Positions 1-64,000 of a stretch of DNA of 64,000 nt are shown here, in pieces. Position 1 is the stretch's first letter. The number at the start of each line of letters is the position of its first letter. A program made the translations under genes and the position numbers. The notes under the pieces were generated by a model, which was not told the origin of the DNA, ran no database searches, and worked only from the letters and a program-made list of their open reading frames with translations. The DNA is from Synechococcus sp. CCY 9618 (GTDB lineage Bacteria > Cyanobacteriota > Cyanobacteriia > PCC-6307 > Cyanobiaceae): assembly GCF_019038415.1 (NCBI RefSeq), contig NZ_JAFKRG010000031.1, forward strand, positions 1-64,000. Reading direction: 5' to 3'.

Positions 1-1657
1 GCTCCTCCGCCCGCCCCAGCTGCGTGGCCAGCAGCACCGGGGTGCCGGCCGGCCGGCACTCCCCCAGCAGCTCGATGGCTCTGCCCAGCTGCCAGGGACG
101 GCCGAGGGAGCGGGGGTTGTAGAGAGCCACCACGAAATCGCCGCTGGCCGCGCCCCGGAGGCGCCGCTCGATCACCTCCCAGGGGGTGAGCCGGTCACTC
201 AGGCTGATGGTGCAGAAGTCGTGCATCAGGGGCGCCCCCGCCCGGGCGGCAGCCAGCTGAAGGGCCGAGAGCCCTGGGTGCACCGTGAAGGCGGGGCGGT
301 CGAGGTCAGGCAGCTGCAGCCAGAGCTCCAGGGCCAGACCCGCCATGCCGTAGATGCCACTGTCTCCCGAGGAGATCAGGGCCACGTCGATGCCCTGGCG
401 GGCCAGGTCGAGGGCCTCGGCGCAGCGGGCCCGCTCCTCCGTGAGGCGGCCTTCGCGGCGCAGCTGGTCGGGCCGGCGCAGGGGTTCCAGCAGATCGAGG
501 TAGAGCCCGTAGCCCACCCAAACGGTTGCCGCGGCCAGGGCACGGCGAGCATCGCCGCTGAGCAGGTCGATTGCGCCGGGGCCGGATCCCACCAGATGGA
601 GACTGCCCCGCTGTGGCGCCCACTGGCGATCGGCCTGGGCAACGGCCAGGGTGCCGGCGCCCCGCTCCCCGGCGCCGGCCCGCTCGATCCGCTTCTCCAC
701 CAGCAGCCCGGCGGTTTCGGTCGGGGAGGCCGCCGGGTCCGACGCGTGGCATGCGGCCAGATGCGCCGCTGCTTCGGCCACGCTCGGGGTGCCCATCTCC
801 CGGGCCACCGCCTCTGAGGGGTGGGGCACTCCGATGCCGGACAGGCTGGCGGCGTCGTAGAGCCGCAGGGGCCAGCCGTGGCGCTCGGCCAGGCCCAGCA
901 GGGCGGGTTCGTCCCCCTTGCGATCGATGCTGGCCAGTCCGGCCACGGCTTCGGGGGCCAGTCCGGCCGTCTCCAGCCCTCGGTTCACCAGTCGCTCCAG
1001 CAGGCTCAGACTCGTGTCCCGCTCGCAGCCGATGCCCAGCCAGAGGCTGGGGGGATGCCAGCGGCAGCCGGGGCCGCTGCGCGGCCCGATCACCAGGTCC
1101 GGGGGGACTGATTCCAGGCTGGGGCCTGTCGCGTCCAGCTCCTGCCACAGATCGGTGCCGCTTTCCTGGAGGCGGGCGCTGCGGCGGCCCCGGGCCTCCT
1201 GCACCATCAGCCGGCGCCAGTCACCGCCACCCCGGCGCCAGCCCCAGGCCAGGCCGAAGGAATCAAGGGGCAGCCGGCCCCGGGCGGCGCCGGCCCCGGT
1301 GAGCACCGCCTGGCCGTCGACCAGGGCCGCGATCTCCTGGCTGAGCCGATCCCCCCCGGCGGCGTGGCCCCCCAGAAGAGGCACCACGAAGCGACCGTCC
1401 GGATCCACCACCACCACGGCGGGATCGCTGTCCTTGTCGGTGATCAGTGGGGCGATCAGCCGGGTCATCAGGGCGCAGGCGCCGACGGCCACCACCGCGC
1501 TCGCCCCGGGCCACTGGTCTGCCAGCCAGGCGGCCGATCCTCCCTCCTCCTGGCCCCGCACCACAGTCAGGACCCCCGCCTGGCGGAGTCGCTCAAGCAT
1601 CGGTGCGGCCGTCGGGCCGAAGCCGATGCCGACGATCCGGCGCTCGCCGCCGCTCAC
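1..1657 (-). CDS. cobJ: CbiG-CobJ fusion protein of cobalamin biosynthesis, C-terminus off the window
   Basis: Bifunctional corrin-ring enzyme of the B12 pathway. Reading from a GTG at 1657, the first ~340 residues are CbiG-like (cobalt-precorrin-5A hydrolase), with IGFGPTAAP near the start, a glycine-rich LLGGHAAGGDRL stretch, and LGIGCERDTS near residue 206. From about residue 353 a precorrin-3B C17-methyltransferase (CobJ/CbiH, SAM-dependent) domain begins with VGSGPGAIDLLSGDARR, followed by SSGDSGIYGMAG (~427) and ALYNPRS (~509). The gene runs off the left edge, so its C-terminus is not seen. The GTG start overlaps the stop of the upstream gene (GTGA), suggesting translational coupling. 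CbiG-CobJ fusions are known in cyanobacteria. Confidence 0.85.
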   Translation of the reverse strand, partial: MSGGERRIVGIGFGPTAAPMLERLRQAGVLTVVRGQEEGGSAAWLADQWPGASAVVAVGACALMTRLIAPLITDKDSDPAVVVVDPDGRFVVPLLGGHAAGGDRLSQEIAALVDGQAVLTGAGAARGRLPLDSFGLAWGWRRGGGDWRRLMVQEARGRRSARLQESGTDLWQELDATGPSLESVPPDLVIGPRSGPGCRWHPPSLWLGIGCERDTSLSLLERLVNRGLETAGLAPEAVAGLASIDRKGDEPALLGLAERHGWPLRLYDAASLSGIGVPHPSEAVAREMGTPSVAEAAAHLAACHASDPAASPTETAGLLVEKRIERAGAGERGAGTLAVAQADRQWAPQRGSLHLVGSGPGAIDLLSGDARRALAAATVWVGYGLYLDLLEPLRRPDQLRREGRLTEERARCAEALDLARQGIDVALISSGDSGIYGMAGLALELWLQLPDLDRPAFTVHPGLSALQLAAARAGAPLMHDFCTISLSDRLTPWEVIERRLRGAASGDFVVALYNPRSLGRPWQLGRAIELLGECRPAGTPVLLATQLGRAEE

Positions 1658-2985
1658 GACGCCAGCCTCTGGCGCAGCCGCTGCAGCCGGCCGGGGGGAG
1701 CCCCGTCGGCGGCCGGCGCATCCGCGGGCGCCGCAGCTGGTTCCCCTGCCACAGGGTCGGCGTCGGCAGGATCCGGGTCCGGGGCCGGGACGGCCTCCAC
1801 GGCGGCAGCCGCCGTGGCGTCGTCGGGAGCGATCGGGACGGTCTCCGGCTCGCCTGGTTGCACCGGGGCTTCCACCGGCTCGTCGGGGGCCATCGCCGCT
1901 GGCGCCTCCGGTGGCATTTCCTGTTCCTGTTGCTGTTCCTGTTCCGAGGCCGTCGCGATCTCAGGCTCGGCTCCCATCGGCGTGGCCGTTTCGGGCTCGG
2001 ATTCCCCTTCCTGCTCCTGCTCTGGCTCCGGCTCGGCCGGGGGTGGGGCCTCGCCCAGCAGGCTGGCCAGCTCGGCGGGCTCCAGGCGGTCCCCCTGCCA
2101 GCGGGGCCGCTGGCCGCCGGGTTCCAGCAACACTTCGCCCACCAGGCTGTTGAAGGGTGGGTTGAGGGGCTCGCCGATGCCATCGAGCAGCTCCAGCTGG
2201 ATGGTGTTGCTGCCGGTGCGCCAGCCCTCCAGCCACAGGGGCGTCTGGTGATCCACCAGGAAGCTGTCACCGTTGACGCTGACCCGCAGCCGCCAGCTGG
2301 CGTCGCCGGCCCTCAGGTTCTGCAGCGGAGCGTCGAGCAGCAGCCAGTCGAGCAGCAGGGGCGTGGCCGCGGCTTCACCCCGGGGGCTGACGGCGATCAG
2401 CTGGGGACTGCCCGGAGCGGGCTGGCTGAGGGGGTTGCTGGCGACCCGGTGCAGCCGGATCTGGCGCTGGGCGCCGGGGCTCTTCACCACTTCGCCCCAG
2501 GGCCGGGCCGCATAGACGGTGAGCCGGTGGCTGCCCGGTTCCAGGGGCCGCATGGTGGTGGAGGTGGTGGTCAGCGGCAGGGGGGGATCCCCATCCAGCT
2601 GCACCACCAGATGGGCCCCGAGCCCCAGGGAGCCGGCATCCGCCAGGGGCCAGTCCTCCACCCGCAGCCGCAGCTCCCAGGGACCTGCCGGCAGCAGAGC
2701 CCCATCCGCCGGGGAGAGGATCTCCACCCGGGGGCGTCGCCCGTCGAGGGCCTGCTGCAATTGCTGTACCGCCGGTGGAGGGGCCACTTCCTGCAGGCCG
2801 GAGCGGCCCATGGCGAGGGCGCCGGCAGGCGGGGTGGCCGCATGACGGCGTCCCGGCAGGGAAAGGGAGAAGGCCGGCGCCGCCGTCAGGGTCAGCACCA
2901 GCACCAGAAGCACCACCGCCAGGGCGGCCCAGGGCTGGGCAGCGTTCAGCCCCTCCCATCCCTGTTCTTCGCCCCTGCGGCCCAC
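1654..2985 (-). CDS. Membrane-anchored hypothetical protein with acidic, low-complexity C-terminal region
   Basis: 443 residues from a GTG start; no family recognised. The N-terminus has one strong hydrophobic segment (about residues 18-40, rich in A, L and V), probably a signal anchor. The middle (~90-330) looks like a folded beta-rich region with repeated LRV/LRVS-type strands, of the kind seen in extracytoplasmic domains. From ~330 to 430 it becomes a Glu/Pro/Ala-rich linker (EPEPEQEQEGESEPE), ending in a short basic tail. It is the upstream partner of the cobalamin gene and overlaps it by 4 bases, so the two are probably co-transcribed, but nothing in the sequence ties it to B12. Confidence 0.7.
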   Translation of the reverse strand: MGRRGEEQGWEGLNAAQPWAALAVVLLVLVLTLTAAPAFSLSLPGRRHAATPPAGALAMGRSGLQEVAPPPAVQQLQQALDGRRPRVEILSPADGALLPAGPWELRLRVEDWPLADAGSLGLGAHLVVQLDGDPPLPLTTTSTTMRPLEPGSHRLTVYAARPWGEVVKSPGAQRQIRLHRVASNPLSQPAPGSPQLIAVSPRGEAAATPLLLDWLLLDAPLQNLRAGDASWRLRVSVNGDSFLVDHQTPLWLEGWRTGSNTIQLELLDGIGEPLNPPFNSLVGEVLLEPGGQRPRWQGDRLEPAELASLLGEAPPPAEPEPEQEQEGESEPETATPMGAEPEIATASEQEQQQEQEMPPEAPAAMAPDEPVEAPVQPGEPETVPIAPDDATAAAAVEAVPAPDPDPADADPVAGEPAAAPADAPAADGAPPGRLQRLRQRLAS

Positions 2986-3061
2986 GCGCTCTGTCCGTCG
3001 TTCGTGCGGGCCATTCTGCTTCCGGGGCGGAAGCCGGAAAAACGGCAGTTGAATCGGCCCG

Positions 3062-3412
3062 GAAAATGACGCAAAAGGTTATAGGAACTCGGCCATTTTC
3101 CTGATTGTTACGTTGTTGACAACCTGTCGCCAGACCGTAGTCGCAGCCTTGGAAGCGCCGGGATTAAACCTTTGTGACTGGCGGCCGATTCGTCTTGTTT
3201 TCGACCCCTATACTTCCGCCAGCGGTCCCCTTTCGGGGCCCAAAGCCCCAGTCGTGGCAAGGGTTTTCTCCCCCTCTGCGACTGGTGCCCATGGCCGGCT
3301 CAACCCGGTCATGGGGCCCACCGATGGAGCCGGGCCGGTCGTCAGACCAGCCTTCCGCGTCCGTCGAAGGGGTGGACCTCCACCTCGACCCCGTCCCTCG
3401 AGGAACGTCTCG
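3062..3412 (+). promoter_or_regulatory. psaAB upstream regulatory region and long leader
   Basis: This 350-base stretch before psaA starts with a patch clearly richer in A/T than its surroundings (3062-3125). It holds a TATAGG (3080-3085), two adjacent GTT-containing octamers (GTTACGTT and GTTGACAA, ~3108-3123) and further down a TATACT (3209-3214) that could be a -10 box placing a start ~190 bases before the ATG. Cyanobacterial psaAB is known to have two promoters with long leaders and RpaB-binding HLR1 sites. The octamers resemble HLR1 only loosely and lack its 2-base spacing. A GAGGA sits about 10 bases before the psaA ATG. Assigning this region to control of psaAB is inference from position. 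Confidence 0.4.
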
Positions 3413-5716
3413 ATGACCATCAGCCCACCAGAGCGTGGGAAAACGGCGAAGGACATGGTTGACCGGAACCCCGTTCCGGCCGATCCCGCAGTGTTCGGCA
3501 AGCCCGGCCACTTCGATCGCACCCTCGCCAAAGGTCCCAAAACCACCACCTGGATTTGGAACCTCCACGCCAACGCTCACGATTTCGACAGCCACACGAG
3601 CGACCTCGAAGAGGTCTCCCGGAAGATCTTCAGCGCTCACTTCGGCCACCTGGCCGTCATCTTCATCTGGCTGAGCGGCGCCTTCTATCACGGTGCCCGC
3701 TTCTCCAACTACACCGGCTGGCTGGCCGACCCCCTGCACGTCAAACCCAGTGCCCAGGTGGTCTGGCCGATCTTCGGCCAGGAAATTCTCAATGGTGATG
3801 TGGGGGCCGGCTTCCACGGCATCCAGATCACCTCAGGCCTCTTCCATGTGTGGAGAGCCTGGGGCTTCACCAGCGAGTTCCAGCTCCTCTGCACCGCCAT
3901 CGGTGCCCTGGTGATGGCCGGCCTCATGCTTAACGCCGGTGTCTTCCATTACCACAAGGCAGCCCCGAAGCTGGAGTGGTTCCAGAACGTTGAGTCCATG
4001 CTCAACCACCACCTGGCCGGTCTGCTCGGGCTCGGGTCCCTGTCCTGGACAGGTCACCTGCTGCACGTGTCGCTGCCCACCACCCAGTTGATGGATGCCA
4101 TCGACGCCGGCACCCCGCTGGTGCTCAATGGCAAGACCATCGCTTCGGTGGCCGACATCCCGCTCCCCCACGAATTTCTCAACCAGGATCTGCTGACCCA
4201 GCTGTTCCCCGGCTTCGGCGTGGGGATCTCCGCCTTCTTCACGGGCAACTGGGCCGCCTACAGCGATTTTCTCACCTTCAAGGGTGGGCTGAATCCTGTG
4301 ACCGGCAGCCTCTGGATGACGGACATCGCCCATCACCACCTGGCGATCGCGGTGCTCTTCATCGTGGCGGGTCACATGTACCGCACCAACTGGGGCATCG
4401 GCCACAGCATCAAGGAAATTCTCGAGGGCCAGAAGGGCGATCCCCTGCTGTTCCCCGCGCCCAGAGGTCACGATGGGCTCTACGAATTCCTGACCACCTC
4501 CTGGCACGCCCAGCTGGGTCTCAACCTGGCGCTGTTCGGTTCGCTCACGATCATCGTGGCGCACCACATGTATGCGATGCCTCCGTATCCCTACATCGGT
4601 ATCGACTACCCGACCCAGCTGTCGCTGTTCACCCACCACATGTGGATCGGCGGCTTCCTGATCGTCGGCGCAGGTGCCCATGCGGCCATCGCACTCATCC
4701 GCGACTACGACCCGGCCAAGAACATCGACAACGTGCTCGATCGGGTGCTCAAGGCCCGTGATGCCCTGATCAGCCACCTCAACTGGGTGTGCATCTTCCT
4801 GGGCTTCCACAGCTTCGGCCTTTACATCCACAACGACACGATGAGTGCCCTGGGTCGTCCCCAGGACATGTTCAGCGACACCGCGATCCAGCTGAAGCCC
4901 GTCTTCGCCCAATGGATCCAGGGCCTGCACGCCGCCGCCGCCGGCACCACCGCACCCAATGCGCTGGCCGGTGTGAGCGAAGTGTTCAACGGCACCGTCG
5001 TCGCTGTCGGTGGCAAGGTGGCCGCCGCGCCGATCCCCCTGGGAACGGCCGACTTCATGGTCCACCACATCCACGCCTTCACGATCCACGTCACCGTGCT
5101 GATCCTGCTGAAGGGTGTGCTGTATGCGCGCAGCTCCCGCCTCGTCCCCGACAAGGCGAACCTGGGCTTCCGCTTCCCCTGCGACGGCCCCGGCCGTGGC
5201 GGTACCTGTCAGGTGTCGGCCTGGGACCACGTGTTCCTCGGCCTGTTCTGGATGTACAACTCCCTGTCGATCGTCATTTTCCACTTCAGCTGGAAGATGC
5301 AGAGCGACGTGTGGGGCACCGTCAATGCCGACGGCAGCGTCCAGCACATCACCAACGGCAACTTCGCCCAAAGCGCCATCACCATCAATGGCTGGCTGCG
5401 GGACTTCCTCTGGGCTCAGGCCGCACAGGTGATCAACAGCTACGGCTCGTCCTCCAGTGCGTACGGTCTGATGTTCCTGGGTGCCCACTTCGTCTGGGCC
5501 TTCAGCCTCATGTTCCTCTTCAGTGGCCGCGGCTACTGGCAGGAGCTGATCGAGTCCATCGTCTGGGCTCACAACAAGCTGAAGGTGGCTCCCGCCATCC
5601 AACCGCGGGCGCTTTCCATCACCCAAGGCCGTGCCGTCGGTGTCGCCCACTACCTGCTGGGCGGTATCGCGACCACCTGGGCCTTCTTCCTGTCCCGACT
5701 CATCGCGGTCGGCTGA
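3413..5716 (+). CDS. psaA: Photosystem I P700 chlorophyll a apoprotein A1
   Basis: PsaA, one half of the thylakoid reaction-centre heterodimer that binds P700, A0, A1 and, with PsaB, the FX iron-sulfur cluster. It is 767 residues, the usual length. Eleven hydrophobic segments are evident. The FX-binding loop [10 protein letters not shown] lies near residue 588. Many HH/HHH motifs (for example [11 protein letters not shown]) supply chlorophyll ligands. The open frame extends upstream to 3113, but the ATG at 3413 begins the conserved [15 protein letters not shown] sequence and has a GAGGA ribosome site. It is followed after 20 bases by psaB, as in other cyanobacteria. Confidence 0.99.
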
Positions 5717-5736
5717 CCTCCACCTGACCTTTCCCA

Positions 5737-7962
5737 ATGGCAACGAAATTTCCTTCGTTCAGCCAGGGTCTGGCACAGGACCCGACAACCCGCCGTATCT
5801 GGTACGGCATCGCCACGGCTCACGACTTCGAGAGCCATGACGGAATGACGGAGGAGCGGCTTTACCAAAAGCTGTTCTCCACCCACTTCGGTCACCTGGC
5901 GATCATCGGCCTCTGGGTTTCGGGCAACCTGTTCCATATCGCCTGGCAGGGCAACTATGAGCAGTGGGTCGCCGATCCGCTGCATGTCCGTCCCATCGCT
6001 CACGCGATCTGGGATCCCCACTTCGGCCAGGGCGCCATCGACGCCTTCACCCAGGCGGGCGCCACCTCACCGGTGAACATCGCCTACTCCGGTCTGTACC
6101 ACTGGTGGTACACGATCGGGATGACGACCAACATGGAGCTCTACCAGGGTTCCATCTTCATGCTGATCCTCTCGGCATGGGCCCTGTTCGCCGGCTGGCT
6201 CCATCTCCAGCCCAAGTTCCTGCCTTCCCTGGCCTGGTTCAAGAACGCTGAATCGCGGCTCAACCACCACCTGGCTGTGCTGTTCGGCTTCAGTTCCATC
6301 GCCTGGACCGGCCACCTGGTTCACGTCGCCATCCCCGAATCCCGGGGTCAGCACGTCGGCTGGGACAACTTCCTCTCGGTCTCACCCCACCCCGCCGGTC
6401 TGGCTCCGTTCTTCACCGGCAACTGGGGCGTCTATGCCCAGAACCCTGACACCACCGGTCAGGTGTTCGGCACCTCCGAGGGGGCCGGCACCGCGATCCT
6501 CACCTTCCTGGGTGGTTTCCACCCCCAGACCGAAGCGCTGTGGCTCACGGACATCGCCCATCACCACCTGGCCATCGGCTGCCTCTTCGTGATCGCCGGC
6601 CACATGTACCGGACGAACTTCGGTATCGGTCACTCGATCCGCGAGATCCTCGAAGCGCACAATCCCCCCAAGGGAACGCCGTTCGGGGGTGCCCTGGGCG
6701 CCGGCCACAAGGGCCTCTACGACACGATCAACAACTCCCTCCACTTCCAGCTGGGCCTCGCCCTTGCTTCCCTGGGGGTGATCACCAGCCTGGTGGCGCA
6801 GCACATGTATGCGCTGCCGTCCTATGCGTTCATCGCCAAGGACTACACCACCCAGGCGGCCCTCTACACGCACCACCAGTACATCGCCATCTTCCTGATG
6901 TGCGGTGCCTTCGCCCACGGTGCGATCTTCTTCATCCGCGACTACGACCCGGAAGCCAACAAGGACAACGTCCTTGCCCGGATGCTTGAGCACAAGGAAG
7001 CCCTGATCAGCCACCTGAGCTGGGTCTCCCTGTTCCTCGGTTTCCACACCCTGGGTCTCTACGTCCACAACGACGTGGTGGTCGCCTTCGGAACCCCCGA
7101 GAAGCAGATCCTGGTGGAGCCTGTCTTCGCCCAGTTCGTTCAGGCCGCCAGTGGCAAGGCTCTGTACGGCATGGATGTGCTGCTGGCCAACGCCGACAGC
7201 ATCGTCAGCAACCCTCCCGGACCGGGTGGTTACTGGATTCCGGGCTGGCTGGATGCGGTGAATGCGGGGGACAACTCCCTCTTCCTGCAGATAGGTCCTG
7301 GCGACTTCCTGGTGCACCACGCCATCGCGCTGGGTCTGCACACCACCACCCTGATCCTGGTGAAGGGTGCCCTGGATGCCCGGGGTTCCAAGCTGATGCC
7401 CGACAAGAAGGACTTCGGCTACTCCTTCCCCTGCGACGGCCCCGGCCGTGGCGGCACCTGCGACATCTCGGCCTGGGACGCCTTCTACCTGGCGGTCTTC
7501 TGGGCCCTGAACACCGTGGGCTGGGTCACCTTCTACTGGCACTGGAAGCACCTCGCCATCTGGCAGGGCAACGTGGCCCAGTTCAACGAATCCAGCACCT
7601 ATCTGATGGGCTGGTTCCGCGATTACCTGTGGCTCAACAGCTCCCAGCTGATCAACGGCTACAACCCGATGGGATCCAACAACCTGGCTGTCTGGGCCTG
7701 GATGTTCCTCTTCGGTCACCTGGTGTGGGCCACCGGCTTCATGTTCCTGATCTCCTGGCGGGGTTACTGGCAGGAGCTGATCGAGACCATCGTCTGGGCG
7801 CATCAGCGCACGCCTCTCGCCAACCTGGTGGGCTGGCGCGACAAGCCCGTCGCCCTCTCGATCGTTCAGGCCCGGGTGGTGGGTCTCGCCCACTTCACGA
7901 TCGGCTACATCCTCACGTACGCCGCTTTCCTGATCGCTTCCACTTCCGGCAAGTTCGGCTGA
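5737..7962 (+). CDS. psaB: Photosystem I P700 chlorophyll a apoprotein A2
   Basis: PsaB, partner of PsaA in the photosystem I core; 741 residues, normal size for the marine Synechococcus type. It begins [16 protein letters not shown], has the FX loop [10 protein letters not shown] near residue 566 and eleven membrane segments rich in histidine chlorophyll ligands. It lies 20 bases after psaA and is followed 38 bases later by an intrinsic terminator, so psaAB is a two-gene operon. Codon use matches that of psaA, with strong C-ending bias as expected of a highly expressed gene. Confidence 0.99.
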
Positions 7963-8000
7963 TCCCTCAGCCCCTTGCCCCCTTTCGAGGGACGGTTCCA

Positions 8001-8026
8001 CCCCCGGCGTCAGCCGGGGGTTTTTT
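8001..8026 (+). terminator. Intrinsic terminator of psaAB
   Basis: A perfect 8-bp stem (CCCCCGGC/GCCGGGGG) with a GTCA loop, followed directly by six T. It lies 38 bases past the psaB stop, so it ends the psaAB transcript. Confidence 0.9.
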
Positions 8027-8365
8027 CATGGTCGTGCTCCCGGGCCGCGCTTCCGGCTCGGCCCCAAGGGCTCCACAGGGTGCGGGCTTCTTCAGCCTCC
8101 TCCAGCTCCTGGAACGTCGCCCAGACAAGGGGCACAGAGAGAGTCCAGTGGCTCTGGCCCAGCTGACCCCTGGACGTGCTTCCTGGCCACTGAAGACAGG
8201 ACCCGTGGCCACCCACCACCCCTGGCCGCTGGTCTGCTGAGGCTTCTGGTCGAGGTCCTGTCCCGATCGCATGGTCCCTGCCCCCAACCCGGACTGCCCC
8301 TTGTCCCCAGACGCTCCAGCCGATCCAGGGCGAACGCCGTCCCCCGCGTCACCCTCCCTGCCAAC
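8027..8365. other. Gene-free spacer between the psaAB and psaL terminators
   Basis: About 340 bases lying between two terminators that face each other. No open frame here has protein-like composition, and no RNA gene fold or repeat was recognised. Short frames on both strands look like GC-driven artefacts. Confidence 0.5.
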
Positions 8366-8391
8366 AAAAAAGCCCCGCCCGGGGGCGGAGC
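8366..8391 (-). terminator. Intrinsic terminator of psaI-psaL
   Basis: Read on the minus strand: a stem of about 8 bp (GCTCCGCC pairing with GGCGGGGC, one G-U) with a CCCG loop, followed by six T. It lies about 58 bases after the psaL stop. Confidence 0.85.
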
Positions 8392-8449
8392 GAGGAGAGG
8401 GGGGAAGCCCCGCGCAGCGGGGCTGGGAACGTTGCCCTTCGGCGGGGGC

Positions 8450-8941
8450 TCAGCCGACGCTCCAGACGCCGCCGGCGATGTTCGCCAGGGGGGACTGGAT
8501 GGCGGTGCTGCAGAGGAACCAGGCGAAGGCGGCGCCGCCGCAGCCGCCGAGCCAGAAGCCGCTGGCGAACTCGGCCCAGCCGGCTTTGGTGAACAGGTCG
8601 GCCGGGGGGTTGTCGATGGTGGCGTCGGGCGGCTGCACGCTGGGGCCGCTGCCGGCGGTGCCGTAGATCGACAGGCAGATGGTGAGGATCGACACCAGGC
8701 CGACGGTGGCGAGCAGGCCTGCCGTGCTCGCGAACTCCGTGGCCCGCAGGGGACCGGCGTAGGCGAAGGGGCCATAGAGGAAGTAGCCGTGGGCCATGCC
8801 CACCTCCAGACCCCGCCGATTGGGGGACAGGGACGGTCTGTAGGCCGGCAAGGCATTCAGGAAGGCCTTGGTGAAGTAGCTGCTGTTGACGGGGGTGGCC
8901 AGATTGCCGACGGTCGGGTCGGCCACGGGGGTCACGGTCAT
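8450..8941 (-). CDS. psaL: Photosystem I reaction centre subunit XI
   Basis: PsaL, the membrane subunit that holds photosystem I trimers together. 163 residues. The family pattern is visible: the N-terminal stretch [19 protein letters not shown], then [20 protein letters not shown] near residue 40, and two to three hydrophobic helices afterwards. It lies 62 bases downstream of psaI on the same strand and ends at its own terminator, so psaI-psaL form a small operon that faces psaAB. Confidence 0.97.
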
Positions 8942-9003
8942 GGGAGGCGGGTCGGGTGGTCGTCAGAAGGGGAGGCGGATGACGCTGGGGCCGGGGCCGG
9001 TCG

Positions 9004-9120
9004 TCAGTCGGTCGCCTCGATCACGTTGAACAGCAGGGCCATGGCCACCGCCGCGCCGAGGATTCCCACCAGGGGAACCATCACGGAAGGCATCCAGGCA
9101 ACGGCAAATTCACCAGTCAT
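9004..9120 (-). CDS. psaI: Photosystem I reaction centre subunit VIII
   Basis: A 38-residue single-helix photosystem I subunit that sits next to PsaL and supports its binding. It begins MTGEFAVAWMPSVMVPLVG and ends LFNVIEATD; the length and the LP/LVG helix start are typical of PsaI. It is immediately upstream of psaL, the usual cyanobacterial order. Upstream on the minus strand there is a possible -10 box TACAGT (9147-9152), without a clear -35 box. Confidence 0.93.
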   Translation of the reverse strand: MTGEFAVAWMPSVMVPLVGILGAAVAMALLFNVIEATD

Positions 9121-9203
9121 GGCATGGGCCAGTAAGAACCGCCGGTACTGTAAGGAGCCCTTCCTGTCTGGCTTCTCAGGGACCCGAGGGGCGACATAAA
9201 AGT

Positions 9204-10232
9204 TCAGCTGCTGCCCCGCAGCGTGGCCCGCACCCGGTAGATGGGTCGCCCCTGGCTTTCGTGATACGTGCGCATCTGCAGCTCGGCCAGCAGGCCGAAA
9301 CAGAAGATCTGCACCCCGCTCAGGATGGCCAGCACCGCCATCAGCAGCAGCGGCCGGTTGCCGATGTCGGCCCCCAGCATCAGCTTTTCGCCCACCAGCC
9401 AGGCGGCGATGGCCAGCCCCGCCCCCATGGTCACCAGGCCGGCGAAGCCGAACACATGCATCGGCCGGGTCAGGAAGCGCTTCATGAACCAGACCGTCAG
9501 CAGGTCCATCAGCACCCGGAAGGTGCGATCAATGCCGTAGTTGCTGCGGCCGAACCGGCGGGGATGGTGGGATACCTTCACCTCGCCGATCCGGGCCCCT
9601 TCAATGAAGGCCAGGGCCGGCAGGAAACGGTGCAGTTCTCCGTAGAGATTCATGTCGCTGAGCACCTCCCGCCGGTAGGCCTTCAGCGAGCAGCCGTAGT
9701 CGTGCAGCCGTACCCCCGTGACCCGGGCGATGAGCCGGTTGGCCAGCAGGGAGGGCAGCAGCCGGTTGAGGGCCCCGTCCTGGCGCTGGTGGCGCCAGCC
9801 GCTCACCAGATCGAGTCCGTCCTGCTCCAGGCGGGCCAGCAGCAGGGGGATGTCGGCGGGATCGTTCTGGAGATCCCCATCGAGGGTCACGATCACTTCG
9901 CCGCTGCTGACATCGAAGCCTGCGGCCATGGCGGCGGTCTGGCCGTAGTTGCGACGCAGCAGCACAGCCACCAGTTCCGGCACGCGGTCGACCAGGTCGG
10001 TCAGCACCGCCTGGGTGCCGTCCTTCGAGCCGTCGTCCACCAGCACCAGCTGGAAGGATCGGCCCAGCGGCCGCAGAGCTCCCAGCAACTGCTCGACCAG
10101 GGCGGTCAGGCTGGCCTCCTCGTTGTAGAGGGGCACCACCACCGAGAGTTCAGGATTCTGGGCCAAAGCAGCTCCGCCATGACCCCCCGGGGCCGGAGTT
10201 CCGAACTTAGGGGGGCAGGGGACTGCCGTCAT
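9204..10232 (-). CDS. Family 2 glycosyltransferase, polyprenyl-phosphate sugar transferase type
   Basis: 342 residues. A GT2 catalytic domain starts at ~residue 30 (LSVVVPLYNEEASL), with VLVDDGSKDGT (~65), VTLDGDLQNDP (~115, the metal-binding DXD equivalent) and a QRQDGA region, followed by two C-terminal hydrophobic hairpins (~235-320). This matches DPM1/GtrB/ArnC-like enzymes that load a sugar onto undecaprenyl or dolichyl phosphate in the membrane. The chosen ATG overlaps the upstream NlpC/P60 gene by 26 bases. A TTG 25 codons in (LAQNPELSVV) would avoid the overlap and still keep the whole domain. Sugar and acceptor cannot be read from sequence. Confidence 0.85.
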   Translation of the reverse strand: MTAVPCPPKFGTPAPGGHGGAALAQNPELSVVVPLYNEEASLTALVEQLLGALRPLGRSFQLVLVDDGSKDGTQAVLTDLVDRVPELVAVLLRRNYGQTAAMAAGFDVSSGEVIVTLDGDLQNDPADIPLLLARLEQDGLDLVSGWRHQRQDGALNRLLPSLLANRLIARVTGVRLHDYGCSLKAYRREVLSDMNLYGELHRFLPALAFIEGARIGEVKVSHHPRRFGRSNYGIDRTFRVLMDLLTVWFMKRFLTRPMHVFGFAGLVTMGAGLAIAAWLVGEKLMLGADIGNRPLLLMAVLAILSGVQIFCFGLLAELQMRTYHESQGRPIYRVRATLRGSS

Positions 10233-10947
10233 GGCTGTGCATCACCCGTCCCGCCCCGCGCAGCTCGGCGCGGTAGTGGCTGGCCACCGGATCCCGGTTG
10301 TGGGGGTGGATGTCATCGATGCCGATGCCGTCCCGGCCGTGCTGCCGCCCGGAGCTGTGCAGGTAGCGGCCGCCGCCCAGGTGCAGCCCCACGTGGGTAC
10401 AGCGCCGGGAGGTGCCGAAGAAGATCAGGTCGCCGGGAGCCAGCAGGCTGGTGATGCCGCTGCGGACCGCCACAGGCCGGCAGAAGCGCTCCTGCAGATA
10501 GGCATCCCGGGGCAGCCAGATGCCGGCCCGGGCGAAGGCGGTCTGCACCAGTCCCGAGCAGTCGAAGTCCGGGCCCAGGGTTCCGCCCCAGAGGTATCGG
10601 TTGGGCTGGTGGCGGGCGGCCTCGGCCCATGCGAGCACCTCCTCCAGGCGAGCAACGATCCGGCTGCGGTCCAGGCGGGCCAGGGAGGGCGGCCGGGCGG
10701 GGCAGGCCCGGGCTTCCAGCTCGTCGCTCTCCACCCAGCAGGGGTAGCCGTCCTCGTGCAGCCGCACACGCAGTCGTTTCGAAACGCCGGCAGCGGAGGG
10801 GGCGCCGGCCGCTGTCAGCACCTTCAGGTGGCGGCCCGCCCGCACCTGGGTGGCCAGCCCTGGCCCGACCGGCCGGCTGTAGGCCTCCAGCGGCTGCGTC
10901 AGGGCCCAGCAGCTGCCCGGCGCCGGCAGGGTGCCTAAGGTCGCCAT
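10207..10947 (-). CDS. NlpC/P60 family cell-wall peptidase
   Basis: 246 residues. The C-terminal half is an NlpC/P60 cysteine peptidase domain: YLWGGTLGPDFDCSGLVQ (~residue 130) carries the catalytic Cys, THVGLHLGGGRYLHS (~195) the His, and a second polar residue follows. The N-terminal ~110 residues resemble the SH3-like domains in cyanobacterial homologues that cleave peptidoglycan stem peptides (gamma-D-Glu-diaminopimelate). No clear signal peptide is visible. The ATG lies only 3 bases from that of the divergent serine hydrolase gene, so at least one promoter must sit inside the neighbour or one start is misplaced. Confidence 0.85.
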   Translation of the reverse strand: MATLGTLPAPGSCWALTQPLEAYSRPVGPGLATQVRAGRHLKVLTAAGAPSAAGVSKRLRVRLHEDGYPCWVESDELEARACPARPPSLARLDRSRIVARLEEVLAWAEAARHQPNRYLWGGTLGPDFDCSGLVQTAFARAGIWLPRDAYLQERFCRPVAVRSGITSLLAPGDLIFFGTSRRCTHVGLHLGGGRYLHSSGRQHGRDGIGIDDIHPHNRDPVASHYRAELRGAGRVMHSHDGSPLPP

Positions 10948-10950
10948 CAC

Positions 10951-11886
10951 ATGGTGTCGCCGCTGATGGCGTTCTACAGCCCTGATCCGGCCATGGCCCA
11001 GATTCTCGGCCAGCTCGTCGCCCAGCTGGAGCAGGACGGCCGGCCGGGGCTGGGGGAGCAGCTTTCGGTCACCTGGCTGCGGTACGGGGCTTCCCTGATC
11101 GGCGCAGCCGATGCGATGGGCCACGAGACGTTCTGGGGCCAGCCGGTGACGGGGGCCAACTGGTCGGGGGAGCGACCGCGCTACCCCGCCAGTGTGGTGA
11201 AGCTGGTGTATCTGGTGGCTGCCGAGACCTGGCTGCAGCGCCAGCTGATCGACGATTGCCCCGAGCTGCGCCGGGCCCTGGCCGACATGGTGCGGGACTC
11301 GGGCAACGACGCCACTTCCCTGGTGCTGGATCTGCTCACCGGGACCACCAGCGGCCCGTCCCTGCCCCCGGAGCGGTACCAGGCCTGGTGCCGTCAGCGG
11401 CAGCTGGTGAATGGCTGGCTGGCCAGCCTGGGCTGGAGCGAGACCAGGGCGGAGAACGCCTGCCAGAAGACCTGGGCCGAGGGCCCCTACGGCCGCGAGC
11501 GCGACTTCTACGGTCCTGGACTGGAGAACCGCAATCGCCTCAGCACCGACTTCACGGCCCGCCTGCTGCATGCGGTGGTGGCTGGAGGGATCGTGTCCCC
11601 GCCGGCCTGCCGCCGCATGATGGACCTCCTGCAGCGCTCGCTCGACCCGGGGGAGCGGGCCGCCGATCCCGAGAACCAGGTGGATGGCTTTCTCGGGGCC
11701 GGGCTGCCGCAGGGGTCCCGGCTGTGGAGCAAGGCCGGCTGGATGAGTCAGGCCCGTCACGATGCCGCCTACCTGGAGGTGGAGGGCAGGATGCCGATGC
11801 TGCTGGTGGTCTTCAGCGAGGGAAGGGTCAGGGCCGCCGATGCCACCCTGCTGCCGCAGATCGCCTCCGCCCTGCTGGCCGCCTGA
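10951..11886 (+). CDS. Serine hydrolase of the class A beta-lactamase fold
   Basis: 311 residues. It has the active-site SxxK as PASVVKLVYL (~residue 76), an SDN-like DSGNDAT (~112), and a KTG-like triad SKAGW (~260), so it belongs to the penicillin-recognising serine hydrolases (PF13354-like). There is no obvious signal peptide. Cyanobacterial relatives sit next to cell-wall genes, as here (divergent NlpC/P60 peptidase). It may act on peptidoglycan peptides rather than antibiotics, but this is inference. ATGs at 10951 and 10966 are both possible starts; the second leaves a little more room from the divergent neighbour. Confidence 0.8.
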   Translation: MVSPLMAFYSPDPAMAQILGQLVAQLEQDGRPGLGEQLSVTWLRYGASLIGAADAMGHETFWGQPVTGANWSGERPRYPASVVKLVYLVAAETWLQRQLIDDCPELRRALADMVRDSGNDATSLVLDLLTGTTSGPSLPPERYQAWCRQRQLVNGWLASLGWSETRAENACQKTWAEGPYGRERDFYGPGLENRNRLSTDFTARLLHAVVAGGIVSPPACRRMMDLLQRSLDPGERAADPENQVDGFLGAGLPQGSRLWSKAGWMSQARHDAAYLEVEGRMPMLLVVFSEGRVRAADATLLPQIASALLAA

Positions 11887-11900
11887 GTCTGCGTAGCATC

Positions 11901-12587
11901 ATGCTGCGCCGTTCCGCCCCCTTGGCTGCCCTGCCGGTCGATGTGGTCCCGCTCGCCCTGGGGGCGGCGGTGAGCCCGATGCTGCTGGTGGGACAGATGC
12001 GCACCCTCACTGCTCCTGGATCCGGCCTCAGGCAGAGCTGGGCCTTCGTCGCCGGCAACGCGGCCGTGGTGGCGATCTGGGCCCTGCTGGGGCTCGGTTC
12101 GGGCGTCTCCCTGCCCGCCCGTCCCACCGCGGGCGCCGATCCGGTGTCAGCGGGGATCCATCTGGTGCTGGCCCTGGTGCTGCTGGCCATCGGCTGCGGT
12201 GCCCTGCAGCACCAGGGCGCGATGGCGTCGGCAGAGGAGGCCCCGGGAGGGGGGGCGGGCCGATCACCGGCCCGTTCCTTCGGGCTGGGACTGGCCCTCA
12301 TGGCCGGCAACCTCACCTCCCTGGTGCTGTATCTGCCGGCGCTGCAGGACCTGGCCCGCGCCGGCCTCCGGCCCGATGTGCTGGTGACCCTGGTGCTGCT
12401 GGTCAGCCTGATCACCCTGGCGGCCTCGCTGCTGCCGCCCCTGGCCCTGACCTTCACCGGCGGCTGGGGTCGGGCCCGGCTGGAGCAGCTCTCCCGGTGG
12501 ACGCTGATCCACCAGCGCCAGATCAACGCCGGGCTCTGTTTCGTGTTCGCCGCCTATCTCACTTTCAGTGGCCTGGCCAGGCTCTGA
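11901..12587 (+). CDS. Six-helix membrane protein, GAP/Sap (LysE-like) family
   Basis: 228 residues starting at the ATG 14 bases after the serine hydrolase stop. It is almost entirely hydrophobic, with about six membrane segments, beginning LPVDVVPLALGAAVSPMLLVGQM, a pattern of the GAP/Sap family related to LysE-type exporters. A polar loop rich in G, A and E (~residues 98-125) separates the two halves. The co-directional spacing suggests an operon with the upstream hydrolase. Substrate unknown. Confidence 0.7.
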   Translation: MLRRSAPLAALPVDVVPLALGAAVSPMLLVGQMRTLTAPGSGLRQSWAFVAGNAAVVAIWALLGLGSGVSLPARPTAGADPVSAGIHLVLALVLLAIGCGALQHQGAMASAEEAPGGGAGRSPARSFGLGLALMAGNLTSLVLYLPALQDLARAGLRPDVLVTLVLLVSLITLAASLLPPLALTFTGGWGRARLEQLSRWTLIHQRQINAGLCFVFAAYLTFSGLARL

Positions 12588-12624
12588 GGGGCCTGGCGTC
12601 GGTGCCCACGGTGGGGCCTGGAAC

Positions 12625-12712
12625 GGAGAGGGAGGGATTCGAACCCTCGACAGAAGTTGCCTCCTGTAACTCCTTAGCAGGGAGCCGCTTTCAACCACTC
12701 AGCCACCTCTCC
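12625..12712 (-). tRNA. tRNA-Ser (anticodon GCT)
   Basis: An 88-base class II tRNA. The acceptor stem GGAGAGG/CCTCTCC, the anticodon loop CTGCTAA with anticodon GCT (reads AGC/AGU), the long variable arm GGAGTTACAGGAGGCAACTTCT and the TTCGAAT T-loop are all present. CCA is not encoded. Confidence 0.96.
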
Positions 12713-12730
12713 AGTGGCCCAGAGAGCTTA

Positions 12731-13954
12731 TCAGGGCTCAGCCGCCGACTCCGGGGCGATGGGCGCTCCCGGTTCCGGAGCCACCGCCAGGCGCGGCAGG
12801 CGGTGCTTGAAGCCGCAGAGGATCTCCCAGGGAATCGTGCCGCAGCGCTCGCTCCAGTCGATCGGGCCGATCGCCTGCCCCTGCTGTTCCCCCAGCAGGG
12901 TGACCACGCTGCCCACCTCGATCCGGGGAGCGTCGGTGGCGTCAATCACCAGCTGGTCCATGGTGATCGCGCCCACCTGGGGCAGGCGCCGCCCTTCGAA
13001 CAGCACCTCCATGCGGTCGGAGAGCTGGCGGGGCACGCCGTCGGCGTAGCCGATCGAGACCACCGCCAGCCGGCTGGGGCGGCTGGTCCGGAAGCGGTGG
13101 CCGTAGCTCACCCCGACCCCGGCGCCCACCTCGCGCAGCAGGGTGACCCGGGCATGGATCCCGAGGGCCGGCCGCAGGGGCACGACCCCGGCCAGGTGGG
13201 GGGCCGGTGGGTGGCCGTAGAGGGCCAGGCCCACCCGCACGAGGTCGAAGTGCTGCTGACGGCTGCGCAGGGTGCCCGCCGAATTGGCCAGGTGACGGCA
13301 CCCGGCCTCCAGCCTCTGCTCCGCCAGGCTGGTCAGCACCGACTCGAAGCGCCGCTGCTGGAGCTCGCTGAGGCCGTCGTCCTCCCCGGGGGCGGCATCG
13401 GCGCAGGCCAGGTGGGAATAGATCCCCACCAGCTCGATGGCGTCCATGCCGCCCAGGGCCGCCACCAGCCGGGGTCCCTCCTGCCAGTCGGCGCCGAGGC
13501 GGGCCATGCCGGTGTCGAGCTTGAGCTGCACGGCCATGGCACGGCCGCTGCCGCTGGCCAGGTTCTGGCACAGGAGCGCCTCCCGCATGCTGCTGAGGGT
13601 GGGCATCAGCTGCCAGCGCAGGCAGCTGCGCAGTTCCTCGGGCTGGGTGAGGTTGCCGAGAACGAGCACCGGGGCCCAGATGCCGGCGCGCCGCAGCTGC
13701 ACCCCTTCCGCCAGGGTGGCGACGCCGAAACAGGCCGCCCCCGCCTCCAGGGCGGCGCGGGCCACGGGCAGGGCGCCGTGGCCGTAGGCATCGGCCTTGA
13801 CCACCGCCATCAGCTGGGTGTCAGGGCCGATGTGGCGCCGCAGGGCCCGCACGTTGGCCTGGATCGCCGCCGTGTTCACCTCCACCCAGGCCCGCTGCCG
13901 CGACTCGCCGGTCTCCTCCGTCGCGCCGGCCGGGACGAGCGAGGAACGGGTCAT
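12731..13954 (-). CDS. alr: Alanine racemase
   Basis: 407-residue PLP enzyme making D-alanine for peptidoglycan. The PLP-binding lysine is K53 in VVKADAYGHG. KLDTGMARLG, the SYGHRF stretch with a catalytic tyrosine near residue 285, and SIGYADGVPR and AITMDQLVID toward the C-terminus match the fold-type III family. The first ~20 residues are extra and variable. It lies just downstream of tRNA-Ser on no shared transcript and is divergent from the HNH nuclease gene 74 bases away. Confidence 0.95.
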   Translation of the reverse strand: MTRSSLVPAGATEETGESRQRAWVEVNTAAIQANVRALRRHIGPDTQLMAVVKADAYGHGALPVARAALEAGAACFGVATLAEGVQLRRAGIWAPVLVLGNLTQPEELRSCLRWQLMPTLSSMREALLCQNLASGSGRAMAVQLKLDTGMARLGADWQEGPRLVAALGGMDAIELVGIYSHLACADAAPGEDDGLSELQQRRFESVLTSLAEQRLEAGCRHLANSAGTLRSRQQHFDLVRVGLALYGHPPAPHLAGVVPLRPALGIHARVTLLREVGAGVGVSYGHRFRTSRPSRLAVVSIGYADGVPRQLSDRMEVLFEGRRLPQVGAITMDQLVIDATDAPRIEVGSVVTLLGEQQGQAIGPIDWSERCGTIPWEILCGFKHRLPRLAVAPEPGAPIAPESAAEP

Positions 13955-14028
13955 GGGCGGGACGTATGGGAGCAGGCCATGATTCTCATGGGAATCCCGT
14001 TAGCATGCCGCCTATCCAGCGGACTGGC

Positions 14029-14529
14029 ATGGGCCACGTTCTCGTTCTGAATGCGTCCTACGAACCGCTGAACATCACCACCTGGCGTCGGGCCATGGTG
14101 ATGCTGCTCAAGGGGAAGGCCGAAGGACTCGAGCATGACCCCGAGCGTGCCATCCGCCCGGACCATTTCCTGCCCACCGTGATCCGCCTGCGCCAGTTCG
14201 TGCGGGTTCCGTACAAGCAACTGCCCCTCACCCGCCGCAACGTGTTCCAGCGCGACGGCCATTCCTGCCAGTACTGCGGCTTCAGTGGCGACCAGCTCTC
14301 CATCGACCACGTGGTGCCCCGCAGCCGCGGCGGCACCGACATCTGGGAGAACGTCACCACCGCCTGCCTGCCCTGCAATGTGCGCAAGGGCAACCGCACC
14401 CCCCGGGAGGCGGCCATGCCCCTGGCCCGGGAGCCCCGCCGCCCCCTGGGCAGCCTCAGCTTCGAGGCCAACCGCCGCATCCGCTCCGGCCAGCACCAGG
14501 AGTGGGCCAAATACGTGATCGGCGCCTGA
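14029..14529 (+). CDS. HNH endonuclease family protein
   Basis: 166 residues. It contains an HNH nuclease domain with paired zinc-binding cysteines CQYCG (~residue 82), the catalytic region [14 protein letters not shown] (~95) and the second pair CLPC (~118). The N-terminal [16 protein letters not shown] is the usual start of this widely conserved cyanobacterial family, so the ATG at 14029 is preferred over upstream ATGs at 14005 and 13966. The cellular role of the family is not known; it is conserved on chromosomes and is not evidently part of a mobile element. Confidence 0.87.
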
Positions 14530-14541
14530 GCAGCCCACGCT

Positions 14542-15657
14542 TCAGCCTCCCGTGCCGCTGGCTTCCAGGGCCAGGGCCTCGAGGGCCTGGCGCTGCTCCT
14601 CGGCGATGCAGGCGCCGATCAGGTCGTCAAGCTGGCCGGTGAGCACGGGTTCGAGGGAAAAGTTGCGCCCCAGCCGGTGGTCGGTCACCCGGTTGTCCTT
14701 GGCGTTGTAGGTGCGGATCTTCTCGCTGCGGTCGCCGCTGCCCACCTGGGCGCGGCGCACGGAGCGCTCCTCGGCGTTGGCCTCCGCCAGCTGGCGCTCG
14801 TTGAGCTTGGCCCGCAGGATCTCCATGGCCCGCTCCCGGTTCTGGAGCTGGGAGCGTTCCTGGGTGCAGAACACCCGGATGCCGGTGGGCTTGTGGAGCA
14901 GATCCACGGCCGTTTCCACCTTGTTGACGTTCTGGCCACCGGCGCCCCCCGAGCGGGCCGTGCTGATGTCCAGATCGCCGGGATCGATCTGCACCTCCAC
15001 CGGGTCGGCCTCGGGCATCACCGCCACGGTGGCCGTGGAGGTGTGCACCCGTCCCTGGGATTCGGTGGCCGGCACCCGCTGCACCCGGTGCACGCCCGCC
15101 TCGAACTTCAGCCGGCTGTAGACCGCCTCGCCTCGGATCGCCAGGATCAGTTCCTTGTAGCCCCCCAGATCCGCCTCCGAAGCACTCACGGGCTGCACCT
15201 GCCAGCCCTGGCCCTGGGCGTAGCGCTCGTACATGCGGGCCAGATCGCCTGCCCACAGGCTGGCCTCGTCGCCGCCGGCGCCGGCGCGGATCTCCAGCAT
15301 CACGCTGCGCTCGTCGCGGGGATCGGAGGGGAGCATGGCCAGGGTGAGACGCTCCCCCAGGGCAGTGAGGCGCGCCTCAAGGCTGACCAGCTCCTCGGTG
15401 GCCAGGGCGGCCAGCTCTTCGGCGTCGGCGTCGCCCCGGGGCTCCTTCAGCAGCGTCCGGGCCTGCTCCCGTTCCTGCTCCAGCTTGCGCAGCTGGTGGT
15501 AATCGTTGACCAGGGGCTCGAGCCGGGCCCGTTCCCGGGCCAGCTCCTGCAGCCGGCCGGGATCGGAGGCCACCGCCGGGTCCGCCAGTTGCCGCTCCAG
15601 GGTGGTGAAGGTGCGGCAGACAGTGTCCAGACGGGATTGGAGCAGCTCGGAGTCCAT
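14542..15657 (-). CDS. prfA: Peptide chain release factor 1
   Basis: 371 residues; recognises UAA/UAG and triggers peptide release. The PxT anticodon-like motif reads VPATES (~residue 196), which marks RF1 rather than RF2. The GGQ catalytic loop is [11 protein letters not shown] (~238). It lies downstream of rpmE but beyond a strong terminator (15720-15752), so it probably has its own promoter in the ~60 bases between. It converges with the HNH gene, 12 bases apart. Confidence 0.97.
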
Positions 15658-15719
15658 GGACGGTGCCGATCAGGGGAGCGCCCTCCGGGGCGGCAGGGGG
15701 GCTCGCCGGGAACGGACCC

Positions 15720-15752
15720 AAAAAAACGGCCGGATGCCTGGGGCACCCGGCC
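15720..15752 (-). terminator. Strong intrinsic terminator ending the ribosomal protein cluster
   Basis: On the minus strand an 11-bp stem (GGCCGGGTGCC with GGCATCCGGCC, one G-U) and a three-base CCA loop, followed by G and seven T. It is 21 bases past the rpmE stop and is the only clear intrinsic terminator seen between rplC and prfA. Confidence 0.92.
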
Positions 15753-15772
15753 AGGGAAACGCCTGGGCCGGA

Positions 15773-16078
15773 TCAGGCTTCGGCAGCGGCAGGTTCGGCT
15801 GCAGGTTCGGCGGCTTCTGAAGGAGCCTCGGCAGGCTTGGCGGCCTTCTTGGTGCCGGAGGCGGAATCGGTGCTGCCCATGCCGTACTTGCGCATGAAGC
15901 GATCCACCCGGCCCTCGGTGTCGAGGATCTTCTGGGTGCCGGTGTAGAAGGGGTGGTTGCCGCTCCAGACGTCGACCGTGAGCTCGGGCTGGGTGGAGCC
16001 GGTGGTCATGACCACCTCCCCATTGCAGATCACCTTGGCGTCGGGATACCAGGTGGGGTGGATGTCGGGCTTCGGCAT
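15773..16078 (-). CDS. rpmE: 50S ribosomal protein bL31
   Basis: 101 residues starting MPKPDIHPTWYPDAKVICNG. Typical L31 core of ~75 residues (VWSGNHPFYTGTQ and GRVDRFMRKYG visible), the zinc-free type lacking CxxC. The last ~25 residues are a repetitive Ala/Glu/Pro tail (AEPAAEPAAAEA) not part of the core. It is the last gene of the ribosomal cluster. Confidence 0.96.
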   Translation of the reverse strand: MPKPDIHPTWYPDAKVICNGEVVMTTGSTQPELTVDVWSGNHPFYTGTQKILDTEGRVDRFMRKYGMGSTDSASGTKKAAKPAEAPSEAAEPAAEPAAAEA

Positions 16079-16086
16079 GATGAGAA

Positions 16087-16494
16087 TCAGCGCTTGGAGA
16101 ACTGGGGAGCCTTGCGGGCTTTCTTGAGGCCGTACTTGCGACGCTCCTTGGCCCGGGGATCGCGGCTCAGGTGGCCTTCGATCTTGAGCGGCTTGCGGTT
16201 GTCGGGGGAGAGGTCGCACAGGGCCCGCGCCGCGCCCTGCTTGATGGCATCGGCCTGGCCGGTGAGGCCACCGCCGCGCACGTTCACCAGCAGGTCGTAC
16301 TGACTTTCCAGGCCGAGGGTCTGGAGAGGGGCCTTCACCGCCGCCAGGTAGACGGGGTTGTAGTTGAGGTAGTTGTCACCGGGACGGCCGTTGATGGTGA
16401 CGCTGCCGGCTCCGGGGACGACCCGGACCCGGGCCACGGCGGTCTTGCGACGGCCCGTGCCCCAGTAGACGACGCGATTGGAGGTGCTGGTCAT
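16087..16494 (-). CDS. rpsI: 30S ribosomal protein uS9
   Basis: 135 residues. [13 protein letters not shown] at the N-terminus and the basic tail ending [12 protein letters not shown], which reaches the ribosomal P site, identify S9. Its ATG overlaps the rplM stop by 4 bases, so the pair is translationally coupled, as is the usual L13-S9 unit. Confidence 0.98.
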
Positions 16495-16943
16495 CGGGCG
16501 GCGGCGGCGGGATCGAGGGCGAGGGGCTGGGGCTTCTGGGCGGCATGCGGATGCTCGGTGCCCTTGTAGACCTTGAGCTTGCGGAACAGCTGACGGCCGA
16601 GGGCGTTGTGGGGAAGCATCCCCTTGATGGCCTTCTCGACGATGCGCTCCGGCAGGCGGGCCTGCAGGTGCTCGAAGGTTTCGGTCTTCATGCCGCCGGG
16701 ACGGCCGGAATGGCGGCGGTAGATCTTCTGGGTGGCCTTGTTACCGCTGACGCGGATCTTCTCGGCGTTGATCACCACCACGAAGTCACCGGTGTCGAGG
16801 TGAGGGGTGAAGGTGGGCTTGTTCTTGCCGCGCAGCACCTGGGCCACTTCGCTGGCCAGTCGACCGAGAGTCTGATCCGCTGCGTCGACCAGATACCACT
16901 GGCGCTCGAGCGAATCGATGGAGGGTGGGGTTGTCTTGTTCAT
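16491..16943 (-). CDS. rplM: 50S ribosomal protein uL13
   Basis: 150 residues from [21 protein letters not shown]. The family motifs [28 protein letters not shown] and [17 protein letters not shown] are present. It follows truA by 67 bases and is coupled to rpsI. Confidence 0.98.
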
Positions 16944-17010
16944 CGCGCCGGCGGGCCGGTTTGGGGTGAGCCCATCGCAGCAGGATGGGTCGGGACAGGA
17001 AGGATCGACC

Positions 17011-17955
17011 CTACCGCGTCGTCGGATCGCAGGGAGAATCGTGCGATTCCAGAAGAAATCGCGGTTGGCAATCATACCAGCCGGCCTCCGGAAACACCGG
17101 CTGCGGATAGCCCACCCGCAGCAGGCAGAGTCCCTGGGGCGGGGCGGCCTCCTTCACCTCGTGGCGGGCCCCGCTGCGCCAGCGGCGCAGGAACGCCTCG
17201 CTTTCCAGGCGGCCTTCTCCCACCGCCACCAGCTGCCCCATCAGCAGACGGACCATGCCGTACAGGAAGCCGCTGGCCTGCACCTCGGTGACCAGCAGAT
17301 CCCCCTGGCGGACGATCTCCACGTCCTGCAGGGTGGTGCGGGCGTGGGCCCGACGGCTGCCCGCCCGCTGGAAGGCGGAGAAGTCGTGCTCGCCGAGCAG
17401 GGCCTCCAGGCAGCGGGCCATGGCCTGCTCATCCAGCCGCCACTGGTAGCGGTGCCAGCTCCAGGGGGCGAGAAACAGATTGGGGGTGCGTCCGTTGTGG
17501 ATCGTGTAGCGGTAGCGCCGGTAGGTGGCGGAAAAGCAGGCATGCCAGTCGCCCGGCACCTCGGCGGCGGCCCGCACCCGGATCGTGGGCGGCAGCCGGC
17601 CGTTGAGGGCCCTGGCCCAGCGACCCACGGGAATGGGGCCTGCCGCATCGAAGTGGACCACCTGGGCGGCGGCATGGACGCCGCTGTCAGTGCGGCCCGC
17701 GGCCACTGCATGGACAGGACGATGGGGGTCGAGAGCCCGTATCGCAGCCTCCAGGGTCTCCTGGACGCTGCCGTTGAGAGTCTGGCGCTGCCAGCCGTGG
17801 AAGGCGGATCCGTCGTACTGGATCGAGATGGCGATCCGCCGGACTCCGGGCGCAGCCAGGGGCCCGGCAAGGGCGTCTGGCCTTGGGAACTGGGGCCCGG
17901 AGGGGGTCAGGGAGGGCTCAGACCAGCTCGATGATCGCCATCTCGGCGTTGTCAC
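17011..17955 (-). CDS. truA: tRNA pseudouridine(38-40) synthase
   Basis: Makes pseudouridine in the tRNA anticodon arm. The catalytic aspartate lies in [11 protein letters not shown]; the N-terminal [12 protein letters not shown] and C-terminal [13 protein letters not shown] stretches are TruA hallmarks. The start is uncertain. No ATG, GTG or TTG lies between the rplQ stop and the conserved IAISIQYDG strand. The nearest canonical codon is a GTG at 17955, inside the end of rplQ (38-base overlap), giving 314 residues with a ~28-residue non-conserved leader. CTG at 17859 would give a more compact protein. Confidence 0.9.
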
Positions 17956-18268
17956 CCCGGCGACGCACGGTGCGGATGATGCGGGTGTAGCCACCCTGGC
18001 GGTCGCCGTAGCGATCCTGGGCCTTGTCGAACAGGGCGTGCACCAGCTGCTTGTCGTAGATGTAGCCGATGGCCCGGCGGCGGGCGGCAAGGGTGCCGTC
18101 CTTGGCCAGGGTGATCATGCGCTCGGCCTCGTCACGCAGGGCCTTGGCACGGGCCTTGGTGGTGGTGACCCGGCCTTCACGGATGAGCTGGGTGGTGAGG
18201 CCGCGCAGCATGGCCTTGCGTTGGTCGGCGGGGCGTCCCAGCAGGGGGACTCGGCACTGGTGTCGCAT
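17918..18268 (-). CDS. rplQ: 50S ribosomal protein bL17
   Basis: 116 residues starting [20 protein letters not shown]. The LGRPADQR box and the C-terminal [19 protein letters not shown] typical of L17 are present. It lies 46 bases after rpoA, the standard order. Confidence 0.98.
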
Positions 18269-18314
18269 GGTGGGGACGGGGCGGGTGGCGAAGCGGGGCA
18301 GGGGTGATCGCCTT

Positions 18315-19253
18315 TCAGCCGCTGGTGCGGCTCTGGGGCAGGGAGATGCCGATCCTCTCAAGCGCCTCGATCACCTCGTCGGCGGACTTGGAGCCGAAGT
18401 TCTTGATCTCCAGCAGGTCTTCGTAGCTGAAGCCCATGAGATCGGATACGGAGTTGACCTGGGCGCGCTTGAGGCAGTTGTAGGCCCGCACCGAGAGGTT
18501 CAGTTCCTCCAGGGGGATCTGGGCCTCGGCCGAAGGCTCCGGCTCCAGGCCCGGCTCCTCGGCCATGGTGAGGGTCGCCAGGGGCTGGAACAGGCCGATC
18601 AGCTGGTTGGCCGCCTGGGCCATGGCGTCGTCGGGGGTGACGCTGCCGTTGGTCTCGATCTCGATGCGCAGCCGCTCGCGGGCCGAACCGCCTTCACCGA
18701 CGGCGGTTTCATCGACGGTGTAGTTGACCCGGCGCACGGGCATGAAGACCGCATCGATCTGGAGCAGGTCGATGGCGGAGGTGTCCTCGTTGTGGCGATC
18801 CACGGGCCGGTAGCCGATGCCCCGCTCCACATGCACCTCCATCTCCAGGCTGTGGCCTTCGGCCACGGTGGCGATCTCCCGATCACCGTCGATCACCTGC
18901 ACCTGGGGGGAGAACTGCAGATCCGAGGCCGTCACCCTGGCCGGACCGTTGACCATCAGGCGGCCGATCTCCAGGTCGCGGCTGCGGCTGTTGACCGGGA
19001 CGGACTTGCAGTTGAGCAGGATGTCCAGCACGTCTTCGCGGACGCCGGGCACCGTGGCGTACTCGTGGTTCACACCCGAGAGACGCACCGCCGTGATGGC
19101 ACTGCCTTCGAGACCGCCGATCAGGACGCGTCGCAGGGCGTTGCCGAGGGTGGTGGCCTGGCCCCGATCCAGGGGGCCGATCAGGAAGACGCCCGTCTGG
19201 GAACGGTCGTCGGCGACCTGGTGCTCGACCCGATCGATCTGGTAGTGCAACAC
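18315..19253 (-). CDS. rpoA: RNA polymerase alpha subunit
   Basis: 312 residues. The N-terminal dimerisation domain has [20 protein letters not shown]; the C-terminal domain after ~residue 240 has [17 protein letters not shown] and ELLEI-like [16 protein letters not shown], which contacts UP elements and activators. An acidic linker ([14 protein letters not shown]) joins the two. It lies 82 bases after rpsK. Confidence 0.98.
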
Positions 19254-19335
19254 GGTCTGAGGTGGAGAAAAGGGGAAGGTGGCCGCGAGCGCGGCACGGG
19301 GGAGGCGGGCAGGAGGCCGGAGGATTCCGGTCGGC

Positions 19336-19728
19336 TCAGACCCGGCGGCGCTTGGCCCGGCGGCAGCCGTTGTGGGGCAGGGGGGTGACGTCGCGGATCA
19401 GGGTGATCTCGAGACCGGCCACCTGGAGGGCCCGGATGGCGGTTTCACGGCCGGAGCCCGGGCCGCGGACCAGTACCTCGATCTGACGCATGCCCTGTTC
19501 CAGGGCCCGGCGGGCCGCCGCCTCGGCGGCGGTCTGGGCGGCGAAGGGGGTGCCCTTGCGGGCGCCCTTGAAGCCGCTGGCACCGGCAGAGGACCAGCTG
19601 ATCACCTCACCGGCGGTGTCGGTGATGGAGACGATGGTGTTGTTGAAGGTGCTCTGGATGTGCGCGACGCCGTTCGGGACGTTGCGTTTGGCCTTCTTGG
19701 GGCCGGTCTTCTTGGCGGGCTTGGCCAT
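19336..19728 (-). CDS. rpsK: 30S ribosomal protein uS11
   Basis: 130 residues. The basic start [20 protein letters not shown], then [17 protein letters not shown] and the C-terminal [18 protein letters not shown] are diagnostic of S11. A gap of 171 bases separates it from rpsM; no open frame or terminator is evident in that gap. Confidence 0.98.
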
Positions 19729-19899
19729 GGCGGAGGTCCTGCGGATGCAGGGAGGTGATCGGGGGACTGGGGAAACCCCGGTGACGCCCTTCCGGGGAGG
19801 AGGGCGGCGGGGCTGCGGCCGAACGGCGGCCGCTGGGAGCCGCAGGCAGGGGGGGAAGGAGTTTGAGGCGGAGGAAGGAGCAGGCCGGGAGTCCCGGAC

Positions 19900-20265
19900 T
19901 TACTTCTTCTTGCCGGCGACGGTCTTGCGGGCACCGCGGCGGGTGCGGGCATTGGTGCGGGTGCGCTGGCCACGCACGGGCAGGCCCATGCGATGGCGAC
20001 GGCCCCGCAGGCAGCCGATGTCCTGCAGGCGCTTGAGGGCCATGCCCTCTTCGCGGCGCAGGTCGCCCTCGAGGATGAAGGACTCAGCGGCTCCGCGCAG
20101 CTTCTGCACGTCGCTGTCGCTGAGGTCCTTCACCCGGATGTCGGGGCTGACCCCCGATTTGGCGAGAATCTTGCGGGCCCGGGTGAGCCCGATCCCGTAC
20201 ACGTAGGTGAGTGAGATCTCAACCCTCTTGTCACGAGGGATATCGACACCGGCGATCCGAGCCAC
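19900..20265 (-). CDS. rpsM: 30S ribosomal protein uS13
   Basis: 121 residues starting [20 protein letters not shown]. The helix-hairpin-helix region ([12 protein letters not shown]) and the basic C-terminus [18 protein letters not shown] match S13. It follows rpmJ by 66 bases. Confidence 0.98.
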
Positions 20266-20331
20266 GTCAGGAAACGTTCAGAGGGCAATGGGGGTGGCAG
20301 CCGGAGGCGGCCGCCGTGGCAACGGCAAGGG

Positions 20332-20445
20332 TCAACCCTGACGCTGCTTGTGCTTGGGGTTGGTGCAGATCACCATGACCCGGCCGTGGCGACGAATCAC
20401 CCGGCACTTGTCGCACATCTTCTTGACTGAGGCACGCACCTTCAT
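20332..20445 (-). CDS. rpmJ: 50S ribosomal protein bL36
   Basis: 37 residues: [19 protein letters not shown], then a [12 protein letters not shown] end. The CxxC-12-CxxxxH zinc ribbon (Cys11, Cys14, Cys27, His32) is intact. It lies between adk and rpsM. The infA gene often found next to rpmJ in other bacteria is not here. Confidence 0.95.
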
Positions 20446-20488
20446 GGGCGTTGTGCTCTCCGAATTTGCAAACCGCTAACGTATCACA

Positions 20489-21040
20489 TCAGTCAACCAG
20501 TCCGGCCACGATCCGCGCCGAGATCTCCTCCACCGTGCCGGAGGCCTCCACGCTGCGGAGCAGGCCCATGTGGCGGTAATGGTCGATCAGGGGGGCGGTC
20601 TGCTCCTGGTAGACCACCAGCCGGTTGCGGATCACCTCCTCGTTGTCATCGGCCCGGCCGCGGGAGAGCAGGCGCTGGATCAGCACGCCGTCCTCCAGTT
20701 CCAGCAGCACCACCTGCTCGATCCGCTGGTCGAGCTCCGCCAGCAGGCCATCGAGGGCCTCGGCCTGGGCCAGGTTGCGGGGGAAGCCGTCCAGCAGCCA
20801 GCCCCCGTGATGGTTTTCCAGGCGGTGGCGCACGATCGCCAGCACCAGGGCATCGCTGACCAGCTCGCCGCGGGCCATCACCGCCTCCGCCTCCTGCCCC
20901 AGGGCACTGCCCGCCTTCACCTCGGCCCGCAGCAGTTCCCCGGTGGAGAGGTGCAGGAGCTGGTGACGTTCGGCCAGGAGCTCGGCCTGGGTGCCCTTGC
21001 CGGCACCGGGGGGGCCGAGGAAGAGGAGTCGCTGCTTCAT
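20489..21040 (-). CDS. adk: Adenylate kinase
   Basis: 183 residues, the short form without the LID insertion. ATP + AMP to 2 ADP. The P-loop is FLGPPGAGKGTQ (residues 7-18); DGFPRNLAQAE (~80) holds the AMP-binding arginine, and SRGRADDN (~125) the short lid. It sits 25 bases after secY, its common partner in ribosomal clusters. Confidence 0.97.
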   Translation of the reverse strand: MKQRLLFLGPPGAGKGTQAELLAERHQLLHLSTGELLRAEVKAGSALGQEAEAVMARGELVSDALVLAIVRHRLENHHGGWLLDGFPRNLAQAEALDGLLAELDQRIEQVVLLELEDGVLIQRLLSRGRADDNEEVIRNRLVVYQEQTAPLIDHYRHMGLLRSVEASGTVEEISARIVAGLVD

Positions 21041-21065
21041 GGGATGGAGAAATGAGGGGGAGGGG

Positions 21066-22385
21066 CTACTGGCGCACCAGCCCTTCGTAGCGCTGGGAGA
21101 TGACGTAGGTCTGGACCTGCTTGGCCGTGTCGATGGCCACGCCCACCAGGATCAGCAGGGAGGTGGCCCCCAGACCCTGGAAGGTGCGCACCTGGGTGGC
21201 ACCCTCCACCGCCGAGGGAATGATCGCCACGGCGCCGAGGAACAGGCCCCCCAGCAGGGTGAGCCGGTTGGAGACGCCGGACAGGTAGTCGGCGGTGGCC
21301 GAGCCCGGCCGCACGCCGGGGACGGCGACTCCCGAGCGTTTCAGGTTGGTGGCGATGTCCACCGGGTTGACCGTGAGGGAGGCGTAGAAGAAGGCGAAGC
21401 CGCAGATCAGGGCGAAGTACACCAGGGCGTAGAGCCAGGGGGTGCTGCTGTTGGGGTTGAGGTATCCCGCCACCCGGATCAGCAGGGGGTTCCTGGTGAG
21501 GTTGGCGATGGTGAGGGGCAGGAACACCACCGCCGAGGCGAAGATGATCGGCATCACCCCACCGGCGTTGAGCTTCAGGGGCAGGTAGCTCTGACGGGAG
21601 GCCAGCATGCTGGCGCCGCCCACCTGGCGCTTGGCGCTCACGATCGGGATGCGCCGGCTGCCCTCCTGCAGGAAGATGATCCCCACGATCGTCACCAGGA
21701 AGACCATCACCAGCACCACGATGCCTCCCACCGTGGCCCGATCGCCGCTCTGGGCCAGCTGGATGGTGGAGCCCAGGGCCTTGGGCAGGGTGGCGACGAT
21801 GTTGATGAAGATCACCAGCGAGGCCCCCTGGCCGATGCCCCGTTCGGTGATCACCTCGCTGATCCACATCACCACCATCGAGCCCGTCACCAGGGCCAGG
21901 GAGGTCTGGACGACGAAGAGCCAGTCCGGCAGGCCCGGCAGGGCGTACTGGCGCAGGATCAGGGCGAAGACGACGCTCTGGAGGATGCCCCAGCCGAGGG
22001 CGACGTAGCGGGTGATCTGGGCCAGCTTGCGCCGGCCGGCCTCGCCCTCGTTCTTCTGCAGCTCCTCGAGCTGGGGCAGGGCCGCCGTCATCAGCTGCAG
22101 GATGATCGAGGCGTTGATGAAGGGCAGGATGCCCAGGGCGAACACCCCGAGGGTGGACAGGCCACCGCCGGTGAAGATGTCCAGGAAGCCGATCAGCTGG
22201 CCGCCCTGACGGATGAAGTCCTGGAAGGCGACCCGATCGATCCCGGGCACCGGGATGTAGATCCCCAGACGCACCAGCAGCAGCAGGCCGAGGGTGGTGA
22301 GCACCCGATCCCGCAGGCCCTTCGACTGGACCAGCTGGACGAGGATTTCAGCGGCGCTCGGATTGCGCCCCCTGCTGAGGAGCAT
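21066..22385 (-). CDS. secY: Protein translocase channel subunit SecY
   Basis: 439 residues with ten predicted membrane helices. It begins MLLSRGRNPSAAEILVQLVQ; the plug-region GLSTLGVFALGILPFINASI, the loop RRIPIVSAKRQVGG and the C-terminal SQRYEGLVRQ are typical. It is the core of the Sec channel in plasma and thylakoid membranes. 120 bases separate it from rplO upstream. Confidence 0.98.
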   Translation of the reverse strand: MLLSRGRNPSAAEILVQLVQSKGLRDRVLTTLGLLLLVRLGIYIPVPGIDRVAFQDFIRQGGQLIGFLDIFTGGGLSTLGVFALGILPFINASIILQLMTAALPQLEELQKNEGEAGRRKLAQITRYVALGWGILQSVVFALILRQYALPGLPDWLFVVQTSLALVTGSMVVMWISEVITERGIGQGASLVIFINIVATLPKALGSTIQLAQSGDRATVGGIVVLVMVFLVTIVGIIFLQEGSRRIPIVSAKRQVGGASMLASRQSYLPLKLNAGGVMPIIFASAVVFLPLTIANLTRNPLLIRVAGYLNPNSSTPWLYALVYFALICGFAFFYASLTVNPVDIATNLKRSGVAVPGVRPGSATADYLSGVSNRLTLLGGLFLGAVAIIPSAVEGATQVRTFQGLGATSLLILVGVAIDTAKQVQTYVISQRYEGLVRQ

Positions 22386-22505
22386 GGTGGTGACGGGACT
22401 GTGGGGTGGGAAGCGGGGAGAGGGGCGATACGACCGGAGCCGCCTGCCGCAGCGCAAGGCTACGGGCAGACGGCTCCCGGTTGGAGGCAGGATCGCCCCC
22501 CGTGC

Positions 22506-22961
22506 TCAGGCGACGATCTCGCAGCTGCCGCCGGCAGCCTCGATCTTGGCGCGGGCGGAGGCGGTGAACGCGGCCGCCTGGACGGTGAGTTTCACCTTCA
22601 GGTCGCCGTTGCCCAGAACCTTGAGCGGGTAGCGGGGGCTGGTCACCAGGCCGGCCTGCTCCAGGGAGTCGAGGCTGACGGTGCTGCCGGCCGTGAGCTC
22701 ACCCAGCCGCGACACGTTGATCACCGTGTAGTGGGTGGGGTTGACGACCGGGAAGTGCTTGAGCTTCGGGATGCGCCGGTAGAGGGGCATCTGGCCACCC
22801 TCGAAGCCGGGGCGGGTGGGACGGCCGGAGCGGGATTTCTGGCCGCGCATGCCGAAGCCGCAGCTGGCGCCCTGGCCGGCGGCGATGCCGCGACCCTTGC
22901 GCAGCTTGCGCTTGCGGGAGCCCGTCTGGGGCTGAAGGCTGTTGAGAGAGAAGGTCGTCAT
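22506..22961 (-). CDS. rplO: 50S ribosomal protein uL15
   Basis: 151 residues. The glycine/basic-rich N-terminus ([23 protein letters not shown]) and [16 protein letters not shown] identify L15. It is 8 bases after rpsE; rpmD (L30), absent from cyanobacteria, is missing as expected. Confidence 0.98.
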
Positions 22962-22969
22962 GGCGGGCC

Positions 22970-23632
22970 TCAGGAGTAGATCTGCTCAAGGGAGATGCCC
23001 CGCTCCTTGGCGGTCTCCTTGTGGGTGCGCAGGCCCTGGAGGGCCTGCATGGCGGCGCGGGCGTTGTTGAGCGGGGTCTTGGAGCCGAGCCGCTTGGCCA
23101 GCACGTTCTTGATGCCGGCCAGTTCGAGCACGGTGCGGATCGAACCGCCGGCGATCACCCCGGTGCCGGGGGCGGCCGGCCGGATCAGCACGCTGGCGGC
23201 GCCGTCGCGGCCGTTGCTGAGGGTGGGAATCGAGCTGGTGCGGGTGAGAGGCACCTTGACCAGATGCTTCTTGCCGTCGGCCACGCCCTTGCGGACGGCG
23301 CCGATGACGTCGCCGGCCTTGCCGACGCCGACACCCACCTGGCCGCGCTCGTTACCGACCACGACGATGGCCCGGAAGCTCATCTTCTTGCCGCCCTTGA
23401 CGGTCTTGGAGACACGGCGGATCTGCACCACCCGCTCCTGCCATTCGGAGTCACGCTCCTGGCCGCGACGGTTGTCACGGCCGCGGCCACCGCCGCGGCG
23501 GTCGCCGCCCTTGGAGTCGCCCCGGCCACCACCGCCGCCCCGGCGCTGCTCCTGCTGGCCTTCGGCAGCGGCGGGGACGTCGGAGGCCGCAGGCACGGCG
23601 CCGGTCTGGATCTGGTCGTTGGTTTCGGTCAT
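22970..23632 (-). CDS. rpsE: 30S ribosomal protein uS5 with RGG-rich N-terminal extension
   Basis: 220 residues, against ~165 in E. coli. Core S5 motifs: [20 protein letters not shown] (~residue 62), [18 protein letters not shown] (~105) and the C-terminal [15 protein letters not shown]. The first ~60 residues are extra: an Ala/Gln-rich start, then a Gly/Arg/Asp-rich stretch ([25 protein letters not shown]) that is probably disordered and may bind RNA. Such extensions are seen in some cyanobacterial S5 proteins. Confidence 0.97.
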
Positions 23633-23646
23633 GGTGAGAGCAGGGA

Positions 23647-24012
23647 TCAGAACTGAAGGCCCGCTTCCCGGGCGGCGTCAGCAAGGGCCTTGACCCTGCC
23701 GTGGTACAGGTTGCCGCCGCGATCGAAGACCACCTGCTGGATGCCCTTGGCGAGGGCACGCTGGGCGACCAGCTGACCCACGGCGACGGAGGCATCGCAG
23801 GTCGCAGCCGCCTGGACGCTGGTGCGCAGGTCCTTGTCGAGGGTGGACGCGGCGCAGAGCGTGCTCTGGGCGTCGTCGTCGATGACCTGGGCGTAGATGT
23901 GGTTGTTGGAGCGGAACACGGCCAGCCTGGGACGGTCGGCGGTGCCGGAGAGCAGACGACGCAGGCGGCGGTGACGCTTCTGGGTCTGCTGTTTGCGGGA
24001 GAGGGTAGACAT
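23647..24012 (-). CDS. rplR: 50S ribosomal protein uL18
   Basis: 121 residues. [20 protein letters not shown] and the C-terminal [20 protein letters not shown] mark L18, a 5S rRNA binder. It lies 14 bases before rpsE. Confidence 0.97.
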
Positions 24013-24044
24013 GGGGGATCAGACGGTTGACGCTCGAGCAGACC

Positions 24045-24584
24045 TCATTTCTTGCCGGTCTTGCCGGCCTTGCGCAGGATCTTCTCACCTTCGTACTTGA
24101 TGCCCTTGCCCTTGTAGGGCTCGGGCGGACGAATGCCGCGGATCTTGGCCGCCTCGTTGCCCACCAGCTCCTTGTCGGCGCCGGAGACGAGGACCGAGGT
24201 GTTGTTCTCCACGGTGAAGGTGACCCCTTCAGGAGGGACCATCTCCACCGGGTGGCTGTAGCCGGCGCTGACCACGAGCTTGCGGCCCTGGACCTGGGCG
24301 CGGTAGCCCACGCCGATGATCTCGAGCTTGCGGGTGAAGCCCTGGCTGACCCCTTCCACCATGTTGGCGACGAGGGTGCGGCTGAGGCCGTGGCGCTCGC
24401 GGGAGCGGCGGTGGCTGCTGGTGGGACTCACCACCACGGTGCCGTCCTCCTGGCTGACGCTGACGCCCTCCGGGAGAACGCGGCTGAGTTCGCCCTTGGG
24501 ACCCTTCACGGTCACCGCCAGGCCATTGAGGCTGACGGTCACCTTGTCGGGGATGGGAATCGGGGCTTTACCGATACGGGACAT
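24045..24584 (-). CDS. rplF: 50S ribosomal protein uL6
   Basis: 179 residues beginning [17 protein letters not shown]. The two repeated L6 domains and the C-terminal [19 protein letters not shown] signature are present. The ATG at 24584 is chosen because it begins the conserved sequence; it lies 16 bases after rpsH. Confidence 0.98.
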
Positions 24585-24600
24585 GGAACAACTCCTGGGA

Positions 24601-25002
24601 TCAGTAGACGTAGCAGAGCACTTCGCCGCCGACGCCCTGCTTGCGGGCATCACGGTCGCTCATCACACCCCGGGAGGTGGAGATGATCGCCACGCCGAGG
24701 CCGCCCAGCACCTTGGGCAGCTGGCGGGTGTTCTTGTAGATGCGCAGGCCGGGCTTGCTCACCCGCTGCACGGAACGGATGGTGGGCTGGCGGTGCTTGC
24801 CGCTGTATTTCAGCTCAAGCACCAGCTGGCGCTGCACCCCTTCGCCCTCTTCGGAGATGGCAGCGATGAAGCCCTCGTGCTGGAGCACGTTGGCGATGCT
24901 GCGGGAGAGGCGGGAAGCGGGAATCCTGGTGCGCTCGTGGCGCTTCTCACTCGCATTGCGAATGCGGGTGAGCATGTCGGAGATCGGGTCGTGGTTGGCC
25001 AT
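24601..25002 (-). CDS. rpsH: 30S ribosomal protein uS8
   Basis: 133 residues beginning [18 protein letters not shown]. The C-terminal [20 protein letters not shown] is the S8 rRNA-binding signature. rpsN, which lies between rplE and rpsH in many bacteria, is absent here, as is usual in cyanobacteria. Confidence 0.98.
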
Positions 25003-25022
25003 GGTCGTGTCCGGAAGGGGGC

Positions 25023-25562
25023 TCAGGTATTGCGGAACGGCATTCCCATTTCGCGGAGGAGGGCCCGGCCCTCTTCGTCGTTACGGGCGTTGGTCACGAT
25101 CGTGACGTCCATCCCCCGGATGGCATCGATCTTGTCGAAGGAGATCTCGGGGAAGATGATCTGCTCCCGGATCCCCAGGGTGTAGTTGCCCCGGCCGTCG
25201 AAGCTCTTCGGGCTCACGCCGCGGAAGTCGCGGATGCGCGGCAGCGCCAGGTTGATCAGGCGCTCCAGGAAGGCGTACATCCGCTCGCCCCGCAGGGTGA
25301 CGGCCACGCCGATCGGCATGCCCTGGCGGATCTTGAAGGCGGCGATGGCCTTCTTGGCGCGGGTCACCACCACCTTCTGGCCGGTGATGGTGGCCAGTTC
25401 GGTGATCGAGGCCTCGAGCGCCTTGGCGTTCTGGGCCGCCTCACCGAGGCCCCGGTTGACGGTGACCTTGACCACCTTGGGAACCTCGTGGACGTTGGAG
25501 AGGTTGAGATCCTTCAGCAGCTTGGGCTGGATCGTCTCCCGGTAGCGCTGTTTGAGTGACAT
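25023..25562 (-). CDS. rplE: 50S ribosomal protein uL5
   Basis: 179 residues. [33 protein letters not shown] and [16 protein letters not shown] are L5 hallmarks; it binds 5S rRNA. A 113-base gap before it (toward rplX) contains no credible frame. Confidence 0.98.
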
Positions 25563-25675
25563 GGCGGGGGGATGGGGGGGCGCTTCTGGACGGGGTCAGA
25601 AGGCGGACAGGGAAGGGGAGAAAGGGAGCGTCACGACGTGGGGTGGGACGTCGCGGGATGGAGCGGAGGCGGCGG

Positions 25676-26032
25676 TCAGTCGAGCACCTCCCCGGTCTTC
25701 TTGAGGCGGCGCTTCTTGGTGCCGTCCTCCTGGACGACAATCTCCACCCGGCTGGCCACCTTCTTGTCGGTGGAGAAGAGCATCACGTTGGAGGCGTGCA
25801 GGGAGGCCTCTTCGGTGACGATCCGGCCGGTCTCGCCTTCCTGGGTGGGTTTGACGTGACGGGTGCGCAGGTTGATGCCCTGCACCACGACGCGGTTCTC
25901 GTTCGGCAGGGTGCGCAGCACCTCGCCGGTCTTGCCCCGGTCCTTGCCGGCGATCACCTGGACCGTGTCGCCCTTGCGGATGCGCATCTTGATGCGCTGC
26001 ACGGGCCGGGCTTTGGGGGTTGCGGTGGCCAT
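25676..26032 (-). CDS. rplX: 50S ribosomal protein uL24
   Basis: 118 residues. The KOW motif [20 protein letters not shown] (~residue 20) identifies L24, an assembly initiator. Its ATG directly follows the rplN stop (1 base gap). Confidence 0.98.
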
Positions 26033-26033
26033 C

Positions 26034-26399
26034 TCAGATCACCTCCGGAGCGAGGGACACGATCTTGGTGAAGTTGCGTTCACGCAGCTCGCGGGCGACG
26101 GGGCCGAAGACCCGGGTGCCCTTGGGGTTGTTGTCGTTCCCCAGGATCACGGCGGCGTTGTCGTCGAAGCGGATGGCATTGCCGGTGTCCCGGCGCAGCG
26201 TGGCCCGGGTGCGCACCACCACGGCCTTGACCACATCCGATTTCTTGACGCCCATGTTGGGCATGGCGTCCTTGACGGCCGCCACGATCACGTCGCCCAC
26301 GTGGGCGTAGCGCCGGTTGGTGCCGAGCACCCGGATGCACTGGATGCGCTTGGCGCCGCTGTTGTCGGCGACGTTGAGGAAGGTTTCCTGCTGAATCAT
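26034..26399 (-). CDS. rplN: 50S ribosomal protein uL14
   Basis: 121 residues beginning [34 protein letters not shown] and the C-terminal [12 protein letters not shown] match L14. The upstream in-frame codons to 26501 belong to overlapping rpsQ and are not part of it. Confidence 0.98.
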
Positions 26400-26409
26400 G
26401 GGTGGTTCC

Positions 26410-26661
26410 TCAGCCGGCGCTGGTGGTGGTGAGTACTTCGGCCACGGCCCAACGTTTGGTGCGGCTGAGGGGGCGGGTCTCGGTGATCCGGACCCGGTCA
26501 CCCACGCGACAGCTGTTGGCTTCGTCGTGGGCCTTGTAGCGGGTGGTGCGGCGGACGGTCTTCTGATAGATGGGATGGGGGAAGCGGTTTTCCACCGCCA
26601 CCACCACCGTTTTGTCCATCTTGTCGCTGACGACGGTGCCGACCCTTTCCTTGAGTGCCAT
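26410..26661 (-). CDS. rpsQ: 30S ribosomal protein uS17
   Basis: 83 residues. [19 protein letters not shown] and the C-terminal [16 protein letters not shown] are the OB-fold S17 motifs. Located between rpmC and rplN as usual. Confidence 0.98.
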
Positions 26662-26678
26662 GGGGATGGAGGGGGGAA

Positions 26679-26891
26679 TCAGGAGGCGACGGTGGAGCGC
26701 TGGCGCTCCTCCTGCACCGTCAGCAGGTGGGCCAGCTTGATGCGGGCCTCCTTGAAGCGGTGCGGGTGCTCCAGCCGGCGGGTGGCCTGCTGAAAGCGGA
26801 GGTCGAACAGCTCGCGGCGGATGCCGTCGATCTGTTCGCCGATCTGGGCGTCGCTGAGCGCGCGCACGTCGGTGATGGTGGGACGGGCCAT
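26679..26891 (-). CDS. rpmC: 50S ribosomal protein uL29
   Basis: 70 residues forming two helices: [20 protein letters not shown], then [20 protein letters not shown]. It lies near the peptide exit tunnel and is a docking point for trigger factor and SRP. It starts 2 bases after the rplP stop. Confidence 0.97.
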
Positions 26892-26893
26892 GG

Positions 26894-27352
26894 TCAGGAC
26901 TCCACTGCGAGGGCGGGTTCGGGGGCGGCTGCCTCCTGGTCGGCCAGGGCGAGGAACTTCGTCTTGACCGGCAGTTTGTACTGGGCCAGACGCATGGCCT
27001 CCTTGGCGATCTCGGGGGTGATTTCAGGACCCCCCATCTCGAACAGGATGCGACCCGGCTTGATCACGGCCACCCAGAACTCCGGGTTGCCCTTGCCGGA
27101 TCCCATGCGGGTTTCGGCCGGCCGCATGGTGACGGGCTTGTCGGGGAAGATCCGGATCCAGATCTTGCCCCCCCGCTTGACGTAGCGGGTCATGGCCCGG
27201 CGGCTGGCCTCGATCTGGCGGGAGGTGATCCACCCGCACTCCTGGGCCTGCAGGGCGAAATCGCCGAAGGCGATGGTGTTGCCGCGCGTGGCGATGCCGC
27301 GCATGCGGCCTCGCTGCTGCTTTCGGAACTTGACGCGTTTTGGACTCAGCAT
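26894..27352 (-). CDS. rplP: 50S ribosomal protein uL16
   Basis: 152 residues beginning [39 protein letters not shown] and the [20 protein letters not shown] signature identify L16. The C-terminal ~12 residues are Ala/Glu rich. Confidence 0.98.
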
Positions 27353-27368
27353 GGTTCAGGCCTCCTGA

Positions 27369-28097
27369 TCACTCCTCGTTGGAGCGGTCTTCGAACTGTT
27401 GCGGCCGGCGGTTCGCCCGGCGTTTCGGTGCTCCACCCACGGGCAGCTGATCCTGCTGACCGGGAAGCACCTCCCCTTTGAACACCCAGACCTTGATGCC
27501 CAGCACCCCATAGGTGGTGGTGGCCACCTTGGTGGCGTAGTCGATGTCGGCGCGGAGGGTGTGCAGGGGCACGCGACCCTCGCGGGTCCACTCCGTCCGG
27601 GCGATCTCGGCGCCGTTGAGGCGCCCGCTCACCTGGAGCTTCAGACCCAGCACCCCGGCCCGCTGGGCGCGCTGCACCGCCATGCGCATGACGCGCCGGA
27701 AGGCCACCCGCTTCTCCAGCTGCTGGGCGATGTACTCGGCCAGCAGGAAGGCGTCGGCGTCGACCCGCTCCACCTCGACCACGTTGATGCGCACCTGACG
27801 GTGCACGTCGCCGAGGGTCTTCTGGATGCCGGCGCGCAGTTCCTCGATGCCGCTGCCCTGGCGGCCCACAAGCACGCCCGGACGGGCGGTCTTGAGTTCC
27901 ACTTCGAGCTGGTCGGCCTTGCGGGCGATCAGCACGTCGCTGATGCCGGCGGCGGCGTACTTCTTGTGAATGAACGACCGGATCCGGTCGTCCTCCTGAA
28001 GGAGGACGGGGTAGGTCTTGCTTGGGGCGTACCAGCGGGAGCGGTGATCCTGGGTGATCCCCAGGCGCAGGCCGGTTGGATGGATCTTGTGTCCCAT
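27369..28097 (-). CDS. rpsC: 30S ribosomal protein uS3
   Basis: 242 residues beginning [20 protein letters not shown] domain with [18 protein letters not shown] (~residue 75) and the C-terminal [19 protein letters not shown]. The tail has a polar, basic end ([18 protein letters not shown]). Confidence 0.98.
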
Positions 28098-28116
28098 CGG
28101 GCGGTGTCCTCGGGGG

Positions 28117-28476
28117 TCAGGCGGTGGGCGCTGCCACAGCAATGCTGATGTGGCAGGTCTGTTTCTTGATGGCGTAGGCGCGGCCCTGGGCGCGGGGTCG
28201 GAACCGCTTCAGGGATGGGCCCATGTCGGCGATCGCCTGGCTGATGACCAGGGTGGCCGGATCGAGGCCGAGGTTGTGTTCGGCATTGGCGACCGCGGAG
28301 CGGAGCACCTTGGTGATCGGGCCGGTGGAGCGGTAGGGCATGAACTCGAGCATGATCAGGGCATCGCGGTAGGTGCGACCCCGGATCTGATCGAGAACCC
28401 GGCGGACCTTGGACACGGAGCCTCGGATGAAGCGACCGTGGGCCAGGGCCTGGGTGTCGGGGGTGTTGGTTGCCAT
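28117..28476 (-). CDS. rplV: 50S ribosomal protein uL22
   Basis: 119 residues. [19 protein letters not shown] near the N-terminus and [19 protein letters not shown] near the C-terminus are diagnostic. Located between rpsS and rpsC. Confidence 0.98.
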
Positions 28477-28480
28477 CGGA

Positions 28481-28756
28481 TCAGCGGCCTCCCTTCTTGT
28501 CTTTGATGTGACCGCGGAACGTGCGGGTGGGGGCGAATTCGCCCAGCTTGTGGCCCACCATCTGCTCCGTCACGTAGACGGGCACGTGGGCCTTGCCGTT
28601 GTGAACGGCAATGGTGTGGCCGATCATCATCGGCAGGATGGTGGAGGCCCGTGACCAGGTCTTGATCACGGTCTTGTCGTCGGCGGCGTTCTGCCGTTCC
28701 ACCTTGCGAAGCAGGTGGTCGGCGACGAACGGACCTTTTTTGAGTGAGCGTCCCAT
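28481..28756 (-). CDS. rpsS: 30S ribosomal protein uS19
   Basis: 91 residues, beginning [40 protein letters not shown] and the C-terminal [13 protein letters not shown] confirm S19. Confidence 0.98.
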
Positions 28757-28791
28757 GGCGGATCAGGCGAACAGCAGAGCGGTGTGGGTCA

Positions 28792-29655
28792 TCAGGAGTC
28801 GCGTCCGCCTCGGCTCCGTTTGGAGGTGCGGCGCTTCTTGCGCAGCACGAACCGGTTGCTCGGCTTGTTGCGCTTGCGGGTCTTGAGGCCCAGGGCGGGC
28901 TTGCCCCAGGGGGTGACCGGGCCGGAGCGGCCGATCGGTGCCCGGCCCTCGCCACCCCCGTGGGGGTGGTCGCAGGGATTCATCACACTGCCGCGCACCT
29001 CGGGGCGGCGGCCCAGCCAGCGCTTGCGGCCGGCCTTGCCCAGGCTGGTGTTGCGCTGTTCGGCGTTGCCCACCTCACCGAGGGTGGCGTAGCACTCACG
29101 GCGCACCAGCCGCACCTCCGTGGAGGGCAGCTTGAGAGCGACGTAGTCGCCTTCCTTGGCCACCACCTGGGCGCTGGCCCCGGCGGTGCGCACCATCTGG
29201 CCGCCCCGGCCGGCGTAGAGCTCCACGTTGTGGACGCTCGAGCCGAGGGGAATGGCCGAGAGGGGCAGGGCGTTGCCGTTCTCGATCGGAGCATCGGGGC
29301 CGGACACCACGCTCTGGCCGACGGCCACGTTGGCCGGAGCCAGGATGTAGCGCTTCTCGCCGTCGGTGTAATAGAGCAGCGCCAGACGGGCGTTGCGGTG
29401 CGGGTCGTAGTGGATCGCGGCCACCTTGGCGCTCACGCCGTGCTTGTCGCGACGGAAGTCGACGATGCGGTAGAGGCGCTTGTGGCCACCGCCGCGGTGG
29501 CGGCAGGTGATCACGCCGCGGTTGTTGCGGCCCTTGTGGCGGTGCTTGGACACCACCAGGCCCCGTTCCCGGTTCTTGCCCGTGATGTCACTGAAGTCAG
29601 TGACCACCAATGTGCGGGTGCCGGGAGTGTTGGGCCTGTAGTTGCGGATTGCCAT
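28792..29655 (-). CDS. rplB: 50S ribosomal protein uL2
   Basis: 287 residues beginning [20 protein letters not shown]. The C-terminal [20 protein letters not shown] segment holds the conserved histidine near the peptidyl transferase centre. It is 15 bases after rplW. Confidence 0.98.
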
Positions 29656-29670
29656 GACGTTTCAGACCCC

Positions 29671-29973
29671 TCAGGACTCAGGGAACAGCTGGATGGCGTT
29701 GCCTTCGGCAAGCCGCACCACCGCTTTCTTCACCTGGGCGCGTTTGCCGGCGAAGCGCCCCACCCGGCGGGTGCGGCGGGGGGGATTCATGGTGCTGACG
29801 CCGACGACCTTGACGTCGAACAGGTGCTCGACGGCCGCCTTGATGTCGGGCTTCGCGGCCCGATGGTCCACCTCGAAGGTGTACTGGTTGATCTCGATGG
29901 CCCGGGTGGCCTTCTCGGTGATCAGCGGGCGACGGATCACGTCCGCCAGCCGGCCTGCAAATCGCTCAGACAT
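29671..29973 (-). CDS. rplW: 50S ribosomal protein uL23
   Basis: 100 residues from [40 protein letters not shown] and the [16 protein letters not shown] loop are L23 features. It overlaps the end of rplD by 8 bases, so the two are translationally coupled. Confidence 0.98.
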
Positions 29974-30601
29974 CGCCGTAGACCTCCTGAATCTTGGCCA
30001 GTGCCTCTTCGCTGAGCACGAGCTTGTTGGCATGGAGCAGATCGAACACGTTCAGCTGATCGGCGGCGATCAGCTTCACCTTTTCGAGGTTGCGCACCGA
30101 ACGGCGCACGGCCTCGGAAGCCCCGTCGAGCACCAGCAGCACCTTGGCTCCGGCCTCGATGCCGAAGCGGGCCAGGGCGGCGGTGATCTCCTTCGTTTTG
30201 GGGGTGTCGAGCCCTTCGGCGAAGCCCTTCACCACCGTGATGTCCGCAACGCGGCTCATCAGGGCGGTGCGCAGGGCCAGGCGGCGTTCCTTGCGGTTCA
30301 TCGCCACCGCGTAGCTGCGGGGCTTGGGTCCGAAGATCACGCCACCGCCGGGTCGCAGGGGGGTGCGGATCGAGCCCTGGCGGGCCCGGCCGGTGCCCTT
30401 CTGCTTATAGGGCTTGCGGCCACCGCCGGCCACCTCGGCCCGCGTGAGGGTGCTGGCCGTGCCCTGGCGGGCGTGGGCCAGCTGGCGCACCACCGCCCGG
30501 TGCAGCAGGCCTTTGGCGGATGTCGGCTTGGCGACCTTGAGGCCGAGGGGAGCTTTGCCGCTCTCCTTGCCCTGCCAGTCGCGGATCACACAGTCAGTCA
30601 T
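29966..30601 (-). CDS. rplD: 50S ribosomal protein uL4
   Basis: 211 residues. The tunnel loop [20 protein letters not shown] (~residue 65) and the [20 protein letters not shown] stretch identify L4. It is 11 bases after rplC. In E. coli L4 represses its own operon; no such leader structure could be judged here. Confidence 0.98.
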
Positions 30602-30612
30602 GGGTGTTCTCC

Positions 30613-31260
30613 TCAGTTCGCGGCGGGGCTGCCCACCCGCCTGGCCGGGCGGATGTCGAGCAGGGCGCCGGGCTTGCCGGGCACCGAGCCCTTGACGACC
30701 AGCAGATTGCGTTCCGCGTCCACCTTGAGAATGGTGAGGCCGCGGGTGGTGATCTGCTTGCCGCCGTAGCGGCCGGCCATCCGTTTGCCGGGATAGACCC
30801 GGCCGGGCGTGGTGCCGGCGCCGATGGAGCCCGGTTCGCGGTGGTTCTTGGAGCCGTGGCTCATCGGACCGCGGCTGAAGCCGTGGCGCTTCTGCAGGCC
30901 CGAGAAGCCACGGCCGATGGTGTCGCCGCTGACGTCGACCTTCTGGCCGGGGCTGAAGTCCTCGACGGTGACGGGGGCACCGAGCTCAAGGCCGTCAATG
31001 GCCTCCAGGCGGTACTCCTTGAGGTGCCGCAGGGGCGCCTCGCCGGACTTGGCCAGGTGGCCCTTGGCGGGTCTGTTGACGAGCTTCTCGCGCGTTTCGC
31101 CGAAGCCGAGCTGCACCGCGGTGTAGCCGTCGGTGGCTTCGCTCTTGAGTTGGGTGATGCGGCAGGGACCCGCTTCGATCAGGGTGACCGGAATGGATTT
31201 GCCTTCTTCATCGAAGAACTGGGACATACCCAGCTTCTTCCCGAGAATGCCGATGGACAT
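30613..31260 (-). CDS. rplC: 50S ribosomal protein uL3
   Basis: 215 residues beginning [20 protein letters not shown]. The [20 protein letters not shown] loop reaching the peptidyl transferase centre is intact. It is the first gene of the cluster. rpsJ (S10), which precedes rplC in many other bacteria, is not next to it. Confidence 0.98.
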
Positions 31261-31709
31261 GGGAGGGAGAACAACACCAGCTGGACTGCCGTGGCGCAAC
31301 GTCGGGAGTCTGGGCCGGAGCCCGGAAACCCGAAGAAACCGCCGGACGGCGGGGGCTGAATTCGTGGAATCGCAGATTGACCCGGAGGTCAGGAGCTAGC
31401 GAGGCGAATCAGCGGGCTGGGACTTGCCGGAACCGAGGACGAAACGGGTTGGGGGCGAACCCCCGGCCTGATTTCGTTGTGTCCGGCAGTATCCCGACGT
31501 TCCGGACAGCGGCGAAGCGCTGCACTGGATCGTGCGGGCCAGAAAGGAGGCATCACCAATGACGCATCCCGTACCGTTCTCTGGAGGCCCGGCTAGCGGA
31601 CGGGCACAGATGATCGGCACAAGAGACCACCCTACCCCATGGTGTGCACCACCACCTCCGGGGCCCGGGCCTGCTGCCAGACTCACCCCCGACCCGTCTG
31701 CCGCTCCCG
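31261..31709. other. Intergenic region between rplC and ndhN, expected to hold both promoters
   Basis: About 450 bases between divergent genes. No credible protein frame or RNA gene was found. It must hold the promoter for the ~15 kb ribosomal cluster and one for ndhN, but no hexamer pair convincing enough to name was seen. It is somewhat less GC-rich than the coding DNA on either side. Confidence 0.5.
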
Positions 31710-32171
31710 ATGCCTCTGCTGATGACCGGCCGCGGTTTCCGCAACGAACTGGAGCGCTGCGGTGCCCTCGCCCTGTTCGTGCCCCTGGAGGGCGGTGCCG
31801 AAACCCGCCTGCTGCGGCGGCTGCGGGCGGCGGGCTACCGGGCTCAGCTCACCTCCGCCCGGGGCCTGGGCGATCCGGAGGCCTACCTGTTGCAGCTGCA
31901 CGGCATCCGGCCGCCCCATCTCGGGCATCACAGCGTGGGCAAGGGCGCCGCCGTGGGCGAGGTGCAACGCGTGATGCCCCTGCTGGGCGCCCAGCTGGCC
32001 GGGGAGGGTCCCGTGCTGCTGTGGCTGCTGGAGGGTCAGGTGCTGAGCAGCTCCGAGCTCGCCGGCCTCTGCGACCTCTGCCGGCGCGAACCGCGCCTCA
32101 AGATGGTGGTGGAGATGGGCGGCGCCCGGGTGCTGCGCTGGCAGCCCCTTGAGCAGCTTGTTCCCGCCTGA
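31710..32171 (+). CDS. ndhN: NAD(P)H-quinone oxidoreductase (NDH-1) subunit N
   Basis: 153 residues; the cyanobacterial/chloroplast-specific NdhN of the peripheral arm of thylakoid NDH-1, which takes electrons from ferredoxin. Family stretches: [40 protein letters not shown] (~residue 60), [11 protein letters not shown] and a C-terminal [16 protein letters not shown]. The ATG at 31710 begins the conserved sequence. The next gene follows after 60 bases. Confidence 0.95.
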
Positions 32172-32231
32172 GGCCACCGCAGCCCGGCGTGGTCCCCCAT
32201 AGCCTGACCCCGTTCGGCGGACTCCCGGCAG

Positions 32232-33530
32232 TTGAGTGAGCGGCTGGCATTGATCTGGGGTTCGGCCTTCTTCGCCGGCTCCCTGGCCCAGGCCACGGCC
32301 TGGGTGACGGGCCAGCCGGCCGTGGTGCTGCTGCTGGGCATGGGCCTGCTGGCGGGCCATGCCGGCTTCGATCTGGTGCACCCCGAGGACCTCGGTGCCG
32401 GCCTGGAGCCGGTGGTGGGGCTTCTGGTGAGCCTGGTGCTCTTCGACGGGGGCCTCAACCTGCGGCTGGCCGGCCGCGACCTGCAGCGCTCGGTGCTGCA
32501 GCTCGTGCTGGTGCGGCTGGTGCTGGGGCTGCCCCTGGCGGCCCTGCTCGCCCACCTGCTGGCGGGCCTGCCCTGGTCCCTGTCGCTGGTCTACGGGGCG
32601 ATCGCCCTGGCCACCGGCCCCACGGTGGTCACCCCCATGGTTCGCCAGCTGCGGCTCGCGCCGAAGCTGGCCCAGCTGCTGGAGGCGGAAGGCCTGATCC
32701 TCGAACCGGTGAGCGCCGTACTGGGCCTGGTGCTGCTTCAGGTGACCCTGGGGGATCTGGGGGGCTGGCAGGAGGTGGCTTCCCGGTTGCTGCTGCGTCT
32801 GGGGGGAGGGGTGGCGATCGGTGGCCTGGCCGGGCTGCTGCTCTCCGAGGCCCTGAGCCGCCTCGGCGCGGTGGGGGCAGCCAACGGCGGTGACGGGGCG
32901 GTCTCCGCCGAAGCCAGTGGTCTGGAGCTCCAGCTCACCCTGGGGGCTCTGTTCCTGATGTTCAGCGGCTGCGAGGCCCTGCTGCCGGAATCGGGCCTGC
33001 CGGCGGCGGTGAGCGCCGGAGTGGTGGTGGGCCTGCGCCTCGATGCGGCCGCCACCCAGCTGGATGAACTGATCCGCCAGTTGGCCATGCTCGCCATCAC
33101 CGTCCTGTTCCCCCTGCTGGCCGCTGATGTGTCGTGGGCGGAACTCAGTCCCCTCGGCCTGGGGGGAGTGGGCTGCGTGCTGGCCCTGATGCTGGTCCGC
33201 TGGCCCCTGATCCAGGCCACGGGCCTGGGCCTGCCCAGCCTCGACTGGCGCGAGAAGGTGCTGCTGAGCTGGATCGCCCCGCGCGGCATCGTGACCGCGG
33301 CGGTGGTCAGCCTCTTCGCCCTCGAGCTCGACCGGGCGGAGGTGGCCGGCGGCGGTGTGCTCAAGGGGCTGGTGTTCCTGACGATCCTGATGACCGTGGG
33401 TCTGCAGGGATTCACCGCCCCCTGGCTGGTGGCCCGGCTGGGGCTCTCCCAGCCCGGCAGCGGCGCGGAACCGGCGCCGCTGGAGCCCGCCCTGGCCGGC
33501 GAGGCCGCCGACCTGCCCCGGGCCGGCTGA
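32232..33530 (+). CDS. CPA1-type cation/proton antiporter
   Basis: 432 residues with about 12 membrane segments, of the NhaP-like Na+(K+)/H+ antiporter family. Conserved patterns include LVLFDGGLNLRL (~residue 73), ALATGPTVVTPM (~125), LEAEGLILEPVSAVLG (~150) where many family members have a Asn-Asp pair (here Glu-Pro), and SWIAPRGIVTAAVVSLFAL (~350). A TTG at 32232 is the only canonical-class start near the first helix; the next ATG lies 36 codons in and would cut the first helix. It may help with salt or pH balance; ion specificity is not readable. Confidence 0.87.
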   Translation: MSERLALIWGSAFFAGSLAQATAWVTGQPAVVLLLGMGLLAGHAGFDLVHPEDLGAGLEPVVGLLVSLVLFDGGLNLRLAGRDLQRSVLQLVLVRLVLGLPLAALLAHLLAGLPWSLSLVYGAIALATGPTVVTPMVRQLRLAPKLAQLLEAEGLILEPVSAVLGLVLLQVTLGDLGGWQEVASRLLLRLGGGVAIGGLAGLLLSEALSRLGAVGAANGGDGAVSAEASGLELQLTLGALFLMFSGCEALLPESGLPAAVSAGVVVGLRLDAAATQLDELIRQLAMLAITVLFPLLAADVSWAELSPLGLGGVGCVLALMLVRWPLIQATGLGLPSLDWREKVLLSWIAPRGIVTAAVVSLFALELDRAEVAGGGVLKGLVFLTILMTVGLQGFTAPWLVARLGLSQPGSGAEPAPLEPALAGEAADLPRAG

Positions 33531-33573
33531 GCGGCATCAGTGGCAGGATCAATGCTCCCCAGCAGTGCCACGC

Positions 33574-34638
33574 ATGGGTGCCACGGCCTGGGCCCCCGCA
33601 CCGGAGCTGCTCACGGAACCCGAGCGGGCCCTGGCCCGGGGGGCCTGGGTGAAGCTGATCGGCGGGGCGAGCAACCAGGATCTGGCCGCCATCGAGGATC
33701 TGGCCGGCATCCACACCCTGGCGGGGGTGCACTGCCTGGATGTGGCGGCCGATCCGGCCGTGGTGGCGGCGGCCCGCCGCGGGATGGGCTGGGCGGCGGC
33801 CCGGGGCGCCCGGCGACCCTGGCTGATGGTCAGCCTCAGTGACGGCCTCGATCCCCATTTCCGCAAGGCCTGGTTCGATCCGGCCCGCTGTCCGCCGGCC
33901 TGCCCGCGGCCCTGCGAGCGGGTCTGCCCGGCCCTGGCCATCGACGGCCGGGGGGTGGCGGCTGCCCGCTGCTACGGCTGCGGCCGCTGCCTGCCCGCCT
34001 GCCCCCACGGGCTGATCGAGGAGCGCAGCCAGGTGGTGGCGCCGGCCGCCCTGGCGGGCCTGCTGGCGGAGCTGGCCCCCGACGCGGTGGAGCTGCACAC
34101 GCGGCCGGGGCGGCTGGAGGCCTTCGCCGAACGGGTGGAGCAGCTGAGGGCCAGCGGGGTGCCCCTGCGCCGGGTGGCGGTCAGCGCCGGCCTCGAGGAC
34201 GGCGGGGGAAGCGTCGAAGGGCTGGCGGCGGAGCTCTGGCAGCGCTTCCGCCTGCTGCGCCGGGCCGGTTTCCGGCCCCTCTGGCAGCTGGATGGCCGTC
34301 CCATGAGCGGCGACGTGGGCATCGGCACCGCCCGGGCGGCCGTGGCCCTGCTGGAGCGTCTGGCCCCGCTGGCGCCGCCGGGTCCGCTGCAGCTGGCAGG
34401 CGGCACCAATGCCCGCACCCTGGCGCTGCTGGAGCGCTCCCCGGCGGCCGTCCCGCGGGCGGCGGGGGTGGCCTTCGGGGGGGTGGCCCGCCGCCAGCTT
34501 CAGCCCCTGCTGCAGGAGGCCGAGGCGGAAGGGCGGCGTCTGCTCGACCTGCCGCGGCTCTGGCCGCGGGCCCTGGCACTCACGCAGGCGCTGGTGGGGC
34601 CCTGGCTGGCCCGGGGCGCCGGCGGCGGCGGCCCCTGA
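33574..34638 (+). CDS. ldpA: Light-dependent period modulator LdpA (iron-sulfur circadian input protein)
   Basis: 354 residues. LdpA binds Fe-S clusters and passes redox/light information to the KaiABC clock in Synechococcus elongatus. The N-terminal ARGAWVKLIGGASNQDLAAI is a family signature. Cysteine-rich ferredoxin-like motifs follow (CPPACPRPCERVCP ~residue 107 and CYGCGRCLPACPHG ~132), enough for two [4Fe-4S] clusters. The C-terminal half is a TIM-barrel-like dihydroorotate-dehydrogenase-type region (VSAGLEDGGGS, LDGRPMSGDVGIGTA). A GTG at 33565 is an alternative start three codons earlier. It is in the same direction as the antiporter and the Ycf45-type gene. Confidence 0.88.
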   Translation: MGATAWAPAPELLTEPERALARGAWVKLIGGASNQDLAAIEDLAGIHTLAGVHCLDVAADPAVVAAARRGMGWAAARGARRPWLMVSLSDGLDPHFRKAWFDPARCPPACPRPCERVCPALAIDGRGVAAARCYGCGRCLPACPHGLIEERSQVVAPAALAGLLAELAPDAVELHTRPGRLEAFAERVEQLRASGVPLRRVAVSAGLEDGGGSVEGLAAELWQRFRLLRRAGFRPLWQLDGRPMSGDVGIGTARAAVALLERLAPLAPPGPLQLAGGTNARTLALLERSPAAVPRAAGVAFGGVARRQLQPLLQEAEAEGRRLLDLPRLWPRALALTQALVGPWLARGAGGGGP

Positions 34639-34748
34639 AGCCCGGCTAGAACGAACCGGTCGCTTCACCCCGGCGCCCCCTGGAGCCTTCGACCCACCCC
34701 GCCCTCTCTCCCCAGCGGGTCACCGACGATCTGGACCGGCTGCTGGCC

Positions 34749-36368
34749 GTGCTGCCCCCGGTGGTGCAGCGGGCCCTGGCCGGTCCGGAGCAGCGGGAGG
34801 GGCTGCTGGAGGTGGTGCTCGACCTGGGCCGGGTGCCGGAGGCCCGCTACCCCGGCCGGGCGGTGCCCCTGGGGGGTGATGCGATCGAGCGGGCCGACCT
34901 GGCGGCGGTGCTGCAGCGGCTCGGCCCCTTCGGCGGCGACAACCGGGCCGGCATCGAGCGCACCCTGCACCGCATCAGCGCCATCCGCAACCGCACCGGC
35001 GATGTGGTGGGCCTCACCTGCCGGGTGGGCCGGGCCGTGTTCGGCACCGTGGCGATGGTGCGCGACCTGCTGGACACCGGCCAGTCCCTGCTGCTGATGG
35101 GCCGTCCCGGGGTGGGCAAGACCACGGCCCTGCGGGAGATCGCCCGGGTGCTGGCCGACGACCTGCAGCGACGGGTGGTGGTGATCGACACCAGCAACGA
35201 GATCGCCGGCGACGGCGACATCCCCCACCCGGCCATCGGCCGGGCCCGGCGCATGCAGGTGGCCCGGCCCGAGCTGCAGCACCAGGTGATGATCGAGGCG
35301 GTGGAGAACCACATGCCCGAGGTCATCGTGATCGATGAGATCGGCACCGAGCTGGAGGCCCAGGCGGCCCGCACCATCGCCGAACGGGGGGTGATGCTGG
35401 TGGCCACGGCCCACGGCAACGAACTGGCCAACCTGATCCGCAACCCCACCCTCAGCGATCTGGTGGGGGGGATCCAGTCGGTGACCCTGGGCGACGAGGA
35501 GGCCCGCCGCCGCCGCACCCAGAAGACGGTGCTGGAGCGGGCCGCCGACCCCACCTTTCCCCTGGCGGTGGAGATGCACAGTCGCCACCGCTGGCTGGTG
35601 CACCGGGATGTGGCCGGCACCGTCGACCTGCTGCTGCGGGGCCAGCCCACCCGGCCCCAGGTGCGGGAGCTTGACACCGACGGCCGCCTGCTGCTGCGTG
35701 AGGACGAGCCCGTCAGGCCCGCCCCAGCTCCACCTCCCGCCTGGGGCGCGGCTCCCGCCCCCCGCCGCCCGGGCCCGGCCCCCCTGGCGGTGGTGCCCCT
35801 GCCCGATCCCGCCGGCCCCGGCCCGGCCGCGGCGGCTGCCGGGCCTCCCGTGCCGCCGCTGCGGGTCTACGGGGTGGGGATGGCGGCCCGACAGCTGGAG
35901 GAGGCCGTGCGCAGCCGCCAGCTGCCGGTGCAGGTGGTGGCCGGGCCCGAGGACGCCGATGCCCTGCTCAGCGTGCGCGGCCAGCTGGGCCGTGATCCGG
36001 AGCTGCGCCGTCAGGCCCGCGACCTGGGCCTGCCGATCCTGGTGATCAAGTCGGACACGCCCCACCAGCTGCAACGGGCCATGGAGCGGCTTCTGGAGCG
36101 ACGGCGTGAGGGGGGCGCTGGCGCCGGCGGCGCCGATCCGGATCACGAGCCGGAGGGCCCGGCACGCCTGGACGATGCCCATGCCGCCCTGGAGGAGTGC
36201 CGGCTGGCGGTGGAGCAGGTGGTGCTGCCCCAGGGCCGGCCGGTGGAGCTGCTGCCCCGCAGTGAGCCGGTGCGGGCCATGCAGGCCGAACTGGTGGACC
36301 GCTACCGCCTGCGCAGCGCCGTGTTCGGCCGCGGACGCCAGCAGCGGCTGCGCGTCTTCCCTGCCTGA
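34749..36368 (+). CDS. Ycf45-type AAA ATPase with C-terminal R3H domain
   Basis: 539 residues from the first canonical start, a GTG. The P-loop is LLMGRPGVGKTTALREIA (~residue 115), then VVVIDTSNEIAGDGD, VIVIDEIGTELEAQAA (~195, Walker B) and VATAHGNELANLIRNP. The C-terminus has LVDRYRLRSAVFGRGRQQRLRV, an R3H nucleic-acid-binding module. The middle (~325-385) is a Pro/Ala-rich linker. Function is unknown, though it is universal in cyanobacteria and plastids (ycf45). Conserved-looking sequence (VTDDLDRLLAVLPPVV) begins upstream of this GTG. The only upstream candidate is CTG at 34680, because a stop lies at 34647. Confidence 0.87.
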   Translation: MLPPVVQRALAGPEQREGLLEVVLDLGRVPEARYPGRAVPLGGDAIERADLAAVLQRLGPFGGDNRAGIERTLHRISAIRNRTGDVVGLTCRVGRAVFGTVAMVRDLLDTGQSLLLMGRPGVGKTTALREIARVLADDLQRRVVVIDTSNEIAGDGDIPHPAIGRARRMQVARPELQHQVMIEAVENHMPEVIVIDEIGTELEAQAARTIAERGVMLVATAHGNELANLIRNPTLSDLVGGIQSVTLGDEEARRRRTQKTVLERAADPTFPLAVEMHSRHRWLVHRDVAGTVDLLLRGQPTRPQVRELDTDGRLLLREDEPVRPAPAPPPAWGAAPAPRRPGPAPLAVVPLPDPAGPGPAAAAAGPPVPPLRVYGVGMAARQLEEAVRSRQLPVQVVAGPEDADALLSVRGQLGRDPELRRQARDLGLPILVIKSDTPHQLQRAMERLLERRREGGAGAGGADPDHEPEGPARLDDAHAALEECRLAVEQVVLPQGRPVELLPRSEPVRAMQAELVDRYRLRSAVFGRGRQQRLRVFPA

Positions 36369-36480
36369 AGGGGCCTGCAGCCAGGGTGGACGCGGGCGAG
36401 TTGACGAAGGACCGGGCGCTGTGGGTAACTAGCTAGACGCCGGTTCCTGACCGACGTCTTTCCCATCCCATGGGCTTGAT

Positions 36481-36552
36481 TGGGCCGTCGCCAAGCGGTA
36501 AGGCATCGGGTTTTGGTCCCGACATTCCTAGGTTCGAATCCTAGCGGCCCAG
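36481..36552 (+). tRNA. tRNA-Gln (anticodon TTG)
   Basis: A 72-base tRNA with acceptor stem TGGGCCG/CGGCCCA plus a G discriminator, anticodon loop TTTTGGT with anticodon TTG (reads CAA/CAG), and T arm TAGGTTCGAATCCTA. The TGGGC start is typical of cyanobacterial tRNA-Gln. A run of six T follows directly and may serve as part of a terminator. Confidence 0.96.
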
Positions 36553-36573
36553 TTTTTTCCTCCCCCACCACCG

Positions 36574-37356
36574 GTGCCTGAACGCCCCCTGCTGGTGTTC
36601 GATTTCGACGGTGTGCTGGTCGACGGCATGGCCGAGTACTGGTGGTCGGCCCGGCGGGCGGCCCTGGCTCTGGCCGACGGTCCCAGGCCCGCTGGCGGCC
36701 TGCAGCTGCCGGAGCCGGCACCCGCCGCTTTCGCCCGACTGCGGCCCCTGATCCACAAGGGTTGGGAGATGGTGCTGATGGCCGCCGAGCTGGGCCGGCC
36801 CGGGTTCGATCTGCGGGCAGCCCTGGCGGATTACGACGCCTTCCTGACCCGGTCCCTGGCGCGCTGGGGCTGGACTCCCGATCAGCTGCAGCAGTCGCTG
36901 GAGGGCCTGCGGCAGGAGGCCATCGCCGCCGATCTCGACGGCTGGCTGGCCCTGCACCGCTTCTATCCCGGCGTGCAGTCCCGCCTGGAGCGCCTGGAGG
37001 CGGAGGGGGCCGACTGGGCCGTGCTCACCACCAAGGGCGGGGCCTTCGCCGCCCGTCTGCTGGCCGCCGCCGGCCTCACGCCCCTGGCCCTGTACGGCCA
37101 CGAGCAGGGCAGCAAGCCGTCGGTGCTGGGGCGCCTGGCGGCCGAGCGGGACCCGGCCCGGCGCCCCCTCTGGTTCATCGAGGACCGGCGCCCGACCCTG
37201 GAGCTGGTGCGGAGCACGCCCGGCCTGGAGGCGGTGCGCTGCTATCTGGTGTCGTGGGGGTATCTGGGCCCGGGGGACGGGGAGGGGCTGGGTCCCCTGG
37301 GAATCCGCTTGCTGGAGCCGGCGGCTTTCGAGGCCCCCCTGGCGCACTGGCCCTGA
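36574..37356 (+). CDS. HAD-superfamily hydrolase
   Basis: 260 residues from a GTG start 21 bases after tRNA-Gln. Motif I is [12 protein letters not shown] (residues 7-18), with both aspartates. Motif II is the T/S in WAVLTTKGG (~150), the lysine is in QGSKPSVLG (~178) and motif III is [10 protein letters not shown] (~205). This is the haloacid dehalogenase fold of phosphatases with a helical cap (~40-140). The substrate is not known. Upstream of recA, with the LexA-type palindrome between them. Confidence 0.82.
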
Positions 37357-37364
37357 GCCGCTAG

Positions 37365-37378
37365 AGTACGCCCGTACT
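37365..37378 (+). promoter_or_regulatory. LexA-type palindrome upstream of recA
   Basis: AGTACGCCCGTACT, a perfect inverted repeat (AGTAC/GTACT, 4-base spacer), 178 bases before the recA ATG. It fits the cyanobacterial LexA consensus RGTACNNNDGTWCB at all fixed positions except the D position, which is C here. The location suggests SOS control of recA; not proven from sequence. Confidence 0.6.
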
Positions 37379-37555
37379 ACAGCGATTGATACGCCGGCCT
37401 CTCCGGGTGGCACTGGTTCTCCAGAGGTCGCAGGATGGCCCCCGGTTCCGGGTTCCCCTCTTCAGCGGGCCCACTCCCCACCGGCCCACTCTCCACCGCC
37501 CCTTCGCGTTCCCGGCGACCGCCTGCCGCGGCCCGTTCCCCCACCGATCCCCACC

Positions 37556-38773
37556 ATGCCTGCCGATTCCAAGGCCGCTGCCGCCGCTGCTTCCGCTTCC
37601 GGCTCCTCCGCCTCCAGTTCCTCCACCTCCTACGTCTCCGCCGCCGCCCCGGGCGGCGACCCCCGGGCCGCCGCCGAGCGCGACAAGGCCCTGGGCCTGG
37701 TGCTCAACCAGATCGAGCGCAACTTCGGCAAGGGTTCGATCATGCGGCTGGGGGATGCCTCCCGCATGCGGGTGGAAACGGTCCCCACCGGTGCCCTCAC
37801 CCTCGATCTGGCCCTGGGGGGCGGCTATCCCAAGGGCCGGGTGGTGGAGGTCTACGGGCCCGAGAGCTCCGGCAAGACCACCCTCACCCTGCACGCCATC
37901 GCCGAGGTTCAGAAGCGGGGCGGCGTGGCGGCCTTCGTTGACGCCGAGCACGCCCTCGATCCGGTCTATGCCGCGGCCCTGGGGGTCGACATCGAGAACC
38001 TGCTGGTCTCTCAGCCGGACACCGGCGAGATGGCTCTGGAGATCGTCGACCAGCTGGTGCGCTCGGCCGCCGTCGACGTCGTCGTCGTCGACTCGGTGGC
38101 GGCCCTGACGCCCCGGGCGGAGATCGAGGGGGAGATGGGCGATCTGGCCGTGGGCAGCCAGGCCCGGCTGATGAGCCAGGCCATGCGCAAAATCACCGGC
38201 AACATCGGCAAGTCGGGCTGCACGGTGATCTTCCTCAACCAGCTGCGCCAGAAGATCGGCGTCACCTACGGCAACCCGGAGACCACCACCGGCGGCAACG
38301 CCCTCAAGTTCTATGCCTCGGTGCGGCTCGACATCCGCCGCATCCAGACCCTCAAGCGCGGCACCGAGGAGTACGGCATCCGGGCCAAGGTGAAGGTGGC
38401 CAAGAACAAGGTGGCCCCTCCCTTCCGCATCGCCGAGTTCGACATCCTCTTCGGCCGCGGCATCAGCACCCTGGGCTGCCTGCTGGATCTGGCCGAGGAA
38501 ACCGGCGTGGTCACCCGCAAGGGCGCCTGGTACAGCTACGAGGGCGACAACATCGGCCAGGGCCGCGACAACACGATCGCCTGGCTGGAGCAGAACCCTG
38601 AACCGAAGGAGGTGATCGAGAAGCTCACCCGCCAGAAGCTCACCGAGGGCTCGGAGGTCACGGCCAATTCGATGAAGCCCCTGGCGGCGGCGGCCAAGCT
38701 GGCAGCGGCCAAACCCCAGGCCGGTGATGAGGCGGTCGCCGCTCAGCCGGCGGAGATGCCTGCCGCCGGCTGA
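37556..38773 (+). CDS. recA: Recombinase RecA
   Basis: 405 residues. Forms filaments on single-stranded DNA for strand exchange and SOS induction. Walker A is GPESSGKTT (~residue 101). The [19 protein letters not shown] region (~178) has Walker B and the L1 loop; [20 protein letters not shown] (~226) is L2. Core similarity begins only at [19 protein letters not shown] (~44). The first ~40 residues are a Ser/Ala-rich extension not seen in E. coli RecA. Likely LexA-controlled (palindrome upstream). An imperfectly terminator-like hairpin follows the stop. Confidence 0.98.
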
Positions 38774-38790
38774 GCGGCGACCGGCTGGCG

Positions 38791-38820
38791 CCTGCCCCTC
38801 CTCCCGCCGGGAGGGGCAGG
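38791..38820 (+). terminator. Hairpin between convergent recA and DUF1815 gene
   Basis: A 10-bp perfect inverted repeat CCTGCCCCTC / GAGGGGCAGG around a CTCCCGCCGG loop, 17 bases after the recA stop. It has no T run on either strand, so it could act weakly in both directions or stabilise the 3' end of the recA message. Confidence 0.45.
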
Positions 38821-38824
38821 GTTC

Positions 38825-39163
38825 TCAGGGCTGGGCGGGAAGGGCGACCGCAGGGTCGGGGGTTTGAAGCACCAGGGCCACCCGCTGCAGTTCCTGGATG
38901 GCGTCGGCGCCTTCCAGCTTCACCAGCTCCTGGCCGTTGCGGGATTCCACCCAGCTGATGCCGAAGTCGGACACCAGCAGCCGCACCATGTGGTTGTCGC
39001 CCAGGTCGGCGACGAAGGAGGCCCCATGACCATCGCGGCCATCGCCGCACAGGTAGCAGGTGGCCGCCATGCCCTGTTTCCGCAGGGACACCGCCAGGGC
39101 CTGGAGGCTCAGGATCAGATCCTCAACGACCGAGCGGTATTGCTCGGCCAGACGGAGAAACAT
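38825..39163 (-). CDS. DUF1815 family protein
   Basis: 112 residues beginning MFLRLAEQYRSVVEDLILSL, with a CYLCGDGRDGHGASFVADLG core (~residue 41) and an SDFGISWVESRNG strand. This matches the small cyanobacteria-only DUF1815 family of unknown function. It converges with recA. The final ~12 residues (AVALPAQP) are low complexity. Confidence 0.85.
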   Translation of the reverse strand: MFLRLAEQYRSVVEDLILSLQALAVSLRKQGMAATCYLCGDGRDGHGASFVADLGDNHMVRLLVSDFGISWVESRNGQELVKLEGADAIQELQRVALVLQTPDPAVALPAQP

Positions 39164-39299
39164 GGGTCGTTGCTATCACGGTCTGCCGAATCTAAGCTTT
39201 TCTTCCGATTGCCGCTAGGTAGGAATGCTCAGGTGCTGAAACCGGCACCCCGGCCTCCGCCCGGCGAGGACCGCGTCCGGTTCAGCCGTCTGCCATGGC

Positions 39300-39551
39300 T
39301 CAGCCGTCCGCCAGGGTCCACCAGCCGGCCGCGGGACCGATGAAGCGAACGGTGATCCAGAACAGGGCCAGGCCACCGATGCCGATCCAGGCTCCCTTGG
39401 TGGTGACCGCCACGAAGCGGTTGGCCTGGTTGCGGGTCAGGGGCAGCCAGGGGGCGATGCGGGGCGAATCGTCCACGGGTCTGCTTTTCCCGGCCCGCGG
39501 CTTGTCCCGGGGCGGCAGACCCTGATCAGCGCGGCGCTTGGCTTCCCCCAT
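39300..39551 (-). CDS. DUF2839 family membrane protein
   Basis: 83 residues beginning MGEAKRRADQGLPPRDK, then WLPLTRNQANRFVAVTTKGA and one clear membrane helix followed by RFIGPAAGWWTLADG. The MGEAKRR start is typical of the DUF2839 family in cyanobacteria, of unknown role. Located 28 bases downstream of the helicase-like gene, probably co-transcribed. Confidence 0.85.
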   Translation of the reverse strand: MGEAKRRADQGLPPRDKPRAGKSRPVDDSPRIAPWLPLTRNQANRFVAVTTKGAWIGIGGLALFWITVRFIGPAAGWWTLADG

Positions 39552-39579
39552 CCGGGTTCCGACGGCAACTGGAGCCAGG

Positions 39580-41037
39580 CTAGGGGCCGGGCAGGAGCCG
39601 GGCCAGGGCCACCCAGGGCTCGAGGGCGGTGAACACCAGGCGTCCCCAGCTGCGTCCCCGCAGGCGGCCGTCCAGCACCGCCAGCCGGCCACCGCTGCGC
39701 CGCAGCCCCGCCACCCCGCGCTGCAGTCGGTTGAGGGCCTCAGGGAGCAGCAGCTCCCGGAACCAGTCGCGACCCTGCTGGCGCAGGACGGCGACGCGGG
39801 CCGCGGTGAGGGGATCCTCCAGGCTGGCGATCGGCAGCAGGCCCACCACGACCTGGCAGGGCTGGGGCAGCCGCGGCTGGTGCTCGAGCCACCAGCTCCA
39901 GCTGCAGCACACCACCCCATTGCTTTCCGGAGCGGTGCTCTGGTGACTCACGCGGCTGCCGAATTCGGCCGCCAGGCCGCTGGCCAGACCGAGGCGCAGG
40001 CCAGGGTCGTCCAGCACCACCACCGTGAGTCCGCTCTGGCCCAGCACCAGCCGTCGGCTCTGCTCGAGCAGATGCTCACCGAAATGGGGGCTGTTGGGCA
40101 GGGGCTGGCCCGGGGGGGCGAACAGGGGCAGGGGGTCCGCCAGGGGGGGATCGGCCAGATCCAGCACCACAGCAGGCTCCAGACCCAGGGCGGCACCGGA
40201 GGCTGGCTGGCCCTCCGCCGCCCGGCCGGTGGCCAGCTCGCCGATGAGCACAGCCCCCCGTCCGGCCAGCAGGCCGGCCAGTTCGCTCAGGGGTTCAAGG
40301 GGCTGGCGCAGCAGCTCCCACTGCAGCAGGGAGGGGTCCACCCGCGCCCAGCTGCTCCAGCCGCTTCCTGCGGCCAGCCAGCGGGGCCAGGGCTCCGGCA
40401 GGGGCTCCAGCAGCTGCAGCAGATGGCGCAGGGGGGCCTCGTCGTCGTCGGCCAGGGGCACCAGGAGCTGGGGGGAGCGCGGGTGGGCCAGCACCCGGCG
40501 GCTGAGCCGTTCGTGCAGGGCCAGCAGGCAGGCTTCGGCGCACGGCTGGGCGCGGCGCAGCTGGTCCCAGTGGCCGGGCTCCAGCGCCACCTCCAGGGCC
40601 TCGCGCAGGGCCCACTCCAGGCTTTCGGCCTCGGGGATCACCAGCTGCCGTTCCCCCAGGGCGCCGCTGCGCCAGGCCGCCACCAGCTCCCGGTGGTCGA
40701 GCAGCCAGAGCCGGCCGGCGGGGGGCGCTCCGGGCCCTTCCCAGCAGGCCAGCTCCAGACCCACGCCGCGCAGCCGCGGCCATTCCACCTGCAGCAGCCG
40801 CTGGCGCAGGGGCGGGGTGACCACCAGGGCCAGGGGCGCCTCGCTCAGGGCCAGGGGAACCAGGAGGCTGATCCACCAGCTGGGGTCGGTGCCGGGGGCC
40901 AGCCGCACCAGGGTGTGGTCGGCGCGGCGCAGGCTGCGGGCGACCAGGCGGCTGAGGGTGAGGTGGTGGGGCCAGCGTGCGACGCCCTCCCGCTGCAGCA
41001 GGGCCTTGAGGTGCTGGTGGGCGCGGGCTTCCAACAT
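39580..41037 (-). CDS. DinG-like helicase-fold protein with degenerate ATPase motifs
   Basis: 485 residues from the ATG at 41037. The C-terminal half resembles the second RecA-like domain of DinG/XPD helicases (CQVVVGLLPIASLEDPLTAA, then FRELLLPEALNRLQRGVAGL and AVLDGRLRGRSWGRLVF). The N-terminal half aligns in layout, but the P-loop position reads RLAPGTDPSWWIS (~residue 46), lacking the GKT/S lysine, and the DEAH position reads LWLLDHRELVA (~115). No Fe-S cysteine set is evident. It may be an inactive helicase relative or a structural DNA-binding protein. Divergent from tyrA by 43 bases. Confidence 0.65.
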   Translation of the reverse strand: MLEARAHQHLKALLQREGVARWPHHLTLSRLVARSLRRADHTLVRLAPGTDPSWWISLLVPLALSEAPLALVVTPPLRQRLLQVEWPRLRGVGLELACWEGPGAPPAGRLWLLDHRELVAAWRSGALGERQLVIPEAESLEWALREALEVALEPGHWDQLRRAQPCAEACLLALHERLSRRVLAHPRSPQLLVPLADDDEAPLRHLLQLLEPLPEPWPRWLAAGSGWSSWARVDPSLLQWELLRQPLEPLSELAGLLAGRGAVLIGELATGRAAEGQPASGAALGLEPAVVLDLADPPLADPLPLFAPPGQPLPNSPHFGEHLLEQSRRLVLGQSGLTVVVLDDPGLRLGLASGLAAEFGSRVSHQSTAPESNGVVCCSWSWWLEHQPRLPQPCQVVVGLLPIASLEDPLTAARVAVLRQQGRDWFRELLLPEALNRLQRGVAGLRRSGGRLAVLDGRLRGRSWGRLVFTALEPWVALARLLPGP

Positions 41038-41080
41038 CGCCGGATCGTAGGAAGCTGGGCCCAGCCGATCCGCAGCGTCG

Positions 41081-41980
41081 ATGACACCGCTCTGGCAGCG
41101 CGCACCGGTGGGGGTGGTGGGACTGGGGCTCATCGGCGGCTCCCTGGGCCTGGATCTGATGGCGGCCGGGGCCCGGGTGCGGGCCCTGGTGCACCGTCCC
41201 GCCAGCGCCGCCCGCGCCCGGGAGCGGGGCCTGGCCGGCGAGGTGAGCACCGATCCGTCGGTGCTCCGGGGCTGTGGGCTGGTGGTGCTGGCTCTGCCCC
41301 TCGACCGGCTGCTGGATCCGGATCCCGCCCTGGTGGCGGCCCTGCCGGCGGGGGCGGTGATCACTGATGTGGGCTCGGTGAAGGAGCCCGTGCTGCGTCG
41401 CTGGCAGGGGCTGCTGCGGGCGGCGGGCGGGGGACGGGATGGGGCTCGGTTCGTGGCTTCCCATCCCATGGCGGGCACGGCGCAGGCCGGGGTGGAGGCC
41501 GGTGTGACCGGCCTGTTCCGGGGTCGCCCCTGGGTGGCGACCCCGGCGCCGGATACCGATCCGGAGGCCCTGGCGGCGGTGCGGCAACTGGCGGAGGCCG
41601 TGGGAGCCCGCTGGTTGTGCTGCGAGGCCGATGCCCATGACCGGGCGGTGGCACTGATCTCCCATCTGCCGGTGCTGGTGGGGGCGGCCCTGCTGCAGGC
41701 GGCCGATGCCGGGGCCGCGGAGGCCGGGGCCGGTGGTGCCGGTGCGGCCCTGGTGCGGGCCCTGGCCTCCAGTGGTTTCGCTGACACCACCCGGGTGGGG
41801 GGCGGCAATCCGGAACTGGGTCTGCTGATGGCCCGGACGAACCGGGAGGCGCTGCTGGCTGCCCTGGGCCATTACCGCCAGGCCATCGAGATCCTTGAGA
41901 CGCTGGTGGAGCGGGAGGAATGGCCGGATCTGCAGCGATCCCTGCAGCGTTGCCAGCGGCTGCGGCCGGACTTTCTCTGA
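41081..41980 (+). CDS. tyrA: Prephenate/arogenate dehydrogenase
   Basis: 299 residues. Tyrosine pathway; cyanobacterial TyrA is usually an NADP-dependent arogenate dehydrogenase. The nucleotide-binding GVVGLGLIGGSLGLDL (~residue 10) starts the Rossmann fold, TDVGSVKEPV (~93) and ASHPMAGTAQAGVEA (~120) form the active site, and DAHDRAVALISHLPVLVGAAL (~185) continues into the helical dimerisation domain. It begins 43 bases from the divergent helicase-like gene. Confidence 0.95.
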   Translation: MTPLWQRAPVGVVGLGLIGGSLGLDLMAAGARVRALVHRPASAARARERGLAGEVSTDPSVLRGCGLVVLALPLDRLLDPDPALVAALPAGAVITDVGSVKEPVLRRWQGLLRAAGGGRDGARFVASHPMAGTAQAGVEAGVTGLFRGRPWVATPAPDTDPEALAAVRQLAEAVGARWLCCEADAHDRAVALISHLPVLVGAALLQAADAGAAEAGAGGAGAALVRALASSGFADTTRVGGGNPELGLLMARTNREALLAALGHYRQAIEILETLVEREEWPDLQRSLQRCQRLRPDFL

Positions 41981-42025
41981 TCCGTGTGGCGGATCGGTGT
42001 TGCCGATAGGCTCCCCACCAATCCG

Positions 42026-43147
42026 ATGGATACGGGCCGGGCGATGAAGACCAGGCCATCGCGAAAGCCAGCCGGAACCCGCAGAACCAGCGGAATCCGC
42101 GTCAGGAGAGTGGCCCCAGGCTCCTCACCCGGCGCCGTGGTGTATGTGGGTGAGCAGCGCCTGATCAAGGTGCGGGTGGATGTGATCCACTACGACAGCA
42201 GCGGCTGTAGCGAGCGGCAGGACGTTTCGGTGCAGGGCTGTGCCGATGCGGTGCGGCAGAACGGCATCACCTGGATGAACGTCAACGGCGTCCATGACGT
42301 CGGCCTGATCGAGCATCTGGGGGAGCGCTTCGGCCTCCATCCGATGACGATGGAGGACATCGTCAACACCACCCAGCGCCCCAAGGTGGAGGAGTTCGAG
42401 GGATACATCTTCATGGTGCTGAAGATGATCGCCTTCAACGAAGTCTCCCAAAGCATCGACATCGAACACGTGAGCGTGATCCTGGGCCAGAACTTCGTGA
42501 TCTCCTTCCTGGAGGATGACGGTGACGTGTTCGATGGGGTCCGCGAGCGCATCCGCTCCTCCGGCGGCCGGATCCGCTGGATGAAGGCCGACTACCTGGC
42601 TTACTCCCTCATGGATGCGGTGGTGGACCACTACTTCCTGGCGGTGGAGCGCATGGGAGACATCATCGAAGAGGTGGATGACCGGCTGCTGGAGGACCCC
42701 CGCCCGAACGACATCAAGGAGATCCACGGCCTCAAGCGCGGCATCCTCAGCCTGCGCAAGGCGGTCTGGCCGATCCGGGAGGAGGTGGGCGTGATCGTCA
42801 AGAGCGAATCCCCACTGCTGACGGCTGAGAGCCGGGTCTTCTGGCGTGATCTCTACGACCACAGCATCCAGATCATCGACCTGGTGGAGACCCACCGGGA
42901 CATTCTCGGGGGTATGCATGACACCTACCTCTCGATCCTCAGCCACCGCATGAACGAGGTGATGAAGGTGCTGACGATCATCTCCACCATCTTCATCCCG
43001 CTCACCTTCATCGCCGGGGTCTATGGCATGAACTTCAAGGAGATGCCGGAGCTGCAGTGGCGGGGTGGGTACTACTCGGTGTGGGCATTGATGATCGTGA
43101 TCGCCACCAGCCTGTTCCTCTATTTCCGTCGCAAGCACTGGCTCTGA
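42026..43147 (+). CDS. corA: CorA-type magnesium/cobalt channel
   Basis: 373 residues. A large cytoplasmic domain (MTMEDIVNTTQRPKVEEFEG ~95-115) leads into two C-terminal membrane helices with the YGMNFKEMPE signature loop (~335) that forms the Mg2+ selectivity filter. Two further starts are possible: ATG at 42044 and 41984. The N-terminal ~35 residues are basic and variable. Follows tyrA by 45 bases in the same direction. Confidence 0.93.
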   Translation: MDTGRAMKTRPSRKPAGTRRTSGIRVRRVAPGSSPGAVVYVGEQRLIKVRVDVIHYDSSGCSERQDVSVQGCADAVRQNGITWMNVNGVHDVGLIEHLGERFGLHPMTMEDIVNTTQRPKVEEFEGYIFMVLKMIAFNEVSQSIDIEHVSVILGQNFVISFLEDDGDVFDGVRERIRSSGGRIRWMKADYLAYSLMDAVVDHYFLAVERMGDIIEEVDDRLLEDPRPNDIKEIHGLKRGILSLRKAVWPIREEVGVIVKSESPLLTAESRVFWRDLYDHSIQIIDLVETHRDILGGMHDTYLSILSHRMNEVMKVLTIISTIFIPLTFIAGVYGMNFKEMPELQWRGGYYSVWALMIVIATSLFLYFRRKHWL

Positions 43148-43299
43148 GGCCTTGCCGTCGTTCCGGAGCCGGGTCCCCGTAGCAAGCGCTACTCAGTTTG
43201 GTTTTGCTTCCGCTGGGCTAAGGATCATTGCTGAAGCCCGGCTTCCAAGGCCTGCCTCCGGCGTCGTTTCTAGGGTTATCTCGGTTTCGAGCATCGGTC

Positions 43300-43698
43300 G
43301 TGAGTTTCCTGAGCGACGCGGTTCAACTCCTGAATGCCGCCGGCGGAGCGGCCGGGCTCTCGGAAGGGGCGATCAAGTGCCATGCCGGCTGTTATCGCGA
43401 AAATCTCGCCCGCTGCAGCGATCCGATGCTCCAGTACGAGCGGGTGTGGCTGCAGGAGCAGCTGCGGGCCCTGCGCGACTGCCAGGGCCATCCGGTGCTG
43501 ATGGCCCGGCTGGGGGGCGAACAGCGGCTCAACGTGCTGGTGTCCCAGAGCGTGCTGTTCCAGCTGCTGCTGCAGAACGAATTCGCCCGCCGGGGCCTCG
43601 AACCCCTCGACCCGCCCGGGCCGGTGGTGGCGGCCGAAGAGGCCTGGGAGATCACCAGCGTGCAGGTGAAGCGCGAGTGGGGCATCCTGCCGGCCTGA
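43300..43698 (+). CDS. Conserved-type hypothetical protein
   Basis: 132 residues from the GTG at 43300 (frame open from 43228). No known domain recognised. Mostly helical, with a pair of cysteines (IKCHAGCYRENLARC, ~residue 29) and a QLLLQNEFARRGLEPL stretch. No signal peptide. Composition and codon use match neighbouring genes, and it lies 22 bases before the ATP-grasp gene, so the two may be co-transcribed. Confidence 0.6.
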   Translation: MSFLSDAVQLLNAAGGAAGLSEGAIKCHAGCYRENLARCSDPMLQYERVWLQEQLRALRDCQGHPVLMARLGGEQRLNVLVSQSVLFQLLLQNEFARRGLEPLDPPGPVVAAEEAWEITSVQVKREWGILPA

Positions 43699-43720
43699 GG
43701 CGAAGACCTCTGCCGGTGGG

Positions 43721-44692
43721 ATGGCCATGAGTGCCTCCCAGCCCCGGATCGTCCTGCTGCATCTGGGTCAGATCCATGACGAGACACCGGCACTGCGGGA
43801 CTTCCTTGCCGACCGTGGCATGGCCAGCGACCTGGTCCCTCTGCCCTCGGCCGAGGCGCTGGGGGAGCCGAGGCGAGATGCCATCGACTGGGCTCGCTTC
43901 GATCGGGTCAGCCTGCGCGACTGCCGCGGCAGCCATGGCCACGCCGATTTTCTGCCCCGGATCACGGAGCTGGCCCGGCGGCTCGCGGCCCTCGCCGTGC
44001 CGCTGGCCAATCCCCTGCCGGTGATCCAGGCGGGGCACGCCAAGAGCGCCTATCTGCCCCGGCTGGAGCGGCAAGGCATCCCCCTCATTCCCACCCGCTG
44101 GCTGCCCCGGGGCTGGCGGGGATCCCTGGTGGCGATGCTGGAGAGCTGTGGCTGGAGCGAGGCGGTGCTCAAGCCCTCGATCGGCTCCAGGAGCTGGCAG
44201 ACCTACCGGGTGCGCCGTGAGGGCCGACGCCTGGTGATCCATGGAGCTGATGGCGCCGTGCCGGTGGAGGCTGACGGGGCTGATGCCCTGGCCGAGCGCC
44301 TGGCCAGGGAGGGAGAGGTGTGTCTGCAGCGGTTCCTGCCCGCCATCGGCCGGGCGGGAGAATTCAGTGCCGTCTTTCTCGGTGGCCGGTTTTCCCACGC
44401 CGTGGCAAAAACCGTGGCCTACGGGGGCTGGATCGCCCATGAACATTTCGGGGGGTGCAACCGGCCCCATCGGGCCAGCGAGGCGGAACGGGGCTGGGCC
44501 GAAGCGGTGGAGCGGCAGCTGCGGCGCCGGTTCGGCGTGCTGCCTTACGCCCGCATCGATGGCATCCGAGACGAGGGCGGTGACCTGCTGCTGCTGGAGT
44601 GTGAGCTGGTGGCGCCGCGGCTTTTCCTGACCGAGGGAGAGGCCTTCGGGCGCTACGCCGATGTGCTGTTGGGAGCCATGGGTCGTGGTTAG
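43721..44692 (+). CDS. ATP-grasp family ligase, glutathione synthetase-like
   Basis: 323 residues. C-terminal two thirds resemble ATP-grasp enzymes (RimK/GshB/DcsG type): AVLKPSIGSRSWQTYRV (~residue 148, ATP-binding lysine), CLQRFLPAIGRAGEFSAVFL (~205), YARIDGIRDEGGDLLLLECE (~275, Mg-binding Asp/Glu). The N-terminal ~115 residues form a divergent fold with HLGQIHDETPALRDFLADRG. The substrates (two amino- or hydroxy-acids plus ATP) are not readable. A hairpin GGGTCA/TGACCC follows the stop at once (44692-44708). Confidence 0.75.
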   Translation: MAMSASQPRIVLLHLGQIHDETPALRDFLADRGMASDLVPLPSAEALGEPRRDAIDWARFDRVSLRDCRGSHGHADFLPRITELARRLAALAVPLANPLPVIQAGHAKSAYLPRLERQGIPLIPTRWLPRGWRGSLVAMLESCGWSEAVLKPSIGSRSWQTYRVRREGRRLVIHGADGAVPVEADGADALAERLAREGEVCLQRFLPAIGRAGEFSAVFLGGRFSHAVAKTVAYGGWIAHEHFGGCNRPHRASEAERGWAEAVERQLRRRFGVLPYARIDGIRDEGGDLLLLECELVAPRLFLTEGEAFGRYADVLLGAMGRG

Positions 44693-44694
44693 GG

Positions 44695-44892
44695 TCAGCC
44701 CATGACCCGGCATGGCAGGCGCAGGTCCGCATGGTGACGCTGCTCCCATGCGCGTCCAGTCCCACACAGCCCCCCGGCTCCCGCAGCCCGGAGCCCCGGC
44801 TGGTGAGATTCCAGCAAGCCATGCCGGAGAACGGCCCCCAGGCCTGCCAGGAGCGGCTCGGTGTCCAGTCCCCCGGCGGTGATGTGACTCAC
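44695..44892 (-). CDS. Possible small protein (unconfirmed)
   Basis: A 65-codon frame from a GTG 7 bases after the end of the neighbouring minus-strand gene's stop region, with high GC at third positions (VSHITAGGLDTEPLLAGLGA at the start). It fills the space between two genes whose ends face each other. No family is recognised, and the C-terminus (WEQRHHADLRLPC) is not clearly protein-like. Could equally be non-coding. Confidence 0.25.
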   Translation of the reverse strand: MSHITAGGLDTEPLLAGLGAVLRHGLLESHQPGLRAAGAGGLCGTGRAWEQRHHADLRLPCRVMG

Positions 44893-44899
44893 CAGGCCA

Positions 44900-45592
44900 T
44901 CAGCGACTGAGCACCCGCATGGCCTGGTTGCCATCGAGGCTGGGGGGGGCGCTCTCTGGCAGTGCATCGGTGCGAAGGGCCACGGCGACGGTGGCGGCCC
45001 AGGGGCGCGGGCCGGTGTCGGCGGGGAACACCAGCACCACCGTGCCGGCCGAGGGGGTGGTGGAAGGATCCTCCGCCAGGATCTCGAGGGCCACCCGGGT
45101 GCGGCGACACTGAAGAGCCCGTGCCTGCATCAGGGCCACGAACTCGTGGGTGTTCCAGCGTGCCTCGGTGCCCTGGCAGGGGAAGCGCTGGCTGAGGCGG
45201 GCGGCGCTGAGCTCCTCGATGGCGCCGCCCCGCTGCCCATCCCAGACCAGAAGCAGGTTGGCGTCACGGCAGAAGGCGTTGTGCTCCACCAGCTGGCGAT
45301 CCAGCGTGAGCCGCCTTTCCAGGCCGTGCTTCTCGGCGGGGATCGCAAGGCAGGTCCTGAGGGCCTGGGCCACCTCGCAACCTCGTCCTTCGCAGTAGCC
45401 CCGATGGGCCGTGAGGATGTCGCCGGCGGCGGCCACGATCTCGAGAGCGGGCAGGCTGCGGCTCAGTTTCTGCATCAGGGCGTTGAACTGAACGCCTCCA
45501 TCGCCGAAGGGGCCGCGGTCAGGATCGGTGGCGGCCAGCATCTGATCGATGGCGGAGCTCACCAGCTCCCGCCTCCAGGTCAGATACGTCAT
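44900..45592 (-). CDS. Hypothetical protein
   Basis: 230 residues; no domain recognised. The frame is protein-like, with a good ribosome site (AAGGAG, ~8 bases before the ATG). No membrane segment or signal peptide is apparent. It contains five cysteines in the middle (HRGYCEGRGCEVAQALRTCL ~68-88, and two later) and a helix-rich N-terminal half. The ~1.1 kb upstream is gene-poor, with an inverted repeat at 45634-45686 that could be an operator for this gene. Confidence 0.65.
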   Translation of the reverse strand: MTYLTWRRELVSSAIDQMLAATDPDRGPFGDGGVQFNALMQKLSRSLPALEIVAAAGDILTAHRGYCEGRGCEVAQALRTCLAIPAEKHGLERRLTLDRQLVEHNAFCRDANLLLVWDGQRGGAIEELSAARLSQRFPCQGTEARWNTHEFVALMQARALQCRRTRVALEILAEDPSTTPSAGTVVLVFPADTGPRPWAATVAVALRTDALPESAPPSLDGNQAMRVLSR

Positions 45593-45633
45593 GAGGGCTC
45601 ACTCCTTTGGCGATTTTTTTCAGTGTGTCTCTT

Positions 45634-45686
45634 GCCGTTGACGACGGCCACGAGCCGTTACATTGCCTGCTTCGCGTATCAACGGC
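45634..45686. repeat. Inverted repeat upstream of the 44900-45592 gene
   Basis: GCCGTTGA (45634-45641) and TCAACGGC (45679-45686) are perfect 8-bp arms 37 bases apart, in an AT-richer patch ~45-95 bases before that gene's ATG. It could be an operator or a transcribed hairpin; chance is also possible. Confidence 0.35.
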
Positions 45687-46063
45687 TACGAAATAAAGTG
45701 TTGAACCCGCGATCTTGGCTGCTGTGGCTCTCTTGTCGCAGATGCCGATCCGGCCTTCCACCGGCGTCTGCCCGGGCTCGACCGTTCCCAGCTCGAGGCG
45801 AGACTGTTCAATCTCGTCAGCTCCGGCAGGGGCGGGGCCCGGAGGGGACCGGGCCGGTGCGGACCGTGGCGCCCGCCTCCACCTGCTGATTCGGGGGGGA
45901 AGGAATCCAGGACGTCGAGGGGCCTGGCCCTGGCAACGCACCAAGGCCCCCGCCTGACATCCTCTCTATCGGGGATGTCGTTGGAGCTGCGGATGTACGG
46001 CTTGGTGGCGCTGACTCCGCCGACGCTCATCTGACCCATGCCATACCCGTTCGGGCCCATCAC

Positions 46064-46296
46064 CTATTCAAAGGGATCCAGACAGCGCTCCCTGAACCGG
46101 CGGTGCACCTCCATCGGATGGATCTCGCAAAGCAGCATCAGGTCGCTGAGCACCATCGACCGTTCGCTGTGGTGGTTGTCGGCCAGGCGGTTGACCCGCA
46201 GGATGTCCGCATCCAGGGGCGGCAGGCCGGCGCTGCCATCGTTCCAGCAGGGCGCCAGCCGGCGCCGATCGGGGCCATGCCGTGGAGGTCAGTCAT
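46064..46296 (-). pseudogene. Possible frameshifted small gene
   Basis: An ATG at 46296 starts MTDLHGMAP in one frame. The neighbouring frame, open from 46288 to a stop at 46064-46066, reads LPPLDADILRVNRLADNHH, ERSMVLSDLMLLCEIHP, then MEVHRRFRERCLDPFE, which is convincing protein sequence. It lacks any ATG, GTG or TTG at a suitable upstream position. Joining the two frames near 46270-46288 would give a ~75-residue protein. This fits a one-base indel (real or sequencing). Family unknown. Confidence 0.4.
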
Positions 46297-46717
46297 CAAC
46301 TCCCAGGCTCAGGGGGGCCTTCCATGCTGAGGGAAGCGTCAGCGACCTTTGCGGATGCTGAAGTCGGGATGCCCCCCCGCCCCCGGCCTCTGGCCACAGG
46401 CGGCTCTGCCCAGTCCCGATCGATTCCTCCGTTGGGCCTGCCCCACCAGGCCACCCAGCGGCTCACCGGTTTGCAACGGTGTCCCTTCAGGCTCCCCTGG
46501 CGGTGGCCACGTCCGCCCGATGTCAGCCATGCGCCCTCCTCCGCTGGGTTGGTGGCGACTCTCCCCCCTGATGTCACGTGCCTGCGAACCGGCAGGCAGG
46601 GATGGCCAGGAATCGCTGAAAACCACTGGAGCCACAGGGATGCCGCGTCAGAACTCCCCCCTGGGCAGGTTGACGAAAACTAGCCTTCATGCTCTTCTTG
46701 AATGAAGAGAGAGAACC

Positions 46718-48340
46718 TTGCTACCGAAAGTGCAGAATAAAGCAAATCATGAGCTTCTGAAATCACCCCTGCCGGATAATGAAAATGACAACTCCCAGCA
46801 GGAGACTATAGCAATCACACTTCCGCCTCGCGATCACGTGGAAACTGCAGAGCTCGGCTCAACTCAGGTGGGCACCAACAGATTCGTGCTGGTGTATCAC
46901 CGTTCCCCTTTTGCCGAAATCCTGGATGACCAGGGAAATCGGCAATGGGTCGACCACAAGAGCCCGAATGGAATCATTCCGACCCTGCGGAATCTTTTTC
47001 ACGAAGAACACTCCGGCACCTGGATTTCCTGGCTTGAGAATCTCACAGGCGAGCCTGCAGAGGATGAGCGCACAACGATTTCTTCGCCAAGTCCATTCAC
47101 CCTCAGGAGACTTCCTCTCACTAAGGATCAGATCTCAAGCTTCTATCATGTCACCTCGAAGGAGTCTTTCTGGCCGATCCTGCACAGCTTCCCCGGGCTG
47201 TTCAGCATCGACAACTCCGACTGGGCCACCTTTGAGGAGGTCAACCGATCGTTTGCGCGGGCGGCCTGTGAAGAAGCGGCCCCGGGGGCCATCATCTGGA
47301 TTCACGACTACAACCTCTGGCTCACTCCGGCCCTGATCCGTGAGCAAAGGCCTGACGTGAAGATCGCCTTCTTCCACCACACGCCATTTCCTTCCAATGA
47401 CGTGTTCAGCATTCTCCCCTGGCGGGACGACATTCTCGACAGTCTGCTGTGCTGTGACCTGGTTGGATTTCACGTTCCCCGCTACGCTAACAACTTCGCC
47501 CGCAACGCCATCAACCTGCGCGGAGTGGAGGGAGGCGAGGCGGTGCCGGTGGCCGACAAGTTCCGTCGCCTCGGCAGCGCCCTGGCTGAGCCCACCGTGG
47601 TTCCATGGCTGGATCACCAAGGCCGCCGCATCCACATCCAGGCCTCTCCGGTGGGGACCTCCCCCGAGCTGATCCGTCAGCTGATGGATTCCGAGGAGGT
47701 CCGGCAGATGTCCGGCCAGATTGCCGAGCAGCACGCCGGGCGCAAGCTGATCCTTTCTGCCTCCCGGGTCGACTACACGAAGGGCAACGAGGAGATGTTG
47801 CTCGCCTATGAACGTCTCCTGGAGCAGCACCCCCAATGGCATGGGGAGGTGGAGCTGTTTCTTGCCTGTGTGGCCGCTGCCAGCGGCATGCGCATCTACG
47901 AAGACATCCAGCGCTCGGTCGAGGAGATCGTGGGGCGCATCAACGGCCGCTTCGGTCGCATCGACTGGACGCCCGTGCGTCTCTCCACCCGTCGCACCCC
48001 CTATGACGAGATGGTGGCCTGGTTCAGCCAGGCGGATGTCTGCTGGATCACCCCCCTGCGGGACGGGCTCAACCTGGTGGCCAAGGAATATGTGGTGGCC
48101 CGCGAGGGCCAGACAGGCGTTCTGGTGCTTTCGGAATTCACCGGCACCTCGGTGGAACTGGAGGATGCCCTGCTCACCAACCCCTACTCCCACCACAGCA
48201 TGGACCTGGCCATCACCACGGCGCTGAACATGCCGGAGGAGGAACAGCGACGGCGGATGAACGCCATGGCCCAGGTGGTTGAGGAGTTCACGGTGCAGCA
48301 CTGGGCTGCGCAACAGCTGGGAACCCTGCGCTCGCTTTGA
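46718..48340 (+). CDS. ggpS: Glucosylglycerol-phosphate synthase
   Basis: 540 residues, GT20 family (trehalose-6-phosphate synthase relatives). Joins ADP-glucose and glycerol-3-phosphate to make GG-phosphate, the first step of the main compatible solute of moderately halotolerant cyanobacteria. Motifs: WIHDYNLWLTPALI (~residue 194), FFHHTPFPSND (~218), SASRVDYTKGNEE (~347) and LRDGLNLVAKEYVVA (~446). GgpS from Synechocystis is ~499 residues, so ~45 extra N-terminal residues come from the TTG start; a later start before TNRFVLVYHRSPF is possible. The first ~400 bases are noticeably AT-richer than the rest. The stop overlaps the ggtB start. Confidence 0.9.
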   Translation: MLPKVQNKANHELLKSPLPDNENDNSQQETIAITLPPRDHVETAELGSTQVGTNRFVLVYHRSPFAEILDDQGNRQWVDHKSPNGIIPTLRNLFHEEHSGTWISWLENLTGEPAEDERTTISSPSPFTLRRLPLTKDQISSFYHVTSKESFWPILHSFPGLFSIDNSDWATFEEVNRSFARAACEEAAPGAIIWIHDYNLWLTPALIREQRPDVKIAFFHHTPFPSNDVFSILPWRDDILDSLLCCDLVGFHVPRYANNFARNAINLRGVEGGEAVPVADKFRRLGSALAEPTVVPWLDHQGRRIHIQASPVGTSPELIRQLMDSEEVRQMSGQIAEQHAGRKLILSASRVDYTKGNEEMLLAYERLLEQHPQWHGEVELFLACVAAASGMRIYEDIQRSVEEIVGRINGRFGRIDWTPVRLSTRRTPYDEMVAWFSQADVCWITPLRDGLNLVAKEYVVAREGQTGVLVLSEFTGTSVELEDALLTNPYSHHSMDLAITTALNMPEEEQRRRMNAMAQVVEEFTVQHWAAQQLGTLRSL

Positions 48341-49617
48341 CCCTGGGCCGCCGGCGCTCCCTCTGGGCCCTCGCCCTCGGGCTGGCCCTGGCGGCTGCCC
48401 TGCTGCTGTGGCCTCTGGCCTGGGCGCGGCGGCCCGTCACGGTGCGGGTGCTGATGCCGGCCCCCTTCGCGGATGCCACCGCCGCGATGGTGGCCGACTT
48501 CAACCGCAGCCCCCGCGGGGTGCGCATCGAAGTGACCCGCGGGCCCTTCGAGACGGAGGCGGTGTCCGACCTGGCGATCAGCAGCCTCCTGCTGGGTGAC
48601 AGCCCGTACGACCTGCTGCTGATGGACGTCACCTGGACGGCGAAGTACGCCGCCGCCGGCTGGCTGCAACCCCTCGACCCATGGCTGGGTCCGGAGGCCC
48701 TGGCGCCTCTGGTGCCGGGGGCCCGTGCCGGCAACCGCATCGACGGTCAGCTGTGGCGCCTGCCCCTGCTGGCCGATGTGGGCCTGCTCTACTGGCGGAC
48801 GGATCTGATGGAGGCCCCGCCGCGCACCCCCGACGAACTGGTGACACGCTCCCGACAACTGCAGGGGCAGGGTCGGGTGCCCTGGGGGTACCTGTGGCAG
48901 GGCCGCCAGTACGAGGGGCTCAGCTGTGTGTTCCTGGAAGTGGTGCACGGCTTCGGCGGCGGCTGGAGCACCGATGAGGGGGAGGGCATGGGTCTGGCCC
49001 GCCCCGCGGCGGCGGCGGCGGCGGGCTGGCTGCGCCTGCTGGTGAGCGAGGGGATCACGCCGGAGGCGGTGGCCAACTACGCCGAGCCGCAGTCGTTGCA
49101 GAGCTTCCGCCGGGGGGAGGCCGCGTTCCTGCGCAGCTGGCCCTATGCCTGGCAGGAACTGCAGGGAGAGGGCAGCGCCGTGGCCGGCAAGGTGGGCATC
49201 ACCACGATGGTCGCCGAGCCCGGCCTCCCCCATGCCGCCACCCTGGGCAGCTGGGGCTTCTCCCTGCTGGCCGGCAGTGCCCACCCCGAGGAAGCAATCA
49301 CCGTGCTGCGGACGCTCACGGGAGCGGACAGCCAGCGGCAGCTGGTCCGGGACTGGGGGTACACCCCCACCCTGGCCGCTCTGTTCGAGGATCCGGATCT
49401 GGTGAAGCTGCGGCCCCAGCTTCCCCTGCTGCGGCAGGCGCTCAACGCCGCAGTGGTTCGCCCCCTCTCGCCGGGCTATGCCCAGCTCAGCGACATCCTG
49501 CAGCGGGAGCTGAGTGCCGTGATCACCGGCGGCGAGTCCGCCGGCCCCGCCATGGAGGAGGCCGCCCGGGCCAGCCGTCAGCTGCTGCAGGCCAGCGGCA
49601 GGGAGGCCGCGGCTTGA
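48337..49617 (+). CDS. ggtB: Glucosylglycerol ABC transporter, substrate-binding protein
   Basis: 426 residues. N-terminal hydrophobic signal (LWALALGLALAAALLLWPLA, residues 9-28) with no lipobox cysteine, so it is probably a secreted or membrane-anchored periplasmic protein. The remainder is a family 1 solute-binding (maltose-binding-like) fold: VRVLMPAPFADATAAMV, YDLLLMDVTWTAKYAAAGWL (~95), RQYEGLSCVFLEVVHGFGG, FRRGEAAFLRSWPYAW (~265) and GSWGFSLLAGS. Its TTG overlaps the ggpS stop by 4 bases. Context and GgpS coupling suggest GG as ligand, but sucrose/trehalose are recognised by the Ggt system in Synechocystis. Confidence 0.85.
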   Translation: MTLGRRRSLWALALGLALAAALLLWPLAWARRPVTVRVLMPAPFADATAAMVADFNRSPRGVRIEVTRGPFETEAVSDLAISSLLLGDSPYDLLLMDVTWTAKYAAAGWLQPLDPWLGPEALAPLVPGARAGNRIDGQLWRLPLLADVGLLYWRTDLMEAPPRTPDELVTRSRQLQGQGRVPWGYLWQGRQYEGLSCVFLEVVHGFGGGWSTDEGEGMGLARPAAAAAAGWLRLLVSEGITPEAVANYAEPQSLQSFRRGEAAFLRSWPYAWQELQGEGSAVAGKVGITTMVAEPGLPHAATLGSWGFSLLAGSAHPEEAITVLRTLTGADSQRQLVRDWGYTPTLAALFEDPDLVKLRPQLPLLRQALNAAVVRPLSPGYAQLSDILQRELSAVITGGESAGPAMEEAARASRQLLQASGREAAA

Positions 49618-50477
49618 GGTTGAGGGCCCTGCTGCTGATGGCCCCGGCTCTGCTACTGCTGCTGGCGGTGTTCGCCTGGCCGATGCTCGAGTACGCCTGG
49701 CTGAGTCTGCACGCCCAGTCGGTCTTCACAGGCCTTGAGCCGGTGCCGGTGGGTCTGGCCAACTGGCAGCGGCTGCTGGGCGATGGTCGCTTCTGGCAGG
49801 ACGCCGGCCAGACCCTGCGCTTCGCCGGGGTGTCGGTGGGGCTGGAGCTTGTGCTGGGCCTGGGCATCGCCCTGCTGCTCCACCAGAACTGGCGCGGCAG
49901 GGGCGTGGTGCGCAGCCTCAGCCTGCTTCCCTGGGCTTTGCCCAACACGGTGATGGCCCTGGGGTGGCGCTGGATCTTCGACGACCCGAACGGGCCGATC
50001 AATGCCCTGCTGGGGGGCCTGGGGCTGGCCACCCTTCCCTTCCTGGCCTCTCCCCAGCTGGCCTGGATCGCCACCGTGGTGGCGGATGTCTGGAAGACCA
50101 CCCCCTTTGTGGCGCTGCTGCTGCTGGCGGGGCTGCAGATGATTCCCGCCGACCTGTACGACGCCTTCGCCCTCGAGGGGGGCACTCCCTGGCAGGCGTT
50201 GCGGCGCATCACGCTGCCGCTGCTGCGGCCCTACATCTTCATCGTGCTGCTGTTCCGGCTCGCCCAGGCCCTCGGCGTGTTCGACCTGATCGCCGTGCTC
50301 ACCGGCGGCGGCCCGGCCAGCAGCACCGAGAGCCTGGCGGTGTATGCCTATCTCAATGCCATGCGCTTCCTCGACTTCGGGTATTCCGCCACGGTGATGC
50401 TGGGGATGTTTCTGCTGCTGCTGGCTGGATCGGCCCTGCTGCTGCTGCTGCCGCGCGGTCAGGAGGTGAGGTCATGA
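49614..50477 (+). CDS. ggtC: Glucosylglycerol ABC transporter, permease (MalF-like)
   Basis: 287 residues with six membrane helices. EAA loop: DAFALEGGTPWQALRRITLP (~residue 182), which contacts the ATPase. GVFDLIAVLTGGGPASSTE near the end is typical of sugar-permease MalF/UgpA relatives. TTG start overlaps the ggtB stop (TTGA). The plus-strand neighbour ggtD overlaps its end by 4 bases. Confidence 0.87.
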   Translation: MRLRALLLMAPALLLLLAVFAWPMLEYAWLSLHAQSVFTGLEPVPVGLANWQRLLGDGRFWQDAGQTLRFAGVSVGLELVLGLGIALLLHQNWRGRGVVRSLSLLPWALPNTVMALGWRWIFDDPNGPINALLGGLGLATLPFLASPQLAWIATVVADVWKTTPFVALLLLAGLQMIPADLYDAFALEGGTPWQALRRITLPLLRPYIFIVLLFRLAQALGVFDLIAVLTGGGPASSTESLAVYAYLNAMRFLDFGYSATVMLGMFLLLLAGSALLLLLPRGQEVRS

Positions 50478-51301
50478 AGCGCTTCGGCAGGGGCGGTGCC
50501 GCCCTGGTCGTGCTGTTGCTGCTGTGGAGCCTGGGGCCGATGCTCTGGCAGCTGTACACCTCCCTGCGCACGCCCGAAGCCCTCCTCGGGGATGGGGCCG
50601 GCCCGGGCGGTGGCTGGACTCTGGCCAACTATGTCCAGGTGCTCCACGGCGCCCCCCCCTTCTGGCGCTATCTGCTCAACAGCACGGTGGTCGGAGCGAT
50701 CAGCACCCTGCTCACGCTGCTGCTGGCGATTCCCTGCGCCTATGCCCTCAGCCGCCGAGGCGGCCTGCTGCGACTCGTGGTGAGCGGGGGCCTGCTGGCG
50801 GCCGCGGTGTTCCCCTATGTGCTGCTGTTCCTGGCCCTGCTTCAGGTGGCCCGACAGTTCGGCCTGGCCAACAACCTTCTGGCCCTCTGTCTGCCCTATG
50901 CGGGGCTGTCGCTGCCGCTGGCGGTGCTGCTCCTGCAGGCGGCCTTCGCTGAACTGCCGGTGGAGCTGGAGGAGAATGCCTTGCTGGAGGGCTTCACCCT
51001 GATGCAACGCCTGCGCTGGATCCTGTTGCCCCTGATGGGGCCGGCGGTGGTGAGCACGGGGTTGCTGGTGTTCCTGTTCAGCTGGAACGAATTCCCCATT
51101 GCCCTCACCTGGCTGAGCCGCAGCGAGCTGCTCACCCTGGCACCGGCGATGGCGCGGATCGCCGGCTCGTCGGTGTTCACCGTTCCTTACGGCGCCTTCG
51201 CCGCGGCCACCGTTCTGGGCAGCCTGCCCCTGCTGGCCCTGCTGCTGCTCTTCCAGCGACAGATCGTGGCCGGGCTCACCCAGGGGGCGATCAAGGGATG
51301 A
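50474..51301 (+). CDS. ggtD: Glucosylglycerol ABC transporter, permease (MalG-like)
   Basis: 275 residues, six membrane helices. The coupling EAA loop reads EENALLEGFTLMQRLRWILL (~residue 173), followed by LLVFLFSWNEFPIALTWL, a MalG hallmark. Starts with ATG overlapping the ggtC stop (ATGA), and its stop overlaps ggtA's ATG. Confidence 0.88.
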   Translation: MKRFGRGGAALVVLLLLWSLGPMLWQLYTSLRTPEALLGDGAGPGGGWTLANYVQVLHGAPPFWRYLLNSTVVGAISTLLTLLLAIPCAYALSRRGGLLRLVVSGGLLAAAVFPYVLLFLALLQVARQFGLANNLLALCLPYAGLSLPLAVLLLQAAFAELPVELEENALLEGFTLMQRLRWILLPLMGPAVVSTGLLVFLFSWNEFPIALTWLSRSELLTLAPAMARIAGSSVFTVPYGAFAAATVLGSLPLLALLLLFQRQIVAGLTQGAIKG

Positions 51302-52305
51302 CGGATCCGGGCATGACCACCACCACGTCCGCGCCCAGCCTGCGCCTGGACAACCTCACCCGCCGCATCGGCGGCCGCGCGATCATCGATGGGGTCGACC
51401 TGGCGGTGGCCCCGGGCGAGTGCCTTGCCCTGCTGGGGCCCAGCGGCTGCGGCAAGAGCTCGGTGCTGCGGCTCATCGCCGGCCTCGATACCCCGGATGC
51501 CGGCAGGATTCTGCTGGAGGGTGACGACATCACCCGGAAGCCTCCGCAGCGCCGTCAGGTGGCGCTGGTGTTCCAGAGCTACGCGCTGTATCCGCACCTC
51601 AATGTGTCCCGGAATCTCTCGCTGGGGATGGAGATCCGCGGGGTGCCGGCCCAGGAGCGGGAACGGGAGGTGACCTCCGTGCTGGCCATGCTGCAACTCA
51701 CGGAGCTGGCCCAGCGGCTGCCGGCGGAACTCTCCGGCGGCCAGCGCCAGCGGGTGGCCCTGGCCCGGGCCCTGCTGCGCCATCCGCGGGTGTTCCTGCT
51801 GGATGAACCGATGAGCAATCTCGATGCCCAGCTGCGCGAGGAACTGCGGCCCCAGCTGCGCTCCATCCTCTGCGCCGGCAGCGCTCCGGTGATCTACGTG
51901 ACCCATGACCAGCAGGAGGCCATGGGCATCGCCGATCGCATCGCGGTGCTGTCCAACGGCCGGGTGCAGCAGTGCGGCACCCCGAAGGATCTCTACCTGA
52001 CCCCGGCCAACATGTTCGTGGCCTCCTTCATCGGACGGCCCCAGATCAATCTTCTGCCGCAGGAGGACGGAACGGTGCTGGGGATCCGCCCCGAGCACCT
52101 GGTGGCGACGGACGACAGCGGGATCCCTGTGAGGGTCCTGAACCGTGAATGGCACGGGGCCAGCCAGCAGCTGCTGGTCTCCAGCCCCCAGGGGGACCTC
52201 CGCTGGACCTGTGACGGAGCCCAGCCCATCGGTGAGGGGCTGCGGCTGGGCTGGGACCGGCGCCACGAGCACCATTTCCTCAAGACCACGGGCGCACGTT
52301 GCTGA
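51298..52305 (+). CDS. ggtA: Glucosylglycerol ABC transporter, ATP-binding subunit
   Basis: 335 residues, a MalK/UgpC-type ATPase. Walker A LLGPSGCGKSSVLRL (~residue 45), Q-loop VFQSYALYPHL (~90), signature LSGGQRQRVALARALL (~143), Walker B VFLLDEPMSNLDA (~163), H-loop VTHDQQEA (~199). After ~240 residues a short TOBE region of ~90 residues (LGIRPEHLVATDD) follows, less than in MalK. Overlaps ggtD upstream and the TreS-like gene downstream (TGATG). Confidence 0.88.
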   Translation: MTDPGMTTTTSAPSLRLDNLTRRIGGRAIIDGVDLAVAPGECLALLGPSGCGKSSVLRLIAGLDTPDAGRILLEGDDITRKPPQRRQVALVFQSYALYPHLNVSRNLSLGMEIRGVPAQEREREVTSVLAMLQLTELAQRLPAELSGGQRQRVALARALLRHPRVFLLDEPMSNLDAQLREELRPQLRSILCAGSAPVIYVTHDQQEAMGIADRIAVLSNGRVQQCGTPKDLYLTPANMFVASFIGRPQINLLPQEDGTVLGIRPEHLVATDDSGIPVRVLNREWHGASQQLLVSSPQGDLRWTCDGAQPIGEGLRLGWDRRHEHHFLKTTGARC

Positions 52306-53966
52306 TGGCCATCCGGACGGAGCACTGGTGGACAGGCTGCGTGATCTACCAGCTCATGCCGCGGAGCTTCGCTGATTCCGACGGGGACGGCATCGGTGAT
52401 CTCGCCGGCATCACGAGCAAGCTTCCCTACCTGCGCTGGCTGGGCGTGGATGCGATCTGGCTGACGCCGATCTACCCCTCCCCCCTCAAGGACGGCGGAT
52501 ACGACATCACCGACTTCACGGCCATTCATCCTGAACTCGGCGACCTGGCGGACCTGGCGGAGCTGCTGGAACAGGCGCACCACCACGACATCCGGGTGAT
52601 TCTCGATCTGGTGCTGAATCACACCAGCCTTCTGCATCCATGGTTTCAGCGGGCCCGCTGGGCGCCGAGCGGCAGCGTCGAGCGCGACTTCTATGTCTGG
52701 CGTGACGACGATCGGAGCTATGCCGATGCTCCCGTGCTGTTCCGCCACTTCGAGGACTCGAACTGGGAGTGGGATCCCGTGGCCGGCCAGTACTACCTGC
52801 ACCGCTTTCTGCGCCACCAGCCCGATCTGAATTACGACAACCCGGCGGTTCAGGAAGAGATGCTGACCGTGGTCGATTTCTGGCTGGACCGGGGGGTCGA
52901 TGGCTTTCGTCTCGATGCGGTGCCCTTTCTGTTCGAGCGGGACGGGACCCGCTGCGAGGGACTGCCGGAAACCCACGCGTTCCTCAGGCGGCTGCGGGCG
53001 CGGGTGGATGCCGGCGGTCGCGACGTGCTTCTGATCGCCGAGGCGATTCAGCCGGTGCGGGAATCGGCGCCCTACCTGGCCGACGATGAACTTCACGCCG
53101 CCTTCGACTTCGAGATCACCGCCCAGCTGTTCGCGGCTCTGGCCCATGGCCAGTGCGGGGAGCTGCGCCACTGCCTGATGCACGCCCAGGCCCAGGTGCC
53201 CGGGTGCCGCTGGGCCCTGCCGCTGCGGAACCACGATGAGCTCTGGCTCGGGGATGGCCACCTGGTGGATGAGAGCGTCGTTCAGACGGTGGTGAACGGT
53301 TTCCCCAATGCCAGGGGTCACTGGCTGAACTGGGGCATCAACCGGCGCCTGGCACCCCTGCTCAACGGCGATCCGCGGCCGAACACCCTGCTGCATGGCC
53401 TGCTTTACAGCCTGCCGGGGCTGCCCTGCCTGTACTACGGGGATGAACTGGGCATGGGCGACTGGCCGGGGCTGCGCGACCGCGACCCCAACCGCACCCC
53501 GATGGCCTGGACGAGCGAGCGCAACGGGGGGTTCTCCACCGCCCCGGATCCGCTGCTGGTGCTGCCGCCCATCACGGCCCCCGGCTACGACTACCGGGTG
53601 GTGAACGTGGAGGTGCAGCAGCAGCTCTCCGGTTCCTTGCTCAACTGGCACCACCGCATGCTCACCAGCCGGCGCCTGCTGCCCGCCCTGCGCCAGGGTG
53701 GCTTCGAACTGCTCACCAGCCGCCACCCCAGCGTGCTCTGCTACGCCCGCGTCACCGATGGCATGACCGTGGTGGTGGCGGCGAACCTGGGCGCCACCGG
53801 CGCTTCCACCAGCCTCGATCTCGGCCGCTGGAGCGGCAGCCGGGTGCGCGAGGTGCTGGCGGGCTGCGAATTCCCCCCCGCCAGTGACGACTGGTTCGTG
53901 TACCTGAACGCCTATGGATTCTTCTGGTGGCTGGTGGGGGAGCAGGGCAGCGAAGCCAGCTCCTGA
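52305..53966 (+). CDS. treS: Trehalose synthase-like GH13 enzyme
   Basis: 553 residues. Full GH13 (beta/alpha)8 barrel: DLVLNHTSLLHPWF (~residue 100), VDGFRLDAVPFLFERDG (~198, nucleophile Asp), VLLIAEAIQP (~240, acid/base Glu) and LPLRNHDELWL (~305, third Asp). DSNWEWDPVAGQYYLHRF, HQPDLNYDNPAVQEEML and RCEGLPETHAFLRRLR closely match TreS (GH13_16), which interconverts maltose and trehalose. Nothing in the sequence shows whether it acts on GG or maltose here. It is coupled to ggtA and overlaps glpD tail to tail by 55 bases. In this setting it could also be a GG-cleaving hydrolase. Confidence 0.78.
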   Translation: MAIRTEHWWTGCVIYQLMPRSFADSDGDGIGDLAGITSKLPYLRWLGVDAIWLTPIYPSPLKDGGYDITDFTAIHPELGDLADLAELLEQAHHHDIRVILDLVLNHTSLLHPWFQRARWAPSGSVERDFYVWRDDDRSYADAPVLFRHFEDSNWEWDPVAGQYYLHRFLRHQPDLNYDNPAVQEEMLTVVDFWLDRGVDGFRLDAVPFLFERDGTRCEGLPETHAFLRRLRARVDAGGRDVLLIAEAIQPVRESAPYLADDELHAAFDFEITAQLFAALAHGQCGELRHCLMHAQAQVPGCRWALPLRNHDELWLGDGHLVDESVVQTVVNGFPNARGHWLNWGINRRLAPLLNGDPRPNTLLHGLLYSLPGLPCLYYGDELGMGDWPGLRDRDPNRTPMAWTSERNGGFSTAPDPLLVLPPITAPGYDYRVVNVEVQQQLSGSLLNWHHRMLTSRRLLPALRQGGFELLTSRHPSVLCYARVTDGMTVVVAANLGATGASTSLDLGRWSGSRVREVLAGCEFPPASDDWFVYLNAYGFFWWLVGEQGSEASS

Positions 53967-55483
53967 TCCACGAGATCCTGCACCCGGGGTCGCAGCCGCT
54001 CGCTCTCGGCGCTGTCCACGAAGGCCAGCCGGCAGCGGCGGGCCAGCACGTCGTCGGCACTGCGGGCCCACTCGTGGCGGACCGCGTGGCGCACCTCTGC
54101 GGCGGTGAGGGGAATCACCTCGCTGAGGGGATGCAGCTCGGCGGGGCTGTCGGCACAGGCCAGCACCGCCTCCGCCGCCAGCCCGTGGCTGGCCAGCAGG
54201 TGCTCCACCAGCTCCGGAGAGGGGGCCGGCAGGAGCCCCGGCAGGTGCCCGCGCAGCCGGTCCAGTTCCGCCAGGGTGGCCTCGGGTGTGGCGGCGGCTC
54301 CCAGCAGAACAGTGGCGGCCCCCTGCTCCGTGGGAGCGGGCAGAGGCCGGTCCAGCAAACGGACGGCGGCCTCCAGTCCATCGAGGGCCATGGGCCGGCA
54401 GGTGGTCCACTTGCCGCCCATCACGCTCACGAGCCCGCAGGGAAGCGTTTCAACCACATGCTCCCGGACGACGGTGGCGGTCCCTTCGCTGCCATCGCTC
54501 CGCAGCAGCGGCCGCCCTCCGGCCCAGCGACTGGTCACCACCGGCTCGCCGAGGTCGGGGAACCAGCGACGCACGTAGTCGAGCAGGTAGGCCTCCTCCT
54601 CAGCGCTGGGCTGGGTGGCCGCCTCGCCCGGGCAGGCGATGTCGGTGGTCCCCACCAGGGTGCGGCCATGGAAGGGCAGCATGAACAGAACCCGGCCATC
54701 GTCGGTGGCGGGAATCAGCAGGCCGATCCCACCCGCGCAGAGATCGGCCTCCAGCACCAGATGCATGCCCCGGCTCACCTGCACCCTGGGGGCCAGGTCG
54801 GGCTGGGCCATGCGACGGATGGCATCGGCGCCGATGCCTGTGGCATTGACCACCACCCGGGCCTCCAGCTCCCAGGAGCTGCCGTCCTCGACGTTCCGCA
54901 GCACCGCCCCGGTGAGCCGATCCGAGTGGCGCTGCAGACCCACCACCTCCGTCCGGGTGAAGACCTGCGCCCCCAGGCCGGCTGCGGTTCGGGCAATCAG
55001 CAGATTGAGGCGGGCGTCGTCGAACTGCCCGTCGCTGTAGGCCACGCCCCCATGGCCCGCCGCCAGGGTGGGGAGCGCCTGCCGCACCGCCGGTTGCCCC
55101 AGCCAGCGACTCGCTCCGATGCCCTTCTGGCCGGCCAGCAGGTCGTAAAGCCCCAGGCCGATGCCGTAGTAGATGGTCTGGAGGGGATGGGCGGTCGGCA
55201 GCAGCAGCTCCAGCCGACGGGCCAGGAAGGGCGCCTGGGAGAGCCAGTGGCCCCGCTCCGCCAGGGCCTCACGCACCAGCTGCAGCTGGCGCCAGTCGAG
55301 GCGCTTGAAGGCGAGCTCCAGGTAGCGCACACCGCCGTGCAGCAGCTTGGTGCTGCGGCTGCTGGTGCCGATGGCGATGTCGCCGGCCTCCACCAGGGCC
55401 ACCCGCAGCCCGCGCCTGGCCGCCTCCAGGGCCAGGGTGGCTCCGGTGGCCCCGGCGCCGATCACCAGAACATCAACGCTCAT
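53912..55483 (-). CDS. glpD: Aerobic glycerol-3-phosphate dehydrogenase
   Basis: 523 residues; FAD enzyme oxidising glycerol-3-phosphate to dihydroxyacetone phosphate and passing electrons to quinone. The FAD fold starts VDVLVIGAGATGATLALEAA (residues 3-22). SSRSTKLLHGGVRYLEL (~50) and SVMGGKWTTCRPMALDGLEA (~360) are conserved. The ATG at 55483 overlaps the glpK stop by 4 bases (ATGA), so glpK-glpD is coupled. The C-terminal 18 codons lie opposite the 3' end of the TreS-like gene. Confidence 0.93.
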   Translation of the reverse strand: MSVDVLVIGAGATGATLALEAARRGLRVALVEAGDIAIGTSSRSTKLLHGGVRYLELAFKRLDWRQLQLVREALAERGHWLSQAPFLARRLELLLPTAHPLQTIYYGIGLGLYDLLAGQKGIGASRWLGQPAVRQALPTLAAGHGGVAYSDGQFDDARLNLLIARTAAGLGAQVFTRTEVVGLQRHSDRLTGAVLRNVEDGSSWELEARVVVNATGIGADAIRRMAQPDLAPRVQVSRGMHLVLEADLCAGGIGLLIPATDDGRVLFMLPFHGRTLVGTTDIACPGEAATQPSAEEEAYLLDYVRRWFPDLGEPVVTSRWAGGRPLLRSDGSEGTATVVREHVVETLPCGLVSVMGGKWTTCRPMALDGLEAAVRLLDRPLPAPTEQGAATVLLGAAATPEATLAELDRLRGHLPGLLPAPSPELVEHLLASHGLAAEAVLACADSPAELHPLSEVIPLTAAEVRHAVRHEWARSADDVLARRCRLAFVDSAESERLRPRVQDLVDQELASLPCSPTSHQKNP

Positions 55484-56994
55484 GTCGCCTCTCCATGCCA
55501 GTGCAGACTGCGCTTCACTGCGGAGGTCCAGCGGCGGCGCCACCGCTGCCTTTCGCCGGGATCGAGCGACGGCTCGAACCGCCGGGGTTCCCCGCTCGGA
55601 TGGTCATTCTGCCAGGCCTCGAGGCTTTCCACGACTCCGGCCTGCACACCGGCCAGCAGCGCCACCCCCCGGCTGGTGCTCTCCAGATCGGCGCGGCGGC
55701 GCACGGTCACTCCGCTGGCATCGGCCTGCGCCTGCAACAGCAGGTCGGCCGCGGCGGCTCCGCCATCGGCGGCCAGCTCGCCCAGGGGTGTCCCCAGGGC
55801 CTCCTCGGCCAGCTCCACCAGGGTGGCCACCGCCAGGGCGATGCCCTCCAGGGCCGCGCGGGCGATCTGGGCCGGTCCGGTGTCACGGGTGATGCCGATC
55901 AGCAGGCCGCGGGCGCCGGGATCCCAGTGGGGTGTGCCCAAGCCTGTGAACGCCGGCACGAGCATCAGGCCGCCGCTGTCGTCGCAGCTCCTGGCCAGGC
56001 CGTCGACCTGATCGGAGCGCTCGATCAGCCCGAGACCATCGCGCAGCCACTGGATCACGCTGCCGGCGTTGAAGAGGCTGCCCTCGAGGCAGTAGGTGGG
56101 GCGGCCGTCGGCATCACACCAGCCCACGGTGCTCAACAACCCAGCATCGGAGCGGCGGATCACGGATCCGGTGTTGATCACCAGGAACGCCCCGGTGCCG
56201 TAGGTGCACTTGGCTTCGCCGGGCAGCAGGCAACCCTGGCCCAGGGTGGCCGCCTGCTGATCGCCCAGCATGGCGGTGATCGGGACGCCGGCGAAGGGCA
56301 GGCCGGCGGCGATCGAGCCGAAGGCCGCGCGGCTGGGCAGCAGCTCGGGAAGGGCCTCCAGCGGCACCCCCAGGGCGGCGGCCAGCTCCGGATCCCACTG
56401 GAGTCGCTCCAGGTCCATCAGCAGTGTGCGGCTGGCGTTGCTGAACTCGGTGGCATGGCGTGCGCCGGCGGTGAGCCGCTGCAGCAGCCAGCTGTCCACC
56501 GTGCCGAAACAGAGGCTGCCGTCCGCGGCGGCCGCCGCCGCCGCGGGAACCGCCTGCAGCAGCCAGACGATCTTGCTGGCGCTGAAATACGGATCCGCCA
56601 GCAGACCTGTGCGGGCCCGGATCTCCGACTCCAGACCGGCGCGCTTCCAGTCGGCGCAGATGGCAGCGGTGCGACCGTCCTGCCAGACGATCGCCGGCCC
56701 GAGCGGCTCGGCGCCGCCGCGGCGCCAGAGCACGGTGGTTTCGCGCTGGTTGGCGATGCCGCAGGCCGCCACCGCCCGCCGCTGGTCGGCGCTGAGCGCC
56801 TGCTCCAGCTGGGCCAGGGCCTGCAGCTGGCTCTGCCAGATCGCCTCCGGCTGCTGTTCCACCCAGCCGTCGGCGGGGTAATGGCAGGTGAGCGGAGCGG
56901 TGCAGCTGTGCAGGCAGCGGCCCCCGGCATCGAAGAGGGCGGCCCGGGAGCTGGTGGTGCCCTGATCGATGCTCAGGAGGAGGGGCAAATCCAT
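55480..56994 (-). CDS. glpK: Glycerol kinase
   Basis: 504 residues; ATP + glycerol to glycerol-3-phosphate. N-terminal LLLSIDQGTTSSRAALFDAG (phosphate 1 loop), GIANQRETTVLWRR (~85), GVPITAMLGDQQAATLGQGC (~240) and AFTGLGTPHWDPGARG (~355) are FGGY kinase motifs. Although open to 57069, the ATG at 56994 starts the conserved part. First gene of the glpK-glpD pair, divergent by 56 bases from the second GH13 gene, so the two share a promoter region. Confidence 0.95.
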   Translation of the reverse strand: MDLPLLLSIDQGTTSSRAALFDAGGRCLHSCTAPLTCHYPADGWVEQQPEAIWQSQLQALAQLEQALSADQRRAVAACGIANQRETTVLWRRGGAEPLGPAIVWQDGRTAAICADWKRAGLESEIRARTGLLADPYFSASKIVWLLQAVPAAAAAAADGSLCFGTVDSWLLQRLTAGARHATEFSNASRTLLMDLERLQWDPELAAALGVPLEALPELLPSRAAFGSIAAGLPFAGVPITAMLGDQQAATLGQGCLLPGEAKCTYGTGAFLVINTGSVIRRSDAGLLSTVGWCDADGRPTYCLEGSLFNAGSVIQWLRDGLGLIERSDQVDGLARSCDDSGGLMLVPAFTGLGTPHWDPGARGLLIGITRDTGPAQIARAALEGIALAVATLVELAEEALGTPLGELAADGGAAAADLLLQAQADASGVTVRRRADLESTSRGVALLAGVQAGVVESLEAWQNDHPSGEPRRFEPSLDPGERQRWRRRWTSAVKRSLHWHGEAT

Positions 56995-57050
56995 CGCCGG
57001 CGAACTTTTGTCCGTGCTAGCGCTGACGAAGGCACCTAGAAAGGCTGGGG

Positions 57051-58514
57051 ATGGGTTTTGCAACGACATCAGCGCAAGCGGGCCTCGGGGCGGACCCGGC
57101 GCCTCCCGCCTGGGTGGCTGAGGCCGTGGTGTATCAGATCTTTCCGGATCGCTTCCGCCGCAGCGGCCGTGTCGAGGCCCAGCAGGGACTGACGCTGATG
57201 GCCTGGGGCAGCAATCCGCAGGACCAGGGCTTCCAGGGTGGGGATCTGTATGGGGTGATCGAGGCCCTCGACCATCTCCAGGACCTGGGGATCACCTGTC
57301 TTTCACTGAATCCGGTGTTCGCTTCAGCGGCCAATCACCGCTACCACGCCTACGACTATCTGCAGGTGGATCCGCTGCTGGGAGGCCGTGCCGCCCTGGA
57401 GGCCCTGATCGAGGCCGTGCACGCGCGCGGCATGCGGCTGGTGCTCGACGGCGTGTTCAACCATTGCGGCCGTGGCTTCTGGGCCTTTCACCACCTGCTC
57501 GAGAACGGCGAGCGCTCGCCCTACCGCGACTGGTTCCACGTGGAGCGGTGGCCGCTGCGGGCCTACCCCGGCCCCGGGGAGAGCTGCGGCTACACCTGCT
57601 GGTGGAACGACCCGGCGCTGCCGAAGTTTCGCCACGATCACCCACCGGTGCGGCGCCATCTGCTGGAGGTGGCGCGCCACTGGATCGCCGCCGGCATCGA
57701 TGGCTGGCGGCTGGACGTGCCCGATGAGGTGCCGGCCGACTTCTGGCAGGAGTTCCGACGGGCGGTGCGCAGCGCAAACCCCGAGGCCTGGATCGTCGGA
57801 GAGATCTGGGGCGACGGCCGGCCGTGGCTGGCCGGCGACAGGTTCGACGGGGTGATGAACTACCCGATGACCTGGACCATCCTGGGCTACTTCGGCGCCG
57901 CCTCGGTGCCACGGAATCTGAAACTTGCCCCCTTGCCCGAGCCCCCTTACCAGCCCCTCGACCGCGCCGGCTTTCAGCAACGGGTGGTGCAGCTGCTGGG
58001 CCGTTATCCCGACGCGGTGAACCGCGGCCAGCTCAACCTGCTCGACAGCCACGACGCACCCAGGGCGCTGCATGTGCTCGACGGCGACCGGGAGGCCCTG
58101 CGCCTCAGCCTGCTGTTTCTGTTCCTGCTGCCCGGGGCTCCCTGCATTTACTACGGCACGGAGACGGGTCTGGCCGGCGGACCGGAGCCGGGCTGTCGTG
58201 AGGCGTTCCCCTGGGATCGGCCCCGTGACGCTCTCTGCGGCTGGCTGCAGGAGCTTGCGGCCCTGCGGCGCCGCCTTCCGGCCCTGCGCTCGGCCCCGAT
58301 CACCTTCCTGGACAGCCCCCATGAGGATCTGCTGCTGCTGAGCCGCGGCGGCGGCGCCGAGCGGGTGTGGGTGGCCATCAATCGGGGTGATGGGCTTCTG
58401 CCGCTGCCAGCGGCCTTCCGGGGCGAAAGGCTCTGGACGAGCCTGGCCCCGGAGTCCGCCGCAGACGGGCTGCCGGGACGGGCGGCGGCCCTGCTCGCCG
58501 CCCCCGAAGCCTGA
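57051..58514 (+). CDS. GH13 alpha-amylase family hydrolase, cyclomaltodextrinase/neopullulanase-like
   Basis: 487 residues. VYQIFPDRFRRSGRVEA (~25), RLVLDGVFNHCGRGFWAF (~130), AGIDGWRLDVPDEVPADFW (~215, nucleophile Asp), AWIVGEIWGDGRPW (~245, acid/base Glu) and LNLLDSHDAPRAL (~328, third Asp) form a complete active site. The layout resembles neopullulanase-type enzymes that split maltodextrins or cyclodextrins. No N-terminal carbohydrate module is present, and length is ordinary. Its end overlaps the phosphatase start (TGATG). In the GG locus it could be the GG hydrolase; substrate unproven. Confidence 0.83.
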   Translation: MGFATTSAQAGLGADPAPPAWVAEAVVYQIFPDRFRRSGRVEAQQGLTLMAWGSNPQDQGFQGGDLYGVIEALDHLQDLGITCLSLNPVFASAANHRYHAYDYLQVDPLLGGRAALEALIEAVHARGMRLVLDGVFNHCGRGFWAFHHLLENGERSPYRDWFHVERWPLRAYPGPGESCGYTCWWNDPALPKFRHDHPPVRRHLLEVARHWIAAGIDGWRLDVPDEVPADFWQEFRRAVRSANPEAWIVGEIWGDGRPWLAGDRFDGVMNYPMTWTILGYFGAASVPRNLKLAPLPEPPYQPLDRAGFQQRVVQLLGRYPDAVNRGQLNLLDSHDAPRALHVLDGDREALRLSLLFLFLLPGAPCIYYGTETGLAGGPEPGCREAFPWDRPRDALCGWLQELAALRRRLPALRSAPITFLDSPHEDLLLLSRGGGAERVWVAINRGDGLLPLPAAFRGERLWTSLAPESAADGLPGRAAALLAAPEA

Positions 58515-59740
58515 TGGACCGCCCGATGCGCAGCGTGCCGTTCACGGCCGATGGGCTGCTGGAGGATCTCAGCGGCAGCGAGGACCTCCTGATCGTGCAG
58601 GACCTCGATGGTGTGTGCATGGAGCTGGTGCACGACCCGCGCCGGCGGCGGCTGGATCCGGCCTATGTGCTGGCCGCCCGGCGGCTGGAGGGGCACTTCG
58701 CGGTTCTCACCAACGGCGAGCACGAGGGAAGCCGTGGTGTGAACAGGCTGGTGGAGAAGGCCCTGGCGGGTCGGGCGGATCCCGCCCGCGAGGGGCTCTA
58801 CCTGCCCGGCCTGGCGGCCGGCGGCGTGCAGCTGCAGGATCGCTACGGGACGGTGAGCCACCCCGGCGTCAGCCCGGCCGAGCTGGCGTTCCTGGCCGCC
58901 GTGCCACCGAGGCTGGCGGGCCAGCTGCGGCTCCATGCCCCGGTGCTTCTGCCCACCCTCACGGCCGAGGAGCGGCAGCCGCTGCTGGAGGCGGCGGTGC
59001 TCGACAACCCTCTCTCCCCCAGCCTCAACCTCAACCCGCTGCTGCAGGCGATGGCGGGCGATGTCGGCCGCCAGCAGGATCTGCAGGTCCTGGCCCTGGG
59101 GCTGATGCAGGACCTGCTGGGCGAGGCGGCCGCGGCTGGACTGCAGGAGTCGTTCTTCCTGCATCTGGCGCCCAACCTCGGCCGTCTTGACGGCCGGGAA
59201 CGGTTGAAACCCGCCGAAGCGGGCGCCACGGGCACCACCGATGTTCAGCTGATGCTGCGCGGCTCCCTCAAGGAGGTGGGCCTGCTGGTGCTGATCAACC
59301 AGGCGATCGCCCGCCGCAGCGGCAGCCCCCCCCTGGGGGAGAGTTTCAATGTGCGCACCGCTCCGCACGACCATCCGAGCCTGCTGGCACTGGCCCGCAG
59401 CGCCATCGATCCGGCCCTGATGCCCAGGCTGGTCGGGGTGGGCGACACGATCACCTCCGTGCCGGAGCCCGGGGGGGGCGGCTGGATGAGGGGCGGCAGC
59501 GACCGGGGCTTCCTCACCCTGCTGCAGGAGCTGGGGGAGGTGTTCGGCACCGCCAACCGGGTGGTGCTGGTGGACAGCAGCGGCGGCGAGGTGGACCGGC
59601 CGTCCCTGGCCGATGGCACGTTCGAGGGCCTCTCCGATCCGGAGGATCCCCTCCGCATCGACGCCACCCTGCCCGGCGGCCCACAGGCGTACATCCGCTT
59701 CTTCCGGGACCTGGCGGAAGGCCATGGCCGCGATGGGTAG
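58514..59740 (+). CDS. stpA: Glucosylglycerol 3-phosphatase (StpA)
   Basis: 408 residues; HAD-fold phosphatase that removes phosphate from GG-phosphate, the second step of GG synthesis (also called ggpP). The nucleophile motif is LLIVQDLDGVCMELVHDPR (~residue 25-43). LTNGEHEGSRGVNRLVEKAL (~67), LNLNPLLQAMAGDVGRQQDL and GVGDTITSVPEPGGGGW (~316) match the family. Translationally coupled to the GH13 gene upstream. It lies ~10 kb from ggpS with glpK-glpD between them on the other strand. Confidence 0.9.
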   Translation: MDRPMRSVPFTADGLLEDLSGSEDLLIVQDLDGVCMELVHDPRRRRLDPAYVLAARRLEGHFAVLTNGEHEGSRGVNRLVEKALAGRADPAREGLYLPGLAAGGVQLQDRYGTVSHPGVSPAELAFLAAVPPRLAGQLRLHAPVLLPTLTAEERQPLLEAAVLDNPLSPSLNLNPLLQAMAGDVGRQQDLQVLALGLMQDLLGEAAAAGLQESFFLHLAPNLGRLDGRERLKPAEAGATGTTDVQLMLRGSLKEVGLLVLINQAIARRSGSPPLGESFNVRTAPHDHPSLLALARSAIDPALMPRLVGVGDTITSVPEPGGGGWMRGGSDRGFLTLLQELGEVFGTANRVVLVDSSGGEVDRPSLADGTFEGLSDPEDPLRIDATLPGGPQAYIRFFRDLAEGHGRDG

Positions 59741-60608
59741 GGCCCCATCGGAGGCCATCAAGTCCATGTCCCATGCCACGGAGGCTGGGCACGCCGCTTC
59801 ACGATCATGGCCAGGTACGAATCCGCGCCGGGAAGGGAAAGCGCAGGGCCGAGCACCGTGCACGTGCCCCAGGCGCCCACCATCCTGCGGGTTGTTCGCC
59901 ACCGGATGGCCGTCGACCACCTGGGGTCGGTGATTGAGCGCGTCACCCCCACCGACTTCTCCACCGATGGGATCGGGATCGTCCGCTCGGGCTGCTGGCT
60001 GCTGCAGAACCCGCTGTTCTCCGGGCTGGCCGGGTTGAAGGCCCACCCGCCGCCGAAGAAGATCGCGATCGCGGTGGGGGGCAGCTTGGACGAAGAGGCC
60101 TTCGACCCCAGCGGTGGCTGCCTGGCGTCGGAGGAAGCCTGCCCGTCAGCGCCCGTGCGAGAGAAAGGTGTTGAAGGATCTCCCACCCAGCTGGCTCCGG
60201 TACCCCAGGGTGTTCTCGTCGGAGAGACTCACCGCGGCGCCGGGCCGATCGGCAACCTTGAGGCACTGCTGGAACTGCGGGGGGCTGCAGCAGTGCACAT
60301 TGAGCTGGTTGCAGCCCGCCGTGGGAACCAGACTGGCCTGGAACGGCTGGATCGCTGGCCAGCCCATTGGACAGGCTGGGTTGGCTGCTGCTGCCCGAAA
60401 CCTGTGGCCTGGAGGTGTGGCACGCCAGCGGCGCACCGCAACGACTGGGGCTGCAGCTGGATCTGGTGGAGCTCCGGGACGACTGAGGCCTGAGAAATCT
60501 CCGTGCCCATGCAACGGCACCGGCGTGACACCCATGGCGACAGGCTCGCCAGGATGATGACCTCAGCGTCAGGGCCATGCCCAGGCAGATCAACATCCCG
60601 GGAGACCA
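59741..60608. other. Decayed 0.9-kb region between stpA and selO
   Basis: No intact gene. Fragments that look coded occur on both strands, none with a whole family pattern except the Uma2-like piece at 60352-60486. One plus-strand frame (59807-60493) reads naturally for its first 90 codons (VTPTDFSTDGIGIVRSGCW), then loses quality. On the minus strand 60146-60330 ends ENTLGYRSQLGGRSFNTF with a stop. High GC makes such readings uncertain. Confidence 0.4.
60352..60486 (+). pseudogene. C-terminal remnant of an Uma2-family nuclease-like protein
   Basis: This frame reads LGWLLLPETCGLEVWHA, then GAPQRLGLQLDLVELRDD and a stop. That matches the C-terminal end of Uma2 (PD-(D/E)XK-like) proteins, which are very common in cyanobacteria: a strand LGWLI-P-, a WRxG- or VEVW-type strand, and a closing LDLxEI helix. 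No catalytic core or N-terminus is present in frame, so only about 45 codons remain. Confidence 0.4.
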
Positions 60609-62306
60609 GTGACGACAACCGTGCCGACAACAGCGCCGATCACAGCATTCGCGGAGTTTGCACAACGGGCCGACTATTCGCTGATGGACGCGCTGCAGGC
60701 GGATCCCCAGGCCACCGGAGATGGCCATGATCACCAGCCCCGCCAGGTGTTCTCCGGCCATTACGTGCCGGTGACGCCCACCCCGATTCCAGCGCCTGAA
60801 TACGTTGCGCACAGCAGAACCCTCTTCCACGAGCTGGGCCTGAGCGATGCGCTGGCCCACGACGACCACTTCCGCCGTCTGTTTTCCGGTGACATCAGCG
60901 CGGCGCGCGAGCCGATGCGGCCGGTGGGCTGGGCCACCGGGTATGCCCTCTCGATCTACGGCACCGAATACATCCGCCAGTGCCCGTTCGGCACCGGTAA
61001 CGGCTACGGCGATGGCCGGGCCATTTCCGTGTTCGAAGGCGTCTTCAACGGCCGGCGCTGGGAGATGCAACTCAAAGGCGGTGGCCCGACGCCCTACGGC
61101 CGCGGCGCCGATGGCCGCGCCGTGCTGCGCTCCAGCGTGCGCGAGTTTCTGGCGCAGGAGTTCATGCACGCGCTGGGGGTTCCCACCTCACGCTCCCTGA
61201 CGCTCTATGTGTCGCGATCGGAAACCGTGCGCCGGCCCTGGTACTCGCCCAACTCCCGCTCGTTCGATCCCGACATCCTGGTGGACAATCCGGCGGCGAT
61301 CACCACCCGGGTGGCGCCCTCGTTTCTGCGGGTGGGCCAGCTGGAGCTGTTCGCCCGTCGCGCCCGCAGCGATGCCCATCCGGAGGCGCTCAAGGAGCTG
61401 CAGATGATCACGGCGCACCTGATCGAGCGCAACTACCGCCAGGAGATTGAACCGGGTCTGGAGTTCAGCGATCAGGTGGTGGCGCTGGCGGGCCTGTTTC
61501 GCACGCGGCTGATCTCCCTGGTGGCGAACTGGATGCGGGTGGGCTACTGCCAGGGCAATTTCAACAGCGACAACTGTGCGGCCGGTGGCTACACCCTCGA
61601 CTACGGCCCCTTCGGCTTCTGCGAACTGTTCGATCCCCGCTTCCAGCCCTGGACCGGCGGCGGCGAGCATTTCTCCTTCTTCAACCAACCGGTGGCCGCT
61701 GAGGCCAACTACCAGATGTTCTGGTCGGCCATCCGGCCGCTGCTCGAGGGCAACACTGAGGCGCTGGCAAGGCTGGATCAGATCCGCGACGGCTTCGCCG
61801 ACGCGATGGGCCAGGAGCTGGAGGCCATGTGGGCCAGCAAGCTCGGCCTGATCCGCCACGACGCCGAGCTGGTCCAGGAACTGCTGCAGCTGATGGTGAG
61901 CTCCAAGGTGGACTACACGATCTTCTTCCGCAGGCTGTCTGACATCCCCGAGCACGTTTCGGCCCTGCAGGAGAGCTTCTACGTGCCCTGCTCAGAGGAG
62001 CTCGGTGCCCAATGGACGAGCTGGCTGCAACGCTGGCGGCATCAGATCACCAGCAGCGGCGACCCCCACGAAACAGCCGCAGCGATGCATCGCGTCAACC
62101 CGACCGTCACCTGGCGTGAATGGCTGATCGCCCCGGCCTATGAACAGGCGGCGCAAGGTGATTACAGCCTGGTCAGGGAGCTGCAGGAGGTGTTCAGCCA
62201 TCCCTACGACGCGCTGCCTCCGGCGCTGGAGGCGACGTATGACCGTCTGAAGCCCAGGGAGTTCTTCAATGCCGGAGGCGTGTCCCACTACAGCTGTTCG
62301 TCGTGA
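60609..62306 (+). CDS. selO: SelO-type protein AMPylase
   Basis: 565 residues from a GTG. Pseudokinase-fold enzyme that transfers AMP to proteins, first described in E. coli (YdiU). [19 protein letters not shown] (~46), [20 protein letters not shown] (~155), [20 protein letters not shown] and [20 protein letters not shown] (~317) with FGFCELFD are hallmarks; the metal-binding Asn/Asp pair is present. The C-terminus HYSCSS has a Cys at the place where animal SelO has selenocysteine. Nothing in the immediate surroundings suggests regulation. Confidence 0.92.
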
Positions 62307-62313
62307 AGGGCGC

Positions 62314-62706
62314 TCAGGGCAGCACCCTCTCGGCCAGCTGCTGCAAGCGACGATCCATGCTGATCAAGGTGGCTGCTTCCCGCCGGGCCAGCGCCAGATA
62401 GAGGCAGTCGTAAACGGGGTGATCGTGATGGCAGGCCAGGGCAAGGGCCTCGGCCTGCAGGTGGCGATCGGCTTCCACCCGATCCACCAGATCGCGGGCA
62501 TCGGCCAGCAGCTGCTGGGGATCGAGACCAGCCAGGTGATCGGCCCGCTGCAGTTTCCAGAGGATGTTGGCCACCTCGCTGAGCATCAGCTCCGGGGCCA
62601 TCACCAGCGCCGCCTCGCGGATCTGCTCGGCCACCGCAGCTGCACCGGGATCCCCAAGGATCAGCCGCACGGCAGCCGAGGCATCGAGAACGCAGGCGAG
62701 GGCCAT
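62314..62706 (-). CDS. PIN-domain toxin, VapC family
   Basis: 130 residues. The four PIN acidic residues are in place: D8 in CVLDASAAVRLIL, E43 or nearby in LSEVANILWK, D98 in VYDCLYLALARR, and D117 in SMDRRLQQLA. PIN toxins cleave RNA, often tRNA or rRNA. It starts one base inside its antitoxin's stop (TGATG), a standard type II arrangement, and ends 7 bases from selO's stop (convergent). Confidence 0.88.
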   Translation of the reverse strand: MALACVLDASAAVRLILGDPGAAAVAEQIREAALVMAPELMLSEVANILWKLQRADHLAGLDPQQLLADARDLVDRVEADRHLQAEALALACHHDHPVYDCLYLALARREAATLISMDRRLQQLAERVLP

Positions 62707-62951
62707 CAGCGCTCGCGGTCGGCGCGGATCAGCGCTTCCGGCGTCTGATCTCCGGCCAGCACGGTGGCCAGGGGTCCGCGGCGGGCGATGCGGTCGAGCA
62801 CCAGGCGGCGACGCTCGCGCGCATCCTCGCCGGCGATGGCCTCGAGATCCACCAGCGCCTGCTGGCTGAGGCTGCGCTTGTGCGCCTGGGCGCGGTGCTG
62901 CAGCAACCGGTGCAGCGGTTCAGGCAGGTCGCGGATCTGCAGGGATGGCAT
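62706..62951 (-). CDS. Ribbon-helix-helix antitoxin, FitA-like
   Basis: 81 residues. The N-terminal strand MPSLQIRDLPEPLHRLLQHR and KRSLSQQALVDLEAIAG form an Arc/FitA-type ribbon-helix-helix DNA-binding domain; the C-terminal half would bind the PIN toxin. It precedes and overlaps the toxin. It would repress its own operon; the region above its ATG was not found to contain a clear operator. Confidence 0.85.
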   Translation of the reverse strand: MPSLQIRDLPEPLHRLLQHRAQAHKRSLSQQALVDLEAIAGEDARERRRLVLDRIARRGPLATVLAGDQTPEALIRADRER

Positions 62952-63193
62952 GGCTGCGCGAGTCGTGAAACCAAATTACTCGCGGCGCATGCGCTTTGCA
63001 TGCATCGCTCGATGCCTTCTGGCAAGGGGCTGCGTGGCGGAGCCACCAACCGATGCACGCGTACGCCTTGGTGACGCTGTCCTGCCTGCGCTGCTCTGGC
63101 TCTCCCAATGGACAGGGAGGGGCCGAGGGCCAGGTCGCGGTAGCGGCTGTAGCGGCCGTGCACGCTCAGGCTCAGGTTGGGCGAGGCAAGGCG

Positions 63194-63368
63194 TCAGAGG
63201 ATATCGATGAATGTTTCCGCGTCGACTCCCGCCTGGCGATGGAGAGGCACCACGTCGGTCCCATGGGCGTCGCCACGTTCAGGGTTGGGGGACTGGCTTC
63301 GCAGCACCACATGGCTGACATTCCGCCACGTCGACCTCGTCTTCCCGGTACAGGATCGCCGTGAGGCG
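63194..63368 (-). pseudogene. Deletion-fused remnant resembling a hicB-hicA module
   Basis: Minus strand. 63368-63321 reads RLTAILYREDEVDVAE, the start pattern of HicB antitoxins (LTAII-RE-DGYVA-). Next, in a different frame, 63319-63194 reads SHVVLRS, then VVPLHRQAGVDAETFIDIL and a stop, the HicA toxin's SHxxL strand and PxH plus the QAG-x-x-x-E-F C-terminus, but with about a dozen residues between them missing. It looks as if a deletion joined hicB's start to hicA's end. No functional protein is expected. Confidence 0.5.
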
Positions 63369-63433
63369 CTGGGGGGTGGCGGTCGGGACGCCGGGGCGAT
63401 CCAGACTGGATATCGATCAACTGCGGGGCTGTC

Positions 63434-63694
63434 ATGCGCGCCAAGTTGTTCCGCAACGGCCGCAGCCAGGCGGTGCGGCTACCGGCCGAGTTCCGCTTCG
63501 AGGGCACGGAGGTGGAGGTGCATCGCGATCCCGAGAGTGGCGCTGTGGTGCTCACACCGGTGCGGCCATCGGCCCGCGCCTTGCTGGATCAAAGGGATGC
63601 CCTGCTGCAGGAGCCTGGCTTCCAGGCCGAGCTGGACGCGTTGTTCGAGGGGTTGCGCGACACGCGCCTTGCGGAACCGGTGGAGTTCCCCTGA
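63434..63694 (+). CDS. vapB: AbrB/MazE-fold antitoxin, VapB family
   Basis: 86 residues. N-terminal swapped-hairpin DNA-binding domain MRAKLFRNGRSQAVRLPAEF, EVEVHRDPESGAVVL; the helical C-terminus (LLQEPGFQAELDALFEGLRD) should bind the toxin. Its stop overlaps the ATG of the next PIN gene (TGATG). Well conserved VapB pattern; the frame is intact. Confidence 0.88.
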   Translation: MRAKLFRNGRSQAVRLPAEFRFEGTEVEVHRDPESGAVVLTPVRPSARALLDQRDALLQEPGFQAELDALFEGLRDTRLAEPVEFP

Positions 63695-64000
63695 TGGCCG
63701 CGGCAAAGGGGAGGCTGATGCTCGACACCAACGCCGTGAACGCCTTTCTGAAAGGCCTGTCGCCGGGCCTGGATACCTGGGTGCGTGAGCAACGCTGTTG
63801 CCTGTCGTCGATCGTGGTGGCGGAGATCCGTTACGGCCTGGAGACGCTGCCGCCCACGTCGCGGTTGCAGGCGCTGGTGGAGAACACCCTCCAGACCCTG
63901 GAGATCCTGCCTGGTCAGAAGCCTGCGCCAGGGTGTACGGCCGGCTGCGGGCCGATCTCGAACGCAACGGGACGCCGTTGGCGGCGATGGATCTGCTGAT
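63694..64000 (+). pseudogene. vapC: VapC toxin with apparent one-base deletion, cut by window edge
   Basis: Starts MAAAKGRLMLDTNAVNAFLK with the PIN aspartate, SSIVVAEIRYGLETL with the glutamate. After LEILPG (codon starting 63910) the frame loses likeness. The +1 frame from 63912 instead reads WSEACARVYGRLRADLERNG and TPLAAMDLL, exactly the expected VapC continuation (YGxLRAxLExxG-P-x-DLLIAA). One missing base at 63910-63911 explains this. In the initial frame a stop occurs at 63997-63999. Either a natural frameshift, which would silence the toxin, or a sequencing error. Its end lies beyond the window. Confidence 0.75.

Follow-up and report, generated by a model that had tools for sequence, protein, structure and literature searches.

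The 1125 bases at positions 45593-46717 of the window (the whole 64,000-nucleotide stretch of Synechococcus sp. CCY 9618 DNA analysed here), which separate a conserved left-hand gene (44900-45592, minus strand) from the glucosylglycerol-phosphate synthase gene ggpS, are mostly gene wreckage: real debris, of an ordinary kind. They hold a dead fragment of an Fe-S-free prokaryotic (6-4) photolyase gene, Phr2/PromaPL-like, on the minus strand (45938-46264), and a putative scrap of a YbjN-family gene on the plus strand (45762-45825). As the earlier note had stated, no intact gene was found within the gap, by ORF and sequence analysis, and no part of it matched an RNA family in Rfam. The photolyase fragment is the sole trace that we found of both photolyase types in one genome, among 42 genomes of the genus.

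Debris between the left-hand gene and ggpS

(6-4) photolyases are light-driven enzymes that mend UV damage in DNA. The minus-strand peptides of the gap that had been singled out as protein-like all belong to one continuous frame of 109 codons, running through an in-frame TAG at 46064-46066. Intact relatives of these peptides, which had been proposed as a check, were identified as full-length photolyases: the frame aligned without gaps to codons 337-446 of a 504-aa protein (157 bits, 78 of 110 residues identical, 71%), and no counterpart of the codons before 337 or after 446 was found in the window when it was aligned to this protein. In the reference (L038, from genome G081, which belongs to another genus), the domains PF04244 (deoxyribodipyrimidine photo-lyase-related protein) and PF03441 were identified; among solved structures, it matches bacterial (6-4) photolyases, for example PhrB (4dja).

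Searched as DNA, the gap matched 24 of 60 genomes, including its own and genome G014 (the latter at 45762-45825 only); in the 22 others, the relic was matched at 76-83% identity over about 290-330 bases. A 49-aa query from the relic found matches in 33 of 99 related genomes, its own included, and the surrounding frame in the 32 others extended over 281-736 codons from stop to stop. The outcome named beforehand as speaking against debris, a stretch similar to no protein and present as the same spacer in all relatives, was not seen.

We assign the relic to the Fe-S-free type. PMC9178010 describes a subgroup M that lacks the Fe-S cluster and includes PromaPL. PMC9426592 divides Phr2 of marine picocyanobacteria into two subclades, one with four Fe-S cysteines, and reports that in strain RS9916 the phr2 gene lies downstream of uvrC. 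The CxxC...C motif was absent from all 27 intact relatives (26 of the genus and G081) and the relic, as far as its sequence goes, has the same short loop as these at the site of the cysteines in Fe-S types. It thus resembles Phr2/PromaPL in this loop and across its 109 codons, which belong to the C-terminal FAD-domain part and are about 71% identical at the protein level, but differs in being truncated on both sides, in its TAG, in its lack of constraint and in lying away from the usual locus. The Fe-S type (PhrB-like, solved structure 8ijy) belongs to the same superfamily, but matched the relic at only 33% identity over 88 codons, scoring 52 bits where the Fe-S-free type scored 157.

The relic shows several signs of decay. 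The frame is interrupted by the TAG, and the rest of the gene is missing on both sides; where a working photolyase has a complete ORF of about 500 codons, only 109 codons with one stop are left, and this is therefore a relic. Relative to intact copies, it carries both a disabling change and a loss of coding constraint, as expected of a pseudogene. Substitutions were counted at sites conserved in no fewer than 90% of 26 intact copies (25 from the genus plus G081; G009, whose motif differed, was left out). The relic departs from the conserved base at 11 of 96 first positions, 15 of 100 second positions and 4 of 56 third positions, whereas the intact copies, each compared with the rest, sum to 32, 23 and 65 differences, respectively (Fisher P 6e-5, relatedness ignored). 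The relic therefore lacks a third-position bias, and with it any sign of protein constraint. Its dN/dS was 0.21-0.60 against nine relatives, whereas five pairs of intact copies gave 0.13-0.18; the value for the relic remains below 1 because it includes the period when the gene was intact. Most likely, the relic does nothing now.

The YbjN scrap was identified through genome G014, which carries, directly beyond the left-hand gene, an intact trypsin-like protease with zinc ribbons and an intact YbjN-family gene (PF10722). Positions 45762-45825 are identical at 49 of 64 bases to the last part of this gene, and the corresponding protein match reached 30.4 bits, with a shuffle maximum of 23.1 (299 of 300 shuffles gave a match); the family assignment of these approximately 22 codons is taken from the match to the intact G014 gene. 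The scrap is thus a predicted C-terminal remnant of a gene still present at this junction in G014, which is likely the sister genome (psaAB tree support 88/68, not strong). The photolyase relic was not found in G014 by either the gap DNA search or the photolyase search; its contig ends 7 kb into the region, and the comparison covers the left side only.

Elsewhere in the gap, 45599-45719 (minus strand), upstream of the left-hand gene, is conserved in some relatives (ten genomes match it over 65-117 bases at 70-76% identity), and 46268-46717, upstream of ggpS, is a stretch without convincing similarity: a comparison with 3460 ORFs from the compared loci gave nothing convincing (best E 2.8). The claim that several short frames are protein-like accordingly stands for the photolyase frame and the plus-strand YbjN scrap, and found no support for any further frame. 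A cysT-like candidate at 46455-46507 was rejected, with 22.3 bits against its own shuffle maximum of 32.0. Short DNA matches to the gap in G006, G002 and two places of G018 were taken as chance, since the reading frames do not correspond.

Two photolyase types in one genus

The genome that carries the relic also holds an intact 513-aa photolyase of the Fe-S type, next to uvrC (identified by PF08459), and its cysteines align with those of the solved structure 8ijy. Across 42 genomes of the genus, its own included, we identified 27 with the Fe-S-free type, 12 with the Fe-S type, three with neither (G005, G019 and G036, two of them less than 90% complete) and none with both intact, an exclusion with Fisher P 4e-8 (relatedness ignored). 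An uninterrupted, full-length Fe-S-free gene is present in 25 of the 42, and in two more (G012 and G032) a contig end cuts it. All 12 Fe-S copies retain the four Fe-S cysteines. The exclusion was noted at G000:C34:178890-180347 (L052) and across the 42 genomes of the genus.

On a psaAB tree of 40 genomes (G016 and G017, with no psaAB match, were left out), the Fe-S-free label requires at least 7 changes. At the uvrC locus, viewed in ten genomes, the flanks lie 30-81 bases apart with no photolyase between them in six Fe-S-free genomes, and the Fe-S gene is in place in G014, G016 and G020; the Fe-S copy of G030, a more distant one, lies on a contig other than that of its uvrC locus. Among copies with enough flank, linked DNA accompanies the Fe-S-free gene on its upstream side in 23 of 26 and on its downstream side in 24 of 26. 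Both loci therefore look old, and each line would have lost one or the other.

It is conceivable, and we offer this only tentatively, that the two types form an either/or pair that has switched several times, with the relic as a frozen intermediate that would record a time when a single genome had both genes, and that loss was driven by a trade-off (iron use, salinity or light) or an incompatibility, and not by mere redundancy. Both photolyase types are already known, as is the distribution of ggpS with salinity. On the relic or the exclusion between the two types, our searches of the open-access literature (subscription journals lie outside them) turned up nothing.

Two other sequences were noted in the photolyase searches. 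G034 carries, in addition to a full copy, a 29-codon piece of a photolyase C-terminus at a contig end (G034:C55:4354-4440, L163; 62% identity), perhaps another relic or an assembly edge. Contig CALPNT020000119.1 (L222) contains a photolyase of picocyanobacterial kind, and its label, which calls it a Bifidobacterium breve MAG, looks wrong.

The glucosylglycerol island and its flanks

Glucosylglycerol serves in salt protection. Positions 46718-59740 are a predicted glucosylglycerol synthesis cluster, with both ggpS (46718-48340, plus strand; TIGR02398, 741.9 bits, cut-off 569) and the glucosylglycerol 3-phosphatase gene ggpP (58514-59740, plus strand; TIGR02399, 504.3 bits, cut-off 365.5) scoring above curated cut-offs. 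The TTG start of ggpS at 46718 is doubtful, as the alignment to most of its closest relatives begins only at about residue 35-53 of the frame. Between the two genes, we identified an ABC transporter that is ggtBCDA-like by position (solute-binding protein, a permease, a putative second permease from about 50474, and ATPase; 48337-52305, plus strand; PF01547, PF00528 and PF00005 in the parts other than the second permease); a GH13 (alpha-amylase family) enzyme (52299-53966, plus strand; PF00128, with the TreS N-terminal model below its cut-off); a glycerol-3-phosphate dehydrogenase-like gene (53912-55543, minus strand; PF01266 and PF16901); a glycerol kinase gene (55480-57069, minus strand; FGGY domains, NF000756 with 534.9 bits against 498); and a second GH13 enzyme (57051-58514, plus strand; PF00128).

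The left-hand gene encodes 230 aa with no Pfam or NCBIfam match, and forms a conserved flank, with 74-82% identity in 16 other genomes of the genus. Many of those 16 genomes also hold a second, more distant copy (34-38%). The window is collinear with G018 and G023 up to 45592, and again from 59954 (59831 in a finer search against G018). Between these flanks, G018 and G023 hold 9-10 kb of other genes, and the window holds about 14 kb of debris and cluster; the region from about 45.8 to 59.8 kb thus stands where G018 and G023 have other genes. At its right edge, 59831-60136 (plus strand) is debris of a frame that has 441 codons in G018: the two ends now adjoin each other and about 265 codons between them are gone, which fits the replacement of a resident segment. 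The suggestion that genes had been inserted or lost at this junction is borne out by the broken photolyase, the YbjN scrap and the 13-kb cluster between collinear flanks.

At E values up to 1e-60, ggpS was found in one of 42 genomes of the genus, the remaining 41 having been searched without finding it; in a sample of 400 genomes from the family, 126 had it. The simpler explanation is that this lineage gained the cluster. Marine and brackish picocyanobacteria have glucosylglycerol clusters with the same genes in the same order, as in G108 and G179, among 14 regions of other genera, but here the cluster sits in a genus whose other 41 searched genomes lack ggpS. In the four genomes of the genus g65, among them WH 5701 and BSA11S, the genes for the transporter are located elsewhere, whereas they are inside the cluster here, in G108 and in G179. 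The nearest relative of the whole island is G179 (79-82% DNA identity), not BSA11S.

Origin of the relic and its meaning

In seven genomes with both on one contig, the Fe-S-free gene and the left-hand gene lie 39-65 kb apart. Simple decay in place lacks support, because the relic lies away from the site of the gene in relatives. An empty photolyase site was not found in its own genome, where the neighbours of the G018 gene are scattered over several contigs, and no piece of a photolyase was found beside those neighbours. In photolyase trees (G032, at a contig end, was left out), the relic fell on a long branch outside its own clade, nearest to BSA11S (support 79/83.5; 85/80 with 327 columns, a tree that leaves out one of 30 pattern loci, Aljojuca 7A6, as too short). 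Transfer would fit this position. A tree with the relic forced into its own clade was not rejected (p-AU 0.102; 0.367 in a second test).

It is accordingly possible, if doubtful, that the fragment was never the lineage's own gene, and came as a passenger of a segment acquired horizontally from a brackish picocyanobacterium. The relic directly adjoins the ggpS cluster, away from the usual place of the photolyase gene, and its nearest intact copy, at 83% identity, is that of BSA11S, from the Black Sea according to its record. However, a photolyase travelling with ggpS was found in none of the 14 regions of other genera (10-20 kb each), BSA11S has its photolyase and ggpS on different contigs, the island overall is nearest to G179, and descent within the relic's own clade is compatible with the tree tests.

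Two further readings take the frames of the gap as something other than wreckage. It is highly improbable that the fragment is a small functional gene, either the 30-aa frame at 46064-46156, which does begin with ATG inside the relic, or a longer one with another start: the relic lacks third-position bias, it corresponds to the truncated middle of a larger protein, and the gap has no Rfam match. Nor is there any appreciable chance that the peptides are fortuitous open frames in G+C-rich spacer, even though many overlapping and meaningless frames do occur in the gap, as the photolyase match refutes this: out of 300 dinucleotide-shuffled versions of the gap, none scored above 26.6 bits against the photolyase, compared with 157 for the relic.

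We consider it very probable that the gap holds the wreckage of a dead Fe-S-free photolyase fragment and a YbjN scrap, beside a replaced segment with the glucosylglycerol cluster, and that neutral drift followed once the photolyase was dispensable. What would have made the Fe-S-free enzyme so is the presence of another (6-4) photolyase in this genome, the Fe-S enzyme next to uvrC. The Fe-S-free gene may then have broken and lost both ends, before drifting neutrally. Since relatives keep the intact gene elsewhere, the fragment was presumably placed here by a rearrangement or replacement that accompanied the cluster's arrival, and it is plausible that this arrival and the debris are causally linked.

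As a pseudogene, the relic is ordinary, and its modest value is historical. It records that genes were replaced beside a salinity-adaptation cluster, in a genus otherwise without ggpS. As the one trace found of two photolyase types that are otherwise mutually exclusive in this genus, it also makes the question of why a genome has the Fe-S or the Fe-S-free form, and not the two together, a testable one.
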